Origin: Maribacter zhoushanensis
Lineage (GTDB): Bacteria; Bacteroidota; Bacteroidia; Flavobacteriales; Flavobacteriaceae
Length of the DNA: 64,000 bases
Reading direction: 5' to 3'
Assembly (NCBI RefSeq): GCF_029350975.1
Contig: NZ_JARKMR010000002.1
Coordinates: forward strand, 186,001-250,000
Shown: piece by piece, positions 1 to 64,000 of the stretch
Layout of the letters: each line of letters opens with the position of its first letter
Position numbering within the stretch: position 1 is the first letter of the stretch
Translations under genes and position numbers: made by a program
Notes under the pieces: generated by a model
What the model saw: only the letters and a program-made list of their open reading frames with translations
Database searches by the model: none
What the model was told of the DNA's origin: nothing

Positions 1-2
1 CA

Positions 3-1070
3 GAACGTTATATCATTACCCAAATAGATTTTAAATCTGTACTGCTAGATATTATGTTGAGTTTTCTGTTGTTTGCAGGAGCGTTACATACCAATTTTGA
101 ACAATTAAAAGTGCAGCGCTGGCCAATATTGGTGTTTTCTACCTTGGGTGTATTGGTATCGACCTTTTTAGTTGGTACTAGTATGTATTATTTATTGCAG
201 CTAATAGGTATGGAAATTTCATTTATCTATTGCTTATTGTTTGGTTCGTTAATCTCACCTACTGATCCTATTGCCGTATTGGGAATATTAAAAAAGGCAG
301 GAGCACCAAAGGCATTGGAAACCAAAATTGTAGGTGAATCATTGTTTAATGACGGGGTAGGGGTAGTTGTATTCTTGACTATATTTCAACTGGCATCGGC
401 TACTGAGGTAGCTGTAAGTCCGTTAGATATTGTAGAACTTTTCGGAGTTGAGGTTATTGGCGGATTGGCTCTTGGTTTAGCCCTAGGTTGGGGAACATGG
501 AAACTTATGAAATCTATAGATGATTATGATATAGAAGTAATCATCACCTTGGCAACAGTTATGGTAGGTACTTTAATAGCGCAGAAATTCCATTTGTCTG
601 CGCCTTTGGCAATGGTAGCTGCTGGTTTAGTAGTAGGTAATGACACCGTACGTAATTCTGCCATGTCAGAAACTACAGAGACGTATGTAGATAAATTTTG
701 GGAGCTTTTAGATATTCTTTTAAATACATTACTGTTCGTTTTAATAGGAATGGAAATGCTTGTGTTATCCTTTAAAACAGAATATGTAATTGCCGGGTTA
801 TTGGCAATACCGTTAGTATTAATTTGTCGTTATTTATCCCTGTTGATTCCCATTAAATTCTTTGAGAAGAAATTAGACTTTGTGCCTAGAACCAATTTGG
901 TAATGACTTGGGGAGGATTACGTGGAGGTATATCCATTGCGTTGGCATTAGGCTTATCTGACGATATGCATAGAGATGCATTTTTAGTGATTACGTACAT
1001 AGTGGTGGTATTCTCTATTATAGGACAAGGATTAACTGTAGAGAGGCTAATAAAACGTGTAGTAAAATGA
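3..1070 (+). CDS. Na+(K+)/H+ antiporter, CPA1/NhaP type (5' end outside window)
   Basis: Inner-membrane exchanger of a monovalent cation for protons. The reading frame is open to the first bases of the window, so the N-terminus is missing; the ATG at 54 is only the first internal Met. About 355 residues remain, made of many hydrophobic segments. The SPTDPIAVL stretch and the [14 protein letters not shown] stretch carry the acidic residues that bind the ion in the CPA1 family, and [15 protein letters not shown] is a typical late helix. The stop overlaps the next start by 4 bp (ATGA), which suggests translational coupling. Which ion is carried cannot be told from sequence. Confidence 0.9.
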
Positions 1071-1366
1071 TACCGAAGAACTATTTAGAATTCGAAAAGA
1101 GTTTAGAGTTGTCTCATGTGCCAAAAGAATGGCGTGACGGACTAAAAGCAGCCTGGTATGATGCCAAAGGTAATTGGGAGGCTTCACATGATTTAGCTCA
1201 AGACATGCACAATGCTTTAGGTAGTTGGTTGCATGCCTATTTGCACAGAAAAGAAGGTGATCGTTTTAATGCAGGGTATTGGTACGGTTTAGCGAAAAAA
1301 GAATATCCCGCAATTAGCTTAGACGAAGAGCTTAAGGTAATTGTGGAATTTATACTTAGAAATTAA
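1067..1366 (+). CDS. Conserved small hypothetical protein
   Basis: A soluble 99-residue protein of unknown function. It is rich in aromatic residues and has a central [18 protein letters not shown] block of a kind that I associate with an uncharacterised bacterial family, in which the His, the Lys-Glu-Gly-Asp run and the Trp-Tyr pair recur. No signal peptide and no membrane segment is visible. The start overlaps the antiporter stop by 4 bp, so both are probably made from one mRNA; a link to ion homeostasis is inference only. Confidence 0.8.
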
Positions 1367-1374
1367 GGTGAATT

Positions 1375-1803
1375 CTAATTTGTTTCATCCAATGCCACTA
1401 CGTGAGTAAACTCTGCGCTTCCCTTAGAGTCTTTAGCTGTTACTTTTAAAACTGCATCTCCATTAAAGTCTGAATTAAATTTAATGGTAGCTATAGATTT
1501 TAAAGTAGAACCAGTTGCACTTTCATCAATATTAATAATTTCTATATTTCCAGATTCAATAGTCCATGTGATAGTTGCTACGCGAGCATTAAACTCCGTA
1601 GCGAATGTAATTGTTTCATTAGGTAATGCAAAATCTGCACCATTGAAACAAATTTTAGTGCTAGTAGGAGTAAAATCCCCTAAATCACAAGAGGTAAAAC
1701 TTTTTGGATTCAAGCTTGCCTCGTTATCATTATCATCACTAGAACATGAAAATTGAAACGCAGTAATAGCGACTAGAAGTAATAGATTAATTGATTTTTT
1801 CAT
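1375..1803 (-). CDS. Small surface-type lipoprotein, Ig/PKD-like
   Basis: Predicted 142-residue lipoprotein of unknown function. The start at 1803 was chosen over an upstream one at 1938 because it opens directly on a signal peptide (MKKSINLLLLVAITAFQFSC), with Cys20 as lipidation site. Cys20 is followed by SSDDNDNE, an acidic run of the kind that serves as a surface-export signal in Flavobacteriia lipoproteins. The mature part is Thr- and Ile-rich with alternating beta-type stretches and a single Cys pair (SCDLGDF, KICF), suggesting a small Ig- or PKD-like beta sandwich. It stands alone, convergent with the antiporter operon. The lipobox is imperfect (Gln at -3). Confidence 0.7.
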   Translation of the reverse strand: MKKSINLLLLVAITAFQFSCSSDDNDNEASLNPKSFTSCDLGDFTPTSTKICFNGADFALPNETITFATEFNARVATITWTIESGNIEIINIDESATGSTLKSIATIKFNSDFNGDAVLKVTAKDSKGSAEFTHVVALDETN

Positions 1804-1960
1804 TGGTAGAGTTTTAGATAGGTTTTGATTAAAAAATACTAACTCTAAAATAGGAAAAATAGTACATAATTTTATCGGTTTAACTTTTTGTTTTTTTAAA
1901 ATTCCCATGTAATTGTATTTGTAGTTAAGAGTTTCCATTTTGGATTACCTATTTAGCAAA

Positions 1961-1990
1961 TTGGTAAAGTGCTTCAAACGATTATGTTTG
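1961..1990 (+). promoter_or_regulatory. Promoter of the MFS exporter gene
   Basis: TTGG at 1961-1964 and TATGTTTG at 1983-1990, with 18 bp between them, match the Bacteroidota -33 TTG / -7 TAnnTTTG pattern. The box ends only 11 bp before the ATG at 2002, so the transcript would have a very short leader or none. This supports 2002 rather than 1969 as the start. Confidence 0.5.
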
Positions 1991-2001
1991 AACTTTGCAG
2001 T

Positions 2002-3144
2002 ATGAAAAAAATATCAAACTTTGCAATTTTCACACTACTCTTCGTTAGTAGTTTAACCATAATGGTAGGTACGGTTATAGCACCAGCCTTATCTGGTATT
2101 GTAGACTATAAAAATTTAAGTTTTTCGCCCAGTTGGTTAATTACGTTACCATCTTTAGGTGTAGTAGTATTTGCACCTTTTATTGGTAGGTTGTTAACTA
2201 AAATGAGTGCACTTAAACTATTAACATTTAGTTTAATTCCTTATGCAGTTTTAGGGGTTATAGGGGCATTTATAGACAACCAATATCTTTTAATCTTAGA
2301 TAGATTTTTATTAGGCGGAGCTACAGTGGGGGTACAAGTTTCTGTTACCGCATATATTGCAGCGAAATTTGAAGGTGAGGCACGTATGAAAATGATAGCT
2401 TGGCAGGCTATGTCCATTGAATTAGGAGGTGTTGTTTTTTTAGCCATTGGAGGTGTTCTGGGTGAGTTGTTCTGGCAGTATCCCTTTTACATTTATCTGT
2501 TGGCTTTGGTTTGCTTGCTATTAGTTTTTAAAACATTACCTAAAATCACAAATAAGCTTGATAATGTAGGAACTGTTGCTGAGGTTACTAAGAAAGATAA
2601 ACAACAAGTACGTGTTATATTTTATGCTTCTCTTTTGGCAATGATGCTGTTTTTTATCGGCTTTGTTACATTACCCTTGTATTTACCGTCAACCTTTAAT
2701 TTTACCGAGTCCGAAACGGGGTACCTTATGGCTTTTATTTCTTTGGTAGCTATAATTACAGCAAGTCAAATGCCTAGAATGGTGAAACTACTTAGTGCTG
2801 GTAAAACAGTTGCGTTGGGTTTTATTTTCTTTATGTTAGGTTATTTGGTATTGGCTACTTCGTTGGCTATTCCATTATTGGTACTTACGGCGATATTTAT
2901 TGGTATAGGCTTTGGGTTTACCATTCCTTTATTAAACCACATGATGATAGAGGCAAGTAATGTACAAAATCAAGGAAAGAATCTAGGTCTTTATTCTATG
3001 GCTGTTTTTGGAGGTCAATTTCTTTCCACATTCATTGAATATATATCTAATAACTACGCAGTTATATATATAGTTACTTCATGTTTAGCCTTATTGATCG
3101 GTGTGTTTATCTACTATAAATTTCAAAAAATAAACAAAAACTAG
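2002..3144 (+). CDS. MFS family transporter (putative exporter)
   Basis: Major facilitator superfamily permease of 380 residues, with about twelve hydrophobic segments and a hydrophilic central loop near residues 185-205 (TNKLDNVGTVAEVTKKDKQ) separating the two six-helix halves. The start at 2002 gives a short basic N-terminus (MKKISNF) before helix 1, and a promoter box lies between the two candidate starts. The general look is that of small-molecule or drug efflux proteins, but the substrate is unknown. An AraC-type regulator follows 50 bp downstream, separated by a perfect inverted repeat, so the pair may be an inducible export module. Confidence 0.85.
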   Translation: MKKISNFAIFTLLFVSSLTIMVGTVIAPALSGIVDYKNLSFSPSWLITLPSLGVVVFAPFIGRLLTKMSALKLLTFSLIPYAVLGVIGAFIDNQYLLILDRFLLGGATVGVQVSVTAYIAAKFEGEARMKMIAWQAMSIELGGVVFLAIGGVLGELFWQYPFYIYLLALVCLLLVFKTLPKITNKLDNVGTVAEVTKKDKQQVRVIFYASLLAMMLFFIGFVTLPLYLPSTFNFTESETGYLMAFISLVAIITASQMPRMVKLLSAGKTVALGFIFFMLGYLVLATSLAIPLLVLTAIFIGIGFGFTIPLLNHMMIEASNVQNQGKNLGLYSMAVFGGQFLSTFIEYISNNYAVIYIVTSCLALLIGVFIYYKFQKINKN

Positions 3145-3162
3145 TATTGTTATAATTCTTTT

Positions 3163-3188
3163 TACTTTTATAGTCAGCTATAAAAGTA
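3163..3188. repeat. Perfect 11-bp inverted repeat upstream of the AraC gene
   Basis: The arms tacttttatag (3163-3173) and ctataaaagta (3178-3188) are exact reverse complements with a 4-base centre, tcag. It ends 6 bp before the TTG start of the regulator gene. The arms are AT-rich and no T-run follows, so an operator for autoregulation is more likely than a terminator of the MFS gene. Confidence 0.6.
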
Positions 3189-3194
3189 GAGGTA

Positions 3195-3950
3195 TTGCGC
3201 GACTGGAAGAAAAAAGTTAAAATCGATTTACAATTCGAGTCTAACGACAATTTATTGTCGGATAATTCGATGGGTATTTTTTTAGAACAACATACTAAAA
3301 ATGACTTAATTGTTCATTTTAAGCCTTTAAATGAGGTTTTTAAAACCGAAGATATACAAGGCGTAAATGGAGTTTTATTAAACTTTGAACGCGATTTAAT
3401 TGATGAAGATGATGTAGAATATGCTTTAGATGTAATGTCGTTATTCAACAAATTTCCACAGTTTCATATTAAAGAGGTAAAAGAAGTAAATCAAATAATT
3501 AAAATTATTGAATTACTGAAAGATGAATACCATAGCGATACAGTGTCGTATATTATGCTTAAAACCTTGTTGAAGGTGTTATTGTTAAATCTAATTAGAT
3601 TTCAGAATGAAGAGTTACTACCTCAAGACATTCATCAGAAAAGAGTATTTCAGTTTTTAGAATTAATGGAAGTGAATTTTCTTACCGAAACCAATGCCGA
3701 ATACTATTCAAATAAATTAGGAATTAGTACAAAACGATTAAATCAAGTGCTACAGGATAAATTAAGTTTAACGGCAAAGCAAATTATTCAGCAAAGGCAG
3801 ATTACAGAAGCCAAACGAAAACTGATAAAAAGTGAAATTACCACAAAGGAACTGGCTTTTGAATTAGGTTTTGAATCCATCAGTAGTTTTTCTAGATTTT
3901 TTAAAAAGAATGTAGGGGTAAGTCCAACGCAGTTTAAGGCGTTGAAATAA
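3195..3950 (+). CDS. AraC-family transcriptional regulator
   Basis: Cytoplasmic DNA-binding regulator of 251 residues. The C-terminal 100 residues form the double helix-turn-helix of the AraC/XylS family: KLGISTKRLNQVLQDKL is the first HTH, and TTKELAFELGFESISSFSRFF followed by VGVSPTQF is the second, carrying the family signature. The N-terminal 150 residues resemble a cupin-type ligand-binding region. The frame opens on TTG at 3195; the first in-frame ATG (3270) would cut into the sensor domain, so TTG is preferred. The MFS exporter upstream is the likely target. Confidence 0.85.
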   Translation: MRDWKKKVKIDLQFESNDNLLSDNSMGIFLEQHTKNDLIVHFKPLNEVFKTEDIQGVNGVLLNFERDLIDEDDVEYALDVMSLFNKFPQFHIKEVKEVNQIIKIIELLKDEYHSDTVSYIMLKTLLKVLLLNLIRFQNEELLPQDIHQKRVFQFLELMEVNFLTETNAEYYSNKLGISTKRLNQVLQDKLSLTAKQIIQQRQITEAKRKLIKSEITTKELAFELGFESISSFSRFFKKNVGVSPTQFKALK

Positions 3951-3963
3951 GATGCTAATTCGT

Positions 3964-4500
3964 CTATTTCCGTTGCAACTTTAAAATCTCTTCGTAAGGG
4001 TCTCCTTTTAGTCCTAATAGTTTAGCAAATGCAGGTTCTGTTTTTAAACCGCTAGCTTTTAGTTTTATAATTTCTTGTTGAAAGCTGTTCCCTTTTTCTT
4101 GTAAAATTGCATGTTCAGTAATCATATGCAAGTAGGCGTTTTGTTGCTTGGTGGGAATGTTTTGTGCAAATAGTTCAATCAAAAAATTCTCTGTCCTAAA
4201 TTCGGCAATAGTAACTTTTTTGTCGTTCTGCTTTCTTGTGTAGAGATGAAAGCCTTGCATTTTAGAAAAGTGATGAGTTACAACAGACTTGAATTCGTTA
4301 TGGTCTTTACATTTACAAATAATATCAATATCACTTTCAGGTAAATCTATTTCAATGGGTATTGTACCTGTTACAATTGGATGGTACGGTTTAAGGATTT
4401 CTAGAATTTTATGCTGTATAATATCGGTATAAGCCTTTTGTTGTCGCTCATTTCCAAGTTTTAAATAATCAATATTATCAAAATTGATTTTCAAGTACAT
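3964..4500 (-). CDS. DUF4269 family protein (nucleotidyltransferase-like)
   Basis: A 178-residue soluble protein matching the DUF4269 family by its overall pattern. The stretch TGTIPIEIDLPESDIDIIC resembles the metal-binding G-S...D-x-D core of the nucleotidyltransferase fold, with Asp residues in the SDIDI motif, so a nucleotide-transfer function is conceivable but unproven. The C-terminal part (KLLGLKGDPYEEILKL) is also typical of the family. It is convergent with the AraC gene, 13 bp away, and follows a fumarylacetoacetate-hydrolase-like gene across a long inverted repeat. Confidence 0.8.
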   Translation of the reverse strand: MYLKINFDNIDYLKLGNERQQKAYTDIIQHKILEILKPYHPIVTGTIPIEIDLPESDIDIICKCKDHNEFKSVVTHHFSKMQGFHLYTRKQNDKKVTIAEFRTENFLIELFAQNIPTKQQNAYLHMITEHAILQEKGNSFQQEIIKLKASGLKTEPAFAKLLGLKGDPYEEILKLQRK

Positions 4501-4520
4501 TTATTTGTTAATGATATATA

Positions 4521-4565
4521 ATCACGATTTATATATACACATGTAATGCAACTATAAATCGTGAT
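4521..4565. repeat. Perfect 13-bp inverted repeat between two minus-strand genes
   Basis: The arms atcacgatttata (4521-4533) and tataaatcgtgat (4553-4565) are exact reverse complements with a 19-base centre. They lie in the 80-bp gap between the FAH-family gene and the DUF4269 gene. There is no clear T-run on either side, so it may be an operator or an mRNA hairpin rather than an intrinsic terminator. Confidence 0.6.
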
Positions 4566-4580
4566 CTATAAATTTATTAT

Positions 4581-5195
4581 TTAAATCATTTTAAAATCTA
4601 GCAATAGCTCTCCTTCAATAGAAGCTTGTAAATGATCGCCTTTAAATGTTTCACCGGCACCTATGGCAGGGGTTCCTGTAAATATCATATCGCCTGGGTT
4701 CAATGTCATAAATGTAGAAACAAAACTGATGATTTCGGCAAAATTATAAATGATATAACCAGTATTACCAACCTGTTTTTTTTCTCCGTTGATTACCAAA
4801 TCAAAATTGATATTATCTAATTCGGGAAAATCGCTTACCGGTTTAAAACCAGCTATAGGTGATGCACCGTCAAAGCCTTTGGCCAGTGCCCATGGTCCTT
4901 TTTTATCTCTACTTGCCGTAAGTACATCTTTTGCAGTGTAATCAATACCAATACCTATTTCAGATATGAATGAATTTGCATCTTCCAGTGCAACATTTTT
5001 AGCGGTCTTTCCAATTTTAACAACTAATTCTACCTCATATATTAATTGGTTGGTAATAGCAGGAAACACTACATCTTTACTGTCAGTGACTAGCGAAGAA
5101 TCTGGTTTTGTAAAAATGAGTTGCACATCATTCTTTAATCCGTCAATTTCAGATTTGTCAACTACGTAATTCTTGCCTATACCTATAATTTTCAT
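4581..5195 (-). CDS. Fumarylacetoacetate hydrolase family protein
   Basis: Probable C-C bond hydrolase or decarboxylase of the FAH superfamily, 204 residues, about the size of single-domain members such as YcgM/FAHD1. The metal-binding pattern is visible: YEVELVVKIGK with its two Glu, then the IGIDYTAKDV region, the PWALAKGFDGASPI stretch and the closing PGDMIFTGTPAIGAG. The substrate is unknown; family members act on acylpyruvates, oxaloacetate or catechol-pathway intermediates. No catabolic operon surrounds it. Start is ATG. Confidence 0.88.
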   Translation of the reverse strand: MKIIGIGKNYVVDKSEIDGLKNDVQLIFTKPDSSLVTDSKDVVFPAITNQLIYEVELVVKIGKTAKNVALEDANSFISEIGIGIDYTAKDVLTASRDKKGPWALAKGFDGASPIAGFKPVSDFPELDNINFDLVINGEKKQVGNTGYIIYNFAEIISFVSTFMTLNPGDMIFTGTPAIGAGETFKGDHLQASIEGELLLDFKMI

Positions 5196-5314
5196 GTTTG
5201 TTTTGTTAAAATGTTAGATGGTAAAATTAATCATTATACCAAGCATAGCGGTCTATTTTAATTGAAATCATACAAATGCTACTATTTGTTTCAAGACTTA
5301 AAATAGTAGTTTAC

Positions 5315-6157
5315 TTATGGTATGAAGTTTAATTCTTTCAAAGCAGCAAGCGTAACTTCTTTCCTGGTATTTATAAAATCTTTTAGGTTTACTTTACTTG
5401 TTTTAGGTTCTAAATTAGTAGCAAAGAAATACACTTGGTCTTTAGCTTCTATAAAGCCAACAAACCAGCCGTTGTAATGGTTATTGTTGTTAGATAATCC
5501 TGTTTTACCGCTGAGGTTGTAGTTGGTTGTTTTTGTAACTAACATAACATCTTGCATAATACTTTTTGTTCTCGCTGATATTGGTAGTAGGTCATCGTAG
5601 TAGCGTTTTAGAAAATCTATTTGCTGTATTTGGCTTATTCTAGAATCACCTTCTAGCCAAAAATTGGTAATATTTGTTGTATCAATTTTTAAATTTCCGT
5701 AGTGTAATTTTTTAACGTACTCAGTCATACGTTTTGTTCCAATAGTTGCGGCCACTTCTTGGTAACATGGTACGCATGAATATTGAAAAGCATCACGTAA
5801 TACTAAATCTTGTTCCCAAAGAGATGACCATTTATCTTCACCGTCCCATTTAAAGATTGTGCTGTCACTTTTAATAACACCGGTTTCTAACCCTATGATA
5901 GTATTGGCTATTTTAAATGTAGAAGCCGGTAAATTACCTTGTGTAGCCCAGTCAAAGTCATTGGAATAGTAAGTATCTTGACTGGGGTCGTAAATTAAGA
6001 TAGAACCAATAACGTTAGAACTATCTATGATAGTTTGAAATTCGGACTTATTGGTATGATTGCTTTTCTTTTCTAATTTAGCTGTGACGGCTGATTTTTT
6101 TTCGTTTTTGCAGGAAGTAATACATATGACCAAAAAAATCAGGAAGTGTAATTTCAT
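5315..6157 (-). CDS. Class D (OXA-type) beta-lactamase, lipoprotein
   Basis: Serine beta-lactamase of class D, 280 residues, which hydrolyses beta-lactams through an acyl-enzyme. Motifs in order: STFK at residues 79-82 (nucleophile Ser79 and the Lys that is carboxylated in this class), SCV at 127-129 in the YSCVPCYQEVA context that corresponds to the OXA SxV motif, WLEGDSRIS at 167-175 with QQIDFL after it, KTG at 218-220 and WFVGF at 231-235. The N-terminus ends in ITSC (Cys16), so the enzyme is lipid-anchored, which is unusual but known among environmental class D enzymes. The second SxV residue is Cys instead of the common Ala. Spectrum cannot be predicted. It stands alone beside an esterase-like gene. 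Confidence 0.88.
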   Translation of the reverse strand: MKLHFLIFLVICITSCKNEKKSAVTAKLEKKSNHTNKSEFQTIIDSSNVIGSILIYDPSQDTYYSNDFDWATQGNLPASTFKIANTIIGLETGVIKSDSTIFKWDGEDKWSSLWEQDLVLRDAFQYSCVPCYQEVAATIGTKRMTEYVKKLHYGNLKIDTTNITNFWLEGDSRISQIQQIDFLKRYYDDLLPISARTKSIMQDVMLVTKTTNYNLSGKTGLSNNNNHYNGWFVGFIEAKDQVYFFATNLEPKTSKVNLKDFINTRKEVTLAALKELNFIP

Positions 6158-6275
6158 TTAATAAGTGAATTTTACAAAATTTCAGGTATAAATATAAGCA
6201 AAGTGCTTATGTATCAGTTAAATCAATTTGCTATGCAATTAGATAAGAGTAAGTAAATTTTAAGTCTAAGGTAGT

Positions 6276-7526
6276 TTACTTCATTTCCTCAATTGGGGTA
6301 TTCGCTTTTGAGTCTGATATTAAAATAGCATAATCAATAAACTCCGTTGTAGATTTTCCTCTTACCGCATCTTCGTTAGATGTGTCATCTTGCATAACAA
6401 CCTCAATTAAATCGGGTGTTTTGTCGTTATATGGGCTGTTTGTAGAATTTAATTTAAACATGGTCATGTCAGATATTTTAGTATTTTTTAAGTGGTCAAT
6501 ACCTAAAAAATATTCCTTTTCATAATCGCCAATACCAAATCCGCCTTCTGTGGTGTAAGATTTATAGTTTCCTTCGTCATCATACACATGGTCCCAGAGT
6601 ACTCGGCTTTCTGTTAAATAGCCAATAATAGATATAATTCTCTCTTTCTTGTACACTTTGTTTTCAATAAGTTGCGTAAAAAATGACGGATTATTGCCTT
6701 CTCGTTCCTTCTCTAAATGAAAGAATCCGAATCTTGCAAATTGTGTGTTGTTCTTAAAATTATAGAGCGAATCTAAGTGAACATAATTATTATAAATCAC
6801 TTCCTCTCTGTTTGTCTTAGGATTGAATGAATACTTTAAATCTTGAATAATATGTTCAAAAACATAGCTGTTCTTCATAGAATTTAAAAATACTGAAGAA
6901 TTTGTCTCATAGTATGTTACAAAAGCCTTCATGATCCCTTTAGAGTAACTATTGTAATAAGGCGAATAATCTGTAGTATCTAAAGCGACCATCTGTTCTA
7001 ATTTTTTTACAGCAGGGTGTTTTATATGGTCGGTATTTAGTAGTTCTAAAATATGTTTAGCAGTGTATTTATAGGTTACCAATTGATCAATACCTATAAC
7101 GGTCAATTTATCTTCTTTAGGTAGTTGATCGTTTAAGATTTTAAGGTTTTTCCATTTTTGATAGGTTTCTACACTGCGTTCCTGTGGCACTCGCATGCCA
7201 TAGTTGCTTACCAAGTCTTTTAATAATAATGTATCACCGGTTTGTAAGTAGGTATTGAAGAAGTGACCAAGGCTAAAATCGGTCTCAGGTAAATAGTATT
7301 CAATGATGCCTTCTTTAGTTAAAGAAGTAAGAAGGGAATGCTCAACTGTTTCTGTTTTAGCACTACCGTGATATGCACCAAAACCAATGATATTAAAATC
7401 TTGTTGCGGAAATTTGAATTCCCTATTGGTAATATCAATGCGGTTATTTTTGAGATATTCCGCTTTTGATTGCGCGTAGTTGTAAATAGATACTAATGTA
7501 AATATTGCTGTAAAAATTCTTTTCAT
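6276..7526 (-). CDS. Secreted erythromycin-esterase-like (EreA/ChaN superfamily) protein
   Basis: A 416-residue exported protein with distant similarity to the erythromycin esterase superfamily. The start at 7526 was preferred to 7553 because it opens on a signal peptide (MKRIFTAIFTLVSIYNYAQ). The FGAYHGSAKTE stretch aligns with the family's G-E-x-x-H-G-S-x-E motif (catalytic His here about residue 53), and YYLPETDFS with the following acidic motif. A later His sits in RFGFFHLEKE. The usual first Glu of the motif is replaced, so activity on macrolides is doubtful; another hydrolase or a metal/heme-linked function is possible. It is transcribed toward the beta-lactamase gene, 118 bp away. Confidence 0.6.
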   Translation of the reverse strand: MKRIFTAIFTLVSIYNYAQSKAEYLKNNRIDITNREFKFPQQDFNIIGFGAYHGSAKTETVEHSLLTSLTKEGIIEYYLPETDFSLGHFFNTYLQTGDTLLLKDLVSNYGMRVPQERSVETYQKWKNLKILNDQLPKEDKLTVIGIDQLVTYKYTAKHILELLNTDHIKHPAVKKLEQMVALDTTDYSPYYNSYSKGIMKAFVTYYETNSSVFLNSMKNSYVFEHIIQDLKYSFNPKTNREEVIYNNYVHLDSLYNFKNNTQFARFGFFHLEKEREGNNPSFFTQLIENKVYKKERIISIIGYLTESRVLWDHVYDDEGNYKSYTTEGGFGIGDYEKEYFLGIDHLKNTKISDMTMFKLNSTNSPYNDKTPDLIEVVMQDDTSNEDAVRGKSTTEFIDYAILISDSKANTPIEEMK

Positions 7527-7931
7527 GGTTTGGTTTTCATAAGAGATAACCAATTTTCAGAATTGTTACAGCAACTCATTCAGAAATTATTTACAAAATG
7601 ATATAAAGAAAGAATTAGTAAAGGCTACCGATAATTTGAGTTTTCTTTTCAAAAATCATCTCTTTACCATTTTTCAATTCATTGTGCTTTTCTAAAGTGT
7701 TCAACTTAGTGTTGTTCTTGATAGAATATTTTTCCTGTGAACTGTCAACTTGCATAAATTTTAATTTAGATGAATATCTAAGGTAGAAATTAATTAGCTG
7801 AAAATCATTTAATTACAACTTAATAGTGCCGTAACGGCTAAGAAATGTGAATATGGTATTTATAGGCGGGTATAATTACGAGATTAATTTTAAGAGGTAC
7901 TTTTTTTGAGGATTTGAGATATGAAGATTAG
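7527..7931. other. 405-bp stretch without an assigned gene
   Basis: AT-rich spacer between the esterase-like gene and a small membrane-protein gene, both on the minus strand. It contains one plausible 46-codon minus-strand frame, listed separately. I see no tRNA, riboswitch or strong hairpin here. Confidence 0.6.
7615..7755 (-). CDS. Possible 46-residue hydrophilic protein
   Basis: An ATG-to-TAA frame encoding a Lys/Glu/Asn-rich, highly charged peptide that begins MQVDSSQEKYSIKNN and ends TQIIGSLY. The amino-acid make-up is that of an ordinary small flavobacterial protein and it fills an otherwise empty spacer. There is no exact promoter box and no recognisable domain or signal peptide. It may be chance; conservation in relatives would decide. 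Confidence 0.3.
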   Translation of the reverse strand: MQVDSSQEKYSIKNNTKLNTLEKHNELKNGKEMIFEKKTQIIGSLY

Positions 7932-8297
7932 TTAGAATTTATTTTTAACAAGCTTGATGATGAAATTGGGCATTATTAGACCAATAGAAATTAATAGAGT
8001 AGAGTATAATTCAAAAGGTTCACCAAGTAAATATTCAGGTATTAAAGAATTAAAATGTTTAGCGGAATATGTCATAATAAAAAGCCCCGTTCCAACTGAT
8101 AATAAAACAAATAGAAGCACGGTTGAAATATCAATATATAATTCTTTTAACTTAAATTCTGTTCGGGTTGTATTGTATAACATTCCGAAGAAAGGTATAG
8201 CCGCTATGGCGATATAATCAAGTGTATTTGTTGAAATCTCAAAAAAATAATCGGTGAATTTTACTAGATTTTCAGTTAATAGAAGTTGAATACGCAA
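7932..8297 (-). CDS. Small membrane protein of unknown function
   Basis: A 121-residue protein with three hydrophobic segments (around residues 28-42, 57-77 and 95-113) and a basic C-terminus (KLVKNKF), so probably an inner-membrane protein with a short cytoplasmic tail. The frame opens on TTG at 8297; a stop lies six codons upstream and the first ATG (residue 39) would delete the first membrane segment, so TTG is the best choice. I do not recognise the family. An overlapping frame on the other strand is judged a shadow. Confidence 0.5.
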   Translation of the reverse strand: MRIQLLLTENLVKFTDYFFEISTNTLDYIAIAAIPFFGMLYNTTRTEFKLKELYIDISTVLLFVLLSVGTGLFIMTYSAKHFNSLIPEYLLGEPFELYSTLLISIGLIMPNFIIKLVKNKF

Positions 8298-8418
8298 AAT
8301 ATGCGTAGTGGTGTTTTAATGAATGTAGTGTAGCCTTAAGCATTTAAAACGATTTGATAGTTCTGATTAATTTTTGTGAAATAGAAGTATTAAAATCTAA
8401 ATTGTATACCGGAAAATT

Positions 8419-8868
8419 TCATAGAACCTTCTTAAAACAAACACTATTCTTCATATGCTCATAAGGGGCGTAGTTATCGATAACGATGTAATTATTCTTT
8501 TTGTAGAGTGCAATGGCCTCAGGCTGGCGTAGTCCAGTTTCAAGAACGGCGTGTGAGTAGTTTAATTCTTTTGCCCATTCTTCTAATACTATTAGTGCTT
8601 TAGAGGCAATACCCTTACCACGAAAATCGGGTTGTACGTACATTCGTTTTATTTCTACGGAGTCTTTGCTAAACTCCTTAAAAGCACCACAGGCAACAAG
8701 GGTTTCATCCGAATAAAAGACAACACAGTTTTTCAAAGCATCAATACCATTGAATTGTGCATAAAAAGCATTTTCATCTCCATCCCTTAATGCTAAATCG
8801 GCATCAAGTAAAGCTACTAATTCTTTGAAGTTTTGGTTATCGCTAGAGCAACGTTTATAGTAAAGCAT
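8419..8868 (-). CDS. GNAT family N-acetyltransferase
   Basis: Cytoplasmic acetyl-CoA-dependent N-acetyltransferase of 149 residues. The acetyl-CoA-binding motif A is RMYVQPDFRGKGIASKAL (Q-x-x-R-G-x-G-x-A type) near residues 92-109, followed by LEEWAKELNY and the LYKKNNYIVIDNY motif B. The acceptor substrate is unknown. It is the last gene of a minus-strand set with the split 5'-nucleotidase genes (14-bp gap), probably co-transcribed. Confidence 0.88.
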   Translation of the reverse strand: MLYYKRCSSDNQNFKELVALLDADLALRDGDENAFYAQFNGIDALKNCVVFYSDETLVACGAFKEFSKDSVEIKRMYVQPDFRGKGIASKALIVLEEWAKELNYSHAVLETGLRQPEAIALYKKNNYIVIDNYAPYEHMKNSVCFKKVL

Positions 8869-8882
8869 AAGAGGTCTCTTTT

Positions 8883-9788
8883 TTAGACTTGAATTGTGTA
8901 ACCGTTTGCGTTAACAGTGCTGTTGTCAAAATAAAAATCAATTCTACCAAGGTTTACTCCAAAACATCCTACTTGATTTACCAATACATCACGGTCAGCA
9001 GCATTAGTAACAATGGTGGGTTTGTCCAAAAATGTGTGGGTATGACCACCAATAATTAAATCGGTGTATTTAGTCCTTTTAGCAAGTTTTAAATCATCTG
9101 GCTTTTGAGAGCTATATTCATACCCTAAGTGAGAAAGGCAAATGACCAAATCGCATTTTTCTTCTTCTTTAAGTTTGGTTTCCATATCGGTAGCCAGTTC
9201 ATAAGGGTCAAGAAATACGGTCTCTTTATAGAGCTGTTTTGTTACCAGTCCGTCTAACTTAATTCCTAATCCGTATACACCAACTTTAATTCCGTCTTTC
9301 TCATAAATTTTATAAGGCTGTGTTAATCCGTCTAAAACTGTATTGGAAAAATCGTAATTAGCACTAATGAAATTAAATTTAGCGTAAGGCATTTGAGCTA
9401 ATAACCCATCAATACCATTATCAAAATCATGATTACCAATAGTAGTGGCATCATAATTAAGCATGCTCATTAATTTAAATTCTAGCTCGCCACCGTAAAA
9501 GTTAAAGTATGGAGTACCTTGAAAGATATCACCGGCATCAAACAAAAAAGTATGTGGATTTTCTTTTCTAATACTATCAACCAAACCCGCTCTGCGCGCC
9601 AAACCACCCAATCCGGGAAAATCTGCATGATCGTTAGGGAAAGCATCTACATGACTATGAACATCATTGGTGTGTAAAATAATAATATGTTTCTTTTTAG
9701 ATGCATTACAAGAACTTAGTCCTAACCCACCAAGGGTTAGAAGACTAGAAGATGCTGCAGTATTTCGAATAAATTTTCTTCTTTCCAT
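8883..9788 (-). CDS. Metallophosphatase, N-terminal half of a 5'-nucleotidase
   Basis: Calcineurin-like metallophosphatase of 301 residues that corresponds to the catalytic N-terminal domain of UshA/5'-nucleotidase. The two-metal motifs are visible: HTNDVHSHV, DAGDIFQGTPYF, TIGNHDFDNG and GGHTHTF. The N-terminus has a twin-arginine-type signal (MERRKFIRNT) leading to LSSC, Cys27, so it is probably Tat-exported and lipidated. The C-terminal substrate-binding domain is absent here and is encoded by the gene immediately upstream (1-bp gap). Together they would release phosphate from nucleotides in the periplasm or at the surface. Confidence 0.88.
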   Translation of the reverse strand: MERRKFIRNTAASSSLLTLGGLGLSSCNASKKKHIIILHTNDVHSHVDAFPNDHADFPGLGGLARRAGLVDSIRKENPHTFLFDAGDIFQGTPYFNFYGGELEFKLMSMLNYDATTIGNHDFDNGIDGLLAQMPYAKFNFISANYDFSNTVLDGLTQPYKIYEKDGIKVGVYGLGIKLDGLVTKQLYKETVFLDPYELATDMETKLKEEEKCDLVICLSHLGYEYSSQKPDDLKLAKRTKYTDLIIGGHTHTFLDKPTIVTNAADRDVLVNQVGCFGVNLGRIDFYFDNSTVNANGYTIQV

Positions 9789-9789
9789 A

Positions 9790-10575
9790 TTACTGTAATT
9801 GATAATATCTTAAATCTACTTTTGGGGCAAGGGTGTCCACTTTAGAAAAGAAATCTATCATGGCATTACGTATTTTATAATCGGTCTCAGTTTTAGATAG
9901 AGCATCTTTAAAAAAGTTCATGTTATCGCCACCGGTAACCAAGTAATCAGATGTGGCTACATAATAAGATTTGTCCTTATCTAAAGGTTTTCCGTCAATT
10001 GTAAAAGATTTAACCGAATTGTCTTTGTTTAAAATAAGTTGCATACCGGCCACGGGGTGGGCTCTTTTGGACTTTATAAGATAATCTACCATTTTTAATA
10101 ATGATGATCCTTTTAGTTCTACGACAACGACCGAGTTTTCAAAAGGCATAACCTCATAAGCAGTTCTGGAAGTTACATTTCCTTTCGAGATAATTGATCT
10201 TATACCACCATGGTTTAAAAGCACCATGTCAATGGTATTGCCCGTGCGTTTATTAAAAATAGGATTCGTCTCATGCAATACAATATCTGCCATTAAATTA
10301 CCAGCTGTAGTATTGAATTTACCATCGTTTTTTGAAATAACATAGGGAGCATATGCCAAAGTACTATCTAAAATACTTTCAACACGTTCATGATACGGCT
10401 GAATAAATTTTTGAATACTGTCAACTGAAGTATAATTGGTGTCAATTGCTATCTGCTTGCCAGTCAGTTCAGTGAGGTGTTCAGGAGTGTTTTTACAGGA
10501 TACTAAATTCAGTAATGTTATAAATATAACATAATGTTTTATATTTAAAATACCAAAGTGTTTTAACTTCGCCAT
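9790..10575 (-). CDS. 5'-nucleotidase C-terminal domain protein (separate gene)
   Basis: A 261-residue exported protein that matches only the C-terminal, nucleotide-binding domain of 5'-nucleotidases. Motifs: TAGNLMADIVL, NHGGIRS, YEVMPFENSVVVVELKG and SDYLVTGGDNMNFF, the last carrying the substrate-base pocket and GGD turn of the family. The signal peptide ends in LVSC (Cys27), so it is probably a lipoprotein. It is the first gene of a nucleotidase-GNAT set and runs divergently from the dapA cluster. It presumably pairs with the metallophosphatase encoded next to it. Confidence 0.85.
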   Translation of the reverse strand: MAKLKHFGILNIKHYVIFITLLNLVSCKNTPEHLTELTGKQIAIDTNYTSVDSIQKFIQPYHERVESILDSTLAYAPYVISKNDGKFNTTAGNLMADIVLHETNPIFNKRTGNTIDMVLLNHGGIRSIISKGNVTSRTAYEVMPFENSVVVVELKGSSLLKMVDYLIKSKRAHPVAGMQLILNKDNSVKSFTIDGKPLDKDKSYYVATSDYLVTGGDNMNFFKDALSKTETDYKIRNAMIDFFSKVDTLAPKVDLRYYQLQ

Positions 10576-10593
10576 ATAGTTGCAGGGATATTA

Positions 10594-10615
10594 TTTACAT
10601 TTGTCTAAATGTAAA
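10594..10615. promoter_or_regulatory. Inverted repeat overlapping promoter box of DUF6913-dapA
   Basis: The arms tttacattt (10594-10602) and aaatgtaaa (10607-10615) are exact reverse complements with a gtct centre. TACATTTG at 10596-10603 is an exact TAnnTTTG -7 box for the plus-strand DUF6913-dapA genes. The other strand reads TACATTTA, one base off the same consensus, pointing at the divergent nucleotidase genes. The site may be a divergent promoter with a shared operator. Confidence 0.45.
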
Positions 10616-10620
10616 AATAC

Positions 10621-11154
10621 ATGTTTTTAAAAGGAATTAAGGACAAGTTTAAACGGAAATCAGGCCGTAAAATATTAAAACAGCTGTTGGCAACACCAGC
10701 TGCTGTAACTCGTGAGGCTAAAGGAATACGTTCTGTAGGTTGTATTGTGGATTTAGATAAATTTGAGAAATCTGAAGTTTTTTTTCAGTTTCAAGAAGAG
10801 TTGTCTTTGAACCCAAATGCAGTTAAAATAATTGGATATAAGCGTTTTTATGATAAAAACTCGCCATATGCCACTCCGGTTTTTTCAGATAAGGACTTAG
10901 GGTGGAACGGTGAAATTGAAAACAGTTATGCCCTTGAATTTTTAGGAAGAGAATATGATCTTTTGGTGAATTATTATAATGAGGATAGTCTGTTGTTGAA
11001 TTTAATGTCGGTGAAGGCGAAGGCTCGTTTAAAAGTAGGCTTCAAGGAAGTTGGGCCTACTTACAATGATTTAATGTTAGATACGCCGTTAAAGGACTTT
11101 CAAATATTTAAAAAAGAATTGAAAAAGTACTTGGGCATTTTTAAAGAGATTTAA
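10621..11154 (+). CDS. DUF6913 family protein
   Basis: A 177-residue soluble protein of unknown function, found in Flavobacteriia beside dapA. The N-terminus is strongly basic (FLKGIKDKFKRKSGRKILK), which suggests contact with nucleic acid or membrane surface. The body alternates beta and alpha stretches (VGCIVDLDKFEKSEVFFQF, YDLLVNYY), ending in LKVGFKEVGPTYNDLML. It is 2 bp upstream of dapA, so the two are co-transcribed; involvement in lysine or wall synthesis is not shown. Confidence 0.8.
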   Translation: MFLKGIKDKFKRKSGRKILKQLLATPAAVTREAKGIRSVGCIVDLDKFEKSEVFFQFQEELSLNPNAVKIIGYKRFYDKNSPYATPVFSDKDLGWNGEIENSYALEFLGREYDLLVNYYNEDSLLLNLMSVKAKARLKVGFKEVGPTYNDLMLDTPLKDFQIFKKELKKYLGIFKEI

Positions 11155-11156
11155 TT

Positions 11157-12047
11157 ATGAAAGATTTAAGGGGAGCAGGGGTAGCGTTAATTACGCCTTT
11201 TAAAGTAGATGGATCGGTAGATGTAGAGGCTCTTAGAAAAATTGTAGCTTTTAATATAGAGGGCAATATAGATTACTTGGTAGTGTTAGGTACTACCGCA
11301 GAATCTGTTACCCTTTCAAAAGTAGAAAAGCAATTGGTTATGCGTACCGTTGAAGAAGCGAACCAAGGTGCTTTACCATTGGTTATAGGTATTGGTGGTA
11401 ACAACACTATGGCGTTGGTAGAAGAGTTGCAAACTTCAGATTTATCTGCGTATGATGCCATTTTATCTGTTTCTCCATATTACAATAGACCAACTCAAGA
11501 AGGTATTTATCAGCATTTTGCAGCCCTCTCTCAAGCATCACCATTACCAATAATTTTATACAATGTACCAAGTCGTACGGGTAGTAACATGTTACCTGAA
11601 ACCGTAGTTCGCCTAGCAAAGAAATTTGATAATATCGTAGCGGTAAAAGAGGCTTGTGGTAATATGACCCAAGTGCAAGAACTAATTTCTAAAAGACCAG
11701 AAGGCTTTTTAGTACTTTCTGGAGATGACATTACCGCGTTACCAACAATAGTTGCTGGCGGTGATGGCGTTATTTCTGTAATTGGTCAAGGTTTGCCAGA
11801 AGAATTTTCTAAAATGATTCACGAAGGTTTAAATGGTAATACAGAAGTAGCCTACAGCTATCATTATAAAATGCAAGATGGTATGAAGTTGATTTTCGAA
11901 GAAGGCAACCCGGCAGGGATTAAAGTTGTATTCGAATATTTAGGCTTAGCCAACCCTTTGGTTAGACTGCCATTAATTACTGCAAGTGAAGCTTTAAAGC
12001 ATAGAATTGTTTCTTTTATGGAATCTATGATACGCATACCAGCATAA
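11157..12047 (+). CDS. dapA: 4-hydroxy-tetrahydrodipicolinate synthase
   Basis: Cytoplasmic TIM-barrel aldolase that condenses pyruvate with aspartate semialdehyde, the first committed step to diaminopimelate and lysine. At 296 residues it has the usual length. Key motifs: LGTTAESVTLS (substrate-binding Thr pair), SVSPYYNRPTQEG with the catalytic Tyr, ILYNVPSRTG, and VAVKEACGN with the Schiff-base Lys near residue 164. It follows DUF6913 by 2 bp and precedes bamD, which has its own promoter box. Confidence 0.97.
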   Translation: MKDLRGAGVALITPFKVDGSVDVEALRKIVAFNIEGNIDYLVVLGTTAESVTLSKVEKQLVMRTVEEANQGALPLVIGIGGNNTMALVEELQTSDLSAYDAILSVSPYYNRPTQEGIYQHFAALSQASPLPIILYNVPSRTGSNMLPETVVRLAKKFDNIVAVKEACGNMTQVQELISKRPEGFLVLSGDDITALPTIVAGGDGVISVIGQGLPEEFSKMIHEGLNGNTEVAYSYHYKMQDGMKLIFEEGNPAGIKVVFEYLGLANPLVRLPLITASEALKHRIVSFMESMIRIPA

Positions 12048-12142
12048 ATATTCGTTAAATCTTTACTTAGTAGGACATTCTTGTAGTGTAAAGCCTGTAT
12101 TTTTATTGGTTTAAAATGTTTTTTAAATCCATTGATAATCAC

Positions 12143-12150
12143 TAATTTTG
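12143..12150 (+). promoter_or_regulatory. -7 promoter box of bamD
   Basis: TAATTTTG, an exact TAnnTTTG match, ends 16 bp before the bamD ATG. No TTG is found at the expected distance upstream, so the -33 element is weak. It probably drives bamD-rpoZ-coaBC and the genes after them. Confidence 0.5.
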
Positions 12151-12166
12151 CAAAATATTTTTTAAG

Positions 12167-12994
12167 ATGAGGAGAGTTTTCCCAGTACTATTGATTGCCA
12201 TTGCTTTACAATCTTGTAGCGAGTACCAAAAGGTGCTTAAGAATGATGATGTAAAAGCGAAATACGACATGGCCGAAACTTTCTATGAAGAAGGTGATTA
12301 CAGAAGAGCAAATAGATTACTTGAGCAAATAGCACCTAAATATGTAGGTAAGCCTCAAGGAGAAAGAGTTATGTTCTTCTTATCCAATAGCTACTTTATG
12401 CGTGGAGATTACAATATGGCGGGCTATCAGTTTGAGCGTTTTGTAAAATCTTATCCAAAAAGTGATAAGGTGGTTGAAGCAACATTTTTAGGGGCAAAAA
12501 GTTTCTATGAATTGTCTCCTGAATATTCTTTAGATCAGACCGATACTGATAAGGCCTTATTGAAAATACAGAATTTCATAAATACGTATTCAGAATCTGA
12601 ATATTATGCAGAAGCAAATGCCATGGCGCAAGAGCTTACAACAAAAAAAGAAGAAAAAGCGTTTGAGATATTAAAGCAGTACAACAAATTAGGAGAGTTT
12701 AATTATGATATGCTTAAATCTGCTGTAGCGGCTAGTGATAACTTTGTGTCAGATAATCCTGGTTCTCCGTTTAGGGAAGAGGCAATGTTTGTAAAGGTTG
12801 AAGCGTTGACTCATATGGCTGTAAACAGTTTTGAGCAGTTAAAGGAAGAACGTTTAATGAAGGCTAAGGCTGCACATGCGGCATTGAAAAAGCAGTTTCC
12901 AGAATCTAAATTTGATAAAGAAGCTACAAATTTAATTGAAAAAATTGATAAAGAATTACAACGTATGCAACCGCAGACCGTTGAATCAAAATAA
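12167..12994 (+). CDS. bamD: Outer membrane assembly lipoprotein BamD
   Basis: Periplasmic lipoprotein of 275 residues, part of the BAM complex that inserts beta-barrel proteins into the outer membrane. The signal peptide ends in LQSC (Cys17). The mature part is a chain of TPR-like helical hairpins, for example YDMAETFYEEGDYRRANRLL, FFLSNSYFMRGDYNMAGYQF and the run of Ala-rich helices near the C-terminus. The order dapA-bamD-rpoZ-coaBC is a known Bacteroidota arrangement. It lies 11 bp upstream of rpoZ. Confidence 0.93.
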   Translation: MRRVFPVLLIAIALQSCSEYQKVLKNDDVKAKYDMAETFYEEGDYRRANRLLEQIAPKYVGKPQGERVMFFLSNSYFMRGDYNMAGYQFERFVKSYPKSDKVVEATFLGAKSFYELSPEYSLDQTDTDKALLKIQNFINTYSESEYYAEANAMAQELTTKKEEKAFEILKQYNKLGEFNYDMLKSAVAASDNFVSDNPGSPFREEAMFVKVEALTHMAVNSFEQLKEERLMKAKAAHAALKKQFPESKFDKEATNLIEKIDKELQRMQPQTVESK

Positions 12995-13005
12995 ATAATT
13001 TAATT

Positions 13006-13338
13006 ATGAATATGAACGATTTAAAAAACTCAAAGGCATCGGTATCTACGGTAACTATTAACCGTAATGAGTTTGATGAACCTACTGAAAATATCTACGA
13101 GGCTATTTCAATAGCTGCAAAGCGTGCTGTTCAGATCAATTCTGAAATTAAGAAAGAGCTTTTAGAGAAATTAGAGGAGTTTGCTACATATAGTGACAGT
13201 TTGGAAGAGGTTTTTGAAAACAAAGAACAAATTGAGGTTTCTAAGTTTTACGAAAAATTACCTAAGCCACATGCTATGGCAGTAGAAGAGTGGTTGATGG
13301 ATAAAATCTACCATAGAAATACAGAAAAAGACGCTTAA
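13006..13338 (+). CDS. rpoZ: RNA polymerase omega subunit
   Basis: Small RNA polymerase subunit that helps beta-prime fold, in its Bacteroidota form of about 110 residues. The core NIYEAISIAAKRAVQINSE corresponds to the conserved omega helix that holds the A-KRA-QI pattern. The C-terminal acidic extension (LEEFATYSDSLEEVFENKEQ) is common in this phylum. The start may be the first Met or the third residue, also Met. It sits between bamD and coaBC with gaps of 11 and 5 bp. Confidence 0.85.
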   Translation: MNMNDLKNSKASVSTVTINRNEFDEPTENIYEAISIAAKRAVQINSEIKKELLEKLEEFATYSDSLEEVFENKEQIEVSKFYEKLPKPHAMAVEEWLMDKIYHRNTEKDA

Positions 13339-13343
13339 GAAAT

Positions 13344-14549
13344 ATGTTGAACGGCAAAAATGTTCTTTTAGGAATAACCGGAGGAATTGCCGCTTATAAA
13401 ACAACATTCTTAGTTCGTTTATTTATAAAAGCTGGCGCTAACGTTAAGGTCATACTTACCGATAGCGCCAGCTCTTTTGTTTCCCCACTTACGCTTGCCA
13501 CCTTGGCTAAAAATCCCGTTGTTCTTGATTTTGTAAAGACAGAGGAAAATACGGTAGATTGGAATCATCACGTAGAAATGGGGCTTTGGGCAGACTTAAT
13601 GTTGATTGCGCCGGCTACCGCAAATACCATGTCTAAAATGGCAACAGGTAATTGCGATAATATTTTAATGGCTACGTATTTATCTGCAAAATGTCCTGTT
13701 TTTGTTGCTCCTGCAATGGATTTGGATATGTATAAGCATCCAAGTACAAAGACTTCTTTAGATACACTTACGTCATATGGTAATACGATTATTCCTGCAA
13801 CTAGTGGAGAACTTGCAAGTGGTTTGCATGGCGAAGGTAGAATGGCAGAGCCAGAAGATATTATAAGTTTTATTAAGAAGCAGTTGTCGGTAGGGTTACC
13901 ATTGTCAGGTAAGAAGGTTTTGATTACTGCAGGACCAACGTATGAAGCTATTGATCCTGTACGTTTTATAGGTAACCATTCTTCAGGGTTAATGGGGTTT
14001 GAGCTTGCTAAAACAGCCGCAAGTCTAGGTGCTGAAGTGAATTTGGTTACTGGACCTACGCATTTATCCGTTACCCATGATCTTATTCAAGTTATTAATG
14101 TTGTTTCTGCTGATGATATGTATCAAAATGCGCATAAATATTATGAAACTTCTGATATTGTAATTTGTGCGGCAGCAGTAGCGGATTATAGACCTAAGAC
14201 AATTGCAGAACAAAAGATTAAAAAATCCGAAGATAACTTTACTATCGAGTTAGTGAAGAATAAAGATATATTGAAAACCTTCGGTGATCATAAAAAGCAT
14301 CAATTCTTGGTCGGTTTTGCTCTAGAAACCGAAAACGAAATTGAAAATGCAAAAGGGAAACTAAAACGCAAAAATCTGGATGCCATCGTACTGAATTCAA
14401 TGCGAGATAAAGGCGCTGGTTTTGGTGGGGTTACCAATAAAATTTCATTTATAGATACCAATTCTAACATTACTACGTTTGAACTAAAGACCAAGGCAGA
14501 AGTTGCCGTGGATATCTTCAATGAAATTATTAAAAGACGATATGCGTAA
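13344..14549 (+). CDS. coaBC: Bifunctional phosphopantothenoylcysteine decarboxylase/synthetase
   Basis: Two-domain flavoenzyme of coenzyme A synthesis, 401 residues. The N-terminal CoaC domain has GITGGIAAYK, the catalytic His in WNHHVEMG, the PATANTMSKMATG flavin loop, and PAMDLDMY, which fits the PxMNxxMW motif with two changes. The C-terminal CoaB domain begins near residue 185 with KKVLITAGPTYEAIDPVRFIGN and HSSG, and continues through AAAVADYRP and the NKDIL CTP-binding region. The stop overlaps the next gene by 8 bp. Confidence 0.96.
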   Translation: MLNGKNVLLGITGGIAAYKTTFLVRLFIKAGANVKVILTDSASSFVSPLTLATLAKNPVVLDFVKTEENTVDWNHHVEMGLWADLMLIAPATANTMSKMATGNCDNILMATYLSAKCPVFVAPAMDLDMYKHPSTKTSLDTLTSYGNTIIPATSGELASGLHGEGRMAEPEDIISFIKKQLSVGLPLSGKKVLITAGPTYEAIDPVRFIGNHSSGLMGFELAKTAASLGAEVNLVTGPTHLSVTHDLIQVINVVSADDMYQNAHKYYETSDIVICAAAVADYRPKTIAEQKIKKSEDNFTIELVKNKDILKTFGDHKKHQFLVGFALETENEIENAKGKLKRKNLDAIVLNSMRDKGAGFGGVTNKISFIDTNSNITTFELKTKAEVAVDIFNEIIKRRYA

Positions 14550-15435
14550 GGCAGTATTTCTATTACTTTTTACATTTATTAGTTTAGTTGTAAATGCTCA
14601 AGAATTAGTTTGTGCGGTTACAGTCAATTCTGATCAGCTTACTCAGGGTGATCAGCAAGTTTTTAAGACATTGGAACGTTCTTTGAATGATTTTGTCAAT
14701 AAAACGAAATGGACAAATAGGGTGTATAAAGAGAACGAAAGGGTAAATGCTCAAATGTTCATTACTATTACATCTTACGAATCAAATAGTTTTAGTGGTA
14801 ATATTCAAATACAGTCATCAAGACCGGTTTACAATACATCTTACTCTACGCCTGTATTTAATTACAAAGACAATGCTTTCAATTTTCAATACATAGAGTT
14901 TCAGCCCATGATTTTCAATGAAAATCAGTTCGAGTCTAATTTAGTGAGCGTAATGGCTTATTATGTTTATGTAATATTAGGGTTGGATGCGGATACTTTT
15001 TCTTTGGAAGGTGGAACAGAGTTCTATAGAAAGGCACAGAATATAGTAACACAGGCACAGGGCAGTAATTCTGCCGGATGGAGCCAATCTGCGGATTCTA
15101 ACAGAAGTAGATTTGAATTAATAGATAACTTATTGTCAAATACCTACAGAGAATATCGTATTGCTATGTATAACTATCATAGAAAAGGGCTTGATATTTT
15201 ACCGGATAACAATAGTACGGGCAAACAAGTAATTGCAGGCACTATGAATCTTTTCCAAACGATGATCAATAGAAGGCCAAATGCCTTTTTGATTTCAACG
15301 TTCTTTGATGCAAAATCAGAAGAGATAAAGAATATTTTCTCTGATGGTCCAAAAGTTGATATTGTAAAGCTAAAAGAAACGCTGAATAAAATTGCCCCAT
15401 TATACGCTACAACTTGGAACGATATTAAATATTGA
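14542..15435 (+). CDS. DUF4835 family secreted protein
   Basis: A 297-residue exported protein of the DUF4835 family, found in Bacteroidota between coaBC and recN and still without assigned function. The start at 14542 is preferred to the upstream frame opening at 14503 because it begins directly with a signal peptide (MRKAVFLLLFTFISLVVNAQ). The conserved block after it (VFKTLERSLNDFVNKTKWTNR, with QPMIFNENQFESNLVSV later) marks the family. Its coding start overlaps the coaBC stop, which suggests coupled translation. A periplasmic or outer-membrane role is inferred from the signal peptide only. Confidence 0.85.
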   Translation: MRKAVFLLLFTFISLVVNAQELVCAVTVNSDQLTQGDQQVFKTLERSLNDFVNKTKWTNRVYKENERVNAQMFITITSYESNSFSGNIQIQSSRPVYNTSYSTPVFNYKDNAFNFQYIEFQPMIFNENQFESNLVSVMAYYVYVILGLDADTFSLEGGTEFYRKAQNIVTQAQGSNSAGWSQSADSNRSRFELIDNLLSNTYREYRIAMYNYHRKGLDILPDNNSTGKQVIAGTMNLFQTMINRRPNAFLISTFFDAKSEEIKNIFSDGPKVDIVKLKETLNKIAPLYATTWNDIKY

Positions 15436-15490
15436 ACCATTTTACAAAACGGAATTATAGATTACCTTTGTGAATCTAAAATTCTAACGT

Positions 15491-17158
15491 GTGCTTTCAA
15501 CCCTTTCCATTTCTAATTACGCATTAATTGATCGTCTAGAAGTAGACTTCAACAAAGGCTTCACGGTTATTACCGGTGAAACAGGTGCCGGTAAATCTAT
15601 TTTACTTGGTGGTTTATCTTTGGTACTTGGTAAACGTGCGGACTTATCTTCATTACGGGTTAAGGATCAGAAGTGTATTATAGAGGGTACTTTCAAAATT
15701 GATACTTACGGACTTCAGGGTTTCTTTGAAGAAAATGATTTGGACTATGATGATAGTACGGTCATAAGACGTGAAATTTTACCAAGTGGAAAGTCTAGGG
15801 CATTTGTTAATGACACTCCCGTTACTTTAGGGGTCTTGTCGACATTGGGTGAAAACCTTATTGATATTCATTCTCAGCACCAGACCATGCAACTTACTGA
15901 AAATGACTTTCAGTTAAAATTAGTAGATGCTCTGGCAAACAATCAAAAACGATTAACGGCATATAGAAGAGATTTAAAAGCTTATCGTAAAGCCCAGAAA
16001 GAATTAGAGAAACTTATTGAAGTACAGAGCACTGCCAACAAAGAGCAGGATTACAATACATTTTTGCTAGAAGAGTTAGAAAAAGCGCCATTGAAAGTAG
16101 GGGTTGTCGAAGAGCTGGAAGAAGAATATGAACAGTTGAACAATGTGGAGTTGATTATGGAGCAGTTGTCTAAAGGAAATCAGTTGTTCAATGATGAACA
16201 AATTGGTGTTCTGCCCTTGGTGGCGGAAATGCGCCAATCACTTTCAAAGTTGGTTGATTTTGGTACAAACTATAAAGATTTGTTCGATCGTGTAAAATCA
16301 GTCATGATAGAATTGGATGATGTCAGTTCAGAATTACAACGATTACAAGAAGGTGTTGAGGCAAATCCTGATCAGTTGGAGCAAGTAAACAATAAATTAC
16401 AGTTGCTGTATAATTTGTTGAAAAAGCATAATGTAAGTGACATTGCAGAATTGATTGTTATTAAAAATGATCTTGCCGATAAAGTTTTTGAAACAGCCAA
16501 CTTAGAAGATAATATTGCTGCTAAGACAAAGGAAATTGAAGAAATGCAGTCTGTTTTAGAGTCGAAAGCAATTGTTTTACGAGAAAAGAGAAATTCGGTA
16601 ATACCGCAATTAAAGAAAAAATTAGAGTCGGACTTAGGTCTATTAGGTATGCCTAGTGCATCCTTTGAAATAAAAATAAGTGCTGCACAGGCATTTACGA
16701 CCACGGGTAAAGATGAACTTTCATTTTTATTTACCGCCAATAGGGGTGGTAGTTATGGCGAATTAAAGAAAGTAGCATCTGGTGGAGAATTATCTAGAAT
16801 TATGTTGGTAATCAAATCAATACTTGCCAAGTATGAAAAGCTCCCAACAATTATGTTCGATGAAATTGACACAGGTGTTTCTGGTGAAATATCTGACCGC
16901 ATGGCTGATATTATGAAAGATATGAGTGCTGATCTTCAAGTATTCTCTATCACACATTTGCCACAAGTAGCATCAAAAGGAAACAATCATTTCAAAGTTT
17001 TTAAAACTGAAGGTAAAGAACGCACCATGACGAATTTAAAACAATTGACAGATGATGAAAGAGTGGTGGAGTTGGCTCATATGTTAAGCGGAAAAGATTT
17101 GTCAGATTCTGCAATGGCACATGCAAAAGAACTTTTAAGCGCATCTTCAAATATATAA
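15491..17158 (+). CDS. recN: DNA repair protein RecN
   Basis: SMC-like ATPase of double-strand-break repair, 555 residues. Walker A is GETGAGKS near residues 29-36, the central region is a long coiled coil, and the C-terminal half-site has the SGGELSRIMLVIKS signature, the Walker B FDEIDTGVSGE and an ITHLPQVAS switch. The start codon is GTG: an in-frame stop lies one codon upstream and no ATG occurs nearby. It is the last gene of the coaBC-DUF4835-recN series. Confidence 0.96.
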   Translation: MLSTLSISNYALIDRLEVDFNKGFTVITGETGAGKSILLGGLSLVLGKRADLSSLRVKDQKCIIEGTFKIDTYGLQGFFEENDLDYDDSTVIRREILPSGKSRAFVNDTPVTLGVLSTLGENLIDIHSQHQTMQLTENDFQLKLVDALANNQKRLTAYRRDLKAYRKAQKELEKLIEVQSTANKEQDYNTFLLEELEKAPLKVGVVEELEEEYEQLNNVELIMEQLSKGNQLFNDEQIGVLPLVAEMRQSLSKLVDFGTNYKDLFDRVKSVMIELDDVSSELQRLQEGVEANPDQLEQVNNKLQLLYNLLKKHNVSDIAELIVIKNDLADKVFETANLEDNIAAKTKEIEEMQSVLESKAIVLREKRNSVIPQLKKKLESDLGLLGMPSASFEIKISAAQAFTTTGKDELSFLFTANRGGSYGELKKVASGGELSRIMLVIKSILAKYEKLPTIMFDEIDTGVSGEISDRMADIMKDMSADLQVFSITHLPQVASKGNNHFKVFKTEGKERTMTNLKQLTDDERVVELAHMLSGKDLSDSAMAHAKELLSASSNI

Positions 17159-17188
17159 ATCACAACTTATTTAGATTATGTAATTGCT

Positions 17189-17205
17189 CTTCTTTAATAA
17201 AGAAG
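17189..17205. repeat. Short palindrome after recN
   Basis: The arms cttcttta and taaagaag flank a single central base in the 160-bp gap between recN and fabI. It could fold into a small hairpin near the end of the recN transcript, but no T-run follows, so a terminator role is weak. Confidence 0.3.
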
Positions 17206-17279
17206 TTATGTCTTTGCATTAAGACTGTTGTTTTAAGGTTTTTAAGTAGTACATCAATTCGCTATTAACATATTTTAGA

Positions 17280-17287
17280 TATCTTTG
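17280..17287 (+). promoter_or_regulatory. -7 promoter box of fabI
   Basis: TATCTTTG matches TAnnTTTG exactly and lies 31 bp before the fabI ATG. A transcript would begin near 17294 with a leader of about 25 nt. The -33 element is not clear. Confidence 0.55.
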
Positions 17288-17318
17288 AATTTTAAATCTA
17301 ACTATAGAATCAACCATC

Positions 17319-18125
17319 ATGGGATATAACTTATTAAAAGGTAAAAGGGGAATTATTTTTGGAGCATTAGACGAGAATTCTATTGCGTGGAAAACAGCAC
17401 AAACGGTACACGCTGAAGGTGGTACTTTTGTATTGACAAACGCCCCAATTGCCATGAGAATGGGTCAAATAGATCAATTGGCAAAAGAAACCGGTTCAGA
17501 AATTATACCTGCAGACGCAACTAGTGTTGAAGACTTGGATAATTTAGTAGCAAAGGCAGTTGAAATTTTAGGAGGAAAAATTGATTTTGTATTGCATTCT
17601 ATCGGTATGTCGGTAAATGTGCGTAAGGGTCGTGCTTATACAGATGAGAAATACGATTTCACAGCAAAAGGATGGGATGTTTCTGCACTTTCTTTTCATA
17701 AAGTATTACAATCACTTTACAAAGCAGATGCAATGAACGAGTGGGGTAGTGTAGTTGCTTTGACTTATATGGCGGCACAAAGAACTTTCCCTGATTACAA
17801 TGATATGGCAGACAATAAAGCATATTTAGAGTCCGTTGCCCGTAGCTTTGGTTATTTCTTTGGTAAAGAGAAAAATGTACGTGTAAATACTATTTCTCAG
17901 TCACCAACGGCAACAACTGCAGGACAAGGGGTAAAAGGTTTTGATGGTTTTATCAGCTATGCAGAAAAAATGTCTCCTTTAGGTAATGCTTCAGCTCAAG
18001 ATTGTGCTGATTATACCATAACATTATTCTCTGACCTTACAAGGAAGGTAACCATGCAGAACTTGTTTCATGACGGTGGTTTCTCTAATACAGGAGTTAG
18101 TCAAGAAGTTATAGAGAAGTTTTAA
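17319..18125 (+). CDS. fabI: Enoyl-[acyl-carrier-protein] reductase (NADH), FabI
   Basis: Short-chain dehydrogenase-fold enzyme of 268 residues that reduces trans-2-enoyl-ACP, the last step of each fatty acid elongation cycle. The FabI-type dinucleotide loop is KRGIIFGALDENSIAWKTA; the catalytic Tyr-(x6)-Lys is YNDMADNK near residue 160; HSIGM lies before it and SQSPTATTAGQGV corresponds to the flexible substrate loop. FabI is the target of triclosan and isoniazid-like drugs. It has its own promoter box. Confidence 0.95.
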   Translation: MGYNLLKGKRGIIFGALDENSIAWKTAQTVHAEGGTFVLTNAPIAMRMGQIDQLAKETGSEIIPADATSVEDLDNLVAKAVEILGGKIDFVLHSIGMSVNVRKGRAYTDEKYDFTAKGWDVSALSFHKVLQSLYKADAMNEWGSVVALTYMAAQRTFPDYNDMADNKAYLESVARSFGYFFGKEKNVRVNTISQSPTATTAGQGVKGFDGFISYAEKMSPLGNASAQDCADYTITLFSDLTRKVTMQNLFHDGGFSNTGVSQEVIEKF

Positions 18126-18166
18126 TCAAGATTTTAATATTCCAATTTCATTGGAGCCTATTCATT

Positions 18167-18173
18167 AAAGGAG
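18167..18173 (+). promoter_or_regulatory. Shine-Dalgarno sequence of the glycosyltransferase gene
   Basis: AAAGGAG stands 7 bp before the ATG at 18181. Clear Shine-Dalgarno sequences are rare among the other genes of this window, so this gene may be translated with unusual efficiency. Confidence 0.5.
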
Positions 18174-18180
18174 CGTAAAA

Positions 18181-19188
18181 ATGGACTTGTCGTTTTCTTT
18201 TATCATTCCCGTATACAATAGACCCAACGAAATAAAGGAGCTGTTGAATAGTCTGCGTTTACAGACTTATGACAAAACTTTTGAGGTTGTAATCGTCGAA
18301 GATGGTTCTGCAATTTCATCTGAAGAAGTTATAAGTGACTATGTAGATACTTTGGCAATTTCTTATTACAAGAAGCCTAATTCTGGTCCTGGTGATTCCC
18401 GTAATTACGGAATGGCCAGGGCAAAAGGCAATTACTTTATCGTGTTAGACTCTGATTGTATTTTGCCACCGCAGTACCTTGTGGCTGCAGAGAAGAGTTT
18501 GCAAGAAGATTATGTGCATTGTTATGGCGGTCCAGATGCGGCGCATGAATCTTTTTCTACGGTCCAAAAAGCAATAAATTATGCTATGACCTCTTTTTTG
18601 ACCACTGGAGGAATTCGTGGTGGTAAGAAGGCGGTAGATAAATTTCAGCCTAGAAGCTTTAATATGGGTATATCTAAAGAAGCTTTTGAAAATGTAGGCG
18701 GATACGGAAATATTCACCCAGGTGAAGATCCAGATCTAACGATACGCATTTGGAATAGTGGATATAAGACTAAATTGATATCAGAAGCATTTGTATATCA
18801 TAAAAGGCGAATAGATTGGAACAAATTTTATATTCAGGTAAATAAATTCGGTATGGTTCGCCCAATATTGAATAAATGGCATCCTGAAACTAAAAAGATT
18901 ACCTATTGGTTTCCTACTGTATTTTGTTTAGGATTAATAATTTCAATTATATTGGCGGCATTAGGTTTTGCAGTACCGTTGTATTTGTATGCTTTATATT
19001 TTTCAGTATTGTTTGTGGACGCGATTGTTAAAACTCGCAATTTGAAAGTGGCATTATTATCTTTAGTTGCAACAGCGATACAATTTTTTGGATATGGATA
19101 TGGATTTTTAAAATCTACCTTGTATATTAATTCCTCAAGTAAAAAACCAGAGGAAATATTTCCTAAATTATTTTTTAGAGTGAGTTAA
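18181..19188 (+). CDS. Family 2 glycosyltransferase, membrane-bound
   Basis: A 335-residue GT-A fold glycosyltransferase. The N-terminal domain starts with FSFIIPVYNRPNEIKELLNSL and has the ED of VVIVEDGS, the nucleotide-sugar DxD motif in VLDSDCILPP and a GEDPDLTIRIW acceptor-side motif. The last about 90 residues contain two or three hydrophobic segments that would hold it in the inner membrane. The sugar and acceptor are unknown; lipid, polysaccharide or protein glycosylation are all possible. It overlaps the next gene by one base (TAATG). Confidence 0.9.
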   Translation: MDLSFSFIIPVYNRPNEIKELLNSLRLQTYDKTFEVVIVEDGSAISSEEVISDYVDTLAISYYKKPNSGPGDSRNYGMARAKGNYFIVLDSDCILPPQYLVAAEKSLQEDYVHCYGGPDAAHESFSTVQKAINYAMTSFLTTGGIRGGKKAVDKFQPRSFNMGISKEAFENVGGYGNIHPGEDPDLTIRIWNSGYKTKLISEAFVYHKRRIDWNKFYIQVNKFGMVRPILNKWHPETKKITYWFPTVFCLGLIISIILAALGFAVPLYLYALYFSVLFVDAIVKTRNLKVALLSLVATAIQFFGYGYGFLKSTLYINSSSKKPEEIFPKLFFRVS

Positions 19189-20153
19189 TGGAACGTTTAA
19201 TAGAGTGGATAAAAACAGGACTAAAGAAAAGAAAGGTAAAAGTCTTTCTTGTGTTCTTGTTGTGTGCTTCTCTAGCGTGGTTAATTAATAAATTATCGCT
19301 TACGTATACGAGCAACACTACTTTTCAAATAGAGTATATTAATATACCAGAAGAGTTTTTATTGGCAAATACGCCAAAAGATGAAATTCAAGTAAGACTT
19401 CAAGCAGCGGGATTTCAGTTTTTAGGTTATGAATTAAAACCAAAGCATATTCAGTTAGATGTAAGTAAGGTTATCCATAAGGATGATACCTATTATTTAA
19501 CAGAAGATCAAATTAAAATTCAATTAGAATCTCAGCTCAATAATTACAGTACGTTGATGGATTTTGAAAGCGATGCTATATATTTTGATTTTACATCGTT
19601 AGACGTAAAAAAAGTTCCAGTGAAAGCTTTGCTGGATATCACCTTTGCTTCAAACTATATTCTTGAGGGTGAGATTGAAATTGAGCCAGATTCAATTCAA
19701 ATTTCAGGACCTAAGAGTCAAATTGATTCCATTAAGCAAATAAGAACAACATTATTTAAGTCTGATTATATAAATACTTCATTCTCAAATGAAATTGATT
19801 TACAGTTGCCAAAACAATTGAAAGGGACAACATTTGCCAATAAAACAGTAATGATTTCAGGTAAAGTGGTTAAGTTTTCTGAGCAGGTGATACAAGTTCC
19901 TGTAGATGTAATTAATCTGCCAGAAAATATAAAGGTTCGTACTTTTCCAGAAATTGTTGAAGTCCGTTGTCAAGGTACTTTAGAGCATTTGAAAGAATTA
20001 GAAGCAGAAGATTTTTCGGTAGAGGCAGATTATTCTAAAGTCACAAAAGAAACAGATAATAGATTATCGGTGAAATTGGTAAAATACCCAAGAACTTTAA
20101 ACAATGCCGTAATCAGTACAAATGAAGTTGAATTTATACTACGTAGAGAATGA
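19188..20153 (+). CDS. YbbR-like domain protein
   Basis: A 321-residue protein with one N-terminal membrane segment (KVFLVFLLCASLAWLINKL, residues about 18-36) followed by a periplasmic region of repeated YbbR-like beta domains (for example VPVKALLDITFASNYIL and IQVPVDVINLPENIKVRTFP). In Firmicutes the YbbR protein CdaR regulates the c-di-AMP cyclase CdaA; no cyclase gene is adjacent here. It overlaps the gene before by 1 bp and coaE by 4 bp, so the three are translationally linked. Confidence 0.85.
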   Translation: MERLIEWIKTGLKKRKVKVFLVFLLCASLAWLINKLSLTYTSNTTFQIEYINIPEEFLLANTPKDEIQVRLQAAGFQFLGYELKPKHIQLDVSKVIHKDDTYYLTEDQIKIQLESQLNNYSTLMDFESDAIYFDFTSLDVKKVPVKALLDITFASNYILEGEIEIEPDSIQISGPKSQIDSIKQIRTTLFKSDYINTSFSNEIDLQLPKQLKGTTFANKTVMISGKVVKFSEQVIQVPVDVINLPENIKVRTFPEIVEVRCQGTLEHLKELEAEDFSVEADYSKVTKETDNRLSVKLVKYPRTLNNAVISTNEVEFILRRE

Positions 20154-20734
20154 TAGTAATTGGTTTAACAGGTGGTATTGGTAGTGGTAAGTCTACAGTA
20201 GCAGGTATGTTTAATGAGTTAGGCGTTCCGGTTTATGATTCTGATCAACGCGCAAAGTATCTAATGAATAATTCAGAACTAATTCATAAGCAACTGGTTG
20301 AGCTTTTGGGAGAAGAAGCTTATGTAGATGGTAGGTTGAATAGATCATTCATTGCTAGTAAGGTCTTTAAAGACAAAGAATTACTTCAAAAATTGAACGG
20401 TATTGTTCATCCGGTAGTAAGGCAAGACTTTGTTGACTGGACAAAAGAACAAGACTCACCTTACGTAATTCAAGAAACGGCCCTTTTGTTTGAAAATAGG
20501 GCGCAAGAATTGTATGATAAGGTTATTTTGGTAACAGCACCTAAAGAAGTACGTATAGCCAGAGTTTTGCATAGAGATGAAAGTACAAGGGAACAAGTTG
20601 AAGCCCGCATGAGCAATCAACTTGATGACGAAACTAAATTGAAACTGACCAATATTGTAATTGAAAATATAGACTTAGATAGAACCAGGGAAAAAGTTCT
20701 TAAAGTTCATGCATCTATCCTTGCTGACTGCTAG
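20150..20734 (+). CDS. coaE: Dephospho-CoA kinase
   Basis: Cytoplasmic P-loop kinase of 194 residues that phosphorylates dephospho-CoA in the last step of CoA synthesis. Walker A is GLTGGIGSGKST at the N-terminus, followed by VPVYDSDQRAK, the conserved HPVVR motif near residue 88 and the LLFENRAQELYD lid region. The start overlaps the YbbR gene stop (ATGA). The earlier pathway enzyme CoaBC is also in this window. Confidence 0.95.
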   Translation: MIVIGLTGGIGSGKSTVAGMFNELGVPVYDSDQRAKYLMNNSELIHKQLVELLGEEAYVDGRLNRSFIASKVFKDKELLQKLNGIVHPVVRQDFVDWTKEQDSPYVIQETALLFENRAQELYDKVILVTAPKEVRIARVLHRDESTREQVEARMSNQLDDETKLKLTNIVIENIDLDRTREKVLKVHASILADC

Positions 20735-20817
20735 TTATTTAGCAATTTTAACATTTTTGTTAAGGTTAGGTTAAACGTACTAACCTCTAACTGTTAAATC
20801 TTTAATTTTAACACCCA

Positions 20818-22401
20818 ATGAACAAAAAGTTATTTGTGCTCTTAGTGGTTTTAATGAGCCTTTCACTTATTGGTCTGATTTTCGTTCAAAGTTTCTGGAT
20901 CAGTAAATCCATAGATAGCGGAGAAGAACAATTCTCTAGCAGTGTTTCAGAAGCATTAAACAGTGTCACCAATAAAATTACCGAAAGAGAATCTAAAAAC
21001 TACTTTGATAGGTATTTACATGCAAAGGATAGTATTGGAGGAGAGCTCAAAGGTGCTCAGCTCACTAATTTTTTCTTTATTGATAGGGATATCAATTCTA
21101 ATGAAATATTACTGTATGAACACGGTATATTAGAAGAAGATTATGGTATTTCGTCTACGTTCTTTGATAGTAGTGATGGTGCGGATACCACTATCATTAA
21201 AAATTTTACCAGTAAACGAACAACCTCAATTTTTAGAAAAGATTTTGATCTAGAAACTAATACGCCTCGTTTTAATCCTATTCAAAGGATTGAAAAGATT
21301 GGAGGTCTTAACAAAATGGAAAAGGCTGCCATGGAAGAAATGTTTATGGTTCATGCCAAGCGTGTACCTATACATAAGCGTGTTTCCAAGCAAGAAATAG
21401 AATTACTTTTAAAAAGAGAGTTAGAGAATAGAGGTGTTGATATTGCATTTGAATATGGGGTATATAGTAATGGCCTGCCGACCAAGGTAAAATCCTCTAA
21501 ATTCAAGTATGCTGAATCAAATATTTACAAATCTCCAATGTTTGTAGACTTTGAGGGAGTTTCAAATTTCGATTTATTAATTTCCTTTCCGAAGAAAAAA
21601 CGATTCTTGGTACAGTCCATTTTAGGTCTGGCACTGTTGTCGTTATTGTTTACCATTATTATAGTGGTAGCCTATGCGGGTGCAATTTATCAGTTGATAC
21701 GACAAAAGCAGATATCTGAAATAAAAACAGATTTCATTAATAATATGACACATGAGTTCAAAACTCCCATTGCGACTATTAATCTTGCTGTTGAAGCGAT
21801 TAGAAACCCGAAGATAATAACAGATCAAGAAAAGGTTTTACGGTATTTACAGATGATTAGAGATGAGAATAAAAGAATGCATGCTCAAGTAGAGAATGTA
21901 TTAAGAATTTCTAAACTTGAAAAAAATCAGCTTGATATTAGTAAGGATAGGGTTAATGTTCACGACATTATAGAAGATGCTATTACTCACGTACAATTAA
22001 TAGTAGATGATAGGGGAGGATATATACATACACATTTAGATGCTGAAAGATGTGAGGTATTGGCAAATGAAATGCATTTTACCAATGTAGTTGTAAATAT
22101 GTTGGATAATGCAATTAAGTATTCTGAAGAGGCACCCAAAATTGATGTGTTTACAGAAAGAGCTAAGAATTATATCATTATAAAAGTAAGAGATCAAGGT
22201 GCTGGTATGAGTAAGGCTGTGGTCAAGAAAGTATTTGAAAAATTCTATCGAGAACACACAGGAGATTTGCACAACGTTAAAGGGCATGGATTAGGATTGT
22301 CATACGTTAAAAAAATAGTAGAAGACCACCAAGGCGAAGTATATGCCGAAAGTGAAAAAGGAAAAGGAAGTACATTTTACATAAAACTGCCATTAATATA
22401 A
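20818..22401 (+). CDS. Sensor histidine kinase (RprX-like)
   Basis: Inner-membrane sensor kinase of 527 residues. A first membrane helix spans about residues 4-25 and a second about 265-290, enclosing a periplasmic sensor of some 240 residues. HisKA follows with the phospho-acceptor His in FINNMTHEFKTPIATINLAV, then the ATPase domain: N box NMLDNAIKYS, G1 DQGAGMS, F box FEKFYR, G2 GHGLGLSYVKKIV. The organisation resembles RprX of Bacteroides. It is 6 bp upstream of its response regulator gene, which fixes the pair. Confidence 0.92.
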   Translation: MNKKLFVLLVVLMSLSLIGLIFVQSFWISKSIDSGEEQFSSSVSEALNSVTNKITERESKNYFDRYLHAKDSIGGELKGAQLTNFFFIDRDINSNEILLYEHGILEEDYGISSTFFDSSDGADTTIIKNFTSKRTTSIFRKDFDLETNTPRFNPIQRIEKIGGLNKMEKAAMEEMFMVHAKRVPIHKRVSKQEIELLLKRELENRGVDIAFEYGVYSNGLPTKVKSSKFKYAESNIYKSPMFVDFEGVSNFDLLISFPKKKRFLVQSILGLALLSLLFTIIIVVAYAGAIYQLIRQKQISEIKTDFINNMTHEFKTPIATINLAVEAIRNPKIITDQEKVLRYLQMIRDENKRMHAQVENVLRISKLEKNQLDISKDRVNVHDIIEDAITHVQLIVDDRGGYIHTHLDAERCEVLANEMHFTNVVVNMLDNAIKYSEEAPKIDVFTERAKNYIIIKVRDQGAGMSKAVVKKVFEKFYREHTGDLHNVKGHGLGLSYVKKIVEDHQGEVYAESEKGKGSTFYIKLPLI

Positions 22402-22407
22402 AAATAT

Positions 22408-23121
22408 ATGGAAACAATAAACAAGAAAATACTTTTAGTAGAGGATGACCCAAATTTTGGGATTGTATTGAAGGATTATTTGTCAATGAATGACTTTGAC
22501 GTCACTTTGGCAAAGAATGGAATGGAAGGTTTTGAGAAGTTCAAGAAGGATAATTATGACATTTGCATTTTAGATGTTATGATGCCTTACAAGGACGGCT
22601 TCACGTTAGCGAAAGAAATACGTGAAAAGAATGAGAATGTTCCCATAGTATTTTTGACGGCAAAAACAATGAAGGAAGATGTTCTTAAAGGATATAAAGC
22701 TGGTGCAGATGATTATTTGAACAAGCCTTTTGATTCTGAAGTTTTACTTATGAAATTAAAAGCAATTCTTCAAAGAAAAGCATCTAACGGATTGGCGGAT
22801 AGTAAGAAATTTGAATTTACAATTGGTGGTTTTCACTTGAATTCTAAATTAAGATTCTTGAAATATAAAGAAGAGGAATCAATTAAACTTTCTCCAAAAG
22901 AGAATGAGTTATTGCGTCTATTGGCTTTACATGAAAATGATTTGATGCCAAGAGAACTAGCGTTGACGAAGATATGGAGAGATGATAACTACTTTACATC
23001 TCGTAGTATGGATGTTTACATTGCTAAATTACGTAAGTATCTTAAAGTTGATGATACCGTTGAAATTTTGAACATACATGGTGAAGGTTTCCGTTTAGTT
23101 GTAAAGACTGAAGGAGAATAA
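22408..23121 (+). CDS. OmpR-family response regulator (RprY-like)
   Basis: Response regulator of 237 residues. The receiver domain has the acidic pair in LLVEDD, phospho-acceptor Asp in CILDVMMPYKDG (near residue 55), Thr in FLTAKT and Lys in LNKPFD. The C-terminal winged helix (about 135-235) has PKENELLRLLALHEND and the VYIAKLRKYLKVDD recognition segment. It is driven by the adjacent kinase, and its transcript ends at a strong hairpin terminator just downstream. Confidence 0.94.
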   Translation: METINKKILLVEDDPNFGIVLKDYLSMNDFDVTLAKNGMEGFEKFKKDNYDICILDVMMPYKDGFTLAKEIREKNENVPIVFLTAKTMKEDVLKGYKAGADDYLNKPFDSEVLLMKLKAILQRKASNGLADSKKFEFTIGGFHLNSKLRFLKYKEEESIKLSPKENELLRLLALHENDLMPRELALTKIWRDDNYFTSRSMDVYIAKLRKYLKVDDTVEILNIHGEGFRLVVKTEGE

Positions 23122-23141
23122 TTTTCCTAAGAACTATATAT

Positions 23142-23171
23142 AAAAAAGCATCCTACCGGGATGCTTTTTTT
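23142..23171. terminator. Bidirectional intrinsic terminator
   Basis: The arms aaaaaagcatcc (23142-23153) and ggatgctttttt (23159-23170) are exact reverse complements with a taccg loop. The A/T tails give a T-run on both strands. It separates the convergent response-regulator and gluconokinase genes and serves both. Confidence 0.9.
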
Positions 23172-23174
23172 GCT

Positions 23175-23663
23175 TTATAATTTTCCGATAATATCCTTTA
23201 CAATATTATCAGGAGTTTGGTCTATAGAAACTGTTAGCGCATCTTTTGGAGTTTCAAGATCATCAAATTGAGATTGCAATAAACCCTTAGGCATATAATG
23301 ATTTTCTCGTTTGTTAAGTCGAGATTCAATAAGTTCAAAACTGCCTTCTAAATAAACAAATTGATGTTTATCTTCTAAATTTTTACCTAGTATGGTTCTA
23401 TATTTTTCTTTTAAGGACGAGCAAACAATTACAGCTCCGGTAGCTAAATTTTCTATACCTACCTCATTAAGCTTTTCTAACCAGCCTTGGCGGTCATCAT
23501 CGTTTAATGGGTGACCTTCCCTCATTTTCTTGACATTCGCTTCTGGATGAAAACTGTCTCCATCAAAAAAAGGAAATTGTAATTTCTCTGCTAACAGTTG
23601 ACCAATGGTAGATTTACCACTTCCGGAAACACCCATTAAGTATAAGATTTGTTTTTTAACCAT
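23175..23663 (-). CDS. gntK: Gluconokinase
   Basis: P-loop kinase of 162 residues that makes 6-phosphogluconate from gluconate. Walker A is GVSGSGKST; the FFDGDSFHPEANVKKMREGHPLND... block, with the conserved Asp-Gly-Asp, His and Lys-Met residues, is diagnostic of the GntK/thermoresistant gluconokinase family, as is MPKGLLQSQFDDLE. Its start overlaps the miaA stop by 8 bp, so it belongs to the same minus-strand operon. No gluconate transporter is nearby. Confidence 0.9.
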   Translation of the reverse strand: MVKKQILYLMGVSGSGKSTIGQLLAEKLQFPFFDGDSFHPEANVKKMREGHPLNDDDRQGWLEKLNEVGIENLATGAVIVCSSLKEKYRTILGKNLEDKHQFVYLEGSFELIESRLNKRENHYMPKGLLQSQFDDLETPKDALTVSIDQTPDNIVKDIIGKL

Positions 23664-24576
23664 GTTTTAAATTTACAATTTCATTATCAATTTCTGGTAA
23701 AAGGGTCTTAGGGTTATAATCATATTCAACCCATTTGGTATCCTTATTTCTTAAAAACCAGGTGAGTTGTCTTTTGGCAAATCTTCGTGTATTTTTCTTA
23801 ATTTCAGATACGGCAAAATCCAAAGTCCATTCGCCATCAAAATACTTAAAAAGCTCTTTGTAGCCAACTGTTTGTAAAGCATTATAGTCTTTGTACTCAA
23901 TCAAGTTTTTGGCTTCGTCTAAGAGTCCTGCTTTGACCATAAGATCTACACGTTGGTTAATGCGTTCATAGATTAATGGACGTTCAGCTTTCAGTCCAAC
24001 AGAAAGAACTTTAAATTCTCTTTTTGCTTTTGGTTTGTTTAAAAACGATGAATAGGGTGTACCGCTACCAATGGTAACCTCTAATGCTCTGATTACTCTC
24101 TGAGGATTAAAGATATCCACCTTTTCAAAATATGTAGGGTCCAATTGTTTTAATTTATTTTGTAAAACTTCCATGCCTTTATCTGCTAGTTCGGCGTTTA
24201 AATCTTCACGAATAGATGGGTCAACAGTTGGGAAATTATTAAGTCCGTCCGTAACGGCATTAACATAAAGACCGCTGCCACCAACCATAATTACAATATC
24301 ATGAACTTTGAATAGCTCTGATAATTTATGAATGGCTTCTCTTTCAAAATCACCTACGGTATATTCTTCCGTAATACTTTTATGCTGTATAAAATGGTGT
24401 TTTGCTTGCGATAGCTCTTCTAAACTGGGTACTGCGGTACCAATATTCATTTCTTTAAAAAACTGCCTTGAATCGGCTGAAATGATCTCGGTATTATAAT
24501 GTTGAGCTAAAATTATTGCCAATTTGGTCTTGCCAATGGCAGTTGGCCCAACTACGGATATAAGAGTTTTATTCAT
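23656..24576 (-). CDS. miaA: tRNA dimethylallyltransferase
   Basis: Enzyme of 306 residues that puts a dimethylallyl group on A37 of tRNAs reading UNN codons. The P-loop is VVGPTAIGKTKLA, followed by ISADSRQFFKEMNIGTA (catalytic Asp, substrate contacts), GGSGLYVNAVTDGL and FNPQRVIRALEV, and at the C-terminus TRRFAKRQLTWFLRN for tRNA binding. It overlaps both neighbours by 8 bp, so miaA, gntK and the ion channel gene are one operon. Confidence 0.95.
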   Translation of the reverse strand: MNKTLISVVGPTAIGKTKLAIILAQHYNTEIISADSRQFFKEMNIGTAVPSLEELSQAKHHFIQHKSITEEYTVGDFEREAIHKLSELFKVHDIVIMVGGSGLYVNAVTDGLNNFPTVDPSIREDLNAELADKGMEVLQNKLKQLDPTYFEKVDIFNPQRVIRALEVTIGSGTPYSSFLNKPKAKREFKVLSVGLKAERPLIYERINQRVDLMVKAGLLDEAKNLIEYKDYNALQTVGYKELFKYFDGEWTLDFAVSEIKKNTRRFAKRQLTWFLRNKDTKWVEYDYNPKTLLPEIDNEIVNLKHG

Positions 24577-25429
24577 TTAATATAGATCCACAGTTATAAC
24601 AATGGGTAGCATCATCTCTATGACCTTCTTTGCTGCAAGTAGGGCAGCATTGCGTATTAACATGAACGTAACTGCCAGATTCTTTTAGATTTGAGGCATT
24701 GTCCCTGTTTTGTTTTGAAAATTCAGCGGTAACCATACCTGTTGGTACGGCAATGATACCATAACCTAATAGCATAATAATTGTAGCAATGGCTTGACCT
24801 TGTGGTGTTATAGGAGCAATATCACCGTAACCAACCGTAGTAAGTGTAACAATAGTCCAGTATATGCTTGTAGGTATGCTTGTAAATCCTGCTTCGTCAC
24901 CTTCTACTAAATACATAAGTGTTCCCATCATTACAGAGGCAATGAGTACGGCAAATAAGAATACCGTAATTTTTGCCCTACTAGCTTTTAAGGCTCTTTT
25001 TAATTGAGATGCTTCACCAAGAAAACGTGCTAATTTTAAAATACGGAAAACACGTAATAATCTAAATGCGCGGACGGCTAATAGTACTTGTGAACCTGCA
25101 AAAATATAGGAGATATATAATGGAATAGTTGATAAAAAATCTATGATACCATAAAAACTGAAAATATAGGCACTTGGTTTTCTTATGGATATAATTCGTG
25201 CTATATATTCAATGGTAAAGAAAATAGTAACAATCCATTCAAGTACAAATAGAATTTCATGATATTCTGCGTCAATAGCTTTAACGCTTTCTAGCATGAT
25301 AAGAATAACACTGAAAATGATTATTATGAAGAGAATAATATCAAACAATTTACCCATAGGGGTATCTGCTTCATAAATTATTTCATGAATTTTATGCTTC
25401 CAAGGTGATAGTTTTTCGTCTTCCTTCAA
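24569..25429 (-). CDS. Voltage-gated-type K+ channel with C-terminal zinc ribbon
   Basis: Inner-membrane ion channel of 286 residues with six helices. S4 (about 115-135) has regularly spaced positive charges, Arg120, 123, 126, 129 and Lys132, as in voltage sensors. The pore has the K+ filter TVGYGD at 198-203. After S6 a short linker leads to a compact zinc ribbon with Cys262-x2-Cys265 and Cys277-x2-Cys280 (CPTC and CYNC). The frame opens on TTG; the next Met (residue 25) would cut into the conserved N-terminal helix. It overlaps miaA by 8 bp and follows the exonuclease fusion by 1 bp. Confidence 0.9.
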   Translation of the reverse strand: MKEDEKLSPWKHKIHEIIYEADTPMGKLFDIILFIIIIFSVILIMLESVKAIDAEYHEILFVLEWIVTIFFTIEYIARIISIRKPSAYIFSFYGIIDFLSTIPLYISYIFAGSQVLLAVRAFRLLRVFRILKLARFLGEASQLKRALKASRAKITVFLFAVLIASVMMGTLMYLVEGDEAGFTSIPTSIYWTIVTLTTVGYGDIAPITPQGQAIATIIMLLGYGIIAVPTGMVTAEFSKQNRDNASNLKESGSYVHVNTQCCPTCSKEGHRDDATHCYNCGSILNE

Positions 25430-25430
25430 A

Positions 25431-26798
25431 CTAATCGTTTATTTCAATTATTTTAAGTACACGTTTCTTTCTTAAATAAGATTCAATAAGGTAATTAGCA
25501 TCATGAGTACCGTTCATTGGTGTAATAATACTTTCTAAGATATGAATATTATTTATTTGATAGTTTAAATCATAGAAACCAAAGCCTACTAAAGAGCCAT
25601 TTTTAAGTAAAATTGCGCTTTGCTCGCCAATTTCCCTACCCTTGTCTACGACAACAACTTTGTTGGCTTTAATACTATTTTGAGTAGTTGCAGCTATCAC
25701 GCGTTTATTGTATTCTTGTACTTCTTCTTTATTGACACAGGCGCCTTTGCATTTGCCATCATCATAGCTAGAACAATTATTACGAGCTTCACTAATACCG
25801 TTTACTTTCTCGCATAGTTCAAATTCCTTGGTAATTTTATATAAATAATTCTTAGCACTGAAAACACCGTTAAAAAGCCCTATGGGATCTTTACATTCTC
25901 TGTAAGGTTTAATATCTAAAGAAAAATAACCATTCTCGTTAACGCTTTTGCATATAGCGTGACTATACATTCTTTTTTTAGGAATGGAGCTGTATTTAGG
26001 TCTGAGCTTTAAGAGCTCTTCGTGTTCCTTTAAAATTGCAACAAGTTCATTGCCTGTAAGTTCAAAAGTAACTTTTTTAGTGTCTTTGGTTAATTTTCTA
26101 GACTTATCATTGGTCTTGGTAAAAATCTGGTTGACCCTCTTTTTTATATCGCTGGATTTGCTAAGGTGAATAATGTCTCCATCTTTATTATGCATGTAAA
26201 AGACTCCGGTTTTGTTCGGTAAGTCTCGTACGATATCCAATTGCTTTTCAGAAAGTTCACCTTGAGTTTCTTTTCTGATAGTGTCTTTGATGATTATTTT
26301 TTCAGAATCTTTGGCAAGCAATAATTTAAAAAGTTTTATGGTTGCCAAGGCATCTCCATTGGCGCGGTGTCTATCGCTTACCGGTATGCCTAGAGATCGT
26401 ACCAATTTACCTAAACTGTACGATTCCGCATCTGGTAAAAGAAGCTTTGATAAGTCTACGGTACAAAGGGTTTTGCGTTCAAAATTATATCCTAAACGCC
26501 TAAATTCGGTTCTTAGAATTCTATAATCGAACTGGGCATTATGGGCTACAATGACGGTGTCTTCCGTAATTTCTATTATTCGTTTGGCTACCTCATAAAA
26601 TTTAGGTGCCGTTCTAAGCATTTTACTATTAATACCAGTAAGTTTGACCACGAACGGTTGTATTTCCCTTTCAGGATTTACTAAACTTATAAATTTATCA
26701 ACGACTTTTTGTCCATCAAATTTGTGAATAGCAATTTCAGTGATTCCCTCTTCATTGAATTTTCCTCCAGTAGTTTCAATATCTAAAATTGCGTACAT
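25431..26798 (-). CDS. DnaQ-type 3'-5' exonuclease fused to UvrC-like GIY-YIG domain
   Basis: A 455-residue two-domain protein. Residues 1-165 are a DEDDh exonuclease: DIETTG (Asp6, Glu8), VAHNAQFDYRIL, and the HRANGDALAT motif with His and Asp. Residues about 200-290 resemble the UvrC N-terminal GIY-YIG nuclease, but the YIG part reads IIHLSKSSDIKKR, so the Tyr-x-Gly is lost while the Arg and the later Glu (LVAILKEHEELLKLRPKYS) remain. The C-terminal third contains Cys-rich NNCSSYDDGKCKGAC. Such fusions are known in Bacteroidota and Actinobacteria; repair or nucleic-acid trimming is likely. Confidence 0.88.
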   Translation of the reverse strand: MYAILDIETTGGKFNEEGITEIAIHKFDGQKVVDKFISLVNPEREIQPFVVKLTGINSKMLRTAPKFYEVAKRIIEITEDTVIVAHNAQFDYRILRTEFRRLGYNFERKTLCTVDLSKLLLPDAESYSLGKLVRSLGIPVSDRHRANGDALATIKLFKLLLAKDSEKIIIKDTIRKETQGELSEKQLDIVRDLPNKTGVFYMHNKDGDIIHLSKSSDIKKRVNQIFTKTNDKSRKLTKDTKKVTFELTGNELVAILKEHEELLKLRPKYSSIPKKRMYSHAICKSVNENGYFSLDIKPYRECKDPIGLFNGVFSAKNYLYKITKEFELCEKVNGISEARNNCSSYDDGKCKGACVNKEEVQEYNKRVIAATTQNSIKANKVVVVDKGREIGEQSAILLKNGSLVGFGFYDLNYQINNIHILESIITPMNGTHDANYLIESYLRKKRVLKIIEIND

Positions 26799-26838
26799 GT
26801 ATTATAATATAATTTATGGGGTGGTAGTGTTTTAGATA

Positions 26839-27492
26839 TTAATTTCTAGACCCAAAGATACTACTTCCTATACGTACCATGGTACTGCCTTCTTCAATTG
26901 CGATTTTATAATCACCGCTCATACCCATAGAGAGCGTAGTAAAATCAGTATAGTTACTTTTAAGTTTTGTAAAAAGCGATTTTAAACCGCTAAACTCTTT
27001 ACGAATCTGTTCAAGGTTATCGGTAAAGGTAGCCATACCCATGAGGCCAACAATTTTTACATTTTTGTAAGCCTTAAATTGTTCGTTGTCTACCAATTCA
27101 AGTAGTTCTTCTTCATTAAACCCAAATTTTGTGTCTTCTTCGGCAATATGCACCTGAAGCAAACATGAAATAATACGATTATGTTTTTCCGCTTGTTTAT
27201 TTATTTCTGCCAATAACCTTGGGCTGTCAACACCATGAACCAAAGAAACGTACTCAGCCATATATTTGACTTTATTACGCTGTAAGTGACCAATCATATG
27301 CCACTCTATGTCTTTTGGCAAATTCTCCCACTTTTCTGTCATTTCTTGAACCCTGTTCTCTCCAAAAATACGCTGTCCTTCATCATATGCTTCTTGAATA
27401 TATGACATAGGTTTTGTCTTAGAAACGGCAACTAGGGTTACTGTATCATGGATGGTTTTATTAATGGCTAATAGATTTTCTTTTATAGACAT
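26839..27492 (-). CDS. YggS-family PLP-binding protein
   Basis: Cytoplasmic pyridoxal-phosphate homeostasis protein of 217 residues, a TIM-barrel related to alanine racemase N-terminal domains but without racemase activity. The PLP lysine is in LVAVSKTKP, and other family marks are FGENRVQEM, WHMIGHLQRNK, HGVDSPRLL, GLMGMATF and the closing SMGMSGDYKIAIEEGSTMVR with VRIGSSIFG. It lies 23 bp downstream of the 3-hydroxyacyl-CoA dehydrogenase gene in the same direction. Confidence 0.93.
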   Translation of the reverse strand: MSIKENLLAINKTIHDTVTLVAVSKTKPMSYIQEAYDEGQRIFGENRVQEMTEKWENLPKDIEWHMIGHLQRNKVKYMAEYVSLVHGVDSPRLLAEINKQAEKHNRIISCLLQVHIAEEDTKFGFNEEELLELVDNEQFKAYKNVKIVGLMGMATFTDNLEQIRKEFSGLKSLFTKLKSNYTDFTTLSMGMSGDYKIAIEEGSTMVRIGSSIFGSRN

Positions 27493-27515
27493 ATAAATTT
27501 CAATTCTAATATGCT

Positions 27516-28406
27516 TTATTTAGTGAACTGGTCAGATACTACTTCCGCCTTTCTACTTTCTGAATAATCATAAAACCCTTCTCCAGATTTTACTCCCTTC
27601 TTACCTGCCATAACCATATTTACAAGTAATGGTGATGGAGCGTATTTCGGATTTTTGAATCCGTCATACATTACGTTCAGTATAGAAAGGCAAACGTCTA
27701 ACCCAATAAAATCAGCTAATTGTAATGGTCCCATAGGGTGTGCCATGCCTAATTTCATTACCGTGTCTATTTCTTCAACACCTGCAACGCCATGATGTAA
27801 CGTTTCAATAGCTTCATTAATCATGGGCATTAAAATTCTATTTGCCACAAAACCAGGGTAATCATTGACTTCAGTAGGGGTCTTTCCTAATTTTTTGGAA
27901 AGTTCCATAATTGCATCTGTAGTCTCGTTAGAGGTGCTATAACCACGAATTATTTCAACCAATTTCATTATCGGTACCGGATTCATAAAGTGCATTCCAA
28001 TAACCTTTTCAGGTCTACTGGTAGCTGCGGCAATTTGTGTAATAGATATTGAAGAAGTGTTAGAGGCTAAAATGGTATTTGCATCACAAACCTCATCTAA
28101 CTCTTTAAAAATTTTAAGCTTAATCGTTACATTTTCTGTGGCGGCTTCAATAGCAAGGTCTACTTTTGAAACACCAGATTTCAATGCTGTAAAAGACGTA
28201 ATATTATTAAGTGTGCCTTCTTTGTCCGATTCACTTATTTTTTCTTTTGCCACCATACGGTCAAGATTCTTTGATATGGTAGCAAGACCTTTATCTAAGG
28301 ATTCTTTAGAAACATCTATTAGGTGGACTTGAAATCCGTTTTGGGCAAATACGTGGGCAATTCCGTTACCCATTGTACCTGCACCTATAACTGCAATTGT
28401 TTTCAT
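27516..28406 (-). CDS. 3-hydroxybutyryl/3-hydroxyacyl-CoA dehydrogenase
   Basis: NAD-dependent dehydrogenase of 296 residues that interconverts 3-hydroxyacyl-CoA and 3-ketoacyl-CoA. The Rossmann motif GAGTMGNGIAHVFAQNGFQV is at the N-terminus, SNTSSISITQIA and the catalytic His in VIGMHFMNPVP follow, and the C-terminal dimer domain has NDYPGFVANRILMPMINEA and KLGMGHPMGPLQLAD-like sequence (MAHPMGPLQLADFIGLD). It overlaps the oxidoreductase gene upstream by 4 bp. It may act in branched-chain, fatty acid or polyhydroxybutyrate metabolism. Confidence 0.93.
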   Translation of the reverse strand: MKTIAVIGAGTMGNGIAHVFAQNGFQVHLIDVSKESLDKGLATISKNLDRMVAKEKISESDKEGTLNNITSFTALKSGVSKVDLAIEAATENVTIKLKIFKELDEVCDANTILASNTSSISITQIAAATSRPEKVIGMHFMNPVPIMKLVEIIRGYSTSNETTDAIMELSKKLGKTPTEVNDYPGFVANRILMPMINEAIETLHHGVAGVEEIDTVMKLGMAHPMGPLQLADFIGLDVCLSILNVMYDGFKNPKYAPSPLLVNMVMAGKKGVKSGEGFYDYSESRKAEVVSDQFTK

Positions 28407-29377
28407 ATTTTATTTGGATTAAAGGCTGCAATAATTTGTAATGCAACTTTTAGTGCTTGAGTACCTTGTTTTAAACTTACTACCGGAGTTGTGTTGTCAT
28501 TGATTGCGTCTGCAAAAGATTCTAGCTCATCTAAAATGGCATTGTTCGTCTCAATAGACGGGTTTTCAAAATAAATCTGTTTTTTTATACCCTCGGCGTT
28601 TTGTAGTATCATGTCAAAATCTCCAGGTTCTTTAGGGGCATCTTTCATCTTAACAACTTCAACTTTCTTTTCAAGAAAATCTACGGATATATACGCGTCT
28701 TTTTGAAAGAAGCGTGATTTTCTCATGTTCTTTAAAGAAATTCTACTGGCCGTTAAATTTGCTACGCATCCGTTGGCAAATTCTAATCTAGCATTTGCAA
28801 TATCTGGAGATTGACTTATTACAGATACTCCGCTAGCATTTACTTGTATAACTTCAGAATTTACTACACTTAAAATAGCATCGATATCATGAATCATTAA
28901 ATCTAATACAACAGGAACATCAGTACCTCTGGGATTAAACTCGGCTAATCTATGGGCCTCAATAAACATAGGCTCTTTTATTGCGTGTTTAACAGAAGTG
29001 AATGCAGGGTTAAAACGTTCAACATGTCCTACCTGTCCTTTTACTCCATGTTTCTCTTCTAAATCAAGTAAGGAATTAGCTTCTTCAAGAGTGTGAGTAA
29101 TAGGTTTTTCTATAAATATATGTTTACTTTTTTCAATTGCTTTTTTTGCACAATCGTAATGAGAAAGAGTAGGGGTAACAATATCAACAACGTCTACAGC
29201 ATCAATTAATTCGTCTAGACTTTTGAAATATGTATATCCAAATTCAGAACTAACTTTTTCTCCATTAGAACTATCGGCATCGTAGAAACCAACTAGTTCA
29301 TATTTTTTAGATTCGTTTAGAAGTCTAAGGTGTATCTTACCTAGATGCCCAGCTCCCAAAACACCAACTTTTAACAT
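28403..29377 (-). CDS. Gfo/Idh/MocA-family oxidoreductase
   Basis: Putative NAD(P)-dependent dehydrogenase of 324 residues. The ATG at 29377 is preferred to a TTG at 29395 because a -7 promoter box lies over the latter. The Rossmann motif is VGVLGAGHLGKIHLRLL, and IFIEKPITHTLEEANSLL is the family's E-K-P motif. The substrate-domain residues include HDIDAILSVV. Substrates are usually sugars or related polyols, but none can be named. The stop overlaps the next gene by 4 bp, so it starts a three-gene operon with the dehydrogenase and YggS genes. Confidence 0.87.
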   Translation of the reverse strand: MLKVGVLGAGHLGKIHLRLLNESKKYELVGFYDADSSNGEKVSSEFGYTYFKSLDELIDAVDVVDIVTPTLSHYDCAKKAIEKSKHIFIEKPITHTLEEANSLLDLEEKHGVKGQVGHVERFNPAFTSVKHAIKEPMFIEAHRLAEFNPRGTDVPVVLDLMIHDIDAILSVVNSEVIQVNASGVSVISQSPDIANARLEFANGCVANLTASRISLKNMRKSRFFQKDAYISVDFLEKKVEVVKMKDAPKEPGDFDMILQNAEGIKKQIYFENPSIETNNAILDELESFADAINDNTTPVVSLKQGTQALKVALQIIAAFNPNKI

Positions 29378-29392
29378 TTGTTTCGTTTTTCC

Positions 29393-29400
29393 CAAAAATA
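29393..29400 (-). promoter_or_regulatory. -7 promoter box of the oxidoreductase operon
   Basis: On the minus strand the sequence reads TATTTTTG, an exact TAnnTTTG match, 15 bp before the ATG at 29377. A 6-bp inverted repeat, gcatag (29402-29407) and ctatgc (29423-29428), lies immediately upstream of the box. Confidence 0.5.
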
Positions 29401-29496
29401 CGCATAGTTAGGTAGTTTTATCCTATGCAGGATTTCAATTTTAGAAAAAATAAGGATAAGTTTTTGTTGGTTCTTCCGTCGTTTAAAGAACTTTAT

Positions 29497-29504
29497 TAAC
29501 TTTG
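29497..29504 (+). promoter_or_regulatory. -7 promoter box of pcm
   Basis: TAACTTTG is an exact TAnnTTTG match 19 bp before the proposed TTG start of pcm at 29524, giving a short leader of about a dozen bases. Confidence 0.5.
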
Positions 29505-29523
29505 AAGGACAAACCGACTACCA

Positions 29524-30165
29524 TTGAAAGATACCTTAAAACACAGGGGCATGCGCAACCATTTAGCGCAAGTATTGATAGACAAAGGAATAGCTGATAA
29601 AAACGTTCTGGATGCCGTTAGAGAAATACCTAGACATTTGTTTATGGATAGTAGTTTTGAGGGGCATGCCTATCAAAACAAAGCATTTCCCATTGCTGCA
29701 AACCAAACAATTTCTCACCCGTACACCGTTGCATTTCAAACTGAATTATTAGAACTTGAACAAGGGCAGAAAGTATTAGAAATTGGTACTGGTAGCGGCT
29801 ACCAAACAGCAGTACTTTTAAAATTAAAAGTTAAGGTTTATACAGTTGAAAGACAGTTAGAATTATTTAAAAAGACCAGTATCTTTTTTAAAAAAATGGG
29901 GTACAGACCTAAGCAAGTAATCTTTGGTGATGGTTATAAAGGTTTACCTAAAGAAGCTCCTTTTGATCGTATAATAGTAACGGCCGGGGCGCCGGCAGTA
30001 CCTAAGGCTTTGTTATCGCAATTAAAAGTAGGGGGTAGGTTAGTTATACCTATTGGTTTTGAAGAACAAATAATGACATTGTTCGTGAGAACTACTGAAA
30101 AAGAATTTTCAAAGACAGAATACGGTTCATTCAGGTTTGTGCCCTTGCTGGAAAATAAAAACTAG
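29524..30165 (+). CDS. pcm: Protein-L-isoaspartate O-methyltransferase
   Basis: Repair methyltransferase of 213 residues that uses SAM to convert isoaspartyl residues of aged proteins. The N-terminal KHRGMRNHLAQVLIDKGI, the substrate loop around FPIAANQTISHPYTVAFQ and the SAM motif VLEIGTGSGYQTAVL are typical, followed by DRIIVTAGAPAVPKALLSQL. The TTG at 29524 is chosen because family members begin with an MKDT-like sequence; the ATG at 29551 is the alternative. The stop codon shares the CTAG tetranucleotide with the convergent smpB stop. Confidence 0.93.
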   Translation: MKDTLKHRGMRNHLAQVLIDKGIADKNVLDAVREIPRHLFMDSSFEGHAYQNKAFPIAANQTISHPYTVAFQTELLELEQGQKVLEIGTGSGYQTAVLLKLKVKVYTVERQLELFKKTSIFFKKMGYRPKQVIFGDGYKGLPKEAPFDRIIVTAGAPAVPKALLSQLKVGGRLVIPIGFEEQIMTLFVRTTEKEFSKTEYGSFRFVPLLENKN

Positions 30166-30623
30166 CCGTTGAAATTCTTTTTAATACGATCAAGGTCCCT
30201 CTTGTTGTCGCGATCTTTAATGGACTCTCTTTTATCGTAAAGCTTTTTACCTTTGGCCAATGCAATTTGCATTTTTGCAAAACCTCTTTCGTTTACAAAT
30301 ACACGAAGCGGTACAATAGTTAAACCAGAGGTATTTACTTCTTTGCTAAGTTTTTTAAGTTCTCTTCTTTGTAAAAGTAATTTACGAGCAGCTTTTGGTT
30401 TGTGGTTAAAGTATGATGCATGAGAATATTCATCTATCTGCATATTGATAACAAATAGCTCATCTCTATCGTTAAATTCACAAAAACTTTCTGATATAGA
30501 AGCTCGTCCTTCTCTTATAGCCTTAATCTCGGTACCTGCCAAAACGATACCGGCTGTATATTTATCCAAAAGCTCGTATTCAAAACGAGCTCTTTTGTTC
30601 TTAATGTTTATAGTATTCTGCAT
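30162..30623 (-). CDS. smpB: tmRNA-binding protein SmpB
   Basis: RNA-binding protein of 153 residues that delivers tmRNA to stalled ribosomes in trans-translation. The start at 30623 (MQNTINIKNKRARFEYELLD) matches the family N-terminus; an upstream in-frame start at 30644 lies before the promoter box. The core is GIVLAGTEIKAIREGRASIS, and the C-terminal basic tail KLYDKRESIKDRDNKRDLDRI enters the mRNA channel. The tmRNA gene itself is not in this window. It overlaps pcm tail to tail by 4 bp. Confidence 0.96.
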   Translation of the reverse strand: MQNTINIKNKRARFEYELLDKYTAGIVLAGTEIKAIREGRASISESFCEFNDRDELFVINMQIDEYSHASYFNHKPKAARKLLLQRRELKKLSKEVNTSGLTIVPLRVFVNERGFAKMQIALAKGKKLYDKRESIKDRDNKRDLDRIKKNFNG

Positions 30624-30629
30624 TACAGG

Positions 30630-30637
30630 CAAAAGTA
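30630..30637 (-). promoter_or_regulatory. -7 promoter box of smpB
   Basis: The minus strand reads TACTTTTG, an exact TAnnTTTG match, only 6 bp before the smpB ATG. If real, transcription would begin at or beside the start codon, giving a leaderless or nearly leaderless mRNA. Confidence 0.4.
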
Positions 30638-30702
30638 AGAACATTTCAATGAATGTCTTAGCCTTTTAAAAGTTATTGCTAACGATATTGTTTACTGATT
30701 TT

Positions 30703-31245
30703 TTAATCTGGGCAGTTACAATTGAAAATAAGTTTTTCTACGGATGATATGCCGTTTATGATTTTAACGATAAACAAAGTTCCGTTTTCGCTATCATCAA
30801 TATCAAAATACTTTTGTTCGTCGATTAGTTTATTAACAAATTCAGGAGTAGTGTTACTGTGTCCAACAATTAAAACATTACTGTTTAAGTTATCGCTTTT
30901 AAACTGGGCGATGTCAATGGTGCTAGGGTCATAATACTGTACATCAATGTTTTGCTTTACCGAGGTAGGTGCAGCGGTCATTGCGGTTCTGTTATAGTCT
31001 GTAGAATAAATAGCGTTTAATTCTGTGTCGGCTAGAATTTCTGCCCAATGCATAGCTCTTCCCAAGCCTTTTTGGTTGAGTTCAGGGTCAGAATCATCAG
31101 GATTATTTCTATTTTTTTCAGCATGTCTGATAAGATAAAAAGTCGAAATTGAAGTTTCTTCTTGCGATGTTTCAACTACTGGCTCATCTTTGCAAGAAAG
31201 ATTGATTGCCAGAAAAATTAAAAGAACAATTTTTAATGCTTTCAT
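30703..31245 (-). CDS. Histidine phosphatase (SixA-like) lipoprotein
   Basis: A 180-residue lipoprotein of the phosphoglycerate-mutase/histidine phosphatase superfamily. The signal peptide ends in NLSC (Cys18). The phosphorylated His is in FYLIRHAEKN, the second active-site His in VLIVGHSNTT, and an Arg in YSTDYNRTAMTA completes the pocket. The substrate is unknown; lipid-anchored family members act outside the cytoplasm, so a phosphorylated metabolite in the periplasm is possible. It stands alone. Confidence 0.88.
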   Translation of the reverse strand: MKALKIVLLIFLAINLSCKDEPVVETSQEETSISTFYLIRHAEKNRNNPDDSDPELNQKGLGRAMHWAEILADTELNAIYSTDYNRTAMTAAPTSVKQNIDVQYYDPSTIDIAQFKSDNLNSNVLIVGHSNTTPEFVNKLIDEQKYFDIDDSENGTLFIVKIINGISSVEKLIFNCNCPD

Positions 31246-31329
31246 GAAATTTTGTTTGGTGTATTAATTTAATAACTAAAATTAGTTCAAAATAGTACTA
31301 TAAATAGTCTATTTTTTGTTTTTTTGCAT

Positions 31330-32967
31330 ATGAAAAAATTTTGTGGGGCGCTTCTTATTGGTTTTGTAGTTCTAGGTATTAAGGCCCAAGAGGTCATACT
31401 TCCTACTGATTTTAGGCAGCAAAATATTACTGAATATAATAGTAGTCTAATCAATCCTGCTTATAGCTTAGACCGTAATAATGCTTCTTCAGTGGCATTG
31501 TGGGCAAGGTGGCAATGGCAATCTTATGATGCAGACCCAACTTCTCTATTTTTAAATTATACAGCAAGATTAAATGATGTATCTGCTGCAGGTGTTGGTT
31601 TTTTTCAGCATAATACAGGTGTTTTCTTAAATACCGGTGCAGCTCTTAATTATGCTCATACTATAGAATTAAGTGAGGGAGTTATTTTAGGAGTTGGTTT
31701 AAACGTATTTGCTTTTCAACAGAAGTTGGCAGACGATCGTTTTTTTATACCTAACCCAATACAGACTTCCGCAGAAAATGATTTTATTTTGCAAATGGCA
31801 CCGGGTGTTAATTTGAGTATTGATAGGTTTAATATAGGTTTGGTTTCAGAAAATCTATTTGATTATAATTTCTCTTCCAATGAGCGCAACACAAGTCCTG
31901 AGGATAGAATGTTTCAAGCATTGGTAAGTTATGATATTCCAGTTAGTATTTTAAGTTCAGATGATAGTTCTGTATTAAGACCTATGTTGTATTATAAGAC
32001 CATTCCTGGGTTGGATAATCAGATAGGGTTGACAACATTGTTGACAACAAACAAATATTGGGCACAAGCGGGCTATAATAGTTTTTATGGATTCTCCGGT
32101 GGTGTTGGTGGACGTTTCTTTAAGAGATTATCTTTTGGTGCCTTAGTTGAAGTGGGTACAAGTTCAGATTTAAAAGGTCAAGACCCGTCATTTGAATTGG
32201 TGACATCTTATAAATTGGGAACACTACAAACGCCAGAAGAAAAACTTGAAGAGCAATTACTTGCGGAGGAGAAAAAGCAAAAGGAAGAAGCCCTTGTAAA
32301 GCAAGAGGAGAATGTTATCGTATCTAACGAACTGACTAAGGCAGAAAAGTTGGCTCTTAAAAGGGAATCAAAGAAGCAGGAGCGTTTAGCTTTAATAGAA
32401 AGTAATAGAATAAAAGATTCCATTCAAAATGCCACAAGTACATCTAAACTGGTCGTAAAAGAATCAAGAAGAGATATTAGAAGACGAAGAGACTCTATAG
32501 AAAATGCAAGAGCAGAACAGGCTATGGCATCAGCTAAGGCTTTAAAGCAACAAAAAACGCAAGATTCTATAGCGACAGTAGAGAAAAATAAAGCAGCGGC
32601 TTTAGCCTTGGCTCAACAACGAAGACAAGATTCTATTGCTCAAAGTCAAGCATTGGCAATGAAAAATGAAGTCGTAAAAGTTAGAGCTGGTGAAAAGTAT
32701 GAGGAGGTAACCAAAGAAGGCTCTTTAGAACCAGGGTATTATTTGATAGCAAATGTGTTTGGTACTAAAAAGTACTTAAACGCTTTTATTGCAGATATGC
32801 AAAAGCGTGGAATCAATGCTAAATCGTTCTTAAGACAAAAGAATAAATATAATTATGTGTATTTGGCTAAATACAATTTCATAAAAGAAGCCAGAGAAGC
32901 TAGGGACTCTAAGCTTGGAGGAAAATACACTGATAAATTATGGATATTCAGGGTAACGGGCGAATAA
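31330..32967 (+). CDS. PorP/SprF-type outer-membrane protein fused to a SPOR-like domain
   Basis: A 545-residue exported protein. The ATG at 31330 is preferred to TTG at 31324 and opens on a signal peptide (MKKFCGALLIGFVVLGIKAQ). Residues about 20-300 are a PorP/SprF barrel of the type IX secretion and gliding systems (QNITEYNSSLINPAYSL, GVGFFQHNTGVF, LRPMLYYKTIPGLDNQIGL). Residues about 305-455 are a highly charged coiled-coil linker with repeated RxDSI and AL-Q blocks. The last 85 residues (GYYLIANVFGTKKYLNAFIADM, NYVYLAKYNF) look like a peptidoglycan-binding SPOR domain. It may tether the secretion or gliding apparatus to the cell wall. Confidence 0.85.
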   Translation: MKKFCGALLIGFVVLGIKAQEVILPTDFRQQNITEYNSSLINPAYSLDRNNASSVALWARWQWQSYDADPTSLFLNYTARLNDVSAAGVGFFQHNTGVFLNTGAALNYAHTIELSEGVILGVGLNVFAFQQKLADDRFFIPNPIQTSAENDFILQMAPGVNLSIDRFNIGLVSENLFDYNFSSNERNTSPEDRMFQALVSYDIPVSILSSDDSSVLRPMLYYKTIPGLDNQIGLTTLLTTNKYWAQAGYNSFYGFSGGVGGRFFKRLSFGALVEVGTSSDLKGQDPSFELVTSYKLGTLQTPEEKLEEQLLAEEKKQKEEALVKQEENVIVSNELTKAEKLALKRESKKQERLALIESNRIKDSIQNATSTSKLVVKESRRDIRRRRDSIENARAEQAMASAKALKQQKTQDSIATVEKNKAAALALAQQRRQDSIAQSQALAMKNEVVKVRAGEKYEEVTKEGSLEPGYYLIANVFGTKKYLNAFIADMQKRGINAKSFLRQKNKYNYVYLAKYNFIKEAREARDSKLGGKYTDKLWIFRVTGE

Positions 32968-33024
32968 TATACTTTTTCGGTATTTGGCTTTTTCTTAATA
33001 AGTAATAAACTACTATAAGAATGT

Positions 33025-33618
33025 TTACTTCAATTCTCTTTTAATTAGAACATCTAAGTACGTTACCGTATTCAATAAGTATTTACGATCCTTGGTAATA
33101 GTAGCCATTGAAATTGCACCTTGAATAATCGTAAATAATTGTTTTGAAAATTGTAATGGAGATACTGGTAGTTTAAACTCTCCGTTATTTATGCCGTTTT
33201 CAAAGACTAAGGCTATTTTTCCTTCAATTTCCTTAATTGTTTCTTTAGCTGCGGCAGCAAGTAGCTTGTTGTTGTGTTGAGCATCTATACCAACATTTAA
33301 AATGGGGCAACCACCCATTTTCATAGTAAAGATGTCGTATTTTTTATAAAAGTCAAGTAGATTTTCAATTTTAGCAATAGCCTTTCCTTCAATTGATAAA
33401 TGCTCGTCAACAGCAGTAAGCAATAAGCTTCTATTGAATTCGAATGCAGCTAAAGCCAGCGCTTCTTTGTTTTCAAAATTACCATAAAGTGCACCCTTGG
33501 TTAAATTGGTAGCATCGGTTAAATCACTCATACTAGTACCTACATACCCGTGTTTGTTGAATACAGGCGCGACAGTCTCAATAATGAATGCGGTTGTTCT
33601 TTCGGCTTTGGTTGACAT
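33025..33618 (-). CDS. TetR/AcrR-family transcriptional regulator
   Basis: One-component repressor of 197 residues. The N-terminal HTH is visible in KHGYVGTSMSDLTDATNLTKGALYGNFENKEALA (residues about 22-55), the T-x-x-L-x-x-x-x-G-x-x-K-G-x-L-Y-x-H/N-F pattern of TetR proteins. The C-terminal ligand domain contains PILNVGIDAQHNN. Its inducer and target are unknown. It is convergent with the PorP gene, and its own upstream gap is shared with the clpB terminator. Confidence 0.9.
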   Translation of the reverse strand: MSTKAERTTAFIIETVAPVFNKHGYVGTSMSDLTDATNLTKGALYGNFENKEALALAAFEFNRSLLLTAVDEHLSIEGKAIAKIENLLDFYKKYDIFTMKMGGCPILNVGIDAQHNNKLLAAAAKETIKEIEGKIALVFENGINNGEFKLPVSPLQFSKQLFTIIQGAISMATITKDRKYLLNTVTYLDVLIKRELK

Positions 33619-33676
33619 AATAGACTGTTTTAATGCGAATATAAATAATCTATACTGTATGGTATATATTGTTTAT

Positions 33677-33713
33677 AAAAAAAAGCGTCCATATATTTAA
33701 TATGAACGCTTTT
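33677..33713 (-). terminator. Intrinsic terminator of clpB
   Basis: Read on the minus strand, aaaagcg pairs with cgctttt through an extended stem (arms aaaagcgt and acgctttt plus catat/atatg, with one G-U pair), and the stem ends in a run of eight T. It begins 18 bp after the clpB stop. Confidence 0.85.
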
Positions 33714-33731
33714 CTAACAATTTTTTAAAAA

Positions 33732-36332
33732 TTAAACTGTTATTTCTTCTTGATTTCTAAAAACTAAACCATTATCGAAGGCATCTAGTAAAACAACGCT
33801 ATCCGCTTTAATTTCACCGCTTAACAATGCTTTGGACATATTGTTAAGAACCTCTTTCTGGATAGTTCTTTTTACAGGTCTGGCACCAAATTGTGGGTCG
33901 TAACCTTTATCTGCCAAATAAGCTATAGCTTCTTCTGTAGCATCTAAAGTAATTTGCTGATTATCCAGCATTTTCTTTAAACTCTCTATTTGAAGTTTTA
34001 CTATTTCTTTGATGTCTTCCTTGGTTAAAGGTGTAAACATGACAATGTCATCAATTCTATTTATAAACTCTGGTCTTACTGTCTTCTTTAAAAGACCTAA
34101 CACTTCAACTCTTGCAGCTTCAGTAGCGCTATAAACATCTACGGCATTTTCAAAAGTATCCTGAATAATATCACTTCCCATATTACTAGTCATAATGATA
34201 ATTGTATTCTTAAAGTCTGCAACACGACCTTTGTTGTCTGTTAATCTACCTTCGTCTAATACCTGCAATAAAATATTGAACGTATCTGGGTGTGCTTTTT
34301 CAATCTCATCTAAAAGCACTACAGAATAAGGTCTTCTACGTACAGCTTCTGTTAATTGTCCGCCTTCGTCATAGCCTACATATCCTGGAGGTGCACCTAC
34401 AAGTCTACTGACCGAATGTCTTTCTTGATATTCGCTCATGTCTATTCTTGTCATTGCATTTTCATCATCAAATAAATATGATGCCAATGTTTTTGCAAGC
34501 TCTGTTTTGCCCACTCCGGTTGTTCCTAAGAAAAGAAATGAGCCAATAGGTTTTTTAGAATCTTGCAGTCCGGCTCTGCTTCTTCGTATAGCGTCTGAAA
34601 CCGCTTCAATAGCTTCTTCTTGACCTACAACACGTTTATGCAGTACTTCTTCAAGCTTCAACAATTTTTCGCGTTCACTCTGCAACATTTTTGTTACAGG
34701 TATACCGGTCCATTTAGCAACAACTTCGGCAATATCATCACTTGTAACTTCTTCTTTGATTAAAGTGCCCGCATGTTGTTGCTCAGCTAGATTATCTTGT
34801 AACTTAGTAAGGTTTTCTTGGGCTTCTTTAATTTTTCCATATCTAATTTCTGCTACTTTACCATAATCACCATTTCTTTCGGCACGTTCGGCTTCAGCTT
34901 TAAAGTTTTCAATATCTAGTTTGGTCTGCTGAATATTGTCGACAACAGATTTTTCACTTTCCCATTGAGCGAAAATTTCGTTTCGCTCTTCTTTGATATT
35001 GGCTAAATCTAGATTTAAGATTTTAAGTTTTTGTTTGTCATTTTCACGTTTTATCGCTTCAATTTCTATTTCAATCTGCATAATCTTACGATCTAGAACA
35101 TCTAGCTCTTCAGGTTTAGAATTAATTTCCATTCTAAGTTTGGAAGCAGCTTCATCCATAAGGTCAATAGCCTTGTCCGGTAAAAATCTATTGGTGATAT
35201 AGCGTTGAGATAGTTCTACCGCGGAAATAACCGCCTCATCTTTTATACGAACCTTATGGTGCGCTTCGTATTTCTCTTTAATACCTCTAAGAATAGAGAT
35301 GGCACTTTCGGTATCTGGCTGGTCTACAACCACTTTTTGAAACCTTCTTTCAAGAGCTTTATCTTTTTCAAAATACTTTTGGTATTCATCCAATGTAGTT
35401 GCACCAATTGATCTTAGTTCACCTCTTGCTAAAGCGGGTTTAAGAATATTAGCTGCGTCCATTGCTCCTTGACCGCCACCCGCACCAACTAAGGTGTGTA
35501 TCTCATCAATAAATAAGATAATGTTGCCATCTGCGCTGACAACTTCTTTGATAACGGCTTTTAGGCGTTCTTCAAATTCTCCTTTATATTTTGCGCCTGC
35601 AATTAAAGCACCCATATCTAAAGAATAAATTACTTTATCCTTTAGGTTTTCAGGAATGTCGCCTTGAATAATTCTATGCGCTAAACCTTCTACAATAGCG
35701 GTTTTACCAACGCCGGGCTCACCTACAAGTATAGGATTGTTTTTTGTACGTCTTGATAAAATCTGTAGGATTCTACGAATTTCCTCATCACGCCCAATAA
35801 CCGGGTCAAGTTTACCACTATCTGCCAGTTCGTTTAAGTTCTTTGCGTATTTTTTAAGTGAGTTATAACTGTCTTCGGCACTTTGTGAAGTTACCTTTTC
35901 GCCATTGCGCAATTCGTTTATAGCTGCTATTAAATGCTTTTCTGTAGCTCCTTGGTCTTTTAAAATCTGGGCTATTTTGCTTTTAGATTTTAAAATGGCT
36001 AAAAAGAGGTGTTCTATGGAAACATATTCATCTTCCATGTTTTTAGCAATAATACTTGCTTCGTTCAAAGTTTTACCGGCTTCTCTAGAGAATTGAATAT
36101 CTCCACCTTCAACTTTTGGAAAGCTTGACAATTCTTTTTCTACAATTTGTTGAACCAATGAAAAGTTAATCCCTAGTTTTTTAATCAAAAAGGGCATTAC
36201 ATTCTCTTCAACTTCGGTAAGTGCTTTAAATATATGTTCGTTCTCAATTTGCTGATGTCCGTTATTTTGGGCAATCAGTTGGGCTTGTTGAATAGCCTCC
36301 TGTGATTTTATAGTGAAATTATTTATATTCAT
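33732..36332 (-). CDS. clpB: ATP-dependent disaggregase ClpB
   Basis: Hexameric AAA+ chaperone of 866 residues that works with DnaK to pull proteins out of aggregates. The Clp N domain spans about 1-145; the first ATPase has GEPGVGKT (Walker A) and [12 protein letters not shown]; a long M-domain coiled coil follows (about 395-525, Glu/Lys-rich); the second ATPase has GTTGVGKT, the pore/substrate segment [19 protein letters not shown] and [10 protein letters not shown]; the C-terminal D2-small domain ends it. Heat-shock induction is expected from the family, but I see no certain CIRCE or sigma-32-like element upstream. Confidence 0.98.
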
Positions 36333-36490
36333 ATTCTTTCGGATTTAGTTAATTGTAATACTTTTGATATGTATTAGTCAACAATCTTACCAATTGAATT
36401 TACAAGACATAATGGCTGTAAATCAGAAAAATATAATGACAATTAGTCAGGTTCGGTTTGTTGAAATGATAATATTAAATTAAGAATTTT

Positions 36491-36883
36491 ATGGGAATAT
36501 TTGGTGGTTTATTTGGTTCTAAAAGTGAAGATGAAGGTAGTTCTTCGGGCATTCCTTGGGTGGCTTTAAATTCTGTAGATCAATTAAGTACTATTAAAGC
36601 AGCGTCTAATGGTAGACCTCAAGTAATATTTAAGCATTCCACCTCATGTGGTATAAGTAGAATGGTACTAAATATGTTTAAAAGCAGTTATGGTCTGGAA
36701 GATGGACAAATAGATCTATACTTTTTAGATTTGTTGGCGAATAGAGATGTGTCTAATGCGGTAGCTTCAGAATTTGGAGTAGTACACCAATCTCCTCAGC
36801 TTTTGATTATTAAAAATGGGGTAGTGGTCTTACATGATTCACATAGTGCCATTTCAGATATTCAGCTAGAACAATATGTATAA
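36491..36883 (+). CDS. ytxJ: Bacillithiol-system redox protein YtxJ
   Basis: Small thioredoxin-fold protein of 130 residues. The redox motif is FKHSTSCGIS, in which one Cys is kept, and the family's YFLDLLANRDVSNAVASEFGVVHQSPQLLIIKNG segment with SHSAIS at the end is diagnostic. YtxJ is thought to be a monothiol bacilliredoxin that removes bacillithiol from proteins. Its presence suggests this organism makes bacillithiol; the bshABC genes are not in this window. A strong terminator follows at once. Confidence 0.9.
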   Translation: MGIFGGLFGSKSEDEGSSSGIPWVALNSVDQLSTIKAASNGRPQVIFKHSTSCGISRMVLNMFKSSYGLEDGQIDLYFLDLLANRDVSNAVASEFGVVHQSPQLLIIKNGVVVLHDSHSAISDIQLEQYV

Positions 36884-36913
36884 AAAAAGCCCCGTTATTA
36901 CGGGGCTTTTTTT
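36882..36913. terminator. Bidirectional intrinsic terminator after ytxJ
   Basis: The arms aaaaaaagccccgt (36882-36895) and acggggcttttttt (36900-36913) are exact reverse complements with a 4-base loop. The T-runs lie on both strands, so it ends both ytxJ and the convergent lipoprotein gene. It overlaps the stop codons of both genes. Confidence 0.92.
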
Positions 36914-38097
36914 TAATTAAAACGTTGATTGTTCAATATATTTTTGAGATTGTTCTTTAAATCTTCTCCGGCATCATAAACCATTTGTTCATTGCTAGGA
37001 AATGGTACTCTTGCAAGTTGTAAAAGGGATACCAACTCATTGTCAAGCGCTCTTTTATCACCATCATAATTTGCATAGACATGCTCAAAAACGAATTGAC
37101 TTGATAATGGGTATTGATTTACCTTTTGTTGTTTCTTCAAATCAATGAAGCTTACAACTCCGGTTACTTGTGCACTTTTAAATTGTGTAAATTGATAGAA
37201 ATCACATCGTACGGTTTTAAACTTATCTACCTTAATACTATTACCAAGACTATCTGATACTACATTGCCATTACGATCTTCAACAAAAGTATAACCATCC
37301 TTTATTTGTCTTTCCTTGCTTATTTGTTTCTCGCTAATTTGTTCTGGAGAAATATTGATGTCTTGAAAAGAAACTTCCATTTGGTAGTCATACAATTGAT
37401 TTTGTATTCTATTGGTGTGGTATTCCGTCCAATTAGAATTTAATCCGTAAGTATTTAAATTTAAAAGCTCATCTTCTAATCTTTTAGGTATAATTTGATC
37501 CGTATTATTTATCATTTCTACGATGATGTAATCTAACCCTTTTTGATAGGCTTCGTTTATTTTAGAAGCAACATCCTTATAATTTGGGTTGATTTCGTCT
37601 AAATAATTAAGGTCGTTGTAAGCTTTTCTATAATCGGTTTTATAATTGGCGTCTTTCAATAACGCAGTAGCGTTTGAGTATAAAAAATCAGACAACTCAG
37701 ATTTGGCAGCAAGTAAATCATCATCATAATTCTTGAAGGTGAAATTGGCATCTCTGCCTTCATCTTGAATATATAATGGCAATAAAGGGCGAATACGCTC
37801 TTGAATAGATTGTAATCTATTATAGCTATTATATATTTCCTCATAGTTTGCGGCATTACCTTCTTTTTTAAGAAACTTAATATGCTGCAGCTCCCTCTCA
37901 GTATTTTTTTTATAACCTTCCTCTAAAAGAATTATGTATTGCTGATTGCTTTTTTTGGTCTTATTTTCCGCAATATTCATTACTGCTTTATTTATAGCAG
38001 TTTGGTAGTTACCAGAGTTAAGCGCCTCCTGCGTTTTTTTGACACCACTACACGATAGTAGAAGTCCGATAAAACTAAATAGTAGAAATTTTTTCAT
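36913..38097 (-). CDS. Lipoprotein with helical-repeat N-terminal half, unknown function
   Basis: A 394-residue predicted lipoprotein: the signal peptide ends in LLSC (Cys16). The first 230 residues are helical with TPR-like spacing (EALNSGNYQTAINKAV, KTDYRKAYNDLNYL), and the rest is beta-rich (FEHVYANYDGDKRAL, VTGVVSFIDLKK). I do not recognise the family, though similar TPR lipoproteins are common in Flavobacteriia. It is convergent with ytxJ and has no operon partner. Confidence 0.75.
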   Translation of the reverse strand: MKKFLLFSFIGLLLSCSGVKKTQEALNSGNYQTAINKAVMNIAENKTKKSNQQYIILLEEGYKKNTERELQHIKFLKKEGNAANYEEIYNSYNRLQSIQERIRPLLPLYIQDEGRDANFTFKNYDDDLLAAKSELSDFLYSNATALLKDANYKTDYRKAYNDLNYLDEINPNYKDVASKINEAYQKGLDYIIVEMINNTDQIIPKRLEDELLNLNTYGLNSNWTEYHTNRIQNQLYDYQMEVSFQDINISPEQISEKQISKERQIKDGYTFVEDRNGNVVSDSLGNSIKVDKFKTVRCDFYQFTQFKSAQVTGVVSFIDLKKQQKVNQYPLSSQFVFEHVYANYDGDKRALDNELVSLLQLARVPFPSNEQMVYDAGEDLKNNLKNILNNQRFN

Positions 38098-38311
38098 GTC
38101 TATTATTTTTAGAATTTATAATAGCTATTCAACAGCCGTGCCATAAAAGGGTTTTTATTAAACGTAAAGCGATGAGGAATAGTATATTTTCGATGACTTG
38201 CGCAATACAAGTAAATCATAAGCATCTAAAAAGGATATAGTTATTAACTTATTTTAATAAATAAGTTATGTGTTTGTGTTCTTTTTTATATTTCATTAAG
38301 TGCGCTATTTG

Positions 38312-38319
38312 TATTTTTG
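38312..38319 (+). promoter_or_regulatory. -7 promoter box of glyA
   Basis: TATTTTTG matches TAnnTTTG exactly and lies 25 bp before the ATG at 38345. It lies inside the upstream extension that begins at 38300, which supports the downstream start. Confidence 0.55.
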
Positions 38320-38344
38320 CCACTTATTTAAAAGATATAGTACC

Positions 38345-39619
38345 ATGCAACGCGATACCACAATTTTTAATCTAATTGAAGAAGAGAAGCAACGTCAAAT
38401 CAACGGAATTGAATTAATTGCCTCTGAAAATTTTACTAGTCCGCAAGTAATGGAGGCTCAAGGCTCTGTGCTTACAAATAAATATGCCGAAGGATATCCT
38501 GGAAAAAGATATTACGGTGGGTGTGAAGTAGTAGATAAAGTTGAGCAATTAGCTATAGATAGGGCTAAGGAGTTATTTGGGGCAGCGTATGCAAATGTGC
38601 AACCACATTCTGGGTCTCAGGCTAATGCAGCTGTATACCATGCATGTTTAAAGCCAGGTGATAAAATTTTAGGTTTTGATCTTTCTCACGGAGGTCACTT
38701 AACGCATGGATCTCCTGTTAATTTTTCGGGAAGATTGTATACTCCGGTATTTTATGGTGTTGATAAGGAGACCGGGAGATTAAATTATGATAAAATTCAA
38801 GAAGTAGCTACCAAAGAACAACCAAAATTAATAATCGCTGGTGCATCTGCATATTCAAGGGATATGGATTTTGAGCGTTTTCGAAAAATAGCGGATAGTG
38901 TAAATGCTATATTGCTTGCAGATATATCTCATCCTGCTGGATTAATAGCAAAAGGACTTTTAAATAACCCAATTCCTCACTGTCATATTGTAACGACAAC
39001 TACACATAAAACATTGAGAGGACCAAGAGGTGGTTTAATATTAATGGGTACGGATTTTGAAAATCCATTTGGCATTAAGTTGAAAAATGGAAACTTAAGA
39101 AAAATGTCCGCTTTATTGGATTTGGCAGTTTTCCCAGGAAATCAAGGAGGTCCTTTAGAGCATGTTATTGCTGGTAAAGCAATTGCTTTTGGTGAAGCCT
39201 TAACAGATTCTTATGCAACTTATATTGCACAGGTAAAGAAAAACGCCGATGCAATGGCTAAGTCTTTTGTAAAGCGTGGTTACAACATTATTTCAGATGG
39301 TACCGATAATCATATGATGCTAATTGATCTTAGAAATAAAGACATTTCAGGAAAAGATGCTGAGAAAGCATTGGTTTTAGCAGATATTACAGCGAATAAG
39401 AATATGGTGCCGTTTGATGATAAATCGCCGTTTGTAACTTCGGGTATCCGTTTTGGAACTGCAGCTATTACAACCAGAGGATTGGTTGAAAGTGATATGG
39501 AAAAAGTAGTAGATTTCATAGATCAGGTAATTTCAAATCCTGAAAATGAAACTGTAATAAAAGAAGTTAGGGGTAAAGTAAATGCAATGATGAATACAAG
39601 ACCAATTTTTAATGCTTAA
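38345..39619 (+). CDS. glyA: Serine hydroxymethyltransferase
   Basis: PLP-dependent enzyme of 424 residues that converts serine and tetrahydrofolate to glycine and methylene-THF, the main source of one-carbon units. The start at 38345 ([18 protein letters not shown]) is the family N-terminus; an in-frame start at 38300 would lie ahead of the promoter box. Marks: [20 protein letters not shown], the NAAVYHACL and HGGHLTHG segments, and the PLP Lys in [14 protein letters not shown]. It is monocistronic. Confidence 0.97.
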
Positions 39620-39647
39620 TTAAAAATTGAAAGTAGATTTAGAGTTT

Positions 39648-40286
39648 TTATTCTGATAAAAACTCTAAATCTCCACTTACGTAAGTGTTTTTATTAACAT
39701 CATAAATAGATGCTTCATCATCCTTATCAAGGTAAACTCCCCAAAATTCAGAATAAGATTTTGGAGCTGTATTTAGTTGATTTTCATTTGCATCTATATT
39801 CTCAATAATATCTTCAAATATAGGAACGAAAATCTCGTATGGTTTTTGAGTAAGACCTCTTGTTAAAAACACATAATTAAATGCGATCTGCTTTAGAATA
39901 TCATTTAATTGAGATGGTATACTTTTATCGTAGATGCGCTTTATAACAATGCTTGTGTCATTTAAAAAGAATGTAAGTTCTTCGATATCAATATTGTGTT
40001 GATTATTTAAATCTAGTATATCTAAGGCGCTTTGTAATGGAGATTCTTCTCTTCCGTTATTTCCCCATCTACCCGTATTAAAATGAGATAGTAATTCCAG
40101 TAAATCTAAATTACAAGATACCTCTAAAACTAAACTTATAGAATTGAAGGTGATGTGTTTATTATTCAGCTTTACGCTAGAGAAATAATGAAATCCAATT
40201 GAGCTTAGAAATTCATCTATACCAACAATATCCTTGGTATATTCTAATTTTGAATTATTGATGAAATTTTCGTAATTAAAAGGCAT
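39648..40286 (-). CDS. Hypothetical protein (212 aa)
   Basis: A soluble, acidic protein without signal peptide or membrane segment. It has alternating alpha/beta stretches and a polar NTGRWGNNGREESPLQSA loop near residues 70-87; no family is recognised. The pattern is reminiscent of small immunity-type or SMI1-like proteins, but there is no adjacent toxin gene and this is speculation. It is convergent with glyA and is followed upstream by a 154-bp gap before a response regulator gene. Confidence 0.6.
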   Translation of the reverse strand: MPFNYENFINNSKLEYTKDIVGIDEFLSSIGFHYFSSVKLNNKHITFNSISLVLEVSCNLDLLELLSHFNTGRWGNNGREESPLQSALDILDLNNQHNIDIEELTFFLNDTSIVIKRIYDKSIPSQLNDILKQIAFNYVFLTRGLTQKPYEIFVPIFEDIIENIDANENQLNTAPKSYSEFWGVYLDKDDEASIYDVNKNTYVSGDLEFLSE

Positions 40287-40440
40287 ATAGGTGGAAATTT
40301 ATAGCATTCTTTTACATAAAGATACTTTTCTAACTTCGCAATCTAACCTAGGAAAACCTTAGAATTTCGGAGGATATTATGATAAAATGAAAATTATTTT
40401 AGTAATTTACTGATAATCAAATAATTGAAAATAACAGTTT

Positions 40441-41109
40441 TTAAAGGAAACCTCTAGTTTTGGCTTCGTTGATTAGAGCTAAATCGTTACCATTTTTAAC
40501 GTCAAATAAAGCTTTAAGCTGTCTTTTTCTTGCTTCAACTGTCGTATTTGCAGAACCAATAAGTGGGGCAATATCCCTAGTATGAATACCTTGAGAGAGA
40601 TGATAAAGAATTTTTTGATCTTGCTCATCAATAACAATATCTGTAGACATTCTACGGCGTATAGCAGATAGAGCACTTGCAGTATAATATGGAGATTCGT
40701 TTACTATGGTTTCTACCATAGCTTTTAGAGACATTTCATCAATTTCGGATTTAACCATATACCCATCAGGATTTACGGTTTTGAAAATATTGTTGATTCT
40801 GTAATTATCGCTATAAGAAGACATGAAAACAACTTTAGATTTAGGTACTTCTGCTCGTGCAACAATTCCTAAATCAATTCCTGTTCTTGTGTCTTTTGAT
40901 TCTGGTGAGAATAATTGAATATCCAGAAGAATAATATCATAAGGCACTGCGCGCTTAGAATTTTCAATTTTTGTTTTGCCTTTTTCAAAATTGGTGGCAA
41001 TTTCTACCTTGACATTAAAATCTGAAAAGTCAGAGTCTTCAAGGATATATTTATATCCTAAAGCTGTCATTTCGTGGTCATCTACCGCTAAAATTCGTAC
41101 AGTGTTCAT
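40441..41109 (-). CDS. NarL/LuxR-type response regulator
   Basis: A 222-residue regulator. The receiver domain has the acidic pair in ILAVDDHEM, phospho-acceptor Asp63 in IILLDIQL, Ser/Thr in VFMSSYSD and the invariant Lys in GYMVKSEID. The C-terminal HTH (about 155-215) contains LSQGIHTRDIAPLIGSANTTVEARKRQL, a LuxR-like recognition segment. The sensor kinase gene is 39 bp upstream in the same direction, so the two form a pair. Confidence 0.9.
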   Translation of the reverse strand: MNTVRILAVDDHEMTALGYKYILEDSDFSDFNVKVEIATNFEKGKTKIENSKRAVPYDIILLDIQLFSPESKDTRTGIDLGIVARAEVPKSKVVFMSSYSDNYRINNIFKTVNPDGYMVKSEIDEMSLKAMVETIVNESPYYTASALSAIRRRMSTDIVIDEQDQKILYHLSQGIHTRDIAPLIGSANTTVEARKRQLKALFDVKNGNDLALINEAKTRGFL

Positions 41110-41148
41110 AGTTTACGATTCTAATGTAATTTACTAAACGTTTAGAAA

Positions 41149-43221
41149 CTAGTGATTATTATTGCTAGTTACTTTAATATCTATTTTAATGGGAATATTT
41201 AAGGTTATGGTGGTGCCTTTTCCTTCGTTAGAATCAATATGAAAGGTACCCTTTAACTTGTTAATTCTAGAAGTGATATTTCTTATGCCTATGCCTTTTT
41301 TTCCTTTGTTTACGTTATATCCAATTCCATTATCGCTCATAATAACATTAAAATCATCTTCATTTCTATAAAAAGTAACCTCAAAATAAGAGCATTTTGA
41401 GTGTTTTATAGCGTTTTGAAAAGTTTCTTGAATAATACGGTAAACATTAATTTTTATATCACCAGCTAAACTATCCCAATTTTCGTCTTCATTAAAATGG
41501 AAATAGGTTTTAATTGCTTTGTTTTTATTGTTTGCAAGAAGTGTTTCGACAGAATCGGTAAAATTATTTATTTTTTGATATGCACTATGACTTAACTCGT
41601 GAGAAATAGATCTGATCTCATTCTCAATTTCTTGTAACGATCCAAGTGCTTTTGATTTCTCTAGTATAGCTTCTTCTGTAGCCCGCTTATTTAAACCGGT
41701 TAAAATCATGCGGGCGCCAAGCATCTTGCCAAGAACACCATCATGTAACTCTTCTGAAATTCGCTTTTGTTCTAGGCGTTTAACTTCGTCTACTTTTTGT
41801 TTTTGCGTTAACATTAAGTTGAAGATTTCTTGATTGTTTGCCTGCTGTTGTTGGTCAAAACGAAGCTTTTGGTTTTTTGCTCGCTGATTGATAATAATGT
41901 AAATAGATAGACCAAGTAGAAAGAAACCGGTTGCTATGCCTATCCAAATTTGTTTTTGTTTTGATAAAGTTTCTTTTTCACTTTCAAGTTCTATGTTTTC
42001 TGCAATGAATTCATCTGTTTCAAAACGTATACGTGCAAATTTATTTTGTTGTTTACGTTCTTCTGTTTGTAGACTGTCATTTAACGCTGTAAATTTTTTG
42101 AAATATTCTGAAGCATTTTGCTTGTCTAAAATTGCTAAGTATTGCCAAGTTTTTAATAGCTGCTGATTTGAATTTCCGGCATAAGCTAAGTTTTCAGATT
42201 CTTTGGCTTTAATTATAGCGCTTAAAGTGTCATTGGCAAAAGCCTTATATTCTGCGTAATTATAATAACTTGTAGATAAACTACCTAAATCATTTTCTTT
42301 CTTTTTAATGTCAATTGCTTTGATTAAAAGGTTTTCAACATCTATGGTGTCTTTGTTATACAATTTTGAAGTTGCAAGGTTGCTTATTGCCTTGCCGTAT
42401 AGATTGGGGTTTTCAGCAAACAAGTTATTTGTACTTAAAACTTTCTCAAAATTTTCAATTGCTTGTGGGTACTGTTTGTTGTTCCTATAGGTAACTCCAA
42501 TGTTATTAATTAGACTGGCTTCGTCAATATTGGAATAGGAAGTCTTTTTTAGATAAAATAAGGCTTCGTTGTAATAAGCTAAGGATTTATCATATTCCTT
42601 TAAATCATTCAAAACGATACCTAAAAGATTATAACTGCTGAATATTTGTTTTTCGTCCTTTATCGATTTAAAATGTTCAATAGCTTTTATGGTATTTGCT
42701 TCGCTGCCTACATAATCTTTAATTTTCATTTGAATGCCGGCCATGTATAAATACATACGACCAATAAGTGCTTTGTCTCCAATACCGGTAAAAATGTTGA
42801 GTGCCTCTGAGTAATAATAAAATGCACTATCTTTTACAACATGGTTATCAAAAAAATACGCTAGGTCCCAATAGGCATATCCTATAGCGGTAGAATCTTT
42901 GATTTGCTTATTGACTAATATGGCTTCTTTATTTATTTTACGAAATATTAAACTATCTGAAATAAATTGTTGGTTGAATGAAAGGCTTGAAAAATATCTG
43001 GATTTCAATGTGTCATTAGACGTATGCTTAACTAGTTGAAAGGCTTTATTTTGTAATTCTAATTTTCTTTTTGGATTAGCATTATAACTTTCATCTATCC
43101 AAATAGATATACTGTCATTTTCTTGTTTTTCTTCTATAGGCTGTTTTGCGGGTTCAGTTTTAGAACAACTAAGGCTTAGTAGTAGGAAAGATGATATTAA
43201 TGATAAATAGTACTTATTCAA
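41149..43221 (-). CDS. TPR-containing sensor histidine kinase (HisKA_3)
   Basis: A 690-residue kinase. An N-terminal hydrophobic signal ends in SLSC (Cys19, imperfect lipobox). Residues about 50-385 are TPR repeats (YNLLGIVLNDLKEYDKSLAYYNEALFYL and following), probably periplasmic. A single membrane helix is near 425-445, then a short linker and the HisKA_3 domain with His493 in ISEELHDGVLGKM. The ATPase domain has QETFQNAIKHS and GKKGIGIRNI. The start is TTG: a stop lies four codons upstream and no early Met exists. It partners the NarL-type regulator downstream. Confidence 0.9.
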   Translation of the reverse strand: MNKYYLSLISSFLLLSLSCSKTEPAKQPIEEKQENDSISIWIDESYNANPKRKLELQNKAFQLVKHTSNDTLKSRYFSSLSFNQQFISDSLIFRKINKEAILVNKQIKDSTAIGYAYWDLAYFFDNHVVKDSAFYYYSEALNIFTGIGDKALIGRMYLYMAGIQMKIKDYVGSEANTIKAIEHFKSIKDEKQIFSSYNLLGIVLNDLKEYDKSLAYYNEALFYLKKTSYSNIDEASLINNIGVTYRNNKQYPQAIENFEKVLSTNNLFAENPNLYGKAISNLATSKLYNKDTIDVENLLIKAIDIKKKENDLGSLSTSYYNYAEYKAFANDTLSAIIKAKESENLAYAGNSNQQLLKTWQYLAILDKQNASEYFKKFTALNDSLQTEERKQQNKFARIRFETDEFIAENIELESEKETLSKQKQIWIGIATGFFLLGLSIYIIINQRAKNQKLRFDQQQQANNQEIFNLMLTQKQKVDEVKRLEQKRISEELHDGVLGKMLGARMILTGLNKRATEEAILEKSKALGSLQEIENEIRSISHELSHSAYQKINNFTDSVETLLANNKNKAIKTYFHFNEDENWDSLAGDIKINVYRIIQETFQNAIKHSKCSYFEVTFYRNEDDFNVIMSDNGIGYNVNKGKKGIGIRNITSRINKLKGTFHIDSNEGKGTTITLNIPIKIDIKVTSNNNH

Positions 43222-43256
43222 AAATGTGTTTTAATATTATAATAAAACCAAGGTAT

Positions 43257-43294
43257 AAAAAAAGCCTTTAACGTTTACGTTAAAGGCTTTTTTT
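43257..43294 (-). terminator. Strong intrinsic terminator of the 58-aa peptide gene
   Basis: The arms aaaaaaagcctttaacg (43257-43273) and cgttaaaggcttttttt (43278-43294) are exact reverse complements of 17 bp with a ttta loop. On the minus strand the stem is followed by seven T. It lies 21 bp after the stop of the small peptide gene and 36 bp before the kinase start, so it separates the two transcripts. Confidence 0.9.
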
Positions 43295-43315
43295 GTATTT
43301 AATTTTTTTTTATCT

Positions 43316-43492
43316 CTATGCAATTTTTTTCGGTGGAATTCTATCTCCTAGAGGAGCGTCGCAATCGTTACATGTCAATGCATTTGAAATATCGTTCATA
43401 AATTCAAACTCGTCAGCTGTGTTTTCGATTGCTACTGTAGCCATACCTAATGCCATTATTGCTACTGCTAAAATACTTGTTACTTTTTTCAT
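43316..43492 (-). CDS. Small secreted peptide, 58 aa, with CxxC
   Basis: A short gene overlooked by length filters. It opens on ATG with a signal-peptide-like N-terminus (MKKVTSILAVAIMALGMATVA) and continues through an acidic stretch (ENTADEFEFMNDISN) to ALTCNDCDAPLGDRIPPKKIA. The Cys-Asn-Asp-Cys pair could form a disulfide or bind a metal or a lipid. A perfect terminator follows and a palindrome sits upstream, so it is a genuine transcription unit. Its position between a TPR kinase and a LytTR regulator raises the idea of a secreted signal or a sensed protein. A 96-codon plus-strand frame over it is a shadow. Confidence 0.8.
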   Translation of the reverse strand: MKKVTSILAVAIMALGMATVAIENTADEFEFMNDISNALTCNDCDAPLGDRIPPKKIA

Positions 43493-43523
43493 ACTGTGTG
43501 TTTTTAGGGGTTTTTGGTTTATT

Positions 43524-43541
43524 ATAGTACCAAAGTACTAT
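43524..43541. promoter_or_regulatory. Palindrome upstream of the 58-aa peptide gene
   Basis: The arms atagtac (43524-43530) and gtactat (43535-43541) are exact reverse complements around caaa. It lies 31-49 bp before the peptide gene start, where a promoter would be. The minus strand reads TAGTACTTTGGTACTAT, which includes a weak -7-like TACTTTG. A regulator binding site is plausible. Confidence 0.5.
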
Positions 43542-43628
43542 CGCTACGTGAGTTGCGAGTACAGTATTTTAAAGTTTAAGTAATTGAGTAGGTTCTATGA
43601 GTATATGACCTAGTTTTGAGAGAATTCT

Positions 43629-44390
43629 TTAGTTTAATGAAGAAAGTGTATTTTTTGAGAGGATAGCTTTAAGGTTTTCCATATTCTCACGGTAAGATTT
43701 AGAGAAAGGAATATTTTCTTTAACCGCTTTAATAGTACATATAGATTTGCCAAAGTTTATACGAGAAACATAATTGGTGTTCACAATATAGCTTTGGTGA
43801 ATACGCATAAAGTTTTCAGGTAGCGATTTTTCAAAAGTCTTTAACGTTTTATAGGCGTTGATAATTGTATCATCTTTCATGAAAAATTCTGTGGTATTAT
43901 TATCCGCTTTTAAATAAAGTATGTCATTTGTATTTAAATACTGAAAATCATTGTAAGATTTTAAACACAATGTGATTGGTTTCTTTGATTTTGGAATTTT
44001 TTTTTGAAGCTTTAACAATGATTTGCGAATTTCAAATTCATTAAAGGGTTGTAGCCAATAATCAAAAAAGCCATTTTTTATAGCATCATAAGCGTAGTTT
44101 TTTGTTGAGGCAATACCAATAAAAATTGGCAGCTCTTTTAGGTATTGATGCATTTCTGTTATCATTAAAAATACAGAAGCATAATCATTGTTTAAATTGA
44201 TAAAAACAATATCAGGAGCATACTTTAAAATATCGTTTAACCCATCAGAAGGGTTGCTTGTGGTATTGATACACTCAAAATTATCATACTCGTCCAAAAA
44301 TGCATGTAACTGCAAATTTGAAACAGCATCAGAATCTATTATGGTGTATGTGTAATTCAAAAAAATACTCTTTACTACGAATTTAAACAT
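43629..44390 (-). CDS. LytTR-type regulator with degenerate receiver domain
   Basis: A 253-residue DNA-binding regulator. The N-terminal domain aligns with response-regulator receivers, but the phospho-acceptor Asp is Asn65 (DIVFINLN) and the invariant Lys is Gln114 (YWLQPF), so it cannot be phosphorylated in the usual way. The C-terminal LytTR domain (about 140-245) is intact: DILYLKADNNTTEFFM, FEKSLPENFMRIHQSYIVNTNYVSRI. No kinase partner is adjacent; it lies 136 bp upstream of the small peptide gene in the same direction. It may respond to a ligand or to another protein instead of phosphorylation. Confidence 0.85.
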   Translation of the reverse strand: MFKFVVKSIFLNYTYTIIDSDAVSNLQLHAFLDEYDNFECINTTSNPSDGLNDILKYAPDIVFINLNNDYASVFLMITEMHQYLKELPIFIGIASTKNYAYDAIKNGFFDYWLQPFNEFEIRKSLLKLQKKIPKSKKPITLCLKSYNDFQYLNTNDILYLKADNNTTEFFMKDDTIINAYKTLKTFEKSLPENFMRIHQSYIVNTNYVSRINFGKSICTIKAVKENIPFSKSYRENMENLKAILSKNTLSSLN

Positions 44391-44503
44391 AGGTAAGAAA
44401 AGGAAGACCTAGAATGTCCTTATAAAAACCAAGGATATATTGATAAAATCAGTGCTGACGGGGTCTGTGAGCGAAAAATCTGTCAATTAAATTATAGTAA
44501 TAC

Positions 44504-46048
44504 CTATAAATCCTTCTCTATTGCTTGAAAAGCACCTAGATCAGGATTAGGTAATCTTGTGGAACCTATGATATCAAAAGGAGTAGAAATTGCGGTATTT
44601 TTGTCACCTTTATTTATTGCGTCTGAATTTAACCCAATTCTGTAATCATTATCAAATGGTTGAAAATAATCTAATTCTCCACTTAGTATTACGTTAAAAT
44701 AATACTCATCATTTTCAAAATTATATAGAGAATTTTCAAAAGATGAAGATTGGTTTTCGTTGAACCTTATAAAACAATTTTGAAAGGTATAGTTGAAGAT
44801 ATTCTGGCTGTTCGTTTCAAGTGAAATTTCATTAGAGCTGTTACCGTCTATTATGCAATTCTTAAAATCTGCATTCAATAGATCAAAACCGTTTTCTACA
44901 TTGGTTTTTGATGTATTACTTATGGAAAGACTGGTGTTAAACCTAAAACCTTTATTCCAGTAGTTGGCAATTGTAGCATGTGTAAACGAATAACTACCAC
45001 CATTTTCAATAACAAGTGAAGAATTGCCAGCTGCTCCTAAAACTATGTTAGAGGCATCAATTTTTGCATTTCTACCCCATAGATTATATCTAGAACTGTT
45101 GAAGATGCGACTGTTAGTAATAATCAATGTTTGAGCTGCTTCTGTAGCTTGGCCTTCTACATAGAGACCCAGCTCGGCGTTTTTGATGGTCAAGTGATTA
45201 ATAATGTTATTTATACTTCCCGAGCTAATCCAGATAGCCCCCCATTGTCCTGAAATATTTTCAAATTCAGGTTCTAATCGGTCTCCTTCAAATATGACTT
45301 CATTTTCTAAGAGTGAATTATTGGAACTTAATTCCCCATTAATAGTTAAAGTAGATTCTTCTTGTACTAAAATTCCTGAGTTTTCGTGAAAGTGAACTCT
45401 AGTCCCTGGTTCAATAATAAGCTCTTTACCATTAGGTACAATTGCGTATCCGTAGATGACGTAAGACTTCTCTTTTGTGAAATTTAAATGATTGTCAGAT
45501 AACTCAAAACCATTTACAGCTATAGGGTTTCCTGTTTCATCATTATATAATACTATTGTTTCAATTGCATTTTCATTAGTATCATCAGGAAAGAGAAATA
45601 TAGCGTCCTTTGCCAGTGTTACCAATTCAACAGTTTGTTGAAATGGGGCATTATCAAAGAGAATGGCATCGGTATAGAGCAACTCGTTGATTGAGTTGTC
45701 CGTAATATCTATCGTAGTTTCTACGAATACAAAAAGACTATCTTCTGCGTAAATAGGAGTGTCTACAAATTCTTTACCTGCAACACCATCAACATTTAAT
45801 CTGTAGTAGCTCTCATTACCATTTCTAAGAGATATGTTAGGTATTATAATGTCATCTTTAGTGTCATTATAAACTTTTAAAGTATATGTGCTACTGCCAA
45901 TATTTGAGAAAACTGTGTCAAGGTATACGGTATCTCTAGAAAATGAAAGGTGCCCGTTGCTTTCTGCGTACTCAAAATCTTTTCTACATGATGTGCTCCA
46001 AAGAAGAGTAAATAGGGCAGAGAGTATAATTAAGATTCTAAGTCGCAC
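44504..46048 (-). CDS. Beta-helix lipoprotein, unknown function
   Basis: A 514-residue predicted lipoprotein with signal peptide ending in STSC (Cys21). The start codon is GTG, since a stop lies nine codons upstream and no early Met exists. The N-terminal part is beta-sandwich-like and the middle (about 200-430) is a right-handed parallel beta-helix with repeated short strands and Asn ladders (LTINGELSSNN, IFNSSRYNLWGRNAKI, NSSLVIENGGSYSF). Such proteins bind or cleave polysaccharides, or are surface structures. It is the last gene of an operon with a thioesterase and a glutaminyl cyclase. Confidence 0.8.
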   Translation of the reverse strand: MRLRILIILSALFTLLWSTSCRKDFEYAESNGHLSFSRDTVYLDTVFSNIGSSTYTLKVYNDTKDDIIIPNISLRNGNESYYRLNVDGVAGKEFVDTPIYAEDSLFVFVETTIDITDNSINELLYTDAILFDNAPFQQTVELVTLAKDAIFLFPDDTNENAIETIVLYNDETGNPIAVNGFELSDNHLNFTKEKSYVIYGYAIVPNGKELIIEPGTRVHFHENSGILVQEESTLTINGELSSNNSLLENEVIFEGDRLEPEFENISGQWGAIWISSGSINNIINHLTIKNAELGLYVEGQATEAAQTLIITNSRIFNSSRYNLWGRNAKIDASNIVLGAAGNSSLVIENGGSYSFTHATIANYWNKGFRFNTSLSISNTSKTNVENGFDLLNADFKNCIIDGNSSNEISLETNSQNIFNYTFQNCFIRFNENQSSSFENSLYNFENDEYYFNVILSGELDYFQPFDNDYRIGLNSDAINKGDKNTAISTPFDIIGSTRLPNPDLGAFQAIEKDL

Positions 46049-46072
46049 GCTAATAGGTTTTACAAATCTAAG

Positions 46073-46459
46073 TTAGAGGAAAATTTCTTTAATCTCTTCG
46101 GGGATTCTAAGTGGTCTGTATGACTTACTGTTCAATAGACACCATTCAGTACTTGATCTTACCAATAATTTGTTGGTAGTGCCATGTTTCATTTCTACAA
46201 TTCTTACACATTTAGCTCCTGAGCTAGACGCTATAAAGGTTGATATTTTTATGGGGTCATCTAAAACCGCTGCACGTTTATATTCTATGTGATGTGTAAG
46301 TACAACCCAAATAACTTCTTCCTGCATTTTAGCGGTCGCTATGGTTTGCCAGTGTTCTTTTGAGATGTCCTGTATCCACTGTACATAGCGTACATTGTTT
46401 ACATGGTTTAAATCGTCTAGGTCATCATGAGAAACAATTATCTCTTTCTGAAAAGCCAT
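46073..46459 (-). CDS. Acyl-CoA thioesterase (4HBT/YbgC-like)
   Basis: Hot-dog-fold thioesterase of 128 residues. The start at 46459 is preferred to an upstream one at 46519 because it gives the family N-terminus (MAFQKEIIVSHDDLDDLNHVNNVRYVQWIQD), in which the conserved Asp-Asp-Leu-Asn-His motif carries the catalytic residues. It hydrolyses an acyl-CoA or aryl-CoA thioester; the substrate is unknown. It lies 4 bp after the glutaminyl cyclase gene and 24 bp before the beta-helix lipoprotein gene. Confidence 0.85.
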   Translation of the reverse strand: MAFQKEIIVSHDDLDDLNHVNNVRYVQWIQDISKEHWQTIATAKMQEEVIWVVLTHHIEYKRAAVLDDPIKISTFIASSSGAKCVRIVEMKHGTTNKLLVRSSTEWCLLNSKSYRPLRIPEEIKEIFL

Positions 46460-46463
46460 ATTG

Positions 46464-47519
46464 CTATTTTTTCTGAATTTGCACTTCAAACATTTTATCC
46501 CAGAATTTACCGGTAACAAAAAATGTTTTGCGTTCAGGATGATAAGCTATTCCGTTTAGCACATAGTTGGTTTTATCCCAATTTTCAGTTTTTGTAATAA
46601 TATCGCTTAAACCGCTAAAATTAATAACCCCTTCAATAGCACCTGTTTTACTATCAATAATCATAACGCTAGGTTTTTGATATACATTGGCATATATTTT
46701 CCCGTCAACATATTCTAATTCATTGGCTGAATTAAATATAGAGGAGTTGGTTACCGTTTCAATGTATCCATCTTCAGTCATGGTATCAGGATTTATGAAC
46801 CATATTTTTTCGGTACCATCACTTTTAAAAATTTTAGAGCCATCATTTGTTAATCCCCAACCTTCACGACTTTTACCGTATTGAAAATTATCTAATTTTT
46901 CAAAAGAGTTTAAGTCATAAATGAAGCCCAATCCACTTTGCCAAGTAAGTTGATAGATTTTATCGTTTAATATGGTAATACCTTCTCCAAAATAAGTTTC
47001 GTCCAAATCTATTTGCTCAAAGACTTTACCAGTTTTAAAATCTAATTTTCTTAAAAAAGACTGTCCTTTTTTCCCGGTTGATTCATATAAAGTGTCATTA
47101 TAAAACTCAAGACCTTGGGTGTAAGATTTTGTGTCGTGTGGATATTCCTTAATAATGGTGTACGTGTAAATTTCCGGAGCTTTCTCAGAAAGAACTTTAA
47201 GGTTTTTGTTTATAGCTACGGTTTCGCCATCAAAAGTGATTTTTGCGGTCAACACTTTATTTCCTAAAGTGGTTAAATCGATCTTAATTTTATCATTATT
47301 AAGAGGAATAGGCGTGCCGTCAATGCTATATTCTACACTTTGAATTTGTTTTTCCTGCTTATTTTTAATTTTTACTCCAATTTCTTGATTCATTTGAACC
47401 TGGTTTGCATTTTTCTCTAAACTGATTTCGAATAGGGAAGATGCTTTTTGATTGCCACTGCCACATGCGGTAAATAAGCTGGTAATAAGAACGATACAGA
47501 AATAATTTATAATTTTCAT
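46464..47519 (-). CDS. Glutaminyl-peptide cyclotransferase (plant-type, lipoprotein)
   Basis: A 351-residue exported beta-propeller enzyme that cyclises N-terminal Gln to pyroglutamate. The start at 47519 is preferred to 47588 because it opens on a lipoprotein signal (MKIINYFCIVLITSLFTAC, Cys19). A beta-sandwich region precedes the propeller domain: SYTQGLEFYNDTLYESTGKKG, YFGEGITILNDKIYQLTW, SREGWGLTNDGSKIFKSDGT, ANELEYVDGKIYANVYQ and LNGIAYHPERKTFFVTGKFW are diagnostic. In Bacteroidota many proteins released by signal peptidase start with Gln, so this enzyme acts widely on exported proteins. Confidence 0.92.
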   Translation of the reverse strand: MKIINYFCIVLITSLFTACGSGNQKASSLFEISLEKNANQVQMNQEIGVKIKNKQEKQIQSVEYSIDGTPIPLNNDKIKIDLTTLGNKVLTAKITFDGETVAINKNLKVLSEKAPEIYTYTIIKEYPHDTKSYTQGLEFYNDTLYESTGKKGQSFLRKLDFKTGKVFEQIDLDETYFGEGITILNDKIYQLTWQSGLGFIYDLNSFEKLDNFQYGKSREGWGLTNDGSKIFKSDGTEKIWFINPDTMTEDGYIETVTNSSIFNSANELEYVDGKIYANVYQKPSVMIIDSKTGAIEGVINFSGLSDIITKTENWDKTNYVLNGIAYHPERKTFFVTGKFWDKMFEVQIQKK

Positions 47520-47618
47520 TAAGAAAATGGGTGTTTTAATTGATGTAGTATGTGAGTACAAGAAAGCTTTCTTGTTATTAATAGGCAATTTAATTCATAA
47601 AAATAAGAAACTAAAGGA

Positions 47619-47648
47619 TTGTGAAAGTTTTAAAAGATTGTATATTTG
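47619..47648 (+). promoter_or_regulatory. Promoter of the SRP RNA gene
   Basis: TTG at 47619-47621 and TATATTTG at 47641-47648, spaced by 19 bp, are an excellent match to the Bacteroidota -33/-7 consensus. Transcription would start near 47653, at the first base of the RNA. Confidence 0.8.
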
Positions 47649-47652
47649 CACC

Positions 47653-47754
47653 CGGCAAGTCCTACACGACCAGCTCCTGTAGAATCCCCCAGGGTGGGAA
47701 CGCAGCAAGGGTATACGGTCGTAGCGGTGCGATGTAGGTAGCTTGCCTTTTTTT
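47653..47754 (+). ncRNA. ffs: Signal recognition particle RNA (4.5S, small bacterial type)
   Basis: The RNA component of the bacterial SRP, about 95 bases plus T tail. The ends pair (ggcaag at 47654-47659 with cttgcc at 47742-47747), the inner helix is made by ctacacgacc / ggtcgtagc-type strands, and the apical part has the conserved SRP features cagggtgggaac and gcagcaagggt that form the symmetrical and asymmetrical loops bound by Ffh. A run of seven T after the stem ends the transcript. The promoter is directly upstream. Confidence 0.9.
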
Positions 47755-47840
47755 GTGCCCTAAAGTGAAATTTTAATTTTTTAGGTAACACATTCATAAC
47801 CAATTCTATAAAACGTTTAGCATCGCTTATTTTCTATAAA

Positions 47841-48647
47841 ATGAAAACAAAAGTAGTACTAATTACAGGTGGGTCTTCAGGTATTGGCAAAGCAATAGGT
47901 ATACATTTAAAGAAAAAAGGATATAAAGTCTACGGTACAACTCGCAGCAAAAGTAAATATCCTTCATTTTCAGATTTTCCTCTTTTAGAGATGAATGTTA
48001 GAGATATAGATACCATTAAAAGTTGTATAACATCATTACTTAATCTTGAGAATAGAATTGATGTATTAATTAATAATGCAGGTGTTGGTATTACAGGACC
48101 TATGGAAGAAACGCCTCATGAAGAGGTGTTAAAAGCATTTGCAACCAATTTTAACGGTCCTTTAAATGTAATGAATACGGTTTTGCCTGTAATGCGTGAG
48201 CAAAAAGAAGGTCTTATCATCAACATTACTTCTATAGCAGGTTATATGGGGTTACCGTTTAGAGGAATTTATTCAGCATCAAAAGGGGCTCTTGAGATTG
48301 TAACTGAAAGTTATAGAATGGAGACGAAATCTTTTGGTGTTCATCTTACTACACTTGCACCTGGTGATTTTGCTACTAATATTGCTTCGGGTAGGTATCA
48401 TACTCCAGTTTACGAAGATTCTGCCTATAAAGAAGCTTATGGGAATACCTTAAAAGCTATAGACGCAGATGTTGACAGTGGAGGAGATCCAGCTGATGTA
48501 GCTAAAAAGATTGCAAAGATAATCCAGACTAAAAATCCGAAACCTCATTATAAAGTGGGGTCTTTTATACAGAAATTCTCTTTGACGCTAAAAAATCTAC
48601 TACCTGGTCGTTGGTTCGAGAAGTTGCTTATGGGGCATAGCTCTTAA
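47841..48647 (+). CDS. Short-chain dehydrogenase/reductase
   Basis: NAD(P)-dependent oxidoreductase of 268 residues. The dinucleotide motif is LITGGSSGIGKAIG, followed by NNAGVG, the catalytic Ser in INITSIAGYM, and the Tyr-x3-Lys motif YSASKGALE near residue 153. The APGDFAT motif completes the classical SDR set. The substrate is unknown. It stands alone between the SRP RNA gene and a convergent lipoprotein gene. Confidence 0.9.
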   Translation: MKTKVVLITGGSSGIGKAIGIHLKKKGYKVYGTTRSKSKYPSFSDFPLLEMNVRDIDTIKSCITSLLNLENRIDVLINNAGVGITGPMEETPHEEVLKAFATNFNGPLNVMNTVLPVMREQKEGLIINITSIAGYMGLPFRGIYSASKGALEIVTESYRMETKSFGVHLTTLAPGDFATNIASGRYHTPVYEDSAYKEAYGNTLKAIDADVDSGGDPADVAKKIAKIIQTKNPKPHYKVGSFIQKFSLTLKNLLPGRWFEKLLMGHSS

Positions 48648-48679
48648 TAAGTACTACTGAAAATAGTAATACCAAGCTT

Positions 48680-50062
48680 TTAGTTTTTATAGATATTGGA
48701 GAAACCATCTACAATAACAGAGTTGTCTGTAATAATAGCCTTGTTCATTGGGTATAGAACTAATTTTTCTGTCAGTTCTTTAAAGTCGTTACTATGATAT
48801 TGTAAAGAGGGGTCAACACCAAGTGTAGCTATAATTTTTTTCCACTGAGCGTATTCCGTTTTAATATTGATACCTATAAGTTCGTGATCAGGTTTTTTCT
48901 CTTTAAGTATGGCTATTCGCTTAAAAATGTTTTTGTATTGTCTACTGTTGGTACCGGACCAAAAATAAAATAAAACCTTTTTATTAGCAGCAATCTCTCT
49001 TAATGTTTTGCTTTCATTTTCAAAAGTGACTACATCTAAATTAGGAATTGTTTTTGAGGGCTGAAGATTTGCAATACCCTCGTATAGGTTTTCAATTTCT
49101 TCAAGGTGCATATTGTTTTTGGAAACCTTCTTAAATTCTTTCAAGAAAATTTCAGTGTTTTCAGGAGCATCTTTTTTCTTCAGTAAATAATCAAAAGCAA
49201 CATTTCTAAAAAGATTATCTCTTAATTCTTTTTCAACAACAAGGCTGTCTATGAGATGAAGTTTATGCTTTTTATAATGCAACTGCCTACTCTCATTGTT
49301 ATATTCATTTTCACAATCGTTAAAACAGCTCATGTAAGCTAAGTTTCCTAAATGTGCTTTCATGAAATCATAATACGGTCTTAGGTACGTAAGGGTATGG
49401 TCACCGTAGTTTACTTGATTCCTGTAATCGTAAAAATCTTTAGGTAATTCATGAAAATTTTCTTCGGCAGTTTTGCTTTTATGTCTAAAAGGGTAAATCT
49501 CTTTATATCTGTTGTAAGTGTAATCTATACTACCCTTTAACAATTTCATTGCTTCGTTAGATAGAAGACTTTCGGCATTTAATTCGGCTAATTTATTGAC
49601 CTTATCTTGCTTTAAAGAGTTGATTTTATCTAAAAAATCAGAGGGTTCTAATTTGTAATATTCAGAATACATCTTAGAATCTTCTTCCTCTGTTGCTAAA
49701 AAGAGTTCTAGTAAAAAATTATTGGTTTCTTCGTTACTACCGGAGAATACCAAAGATTCATCAAAATAAATGGTATTTAGTCTTACCATTAAACTATCGC
49801 CTTTCTCTAAATATACATACTGATGTTCAGGAGCTAAATTGAAGTGATAAAGCCCATTTTCTATAGAATTAAGTTTAAACTTAAATCGGTTTTTATCATC
49901 AAGCTTTGCAGAGTCTACCTTAATTCCACCTTTTAACAAAATCACTTGATCACTCGTAGGATTCACGATCTCACCAGCAAAAAGTACGGTATCAGAATCC
50001 TTTTTTGTGGACGAACAACCCACTAATAAGGCTACAAATGTAGAGAGTAAAATTCTTGTCAT
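48680..50062 (-). CDS. Thioredoxin-fold lipoprotein without CxxC
   Basis: A 460-residue lipoprotein; the start at 50062 is preferred to 50089 because a promoter box lies between them. The signal peptide ends in LVGC (Cys16). Residues about 25-115 resemble a DUF4369-like beta domain (LFAGEIVNPTSDQVILLKGG), a helical part follows, and the last 120 residues have the TlpA/AhpC thioredoxin fold (PNLDVVTFENESKTLREIAANKKVLFYFWSG). Where TlpA has W-C-x-x-C, this protein reads FWSGTNSRQYK, so no thiol chemistry is expected. A binding or structural role is likely. Confidence 0.75.
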   Translation of the reverse strand: MTRILLSTFVALLVGCSSTKKDSDTVLFAGEIVNPTSDQVILLKGGIKVDSAKLDDKNRFKFKLNSIENGLYHFNLAPEHQYVYLEKGDSLMVRLNTIYFDESLVFSGSNEETNNFLLELFLATEEEDSKMYSEYYKLEPSDFLDKINSLKQDKVNKLAELNAESLLSNEAMKLLKGSIDYTYNRYKEIYPFRHKSKTAEENFHELPKDFYDYRNQVNYGDHTLTYLRPYYDFMKAHLGNLAYMSCFNDCENEYNNESRQLHYKKHKLHLIDSLVVEKELRDNLFRNVAFDYLLKKKDAPENTEIFLKEFKKVSKNNMHLEEIENLYEGIANLQPSKTIPNLDVVTFENESKTLREIAANKKVLFYFWSGTNSRQYKNIFKRIAILKEKKPDHELIGINIKTEYAQWKKIIATLGVDPSLQYHSNDFKELTEKLVLYPMNKAIITDNSVIVDGFSNIYKN

Positions 50063-50086
50063 ATAGTATATGGGACTGGTGTTAGC

Positions 50087-50094
50087 CAAAAATA
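50087..50094 (-). promoter_or_regulatory. -7 promoter box of the thioredoxin-fold lipoprotein gene
   Basis: The minus strand reads TATTTTTG, an exact TAnnTTTG match, 24 bp before the ATG at 50062. It covers the upstream in-frame ATG at 50089 and so supports the later start. Confidence 0.55.
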
Positions 50095-50208
50095 ATAAAC
50101 CTAATCACCAGATGTTGTTAATAGCTAGTTAAATGTTGTGATGCGCTAACTTAAGAATCTTTTATTGAATTTGATACTAAACTAGGTAGCTCAAGCTTAT
50201 AAATTCAG

Positions 50209-50216
50209 TATTTTTG
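50209..50216 (+). promoter_or_regulatory. -7 promoter box of the ABC-F gene
   Basis: TATTTTTG, an exact TAnnTTTG match, lies 25 bp before the ATG at 50242. The spacing is the same as at glyA. Confidence 0.55.
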
Positions 50217-50241
50217 CACGGATTTTTAAAATTTTGTTTCT

Positions 50242-51864
50242 ATGTTATCTGTTTCTAATCTTTCTGTCCAATTTGGAAAACGAGTGTTGTTCGATGAAGT
50301 AAACGTTTCTTTTACTCAAGGTAATTGTTACGGTATTATTGGTGCCAATGGAGCCGGTAAATCTACTTTTCTGAAAATACTTGCGGGGCAAATGGACCCA
50401 ACTTCTGGCCACGTTCATTTAGAGCCAGGTAAGAGAATGTCCATATTGGAACAAAATCATAACTCTGCAGATGATTTTACGGTACTAGAGGCAGTGGTAA
50501 TGGGAAACAAACCACTTTACGAAATCAAAAAAGAAATAGATGCCCTTTATGCTGATTATGATGATAAGAATGCAGATAGAATAGGGGAGTTGCAGGTGAA
50601 GTTTGAGGAGATGAACGGGTGGAACGCAGATAGTAATGCAGCTGCGTTGTTGTCTAACTTAGGGATAAACGCAGATTTACATTTTACATTGATGTCTGAG
50701 TTAGACTCAAAATTGAAAGTACGTGTGCTTTTGGCGCAAGCTTTATTTGGTAATCCAGATGTGTTGATAATGGATGAGCCTACCAATGACTTGGATTATG
50801 AAACAATTAGTTGGTTAGAGAATTTCTTGGCAGATTATGAAAATACGGTAATTGTAGTAAGTCATGACCGTCACTTTTTAGATACTGTTTGTACAGATAT
50901 TGGTGATATAGATTTTGGTAAACTAAATTTATACTCTGGTAACTATACATTCTGGTATGAAAGTAGTCAATTAGCTGCTCGCCAACGTGCACAGCAAAAT
51001 AAGAAAGCAGAAGAAAAAGCAAAGGAACTACAAGAATTCATTGCTCGTTTTAGTGCGAATGTTGCTAAAAGTAAACAAGCTACTTCTCGTAAAAAGATGT
51101 TGTCTAAATTAAAGGTAGATGATATTAAACCATCTAGCCGTAGATATCCTGCTATAATTTTTGATAGAGAACGTGAAGCTGGTGATCAAATATTAAACGT
51201 AGAAGGACTTTCGGCTTCAACTGAAGAAGGGGAAGTGCTGTTCAACAACGTAAACATCAACTTGGCAAAAGGAGATAAAATTGCCATTATTTCAAGAGAT
51301 TCTAGAGCAACTTCAGCGTTCTATGATATCATAAATGGAAATAAAAAGGCTGATAAAGGTACTTTTCAGTGGGGTATAACAACTACTCAATCTTATTTGC
51401 CGGCAGATAATTCAGACTTTTTTACAAGTAACATCAACTTGGTAGATTGGTTACGTCAATACGCTAAAACAGAAGAAGAAAGAGAAGAAGTATACATACG
51501 TGGTTTCTTGGGTAAAATGTTATTTAGTGGCGAAGAGGCGTTGAAAAAATGTACCGTTCTTTCTGGAGGAGAAAAAGTACGTTGTATGCTAAGTAGAATG
51601 ATGTTGATGCGTGCCAACGTGTTAATGTTAGATGAGCCTACAAATCACTTAGATTTGGAAAGTATAACAGCATTCAATAATTCTCTTAAGAACTTTAAGG
51701 GAACTGTAATGTTGACAACACATGATCATGAGTTTGCACAAACTGTAGCAAATAGAATCATAGAATTAACTCCTAAAGGCAACATTGACAGGTATTCAAC
51801 GTTTGATGAATATATGTCTGATAAGGCATTGAAAGATCAGCGTAACAAAATGTACGCTGAATAA
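50242..51864 (+). CDS. ABC-F family ATPase (YbiT-like)
   Basis: Soluble tandem ATPase of 540 residues without membrane segments, of the ABC-F class that acts on the ribosome. The first domain has GANGAGKST and MDEPTNDLD but its signature reads MSELDSKLKVRVLLA, lacking the usual LSGG; this is the known YbiT-subtype form. A charged linker (about 245-275, Lys/Glu/Ala-rich) joins to the second domain with an altered Walker A region (SRDSRATSAFY, lacking the GxxGxGKS Lys) and a normal LSGGEKVRCMLS signature and LDEPTNHLDLE. The role is probably translation factor rather than antibiotic protection. Confidence 0.9.
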   Translation: MLSVSNLSVQFGKRVLFDEVNVSFTQGNCYGIIGANGAGKSTFLKILAGQMDPTSGHVHLEPGKRMSILEQNHNSADDFTVLEAVVMGNKPLYEIKKEIDALYADYDDKNADRIGELQVKFEEMNGWNADSNAAALLSNLGINADLHFTLMSELDSKLKVRVLLAQALFGNPDVLIMDEPTNDLDYETISWLENFLADYENTVIVVSHDRHFLDTVCTDIGDIDFGKLNLYSGNYTFWYESSQLAARQRAQQNKKAEEKAKELQEFIARFSANVAKSKQATSRKKMLSKLKVDDIKPSSRRYPAIIFDREREAGDQILNVEGLSASTEEGEVLFNNVNINLAKGDKIAIISRDSRATSAFYDIINGNKKADKGTFQWGITTTQSYLPADNSDFFTSNINLVDWLRQYAKTEEEREEVYIRGFLGKMLFSGEEALKKCTVLSGGEKVRCMLSRMMLMRANVLMLDEPTNHLDLESITAFNNSLKNFKGTVMLTTHDHEFAQTVANRIIELTPKGNIDRYSTFDEYMSDKALKDQRNKMYAE

Positions 51865-51896
51865 ACATAGAATAGATTAACCCAAATCGATGTTTT

Positions 51897-53021
51897 ATGA
51901 AAACCTACAAATATGTGGCTTTCTTTGTGCTGGCCTTTAGTTTCTTCGCATGTGAAAAATCTTCTGAACAAGTTGAAGAGGAAATAGTTACAAGTGCACA
52001 AGTTGAGTACACCGTTTTTTTACAGAATAATAATTTATTGAACGGGGTTGTTGTGGCGTCTAGTAATGAAGAATTTGCCGTAAAAAGCACGTTGAGTTCA
52101 TTTAATAGTGTTCCTTTTAATGCTATAACACATAGAACCGCAACAGATATAAGTTATTATGCTACCACAAATTGTCAAGCAACATTGCAATGGTATAATT
52201 CAGAAAGTTCTGTAGCTACATCCGTAGCTCTTTTTGATGATATAGATGCGTGTGACATAAATGTTCTTGCAATGGCTCGTTCAAATGAAATTGCAGCAGT
52301 AGCATATGAAAGAGAATTGTTGGGCAAGGATAAGCAGTATGTGGTTCGTGTAAATTCGCTAATTGAGCCAGTTGGTAATCCATTAGAAATATCTTTGGAT
52401 AAGAAACCAGTTGATGTCGTTTTTTCTACCAATAAATTATTTGTGCTGACATTGAATGAATTCATTACAGATGAATTTCATTTGTCTGTAATTGATTTGA
52501 ATACTAACGAAGCAGTAATGGAGCTAGATTTAGGTTTAGATGCACAACGGTTATTTACTAATAGCAATGGTGATGTTATCATTAGTTATCCAAAATTACA
52601 CACTATTTTAGATCCTGTTTCATTAGATAAATCGTACACTACTTATGGCGAGGATACAGAGCCTGGATTTATTACAACGACCGATTTCTATATGGATAAC
52701 AATGGTAAGTTTTATTTTCAGAAGAATGTGCCAACAGCAGAGATAGTAGAGGTTCCGGCAATTTATGATTTTGAAAAAAATAGCACCGTAGTCTATTTAT
52801 TTGAAAATTTCTTGACAGAGACAGAATTAAAAGTGAAATATAATATAGCCAATACATCTGCAATTACTTACGATGAAAAGAATAACTATGTTTTAATAGG
52901 TTACGAGAAAAATGGTCAAGTCGATAAAGGTGGTATTCTAAGAATAACTCCGGCACCAGATTTTAAATTAATTGATAATATTGATTTAGATGGAGTGCCT
53001 AAAACCATATTCGTAAAATAG
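51897..53021 (+). CDS. Hypothetical lipoprotein, beta-propeller-like
   Basis: A 374-residue lipoprotein whose signal peptide ends in FFAC (Cys19), followed by an acidic EKSSEQVEEE run that fits a surface-export signal. The mature part consists of repeated beta segments with alternating short motifs (KQYVVRVNSLIEPVGNPLEI, ISYPKLHTILDPVSLDKSYT, VLIGYEKNGQVDKGGILRIT), which suggests a propeller or quinoprotein-like fold. The family is not recognised. It follows the ABC-F gene by 32 bp and may share its transcript. Confidence 0.7.
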   Translation: MKTYKYVAFFVLAFSFFACEKSSEQVEEEIVTSAQVEYTVFLQNNNLLNGVVVASSNEEFAVKSTLSSFNSVPFNAITHRTATDISYYATTNCQATLQWYNSESSVATSVALFDDIDACDINVLAMARSNEIAAVAYERELLGKDKQYVVRVNSLIEPVGNPLEISLDKKPVDVVFSTNKLFVLTLNEFITDEFHLSVIDLNTNEAVMELDLGLDAQRLFTNSNGDVIISYPKLHTILDPVSLDKSYTTYGEDTEPGFITTTDFYMDNNGKFYFQKNVPTAEIVEVPAIYDFEKNSTVVYLFENFLTETELKVKYNIANTSAITYDEKNNYVLIGYEKNGQVDKGGILRITPAPDFKLIDNIDLDGVPKTIFVK

Positions 53022-53031
53022 AATTGTAGGT

Positions 53032-53754
53032 TTAGCTGTTAAAATATTTGCTGTTCCAAATAGCCGGATTAAAGTTTTTGCCCATTGCAAATCCGTAAAA
53101 TATTACTACCGAGGCTATACATTTAAACATAAAGAAATAAAGAATCCAAAACTGGGCATTTGAACTTGATTTGGAGAACAAACCGTCTGGTATTAGCATT
53201 GTGGTTGCAAAACTTATTAAAAGTACTAATAAGGCCAGATTTACAATACTTTTAAAAGGCCACATTAATAACTTGCGTAATGGATGAAGGTCATTACCCC
53301 ACTGATGTACCAAATAATGATATCCGTTACCTATTGGTGCAAAAAGCAGAGGATCATCTTTATCTTCAAGTTTAAAAAGTTTAGACGGAGCTATAATTTT
53401 GAAGGCTTTAATTTCTAATTCATGTTCTTTTTCCAGCGTTTTAATTTTTGATAAAGCTTCTGCAGGAATTTGCCCTTTAAAATACTTAGTATCTAAAAAA
53501 CGTAATCTATAATCAATACAAATTTGCTTGATTTCGTCAATATGATAAATCTTGGAACTTGCTAATAAATCAATATTGAAATTGTTATGTAGGGCACCTC
53601 TGCTGTTTGAAATATTATCTTCAATTCTCTCTAATTCATTATCAAGATTAGTAAGAATGTCATAGACCTCTTTCATTCTTGTTTCGTCAGATTTAATCTG
53701 CTTATTTCTATAATTAGAGAGTTTTTGTTCAATATTTGTTTTAGGTAGAAACAT
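53032..53754 (-). CDS. Hypothetical membrane protein with N-terminal coiled coil
   Basis: A 240-residue protein: residues 1-60 are charged and probably coiled coil, and two hydrophobic segments lie near the C-terminus (about 172-192 and 205-224). No signal peptide is present, so the long N-terminal part is probably cytoplasmic. The family is not recognised. Its promoter box is immediately upstream; it is convergent with the lipoprotein gene before it, 10 bp apart. Confidence 0.65.
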   Translation of the reverse strand: MFLPKTNIEQKLSNYRNKQIKSDETRMKEVYDILTNLDNELERIEDNISNSRGALHNNFNIDLLASSKIYHIDEIKQICIDYRLRFLDTKYFKGQIPAEALSKIKTLEKEHELEIKAFKIIAPSKLFKLEDKDDPLLFAPIGNGYHYLVHQWGNDLHPLRKLLMWPFKSIVNLALLVLLISFATTMLIPDGLFSKSSSNAQFWILYFFMFKCIASVVIFYGFAMGKNFNPAIWNSKYFNS

Positions 53755-53776
53755 ATTCTTTTTTTAGCAATACACT

Positions 53777-53784
53777 CAAAGTTA
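53777..53784 (-). promoter_or_regulatory. -7 promoter box of the coiled-coil membrane protein gene
   Basis: The minus strand reads TAACTTTG, an exact TAnnTTTG match, 22 bp before the ATG at 53754. Confidence 0.5.
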
Positions 53785-53960
53785 ATCAATTAGTGATTTT
53801 GTCAGAATCTTGTTTAACTTAATTAAAAGTTAATAAAATGTTAAAATTGTTCTATCGCTTAATTGATACTAGGTGTCAAAGACATCTAATTGTATCTTGA
53901 CCAAGAAATCGAACCGTTTATCGATTTTTAGAACATTTAGCCCCTTAATAACCACCTATT

Positions 53961-54533
53961 ATGAAAAAATGGACATCCCTCGTGTCCCTGTGCACCCTTT
54001 TTTTAGGGCTACAAACCTTTGCACAGGACAATGCAATTGAATTTAAATTCCAGAATCTTATCTCTAATATAAAGTCTGAAAAATCCATTTTGGAACGAAC
54101 TGAGTCTTTTGCAAATCATTCTTCTTTATTAAACGCACTTAGGGCAACAAACTTAGACAAGGTCTTAGATTATTCAGGAGAATTTACAATTTTTGCACCT
54201 TCTAATATGGCGTTTGAAAAACTATCTAAGGCTACTATTGATAAGTTATATGACCCTGAAAATAGGAAGGTATTAAAAGATATGCTTTCTTATCATATCA
54301 TAGCAGATAAATTATCTGCCTCTAAAATGTTAAAAGCAATGTGTAGGGGTAATGGCATTGCAAAATTTACTACCATACAAGGAGAAAAGATTACAGCTAC
54401 TATGCAAGGTATAGATATTGTTCTAACAGACGTATCTGGAAACAGCGCAACTATAACCACCGCAGATTCAAATCAATCTAACGGCATCATTCATGAAGTT
54501 GATACCGTTTTTGTTCCAGAAAAAATGCTTTAA
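53961..54533 (+). CDS. Secreted fasciclin-domain protein
   Basis: A 190-residue exported protein: signal peptide MKKWTSLVSLCTLFLGLQTFAQ, then a single fasciclin (FAS1) domain (about 50-185). The two conserved boxes are FTIFAPSNMAFEKL (H1-type) and the ITTADSNQSNGIIHEVDTVFVPE end (H2-type), with LSYHIIADKLSAS between. FAS1 domains mediate adhesion between cells and surfaces. It is convergent with pheT with no gap. A 7-bp inverted repeat (aaatcga / tcgattt at 53906-53927) lies 34 bp upstream. Confidence 0.88.
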   Translation: MKKWTSLVSLCTLFLGLQTFAQDNAIEFKFQNLISNIKSEKSILERTESFANHSSLLNALRATNLDKVLDYSGEFTIFAPSNMAFEKLSKATIDKLYDPENRKVLKDMLSYHIIADKLSASKMLKAMCRGNGIAKFTTIQGEKITATMQGIDIVLTDVSGNSATITTADSNQSNGIIHEVDTVFVPEKML

Positions 54534-56963
54534 TTATCGTAGTGTAGCTCCTAGATTACGCTCGTAAGTATTCTGTAACTTTGACATAATTTTTTCTATC
54601 TGCTTTTCAGTTAAAGTACTTTTATCATCTTGTAAAGTGAAACTTACTGCATAAGATTTTTTGCCTTCAGGAAGGTTTTTGCCTTCATAAACATCAAAGA
54701 GTGTCATGTCTTTTAAATACTTGCGTTCTGCACCAAAAGCAAGGTCATGCAGCTCCTTGTAGGTAGCTTTATTATCTAGTAATAACGCAAAATCTCTTTT
54801 TACTTCTGGGTGCTTAGGTATTTCTTTATAAGTAACTGGTGTGGTTTCTATTTGTTTTAAAACAGCGCCCCAATCAAAATCAGCATACAGAACATCTTGC
54901 TTAATGTCAAAATGTTTTAATATAGATTTCTTAATTAGACCAAAAGAGACCACTTCTTTTTTCTTGTGGGTAAATGATAATCCTTCAGAAAATATAGATG
55001 AAGTAGTTGGTGCACTTTTTAAGTCAGATAAACCTAATCTAAAAAGAACGGATTTAACTATAGATTTTAATTCAAAAAAGTTTGTGGTAACTGCTTTATT
55101 AGTCCAACTGTCTGGAACTGAATCACCACTAATAAGTATACTTAAATATTTAGGTTCAATTCTTTTGTCACCTTTAGCATAATAAGTTTTACCAAATTCA
55201 AATAATTTAAGGTTAGCTCTTCTACGGTTAATATTATAACTCGCCGCTTCTAAAGCAGAAAATAATGAAGTTCTTCTCAATATGGATAAATCACCACTAA
55301 GTGGGTTGATAATCTCAATAGATTTGTACTCCTCGTCTTTATCTATTAACAAAGAAGTGTAGTCAGGGTTCGTTAGACTATTGGTTAGAATTTCATAATA
55401 CCCTTTTGAGGCTAAAGCATTACCTATAGTGTTTTGTATAGTATGATCAGCCGCAGCTTCTGTAGTTGCTATAGATGCATTTAATTTTTGGCTAAAAGCC
55501 ACATTATTATAACCGTAAACCCTTAGAATTTCTTCGATTACATCTACTTGACGCTGAACATCTACACGGTATGAAGGTACTTCAAGACCCATGCCTGCTT
55601 CAGTTACATTCTTAACCTTTATGTCTAAAGATGCCAATATTGATTTAATAGTGTCTTGCGGAATTTCTTGCCCAATCAGCTTATTGATTTTTTCAAAAGC
55701 CAAGAACACTTGAAAATTAGGATGCTTTTTAGGGTATAGGTCGTATAAATCAGAAGTTATTTCCCCGCCAGCAATCTCCTTAATTAAAAGAGCGGCACGT
55801 TTTAGGCTGTATTCTACATTTTCAATATCAATACCACGTTCAAATCTAAACGATGCATCTGTATTTAAACCATGTCTCTTAGCTGATTTTCTTATGGATA
55901 CAGGGTTAAAATATGCACTCTCTAAAAAAATTGAAGTAGTCTCTTCTGTAACTCCGGAACCTAATCCACCAAATACACCAGCTAAACACAATGGTTTTTC
56001 GCTATCGCATATCATAAGATCATCTTCATGTAAAGTTCTTTCGATCCCGTCAAGTGTAGTGAATTTAGTGCCTTGGGGTAATGTTTTTACCTCTATCTTG
56101 TTTCCTTTTATCTTTGCGGCATCAAAAGCATGCAGAGGTTGCCCTAGTTCGTGTAAAACATAATTAGTGGCGTCTACAACATTATTTTTAGGGGTAAGAC
56201 CTATAGATTTTAGTCTGTTTTGTAGCCAAGTAGGTGATGGTTGAATTATTAAATTACTTAAAGTTACACCACAATAACGTGGAGCTAATTCAGTTTTTAA
56301 AACATCAACATCAATTTTTAATGACCTATCGTTTATATTAAAATGACTAGTAGAAGGGGTAATCAGCTCTTTTGTGATTTCCTTTTGCTTAAGTCCTGCT
56401 TTTAAGTCTCTTGCAACGCCAAAATGGCTCATGGCATCTGCTCGGTTTGGAGTTAAACCAATTTCAAAAACTTCGTCTTCTTCTATGTCAAAAACTTCTG
56501 AACATGGTGTGCCAACCTTTAGGTCTTTATCTAACACCATTATACCTTCATGACTATTGCCAAGACCTAACTCATCTTCGGCGCAAATCATACCAAAGCT
56601 TTCTTCTCCTCTAATTTTTCCTTTTTTAATGGTCCAAGCTTCACCTTCAGCAGTATATAGAGTAGTGCCGATCGTAGCTACGGGTACCTTCTGGCCAGCG
56701 GCAACATTTTTTGCACCGCAAACTATTTGTACGGGCGCTTCTAAGCCTATATCTACCATAGTAACATTAAGCTTGTCTGCATTGGTGTGTTTTTCGCAAC
56801 TTAATACATGACCAACAACAATACCTTTTAATCCGCCTTTAACAGATTCAAATTTTTCCACTCCTTCTACTTCTAGACCTAAATCGGTTAAAAGTTCTCC
56901 GGTTTTCTGTGATTCCCAATCTATTTGTATGAACTGTTTAAGCCAGTTATATGATATTTTCAT
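54534..56963 (-). CDS. pheT: Phenylalanyl-tRNA synthetase beta subunit
   Basis: Large subunit (809 residues) of the alpha2-beta2 enzyme that charges tRNA-Phe. Domains in order: a tRNA-binding OB fold with VGHVLSCEKHTNADKLNV (about 40-150), the B3/B4 editing region (about 215-385, LGQPLHAFDAAKIKG, FGGLGSGVT), the B5 domain, a core with ASYNINRRRANLKLFEFGKTY, and the C-terminal anticodon-binding FDX-ACB domain (SKLQNTYERNLGATLR). The alpha-subunit gene is not next to it here. It has a promoter box upstream. Confidence 0.97.
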   Translation of the reverse strand: MKISYNWLKQFIQIDWESQKTGELLTDLGLEVEGVEKFESVKGGLKGIVVGHVLSCEKHTNADKLNVTMVDIGLEAPVQIVCGAKNVAAGQKVPVATIGTTLYTAEGEAWTIKKGKIRGEESFGMICAEDELGLGNSHEGIMVLDKDLKVGTPCSEVFDIEEDEVFEIGLTPNRADAMSHFGVARDLKAGLKQKEITKELITPSTSHFNINDRSLKIDVDVLKTELAPRYCGVTLSNLIIQPSPTWLQNRLKSIGLTPKNNVVDATNYVLHELGQPLHAFDAAKIKGNKIEVKTLPQGTKFTTLDGIERTLHEDDLMICDSEKPLCLAGVFGGLGSGVTEETTSIFLESAYFNPVSIRKSAKRHGLNTDASFRFERGIDIENVEYSLKRAALLIKEIAGGEITSDLYDLYPKKHPNFQVFLAFEKINKLIGQEIPQDTIKSILASLDIKVKNVTEAGMGLEVPSYRVDVQRQVDVIEEILRVYGYNNVAFSQKLNASIATTEAAADHTIQNTIGNALASKGYYEILTNSLTNPDYTSLLIDKDEEYKSIEIINPLSGDLSILRRTSLFSALEAASYNINRRRANLKLFEFGKTYYAKGDKRIEPKYLSILISGDSVPDSWTNKAVTTNFFELKSIVKSVLFRLGLSDLKSAPTTSSIFSEGLSFTHKKKEVVSFGLIKKSILKHFDIKQDVLYADFDWGAVLKQIETTPVTYKEIPKHPEVKRDFALLLDNKATYKELHDLAFGAERKYLKDMTLFDVYEGKNLPEGKKSYAVSFTLQDDKSTLTEKQIEKIMSKLQNTYERNLGATLR

Positions 56964-56982
56964 TCAAAAAATTTATAGGTTG

Positions 56983-56990
56983 CAAAGATA
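56983..56990 (-). promoter_or_regulatory. -7 promoter box of pheT
   Basis: The minus strand reads TATCTTTG, an exact TAnnTTTG match, 19 bp before the pheT ATG. Confidence 0.5.
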
Positions 56991-57090
56991 AAACAATGCC
57001 CGTATACATTCAATAAGCTATGAAGTGTTTATTTTAATTTTTAATTGTGCTTTTTTAATTGTTTATTAGGAGTTAAATTAAATAAGAACT

Positions 57091-58314
57091 ATGAGATTTA
57101 GTATTGCAGTACTATCCGTTTTAATGTTATTAGTTGGTTGTAAGGAGAATAGGCCTAAGGTGAATTTGTCTGAAGGTATTTGGCTTGTAGAGCTAGATAT
57201 CATGGACAACCAAATATTACCTTTTAATCTTAAGGTAGCTAAAAATGATGATGGTGATTATGCAATGCAAATTTTTAATGCAGAAGAAGTTATAGATGTC
57301 GATGAAATTAAAATTAAGGGAGATTCGGTGATTATGCAGACACCTGTTTTTGAAGGTTACTTGGCAGGTACTTTTACTGAAAATTCTATTCAAGGTCAGT
57401 TTGTTAAGGAAAGTTTAGACAGAATTGTACCCTTTAAAGCTGTCTATGGTGCTGAAGATAGATTTATGGCTAAGAATAAAAGCACAGATAGAAATGTTTC
57501 AGGCATTTGGGAAACCTATTTTAGTAAGGATTTAGAAGAAGAGTATATTGGTAAAGGTATCTTTTTGCAAGAAGGTAATAATGTTACTGGTACTTTTAGA
57601 ACCACAACAGGAGATTATAGATTTTTAGATGGCATTCTTGATGGAGATTCATTGAAATTATCAGCTTTTGATGGGGCTCATGCTTTTCTATTTAATGCAA
57701 AAATCACCGATTCTACTATGAACGGTGTTTTCTATTCTGGGAACCATTTTAAGGAGCCTTTTGTTGCTACTAGAAATGATGGGTTTGAATTACCTGATCC
57801 AGATTCTTTAACTTTTCTAAAAGAAGGATATGATAAATTGGCTTTTACATTTCCTGATGTTGATGGAAATATGATTTCTTTAAATGATGAAAAATATCAA
57901 GATAAAGTAGTTGTTGTTCAGATGATGGGTACATGGTGTCCAAATTGCTTGGATGAAACTAAGTTTTTGGTAAACTATTTAAAAGACAACCCTTATGTTG
58001 AAGTTATAGGACTAGCATTTGAATCTGCTAAAACTGAAGAAATTGCAATAAAGGGTATTGAAAGATTGAGAGATAGGGTGGGAGTGACCTATCCAATTTT
58101 ATTAGCGCAATACGGGACTTATGATAAGCAAAAAGCTCAAGAAAAGTTGCCAATGTTGAATCATGTACTTTCTTATCCTACCACCATTTTTATTGATAAA
58201 AAAGGAGATGTTCGAAAAATTCATACGGGTTTCAACGGTCCGGCTACCGGTGAAAAATATGAGGAATTTAAATCGGATTTTGATACGTTAATTACTGAAT
58301 TGAGTGCTGAGTAG
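57091..58314 (+). CDS. TlpA-like thiol-disulfide lipoprotein
   Basis: A 407-residue lipoprotein (signal peptide ending in LVGC, Cys17). The first 240 residues are beta-rich and repetitive (VPFKAVYGAEDRF, VSGIWETYFSKDLEEEYIGKG), resembling lipocalin-like or DUF4369-type domains. The last 165 residues are a TlpA/AhpC thioredoxin domain with an intact active site MGTWCPNCLDET and the cis-Pro region LSYPTTIFIDKKG. It probably reduces or maintains disulfides of exported proteins, for example in cytochrome maturation. It is convergent with leuB, 1 bp apart. Confidence 0.88.
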   Translation: MRFSIAVLSVLMLLVGCKENRPKVNLSEGIWLVELDIMDNQILPFNLKVAKNDDGDYAMQIFNAEEVIDVDEIKIKGDSVIMQTPVFEGYLAGTFTENSIQGQFVKESLDRIVPFKAVYGAEDRFMAKNKSTDRNVSGIWETYFSKDLEEEYIGKGIFLQEGNNVTGTFRTTTGDYRFLDGILDGDSLKLSAFDGAHAFLFNAKITDSTMNGVFYSGNHFKEPFVATRNDGFELPDPDSLTFLKEGYDKLAFTFPDVDGNMISLNDEKYQDKVVVVQMMGTWCPNCLDETKFLVNYLKDNPYVEVIGLAFESAKTEEIAIKGIERLRDRVGVTYPILLAQYGTYDKQKAQEKLPMLNHVLSYPTTIFIDKKGDVRKIHTGFNGPATGEKYEEFKSDFDTLITELSAE

Positions 58315-58315
58315 G

Positions 58316-59434
58316 TTAGATAATCGTAGATTTTCCTAACCCGATATTTTCATCGTTTATATTGAAGCTACCATCTAGTTCCATAATATTGTCGGCTATA
58401 AAATCACCTACATAATTAGTGCCGTATTTAGAACTTCCTAAAATATCTGGAGTAACAATTTTTTTGGAAAATGACTTTAAAACTGCTGCAACGACTGCAT
58501 CAGATTCCTCGTTCATTTTAAAATGCTGTAATAGCATGGCCATACTTAAAATGGAAGCTACAGGGTTTGCAATGTTTTTACCAGCTGCGTCAGGATAAGA
58601 ACCGTGTATTGGCTCAAACATAGCGTGTTCAAGTCCTACTGATGCCGATGGCAAAAGTCCTATAGAACCGGCTATTACACTGCCTTGGTCAGAAAGAATG
58701 TCACCAAACATATTATCAGTTAAAATAACATCGAACTGAGATGGGTTTAAAATCATCTGTACCGCTGCATTGTCTATAAATAGGCAGTTAAGCGTAACGT
58801 CTGGGTAGCTTTCAGATATAGATCTAACAACCCGTCTCCATAAACGAGATGTTTCTAGTACATTGGCTTTGTCTACCAATGTAACTTTCTTTTTTCTTGA
58901 ACGAGCAGATTTGAAAGCTAAATGTGCAATTCTACTTATTTCAGCTTCGGTATATGTACAGGTATCGGTTGCAGAGTTCTTATCTTCATCAACAGATTTT
59001 TCTCCATAGTATATTCCACCGGCAAGCTCTCTAAAGATTACTAAATCTGTATTCTGTACTTGAGTTTTGGAAAGTGGCGATTGTTTTACCAATGAAGGAA
59101 AAACTTTTACGGGTCTAATGTTGGCAAATAATTCTAATTTTTTACGCAATTTAAGAAGACCTTGTTCAGGCCAAACTTTTGCTTTTGGGTCATCATCAAA
59201 TTCGGGTAAACCCAATGCACCAAATAAAGTGGCATCTGTACTTTTGCATAGTTTTAAAGTTTCTTTAGGTAATGGGCTACCAGTCTGTTTAATGGCTGTA
59301 GCGCCAATAAGCCCCTTTTTAAAGGTGAAGCTATGACCAAAAGTTTCTTCAACAGAACGTAGGCACTTAATAGATTGTGCAACGACCTCAGGTCCAATTC
59401 CATCTCCCTCTAAAACAGCAATATCTAAATGCAT
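58316..59434 (-). CDS. leuB: 3-isopropylmalate dehydrogenase
   Basis: NAD-dependent decarboxylating dehydrogenase of 372 residues, third step of leucine synthesis. Motifs: EGDGIGPEVVAQS, the substrate Arg residues in KKLELFANIRPVK, VIFRELAGGIYYGEK, the Lys in VTLVDKANVLETSRLWR, and DVILTDNMFGDILSDQGSVIAGSIGLLPSAS with the metal-binding Asp. It follows leuA by 2 bp on the minus strand. Confidence 0.97.
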   Translation of the reverse strand: MHLDIAVLEGDGIGPEVVAQSIKCLRSVEETFGHSFTFKKGLIGATAIKQTGSPLPKETLKLCKSTDATLFGALGLPEFDDDPKAKVWPEQGLLKLRKKLELFANIRPVKVFPSLVKQSPLSKTQVQNTDLVIFRELAGGIYYGEKSVDEDKNSATDTCTYTEAEISRIAHLAFKSARSRKKKVTLVDKANVLETSRLWRRVVRSISESYPDVTLNCLFIDNAAVQMILNPSQFDVILTDNMFGDILSDQGSVIAGSIGLLPSASVGLEHAMFEPIHGSYPDAAGKNIANPVASILSMAMLLQHFKMNEESDAVVAAVLKSFSKKIVTPDILGSSKYGTNYVGDFIADNIMELDGSFNINDENIGLGKSTII

Positions 59435-59436
59435 AA

Positions 59437-60609
59437 TCAGCTTATACTTTGTAAATCTATATTTGAAGTCTCTATGATTTGATGAATATCGTCATCTTTT
59501 ACTTCTTTTCTAGTATCCGCATATCTTAAGAACTCTTGATATACGTCATCTAGTTGTGTTTTTGTTAATTCGTAACCTACAATTTTAGCTCTATAGGCTA
59601 AGGCGGCTCTACCACTTCTAGCGGTTAAAACAATTGAGGATTCAGTGACACCTACATCTGCAGGGTCAATAATTTCATATGTTTCTCTATTTTTAATAAC
59701 ACCGTCTTGATGTATTCCAGAGCTATGGGCAAATGCATTGGCACCTACGATAGCTTTATTAGGTTGCACCATCATACCCATTTTACGAGAAACCATTAAG
59801 CTGGTGTCATAAAGTAATTTACTGTCTATGGTAGTGTCTAAATTTAAGTTAGGGTGCTGGCGCATAATCATGACTACTTCTTCTAAAGAAGTGTTACCTG
59901 CACGCTCGCCAATACCGTTAATGGTACATTCAATTTGTCTTGCTCCGTTAATGACGCCGGCAATTGAGTTTGCCGTAGCCAAACCAAGATCGTTATGGCA
60001 GTGACATGACAGAATAGCTTTGTCTATACCTTTTACATTTTCGCGTAGGTACTTAATTTTAGCACCATATTCATCTGGTAGGCAATACCCTGTAGTATCT
60101 GGTATATTCAGTACTGTAGCACCTGCTTTAATGACCGCTTCGCACACACGGGCTAAAAATTCGTTATCTGTACGCCCCGCATCTTCCGCGTAAAACTCAA
60201 CATCTTCTACAAAGGTCTTAGCATAACTGACGGCAGATACTGCACGTTCAATGATGGCATCTCTGTTAGAGTTAAATTTATATTTTATATGAGAGTCAGA
60301 TGTGCCTATACCAGTATGTATTCTTGGTATTTTGGCATACTTAAGAGCTTCGGCCGCAACTTCAATGTCATTTTTGACCGCTCGGGTCAATCCACAGACC
60401 GTAGCATTTTTAACGAGCTTGGCTATGGCTTCAACAGATTGAAAATCTCCAGGACTAGAAACAGGAAAACCTGCTTCAATGATATTAACCCCCAGTACAT
60501 CTAGGCGTTCAGCAATGACCAATTTTTGTTCACGGTCCAATTTACAGCCCGGTACTTGCTCTCCGTCTCTTAAAGTAGTGTCAAATATTTGAACGATATC
60601 TTTACTCAT
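59437..60609 (-). CDS. leuA: 2-isopropylmalate synthase, short form without LeuA_dimer domain
   Basis: First enzyme of leucine synthesis, condensing acetyl-CoA with 2-oxoisovalerate. The TIM-barrel core is complete: [16 protein letters not shown] (metal Asp), [34 protein letters not shown] with the two His and Asn, and [17 protein letters not shown]. The short subdomains follow ([16 protein letters not shown]). At 390 residues it ends without the roughly 120-residue C-terminal domain that binds leucine in the long form, so leucine feedback inhibition is not expected. leuC and leuD are not adjacent. A perfect palindrome lies upstream. Confidence 0.93.
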
Positions 60610-60671
60610 ATTATTTACGTAGTTTTACTCGTCAAACGAATATATAACCTAAAACATAATGCTTATAATGT

Positions 60672-60689
60672 TTGTAAACATGTTTACAA
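60672..60689. promoter_or_regulatory. Perfect 18-bp palindrome between leuA and a divergent gene
   Basis: ttgtaaacatgtttacaa is an exact palindrome with no spacer, located 62 bp before the leuA start and 65 bp before the divergent gene. Its form is typical of dimeric repressor operators. It could control leuA-leuB, the divergent gene or both. Confidence 0.6.
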
Positions 60690-60754
60690 TGTTAAGTGAG
60701 TTTTTTAGGTGTATAAAACATTGAATTTCAATTATTTAAACTCATTTTTTTACG

Positions 60755-62299
60755 ATGACAAATGCGCATAAAGATGCTTTGTTCGTTTTAGTTAAATCAC
60801 TTTCTAAATCTGAGAAGCGTCAATTTAAGCTTTATGTGGGCAGATTAGGTGTGAATACCGACGCCAAATTTTTGGCGCTGTTCAATTTATTGGATAAAAT
60901 TAAACAATATGATGAGAAAACAATACTGGAAAGCGGTATTGTTAAGAAAGCGCAACTTTCTAATTTAAAAGCACACTTATACAAGCAAATTTTGGTTAGC
61001 CTTAGGTTGAATCCTGTTAATCAAAATATAAGGGTTCAAATACGAGAGCAGCTAGATTTTGCTACTATTTTGTATCAAAAAGGACTTTATAAACAAAGCT
61101 TAAAAATTTTGGATAAGGTAAAGGGTATTGCTATAGAGAATGAAGAGAAGAATATAGCATACGAAATTGTTGAGTTAGAAAAGATAATTGAAACTCAATA
61201 TATTACGAGAAGTATACCAGACCGTGCAAATGAACTGGCTATTCAGGCAAAAGAATTATCTGGACATAATGTAATGACCAGTAAGCTGTCAAATTTATCA
61301 TTACAGCTTTATGGTATGATGTTGAAAGTTGGTTATGTACGTAGTGATGAAGATTACCAAAAAGTAAAAACCTATTTTAACGACCATCTGCCATTATACA
61401 ACATAGAAGACTTAGGTTTTAGGGAAAAACTTTGGTTGTATAAAGCACATTTATGGTATAGTTTTTTAACCCAAGATTTCTTATCATGTTTTAAATATGC
61501 CAGCAAATGGGTAGATCTATTCTATGATCATAAAGATATGATTTATCTAAACCCGGTGTTCTTCTTGAAAGGGAATCATTATTTGTTGGAATCTCTTTTT
61601 TATGTACAGTATAGTTCTCAGTTTAAAGAGGTGCTAGAACGTTTAGAAAATACTATTAAAGAGAAAGATTTTCCTGATAACGATAATATTAACTCATTGG
61701 TTTTTATGTATTTAAATGCCAATAAGCTAAACCTTCATTTTCTTGAAGGTACTTTTGAGAAAGGGTTGTACTTGGTGAAGATTATTGAATATGGTATAAA
61801 TAAGCATCGCGATAGAATAGATGTTCATCATGTGATGGTACTGTACTATAAAATTGCATGTTTATATTTTGGTATTGGAGATAATAAAACTTGTATTCAA
61901 TATTTAAAAAAGATTATTGAAAATAAGAATTTAAAAATGCGTGAAGACTTAATGTGCTTTGCACGTGTATTAAGTTTAGTTGCTCATTATGAGGCGGGTA
62001 TGGACTATCATTTAGAGGTTCAATTAAAAAGTACGTATAAGTTTCTTTTGAAGATGGATGATATGCATGCCGTTCAAAAAGAGATGATAAAGTTTCTTAG
62101 AAGCTTAGGCGGTATCTATCCAAATCAGTTAAAAGCAGAATTTCAGAAGTTGTATAACGAACTTAAAAAGTACGAAGATCATCCGTACGAAAAAAGAGCT
62201 TTCTTGTATTTAGACATTTTATCTTGGTTAGAGAGTCATTTACAGAATAAACCGGTATCTCAAATTATGCGAGAAAAAGCGTTGGCAAAATCACGTTAG
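60755..62299 (+). CDS. Conserved alpha-solenoid protein, unknown function
   Basis: A 514-residue soluble protein made almost wholly of helices with TPR-like spacing (LYQKGLYKQSLKILDKV, YKIACLYFGIGDNKTCIQYLKKI). The N-terminus (ALFVLVKSLSKSEKRQFKLYV) is basic and conserved-looking. Similar proteins occur in Flavobacteriia next to leucine genes, but no function is assigned. There is no signal peptide. It shares an intergenic region with the leu genes, divergently, and precedes a DMT permease gene by 8 bp. Confidence 0.7.
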   Translation: MTNAHKDALFVLVKSLSKSEKRQFKLYVGRLGVNTDAKFLALFNLLDKIKQYDEKTILESGIVKKAQLSNLKAHLYKQILVSLRLNPVNQNIRVQIREQLDFATILYQKGLYKQSLKILDKVKGIAIENEEKNIAYEIVELEKIIETQYITRSIPDRANELAIQAKELSGHNVMTSKLSNLSLQLYGMMLKVGYVRSDEDYQKVKTYFNDHLPLYNIEDLGFREKLWLYKAHLWYSFLTQDFLSCFKYASKWVDLFYDHKDMIYLNPVFFLKGNHYLLESLFYVQYSSQFKEVLERLENTIKEKDFPDNDNINSLVFMYLNANKLNLHFLEGTFEKGLYLVKIIEYGINKHRDRIDVHHVMVLYYKIACLYFGIGDNKTCIQYLKKIIENKNLKMREDLMCFARVLSLVAHYEAGMDYHLEVQLKSTYKFLLKMDDMHAVQKEMIKFLRSLGGIYPNQLKAEFQKLYNELKKYEDHPYEKRAFLYLDILSWLESHLQNKPVSQIMREKALAKSR

Positions 62300-62307
62300 G
62301 TTATTTT

Positions 62308-63174
62308 ATGGGGATGAACAATAATCACCTAAAACACTTATTGGAAATTAACCTTGCCATGCTTTTTATAGCTACATCTGGTGCGCTAGGTCGTTATGTT
62401 CAGTTGCCTGTGCCAGTGGCAATAGGGGCTAGGGCAATATTGGCTTTTGTAGCATTGTTTCTATACTGTAAATGGAAGGGGTTCAGTTTAAAAATAGATA
62501 GCAGAGATATTCCCGTAATTCTTCTTAGTGGAATATTAATGGGTGTTCACTGGGTAACTTATTTCTATGCGTTGAAATTATCAAATGTGGCAATTGGTAT
62601 GCTATCTATATTTACCTACCCGGTAATTACGGCGTTTTTAGAACCTATACTTCTTAAGACTAAGTTTCAGTTAGTACATTTATTCCTTGCTGTTTTAGTG
62701 CTCACGGGAATGTATTTTCTAAGTCCTACTTTAGATTTTGAAAATTCTTATACCATAGCTATTGGTTTTGGAGTGTTTTCAGCCCTGGCATATGCCCTGC
62801 GTAATATTATATTGAAGAAAAAAGTTTCAAAATATAATGGCTCAATGCTGATGACATATCAGACTGCAATTGTGGGGATTATATTGTTTCCTTTTTTGTT
62901 TACCATACCAGCAAATGCAATACTTAATCAATGGGAAGTATTGGTTGCACTTGCGGTATTAACAACGGCTATAGGTCATACCATGTTTTTAATGACATTC
63001 AAACATTTTAATATTACTACAGTAAGTATTTTAAGCAGCGTGCAGCCAGTTTATGGTATTTTAATAGGAGCTATTTTTCTATCTGAAATACCAAAAGGTA
63101 CTACTGTTTTGGGTGGAATATTGATTTTAAGTTCTGTGGTAATTGAAAGTATCCGTTCAAAAAAACCAACTTGA
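62308..63174 (+). CDS. EamA/DMT superfamily transporter
   Basis: A 288-residue inner-membrane permease with about ten hydrophobic segments arranged as two EamA repeats (ATSGALGRYVQLPVPVAIGARAI for the first, TTAIGHTMFLMTFKHFNITTVSILSSVQPVYGIL for the end of the second). The substrate is unknown; the family exports amino acids, purines or drugs. It is 8 bp after the alpha-solenoid gene and co-directional. The start could be the ATG at 62308 or the next Met at 62314. Confidence 0.88.
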   Translation: MGMNNNHLKHLLEINLAMLFIATSGALGRYVQLPVPVAIGARAILAFVALFLYCKWKGFSLKIDSRDIPVILLSGILMGVHWVTYFYALKLSNVAIGMLSIFTYPVITAFLEPILLKTKFQLVHLFLAVLVLTGMYFLSPTLDFENSYTIAIGFGVFSALAYALRNIILKKKVSKYNGSMLMTYQTAIVGIILFPFLFTIPANAILNQWEVLVALAVLTTAIGHTMFLMTFKHFNITTVSILSSVQPVYGILIGAIFLSEIPKGTTVLGGILILSSVVIESIRSKKPT

Positions 63175-63184
63175 TTTTTTTGAT

Positions 63185-63715
63185 TTAATTTTGAGAATTA
63201 ATACCTGGTGTTCTGGCTCCGAACTGATTGATGATATTATCTCCAAATTTGGTAAACTGTTCGTTTTTTGCCATTTCCCTGACTTTTACAGGGTCAAAAT
63301 CACCATTGAAGTATAAAAATGAACCGGTTTGGCTATCGTTATTATAAATCAGTATTTCTTTGACCAAATTCTTTTTTTCCCTAATTGAAACTACGTTACG
63401 TTTTAAATCGTCATTCTTTCTAAAAACTTCAATAAAAGAATTTCCTGTAATTCCGTTCATTTGTTGATTTAAAAATTGGGTTTTACTAGAAGTTGTACTT
63501 GGAAACTGCATGTATCTTAAATCTTTAGTATTGCCAACCATAGCTTTCATCTCAGGAGAAATTTCACTGATCATAGATAGCATAAATTGGGGGACACGTA
63601 CAGCCGTTACTTGATTATCATTCTTATGGGCGTTATAAAAAGTATCAATAGAATTGTAACTACCGCAAGATGTGATCACAAACAATAAACTTAAGGCACA
63701 AAATTTCTTTAACAT
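63185..63715 (-). CDS. DUF4252 family lipoprotein
   Basis: A 176-residue predicted lipoprotein of the DUF4252 family. The start at 63715 is preferred to 63790 because it opens on a lipoprotein signal (MLKKFCALSLLFVITSC, Cys17). The mature part contains LRYMQFPSTTSSKT and EILIYNNDSQTGSFLYFNGDFDPVKV, typical of this family. The function is unknown; some members are linked to sigma/anti-sigma loci, but none is seen here. It is convergent with the DMT permease gene. Confidence 0.8.
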   Translation of the reverse strand: MLKKFCALSLLFVITSCGSYNSIDTFYNAHKNDNQVTAVRVPQFMLSMISEISPEMKAMVGNTKDLRYMQFPSTTSSKTQFLNQQMNGITGNSFIEVFRKNDDLKRNVVSIREKKNLVKEILIYNNDSQTGSFLYFNGDFDPVKVREMAKNEQFTKFGDNIINQFGARTPGINSQN

Positions 63716-63746
63716 GGTTATAGTGTTTGTGCTAAAAGTAAGAAAA

Positions 63747-64000
63747 TTAAAGACACGCATTCCAAATGGGGTCATTTGGCGGAGGAGCAATTATTTCTAG
63801 AGGCACTTTCTTTACAGGATGCATCAATCTCAGTTTTCTGGCATGTAAATGTATACTGCCATCGGCATTACTTCTGTTAAAACCGTATTTTAAGTCCCCT
63901 TTTATAGGGCTGCCAATTGCAGTAAGCTGTGATCTTATTTGATGATGGCGACCAGTTTCAAGATCAACTTCCAAAAGAAAATATCGATCTAGTTTTTTTA
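63747..64000 (-). CDS. RluA/RluD-family pseudouridine synthase (partial, 5' end outside window)
   Basis: The C-terminal end of an RNA pseudouridine synthase. The visible frame reads LEVDLETGRHHQIRSQL, the R-H-Q-I-R motif of the RluA family, followed by GSPIKGDLKYG and IHLHARKLRLMHP. It runs off the end of the window, so the catalytic Asp motif and N-terminal part are not present. The target uridine cannot be told. It lies 31 bp upstream of the DUF4252 gene. Confidence 0.9.
   Translation of the reverse strand, partial: KKLDRYFLLEVDLETGRHHQIRSQLTAIGSPIKGDLKYGFNRSNADGSIHLHARKLRLMHPVKKVPLEIIAPPPNDPIWNACL

Follow-up and report, generated by a model that had tools for sequence, protein, structure and literature searches.

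A candidate peptide signaling locus in Flavobacteriaceae places a small secreted precursor beside a TPR histidine kinase

Layout of the locus and its proteins

The window analyzed here, a stretch of 64,000 nucleotides from Maribacter zhoushanensis (contig NZ_JARKMR010000002.1, positions 186,001 to 250,000), carries on its minus strand, lying together, the genes for a LytTR regulator, a small secreted precursor, a TPR kinase and a NarL-type regulator. The original prediction, made from the sequence letters, had set these four genes side by side, and each lies where it was placed:

43629..44360, minus strand: LytTR regulator with a pseudo-receiver, 243 aa from a TTG at 44360 (Pfam LytTR, 5e-19; aligned loci)
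43519..43540, minus strand: promoter-like conserved site of the peptide gene (by-eye comparison of 114 upstream regions; own-genome motif search)
43501..43517, minus strand: CCAAAAACCCCTAAAAA element ahead of the peptide start (by-eye comparison; own-genome search)
43316..43492, minus strand: secreted peptide precursor, 58 aa (open reading frame; comparison of relatives)
43256..43289, minus strand: terminator-like hairpin 3' of the peptide gene (sequence; hairpin scan of loci)
41149..43221, minus strand: histidine kinase with a TPR sensor, start TTG at 43221 (Pfam, NCBIfam, structure model, alignment)
40441..41109, minus strand: NarL-type response regulator with an intact receiver (Pfam, NCBIfam, alignment)

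The kinase is composed of a signal- or lipobox-like N-terminus, a TPR sensor (residues ~37-365), a membrane helix (~425-446) and a kinase domain (487-680). Its TPR repeats and HATPase_c domain score above the Pfam cut-offs, HisKA_3 falls just below, and the kinase His is retained in all 98 aligned loci. The sensor is predicted to fold as a TPR solenoid, and the nearest solved folds identified by Foldseek include the quorum sensors Rap and NprR, and also LGN. The assignment as a TPR-containing histidine kinase is upheld by Pfam, the model and the conserved His, and the signal-like N-terminus and membrane helix, a topology read from sequence, suggest that the TPR part would lie outside the inner membrane.

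The open reading frame at 43629-44390 matches LytTR in Pfam (5e-19), with a receiver match under the cut-off. The likelier start is a TTG at 44360 and not position 44390, since it is there that the alignable protein begins in many relatives, with TTG, GTG or ATG. Across 98 loci the phosphoacceptor column holds N in 92, H in 5 and D in 1, so that Asp is lost in 97, and the receiver Lys is kept in 7 and lost in 91. With both residues gone in nearly all loci this is a pseudo-receiver, as the earlier description of a dead receiver held. In the NarL-type regulator both receiver residues, Asp and Lys, are retained at every one of the 98 loci; Pfam places its receiver below the cut-off and GerE as very weak, and NCBIfam relates it, beneath their cut-offs, to MctR/NarL-type regulators, in keeping with the predicted class. 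Within the genome, the next best matches to the kinase (3e-26) and to the LytTR protein (E 5e-24) are far weaker than the locus itself, and no small secreted open reading frame of the precursor type was seen at five other kinase loci inspected by eye.

Non-coding elements flank the peptide gene. A terminator-like hairpin lies between the peptide and kinase genes; of 70 loci, 63 have one 3' of the precursor, as against 1 of 70 shuffled sequences. Conservation of the promoter-like site and of CCAAAAACCCCTAAAAA was judged by eye in the upstream regions of 114 loci. The Maribacter-type promoter motif has one match in its own genome at three or fewer mismatches, at the peptide gene, and hence no regulon sharing it was found. 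The CCAAAAACCCCTAAAAA element is conserved in Maribacter and, by eye, is shortened to ACCCCTAAA in many genera besides; its own genome has one exact match, with 9 further places at 2 mismatches, where the reversed control gave 2.

Conservation of the gene set

The original prediction would have failed had the peptide gene stood beside the kinase in no relative; instead the pairing holds in the genus and well beyond it. The peptide was found in 33 of 36 genomes of the genus, its own included, the three misses being assemblies of 360-590 contigs, and it lies between the kinase and LytTR genes in all 32 genus relatives fetched. The four-gene order recurs in many Flavobacteriaceae genera. At strong loci of other genera a small secreted open reading frame follows LytTR in 39 of 39, with the kinase next in 38 and a contig end in the remaining one; among named loci a precursor was found in 77 of 80, and the three misses end 128-395 bases past LytTR. 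A search for LytTR orthologues in 295 genomes of the class returned two matches, the genome itself and one of the same family, with none from another family, and 70 genomes of the family carry a LytTR match, all but seven of which were examined further. Among the carriers are Maribacter, Zobellia, Arenibacter and other marine genera that can be grown in culture. The locus is vertically inherited, syntenic and single-copy.

Members of the genus also share synteny around the locus, over a stretch running from clpB or glyA to an SDR gene, as would be expected if these genes were neighbors through general synteny and had no functional tie. However, the set also occurs at sites with no glyA nearby: among 20 weaker LytTR loci, 18 show no glyA and 17 of the 20 have a small secreted open reading frame between LytTR and the TPR kinase, and the two loci that lack the TPR kinase also lack the small open reading frame. 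We regard mere synteny as highly improbable.

Precursor cores and their possible link to the sensor

The 58-aa precursor consists of an export signal (~1-20), a spacer (21-40), a CNDC box (41-44) and a variable core (45-58), present once in M. zhoushanensis. The export signal is conserved among precursors while the C-terminal core varies (pN/pS 0.51 for the core vs 0.32 for the leader); together with the hairpin found after the gene in most loci, this agrees with the earlier view of a secreted peptide with its own terminator. Tandem core copies, 2 to 10 in number, occur in 21 of 114 distinct precursors. Copies within arrays differ mainly at synonymous sites (pooled pS 0.404, pN 0.030, pN/pS 0.075; pN = 0 in 11 of 21 arrays), so selection preserves every copy at the peptide level. 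Conservation and this selection inside arrays rule out a chance open reading frame, and the natural repeats suggest where cores may begin and end.

These arrays bear on an alternative we consider unlikely, in which the small protein is never cut but remains in the periplasm or on the cell surface as a lipoprotein. It would then serve the TPR kinase as accessory subunit or inhibitor, and its repeats would alter valency only. A lipobox-like signal in 66 of the 114 precursors and the lack of a scored tandem repeat in 93 would suit such a protein, and the conserved adjacency fits it equally well. Against it, entire short cores are duplicated repeatedly and nearly unchanged, and on a 98-row tree the array state has switched no fewer than 10 times; the core is the fastest-evolving part, which would be unusual for a fixed subunit interface; and core type and lipobox change at differing rates on the tree (10 vs 6).

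No Pfam or NCBIfam family recognized the 58-aa frame above its cut-off. Among six precursors, arrays or single-core forms, Opy2 was the sole Pfam family above its cut-off (24.5 vs 22.1 bits) and was judged spurious, as no stretch passes alone; other matches were weaker and below cut-off. Two of 26 members had single weak NCBIfam matches, one to a PG1828-family lipoprotein at 0.0023. Weak peptide matches elsewhere, such as window positions 53961-54071 (E 0.018) and a partly masked stretch of genome G028, look like leader resemblance or unrelated frames.

Could the cores instead be metal-binding motifs, Asp-rich TDGDD or CxxC, with the kinase sensing metal or a metal-loaded protein? CDxC and TDGD boxes have been exchanged at least 10 times on the tree, and one array has a weak, below-cut-off match to a zinc-binding phage family. 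Yet no calcium- or metal-repeat family exceeded its Pfam cut-off in the six precursors, variation is greatest between the boxes, which chelation alone does not explain, and some cores have neither box. This reading seems to us very unlikely.

Alternatively, the peptide could be an antimicrobial, or some other product destined for secretion, that the three regulators do no more than control: it is secreted and variable, with its own terminator and regulators on its flanks. We think this improbable, because the cores are hydrophilic and acidic, the inheritance described above is vertical and single-copy, and no protease, exporter, modifying or immunity gene was evident among the neighbors and syntenic genes checked. 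An AgrB-like processing protein was likewise absent from six neighbors scanned with Pfam and NCBIfam and from the syntenic genes, and the cluster contains no RiPP modifying enzyme or peptidase-containing exporter, the conserved neighbors being glyA, clpB, the SDR gene and others.

In M. zhoushanensis the peptide core and the kinase N-terminus (residues 1 to ~175) form one mosaic block, common to a more distant Maribacter-group genome with an identical core; as the core adjoins the kinase N-terminus, the two could have traveled on a single tract with no functional tie between them. Group-wide statistics on core-sensor coevolution are mixed. In 33 CxxC-type loci a partial Mantel test linked core and sensor (r=0.37, p=0.001) and was not significant for the kinase domain, regulator or LytTR, and the leader tracked the sensor as well (r=0.18, p=0.002). 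Over all 98 loci the core correlates with the sensor at 0.19, the regulator at 0.16 and the kinase domain at r=0.10, and in 19 close relatives sensor sub-windows reached r 0.09-0.31 vs 0.42 for kinase residues 541-600. A site test with 9 independent pairs gave no decision either way, and some pairs (L041/L043) have different cores though much of the sensor is shared.

A proposed circuit and its relation to known systems

Gene order and its conservation, tandem cores under purifying selection, a terminator between peptide and kinase genes, a predicted TPR fold and one mosaic block can be read from the sequence. With the conserved adjacency and the variable core, they lend substance to the original idea of a peptide-linked signaling locus. 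We favor, with moderate confidence, a model in which a secreted peptide signal is sensed by the adjacent TPR kinase. The precursor would leave the cytoplasm through the general secretory pathway, either plain or carrying a lipid anchor, and proteases encoded elsewhere could cut out the C-terminal core, releasing a short acidic or Cys-x-x-Cys peptide. This peptide would bind the TPR solenoid outside the inner membrane and alter kinase activity in one direction or the other, with phosphate passing to the NarL-type regulator. Control of the peptide promoter, and with it the closing of a feedback loop, probably falls to the LytTR protein, given a receiver without the phosphorylation residues. The core could diversify and be exchanged together with the N-terminal part of the kinase, yielding strain- or species-specific signal types, and we infer that the peptide is used between cells.

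To our knowledge, communication by peptides has not been established in Bacteroidota, and among the matches listed in a literature search, with preprints and most subscription journals out of its reach, no description of this gene set appeared. We are evenly divided on whether the locus represents an undescribed, family-wide class of cell-cell communication in this phylum, with multi-copy peptides, strain-specific cores, TPR kinases outside the inner membrane and an exchangeable core-sensor specificity cassette.

The RRNPPA systems of Bacillota (Rap-Phr, NprR, PlcR, AimR) place a TPR receptor beside a small Sec-exported propeptide, in some cases multi-copy (PMC9765709; PMC11343458). Here too a small exported propeptide with a sometimes repeated core adjoins the gene for a putative receptor with TPR repeats, by Pfam and by a predicted fold that has Rap and NprR among its Foldseek matches. 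Unlike the cytoplasmic RRNPPA receptors, which bind re-imported peptide, the TPR part belongs to a histidine kinase that, to judge from the protein sequence, sits in the membrane and begins with a signal-like segment. In agr, a histidine kinase senses a secreted peptide and a hypervariable region spans peptide and sensor (PMC10482373). The mosaic block over core and kinase N-terminus is reminiscent of this, with the group statistics mixed, but there is no evident AgrB-type processing gene and the cores are linear and unmodified-looking, where agr has a thiolactone or lactone peptide; in addition, unlike agr and similar Gram-positive systems, the sensor is a TPR solenoid and the regulators are a NarL-type protein and a pseudo-receiver LytTR protein. 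Secreted precursors with repeated identical cores are also described for fungal pheromones (alpha-factor and Kex2-processed repeat proteins; PMC6339444), although that system is eukaryotic and its receptor and protease are unrelated.

FimS/FimR of Porphyromonas gingivalis comprises a periplasmic TPR sensor kinase, and its authors describe the signal as unknown and consider a polypeptide ligand (PMC11053733). The kinase described here is likewise a histidine kinase with a TPR sensor and matches NCBIfam FimS (E 6e-15), yet its 54.5 bits lie far under the cut-off of 600 and rule it out as a FimS equivalog. The locus thus offers, in culturable marine genera, a genetically encoded candidate ligand beside a TPR kinase of this kind, and with natural arrays hinting at the limits of the core, a direct test with synthetic peptide should be simple.

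Gene content and conservation of the locus

The original prediction described four minus-strand genes lying together; these are present as described, with the start positions of the LytTR and kinase genes corrected:

43629..44360, minus strand, LytTR regulator (start more probably TTG at 44360)
43316..43492, minus strand, 58-aa small protein (precursor)
41149..43221, minus strand, TPR histidine kinase (TTG start at 43221)
40441..41109, minus strand, NarL-type response regulator

TTG starts are frequent for the kinase and LytTR genes in these loci. Between glyA and the regulator gene (39648-40286) lies a 212-aa conserved protein of no known family.

The LytTR receiver was thought to be dead, and an alignment of 98 loci agrees: the phosphoacceptor Asp is gone in 97 and the conserved Lys in 91, while the NarL-type regulator and the kinase each retain their phosphorylation residues in 98/98. 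Among the best 80 of 293 named loci, the closest LytTR relative is that of Maribacter ulvicola (91%).

The 58-aa protein occurs in 33/36 same-genus genomes, its own included; the other three are assemblies of 360-590 contigs. The expectation that the peptide gene would stay beside the kinase in relatives was borne out, as it lies between the TPR kinase and LytTR genes in all 32 genus relatives fetched, within a syntenic region, and with the kinase in pieces in one (L060). Of 249 family genomes, 70 had a hit to a LytTR profile at E<=1e-60; 63 of these were examined (the window's own, two previously included and 60 more). A small secreted ORF follows LytTR in 39 of the 40 best new loci (L097-L135, 38 genus codes, all other than the window's genus; in L117 it begins within a longer frame rejected by the ORF rule), and the kinase comes next in 38 of these 39, the exception, L104, being a 3-kb contig. 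The fortieth, L136, and 20 weaker loci form a looser group, in which the ORF lies between LytTR and the TPR kinase in L136 and 17 of the 20 and is present with a broken frame in L142. Neither TPR kinase nor small secreted ORF was found at L141 and L150, where a related LytTR gene and response regulator stand in a different gene context, and glyA was not seen nearby in 18 of the 20. The best 80 of the 293 named loci carry the ORF in 75 cases by rule and two by eye (L209, L229); in the remaining three the contig stops 128-395 bases past LytTR. Among 295 genomes drawn from the class, the profile at 1e-45 matched only two, both within the family.

L116 (genome G209, oriented 5244-9517) has one precursor followed by two tandem TPR kinases, a naturally occurring duplication of the candidate receptor beside one peptide, and L111 (G090, oriented 2889-4744) has two tandem LytTR genes ahead of a six-copy precursor.

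Expression, anatomy and evolution of the precursor

By eye, precursor upstream regions resemble each other across loci, and the Maribacter-type motif has a single match in the genome at up to three mismatches, located at the precursor gene. By eye, many genera also carry a ACCCCTAAA-type element just ahead of the precursor start, at 43501-43517 in the window. A terminator-like hairpin separates precursor and kinase in 63/70 distinct loci, against 1/70 after mononucleotide shuffling; the precursor is therefore probably on its own, stronger transcript.

The export signal is plain in most Maribacter and lipobox-like in 66/114 distinct precursors. Many cores, the variable C-terminal parts, share a plan by eye: a CDxC or TDGD/TGGD box, a few variable residues, and Arg beside Asp, Glu or Arg. 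The mature part holds CxxC in 51/114 and the Arg motif in 96/114. A tandem repeat scored above threshold in 21/114: Zobellia barbeyronii has a 14-residue unit ten times (Z. uliginosa, one copy), Z. russellii seven copies, Maribacter polysiphoniae about seven and M. thermophilus three. Arenibacter (L229) has six copies.

Within the 21 arrays, pooled pS is 0.404 and pN 0.030, with pN zero in 11 and ratios of 0.03-0.24 in the others; the copies are therefore not all fresh slippage products, and the peptide sequence they encode has been preserved. A 98-row tree of LytTR, kinase domain and regulator, with 15 arrays, 46 CxxC and 54 lipobox forms among its rows, requires at least 10 changes of state for arrays and for CxxC alike, and at least 6 for lipoboxes. 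Among 11 close single-core precursors, the leader (the export-signal part) has a pN/pS of 0.32, the spacer 0.30, the CxDC box 0.05 and the core 0.51, or 0.61 in its variable part. The core thus evolves faster than the rest of the precursor, which falls short of demonstrating positive selection.

The kinase sensor and its probable pairing with the core

In the predicted kinase structure (43 sequences, mean pLDDT 82, pTM 0.56), helical repeats span residues 37-365 or so and are followed by a long helix (367-470) holding an apparent membrane stretch near 425-446. The kinase N-terminus is lipobox-like in 76/98 loci, which is odd for a histidine kinase, and signal-like in some others, features that would place the TPR part, the putative sensor, outside the inner membrane. 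Block conservation is 0.41-0.61 at residues 31-390 versus 0.50-0.86 at 451-660. LGN-peptide complexes, Rap with and without pheromone, and NprR all rank within the top 50 of 1626 fold matches; since TPR folds are alike among themselves, such matches indicate capability rather than ligand.

Window DNA running from the peptide core as far as kinase residue ~170 shares 84-93% identity with L039 and 62-67% with M. ulvicola (L043). L039 carries the identical core but, in the region upstream of LytTR, is the more distant relative. At residues ~196-271 the window resembles L043 (80-95%), and further on L044 and L046 (83-87%). At the protein level, identity over residues 31-170 is 87-88% with L039 and 54% with L043; over residues 171-240 it is 71% and 90%, respectively. 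In 33 CxxC-type loci, correcting for kinase, regulator and LytTR distances leaves a correlation between core and sensor distances (r=0.37, p=0.001), and core distance shows no significant correlation with those three. Several results count against a clean tie: within these 33 loci the sensor is correlated with the leader as well (0.18, p=0.002); core correlations in all 98 loci are 0.19 for sensor, 0.16 for regulator and 0.10 for kinase domain; among 19 close relatives, values of 0.09-0.31 for sensor windows compare with 0.42 for kinase residues 541-600; in nine independent pairs, a net of at least 4 arose in 4/763 sensor tests versus 0/404, 1/289 and 1/316 elsewhere, with no test at 5; and L041 and L043 largely share a sensor while their cores differ. 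Mantel tests are, in addition, lenient when genomes are related. We consider pairing of core and sensor likely.

A candidate secreted signal and known systems

We envision a scenario in which the small protein is a secreted signal whose peptide is freed proteolytically and sensed by the neighbouring TPR kinase. The features described here would fit this better than they fit an intact accessory lipoprotein, as lipobox-like leaders might suggest, a metal-binding protein, as the CxxC motifs might suggest, or an antimicrobial product. Our literature search returned no account of this gene set among the matches listed. Bacterial propeptides with repeated pheromones are already known in Bacillota (PMC9765709, PMC11343458), and a polypeptide ligand for the periplasmic TPR sensor of FimS is considered by its authors (PMC11053733). 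By membership tests the proposed circuit falls outside both RRNPPA and agr, but it would act like an RRNPPA propeptide on an agr-like kinase.
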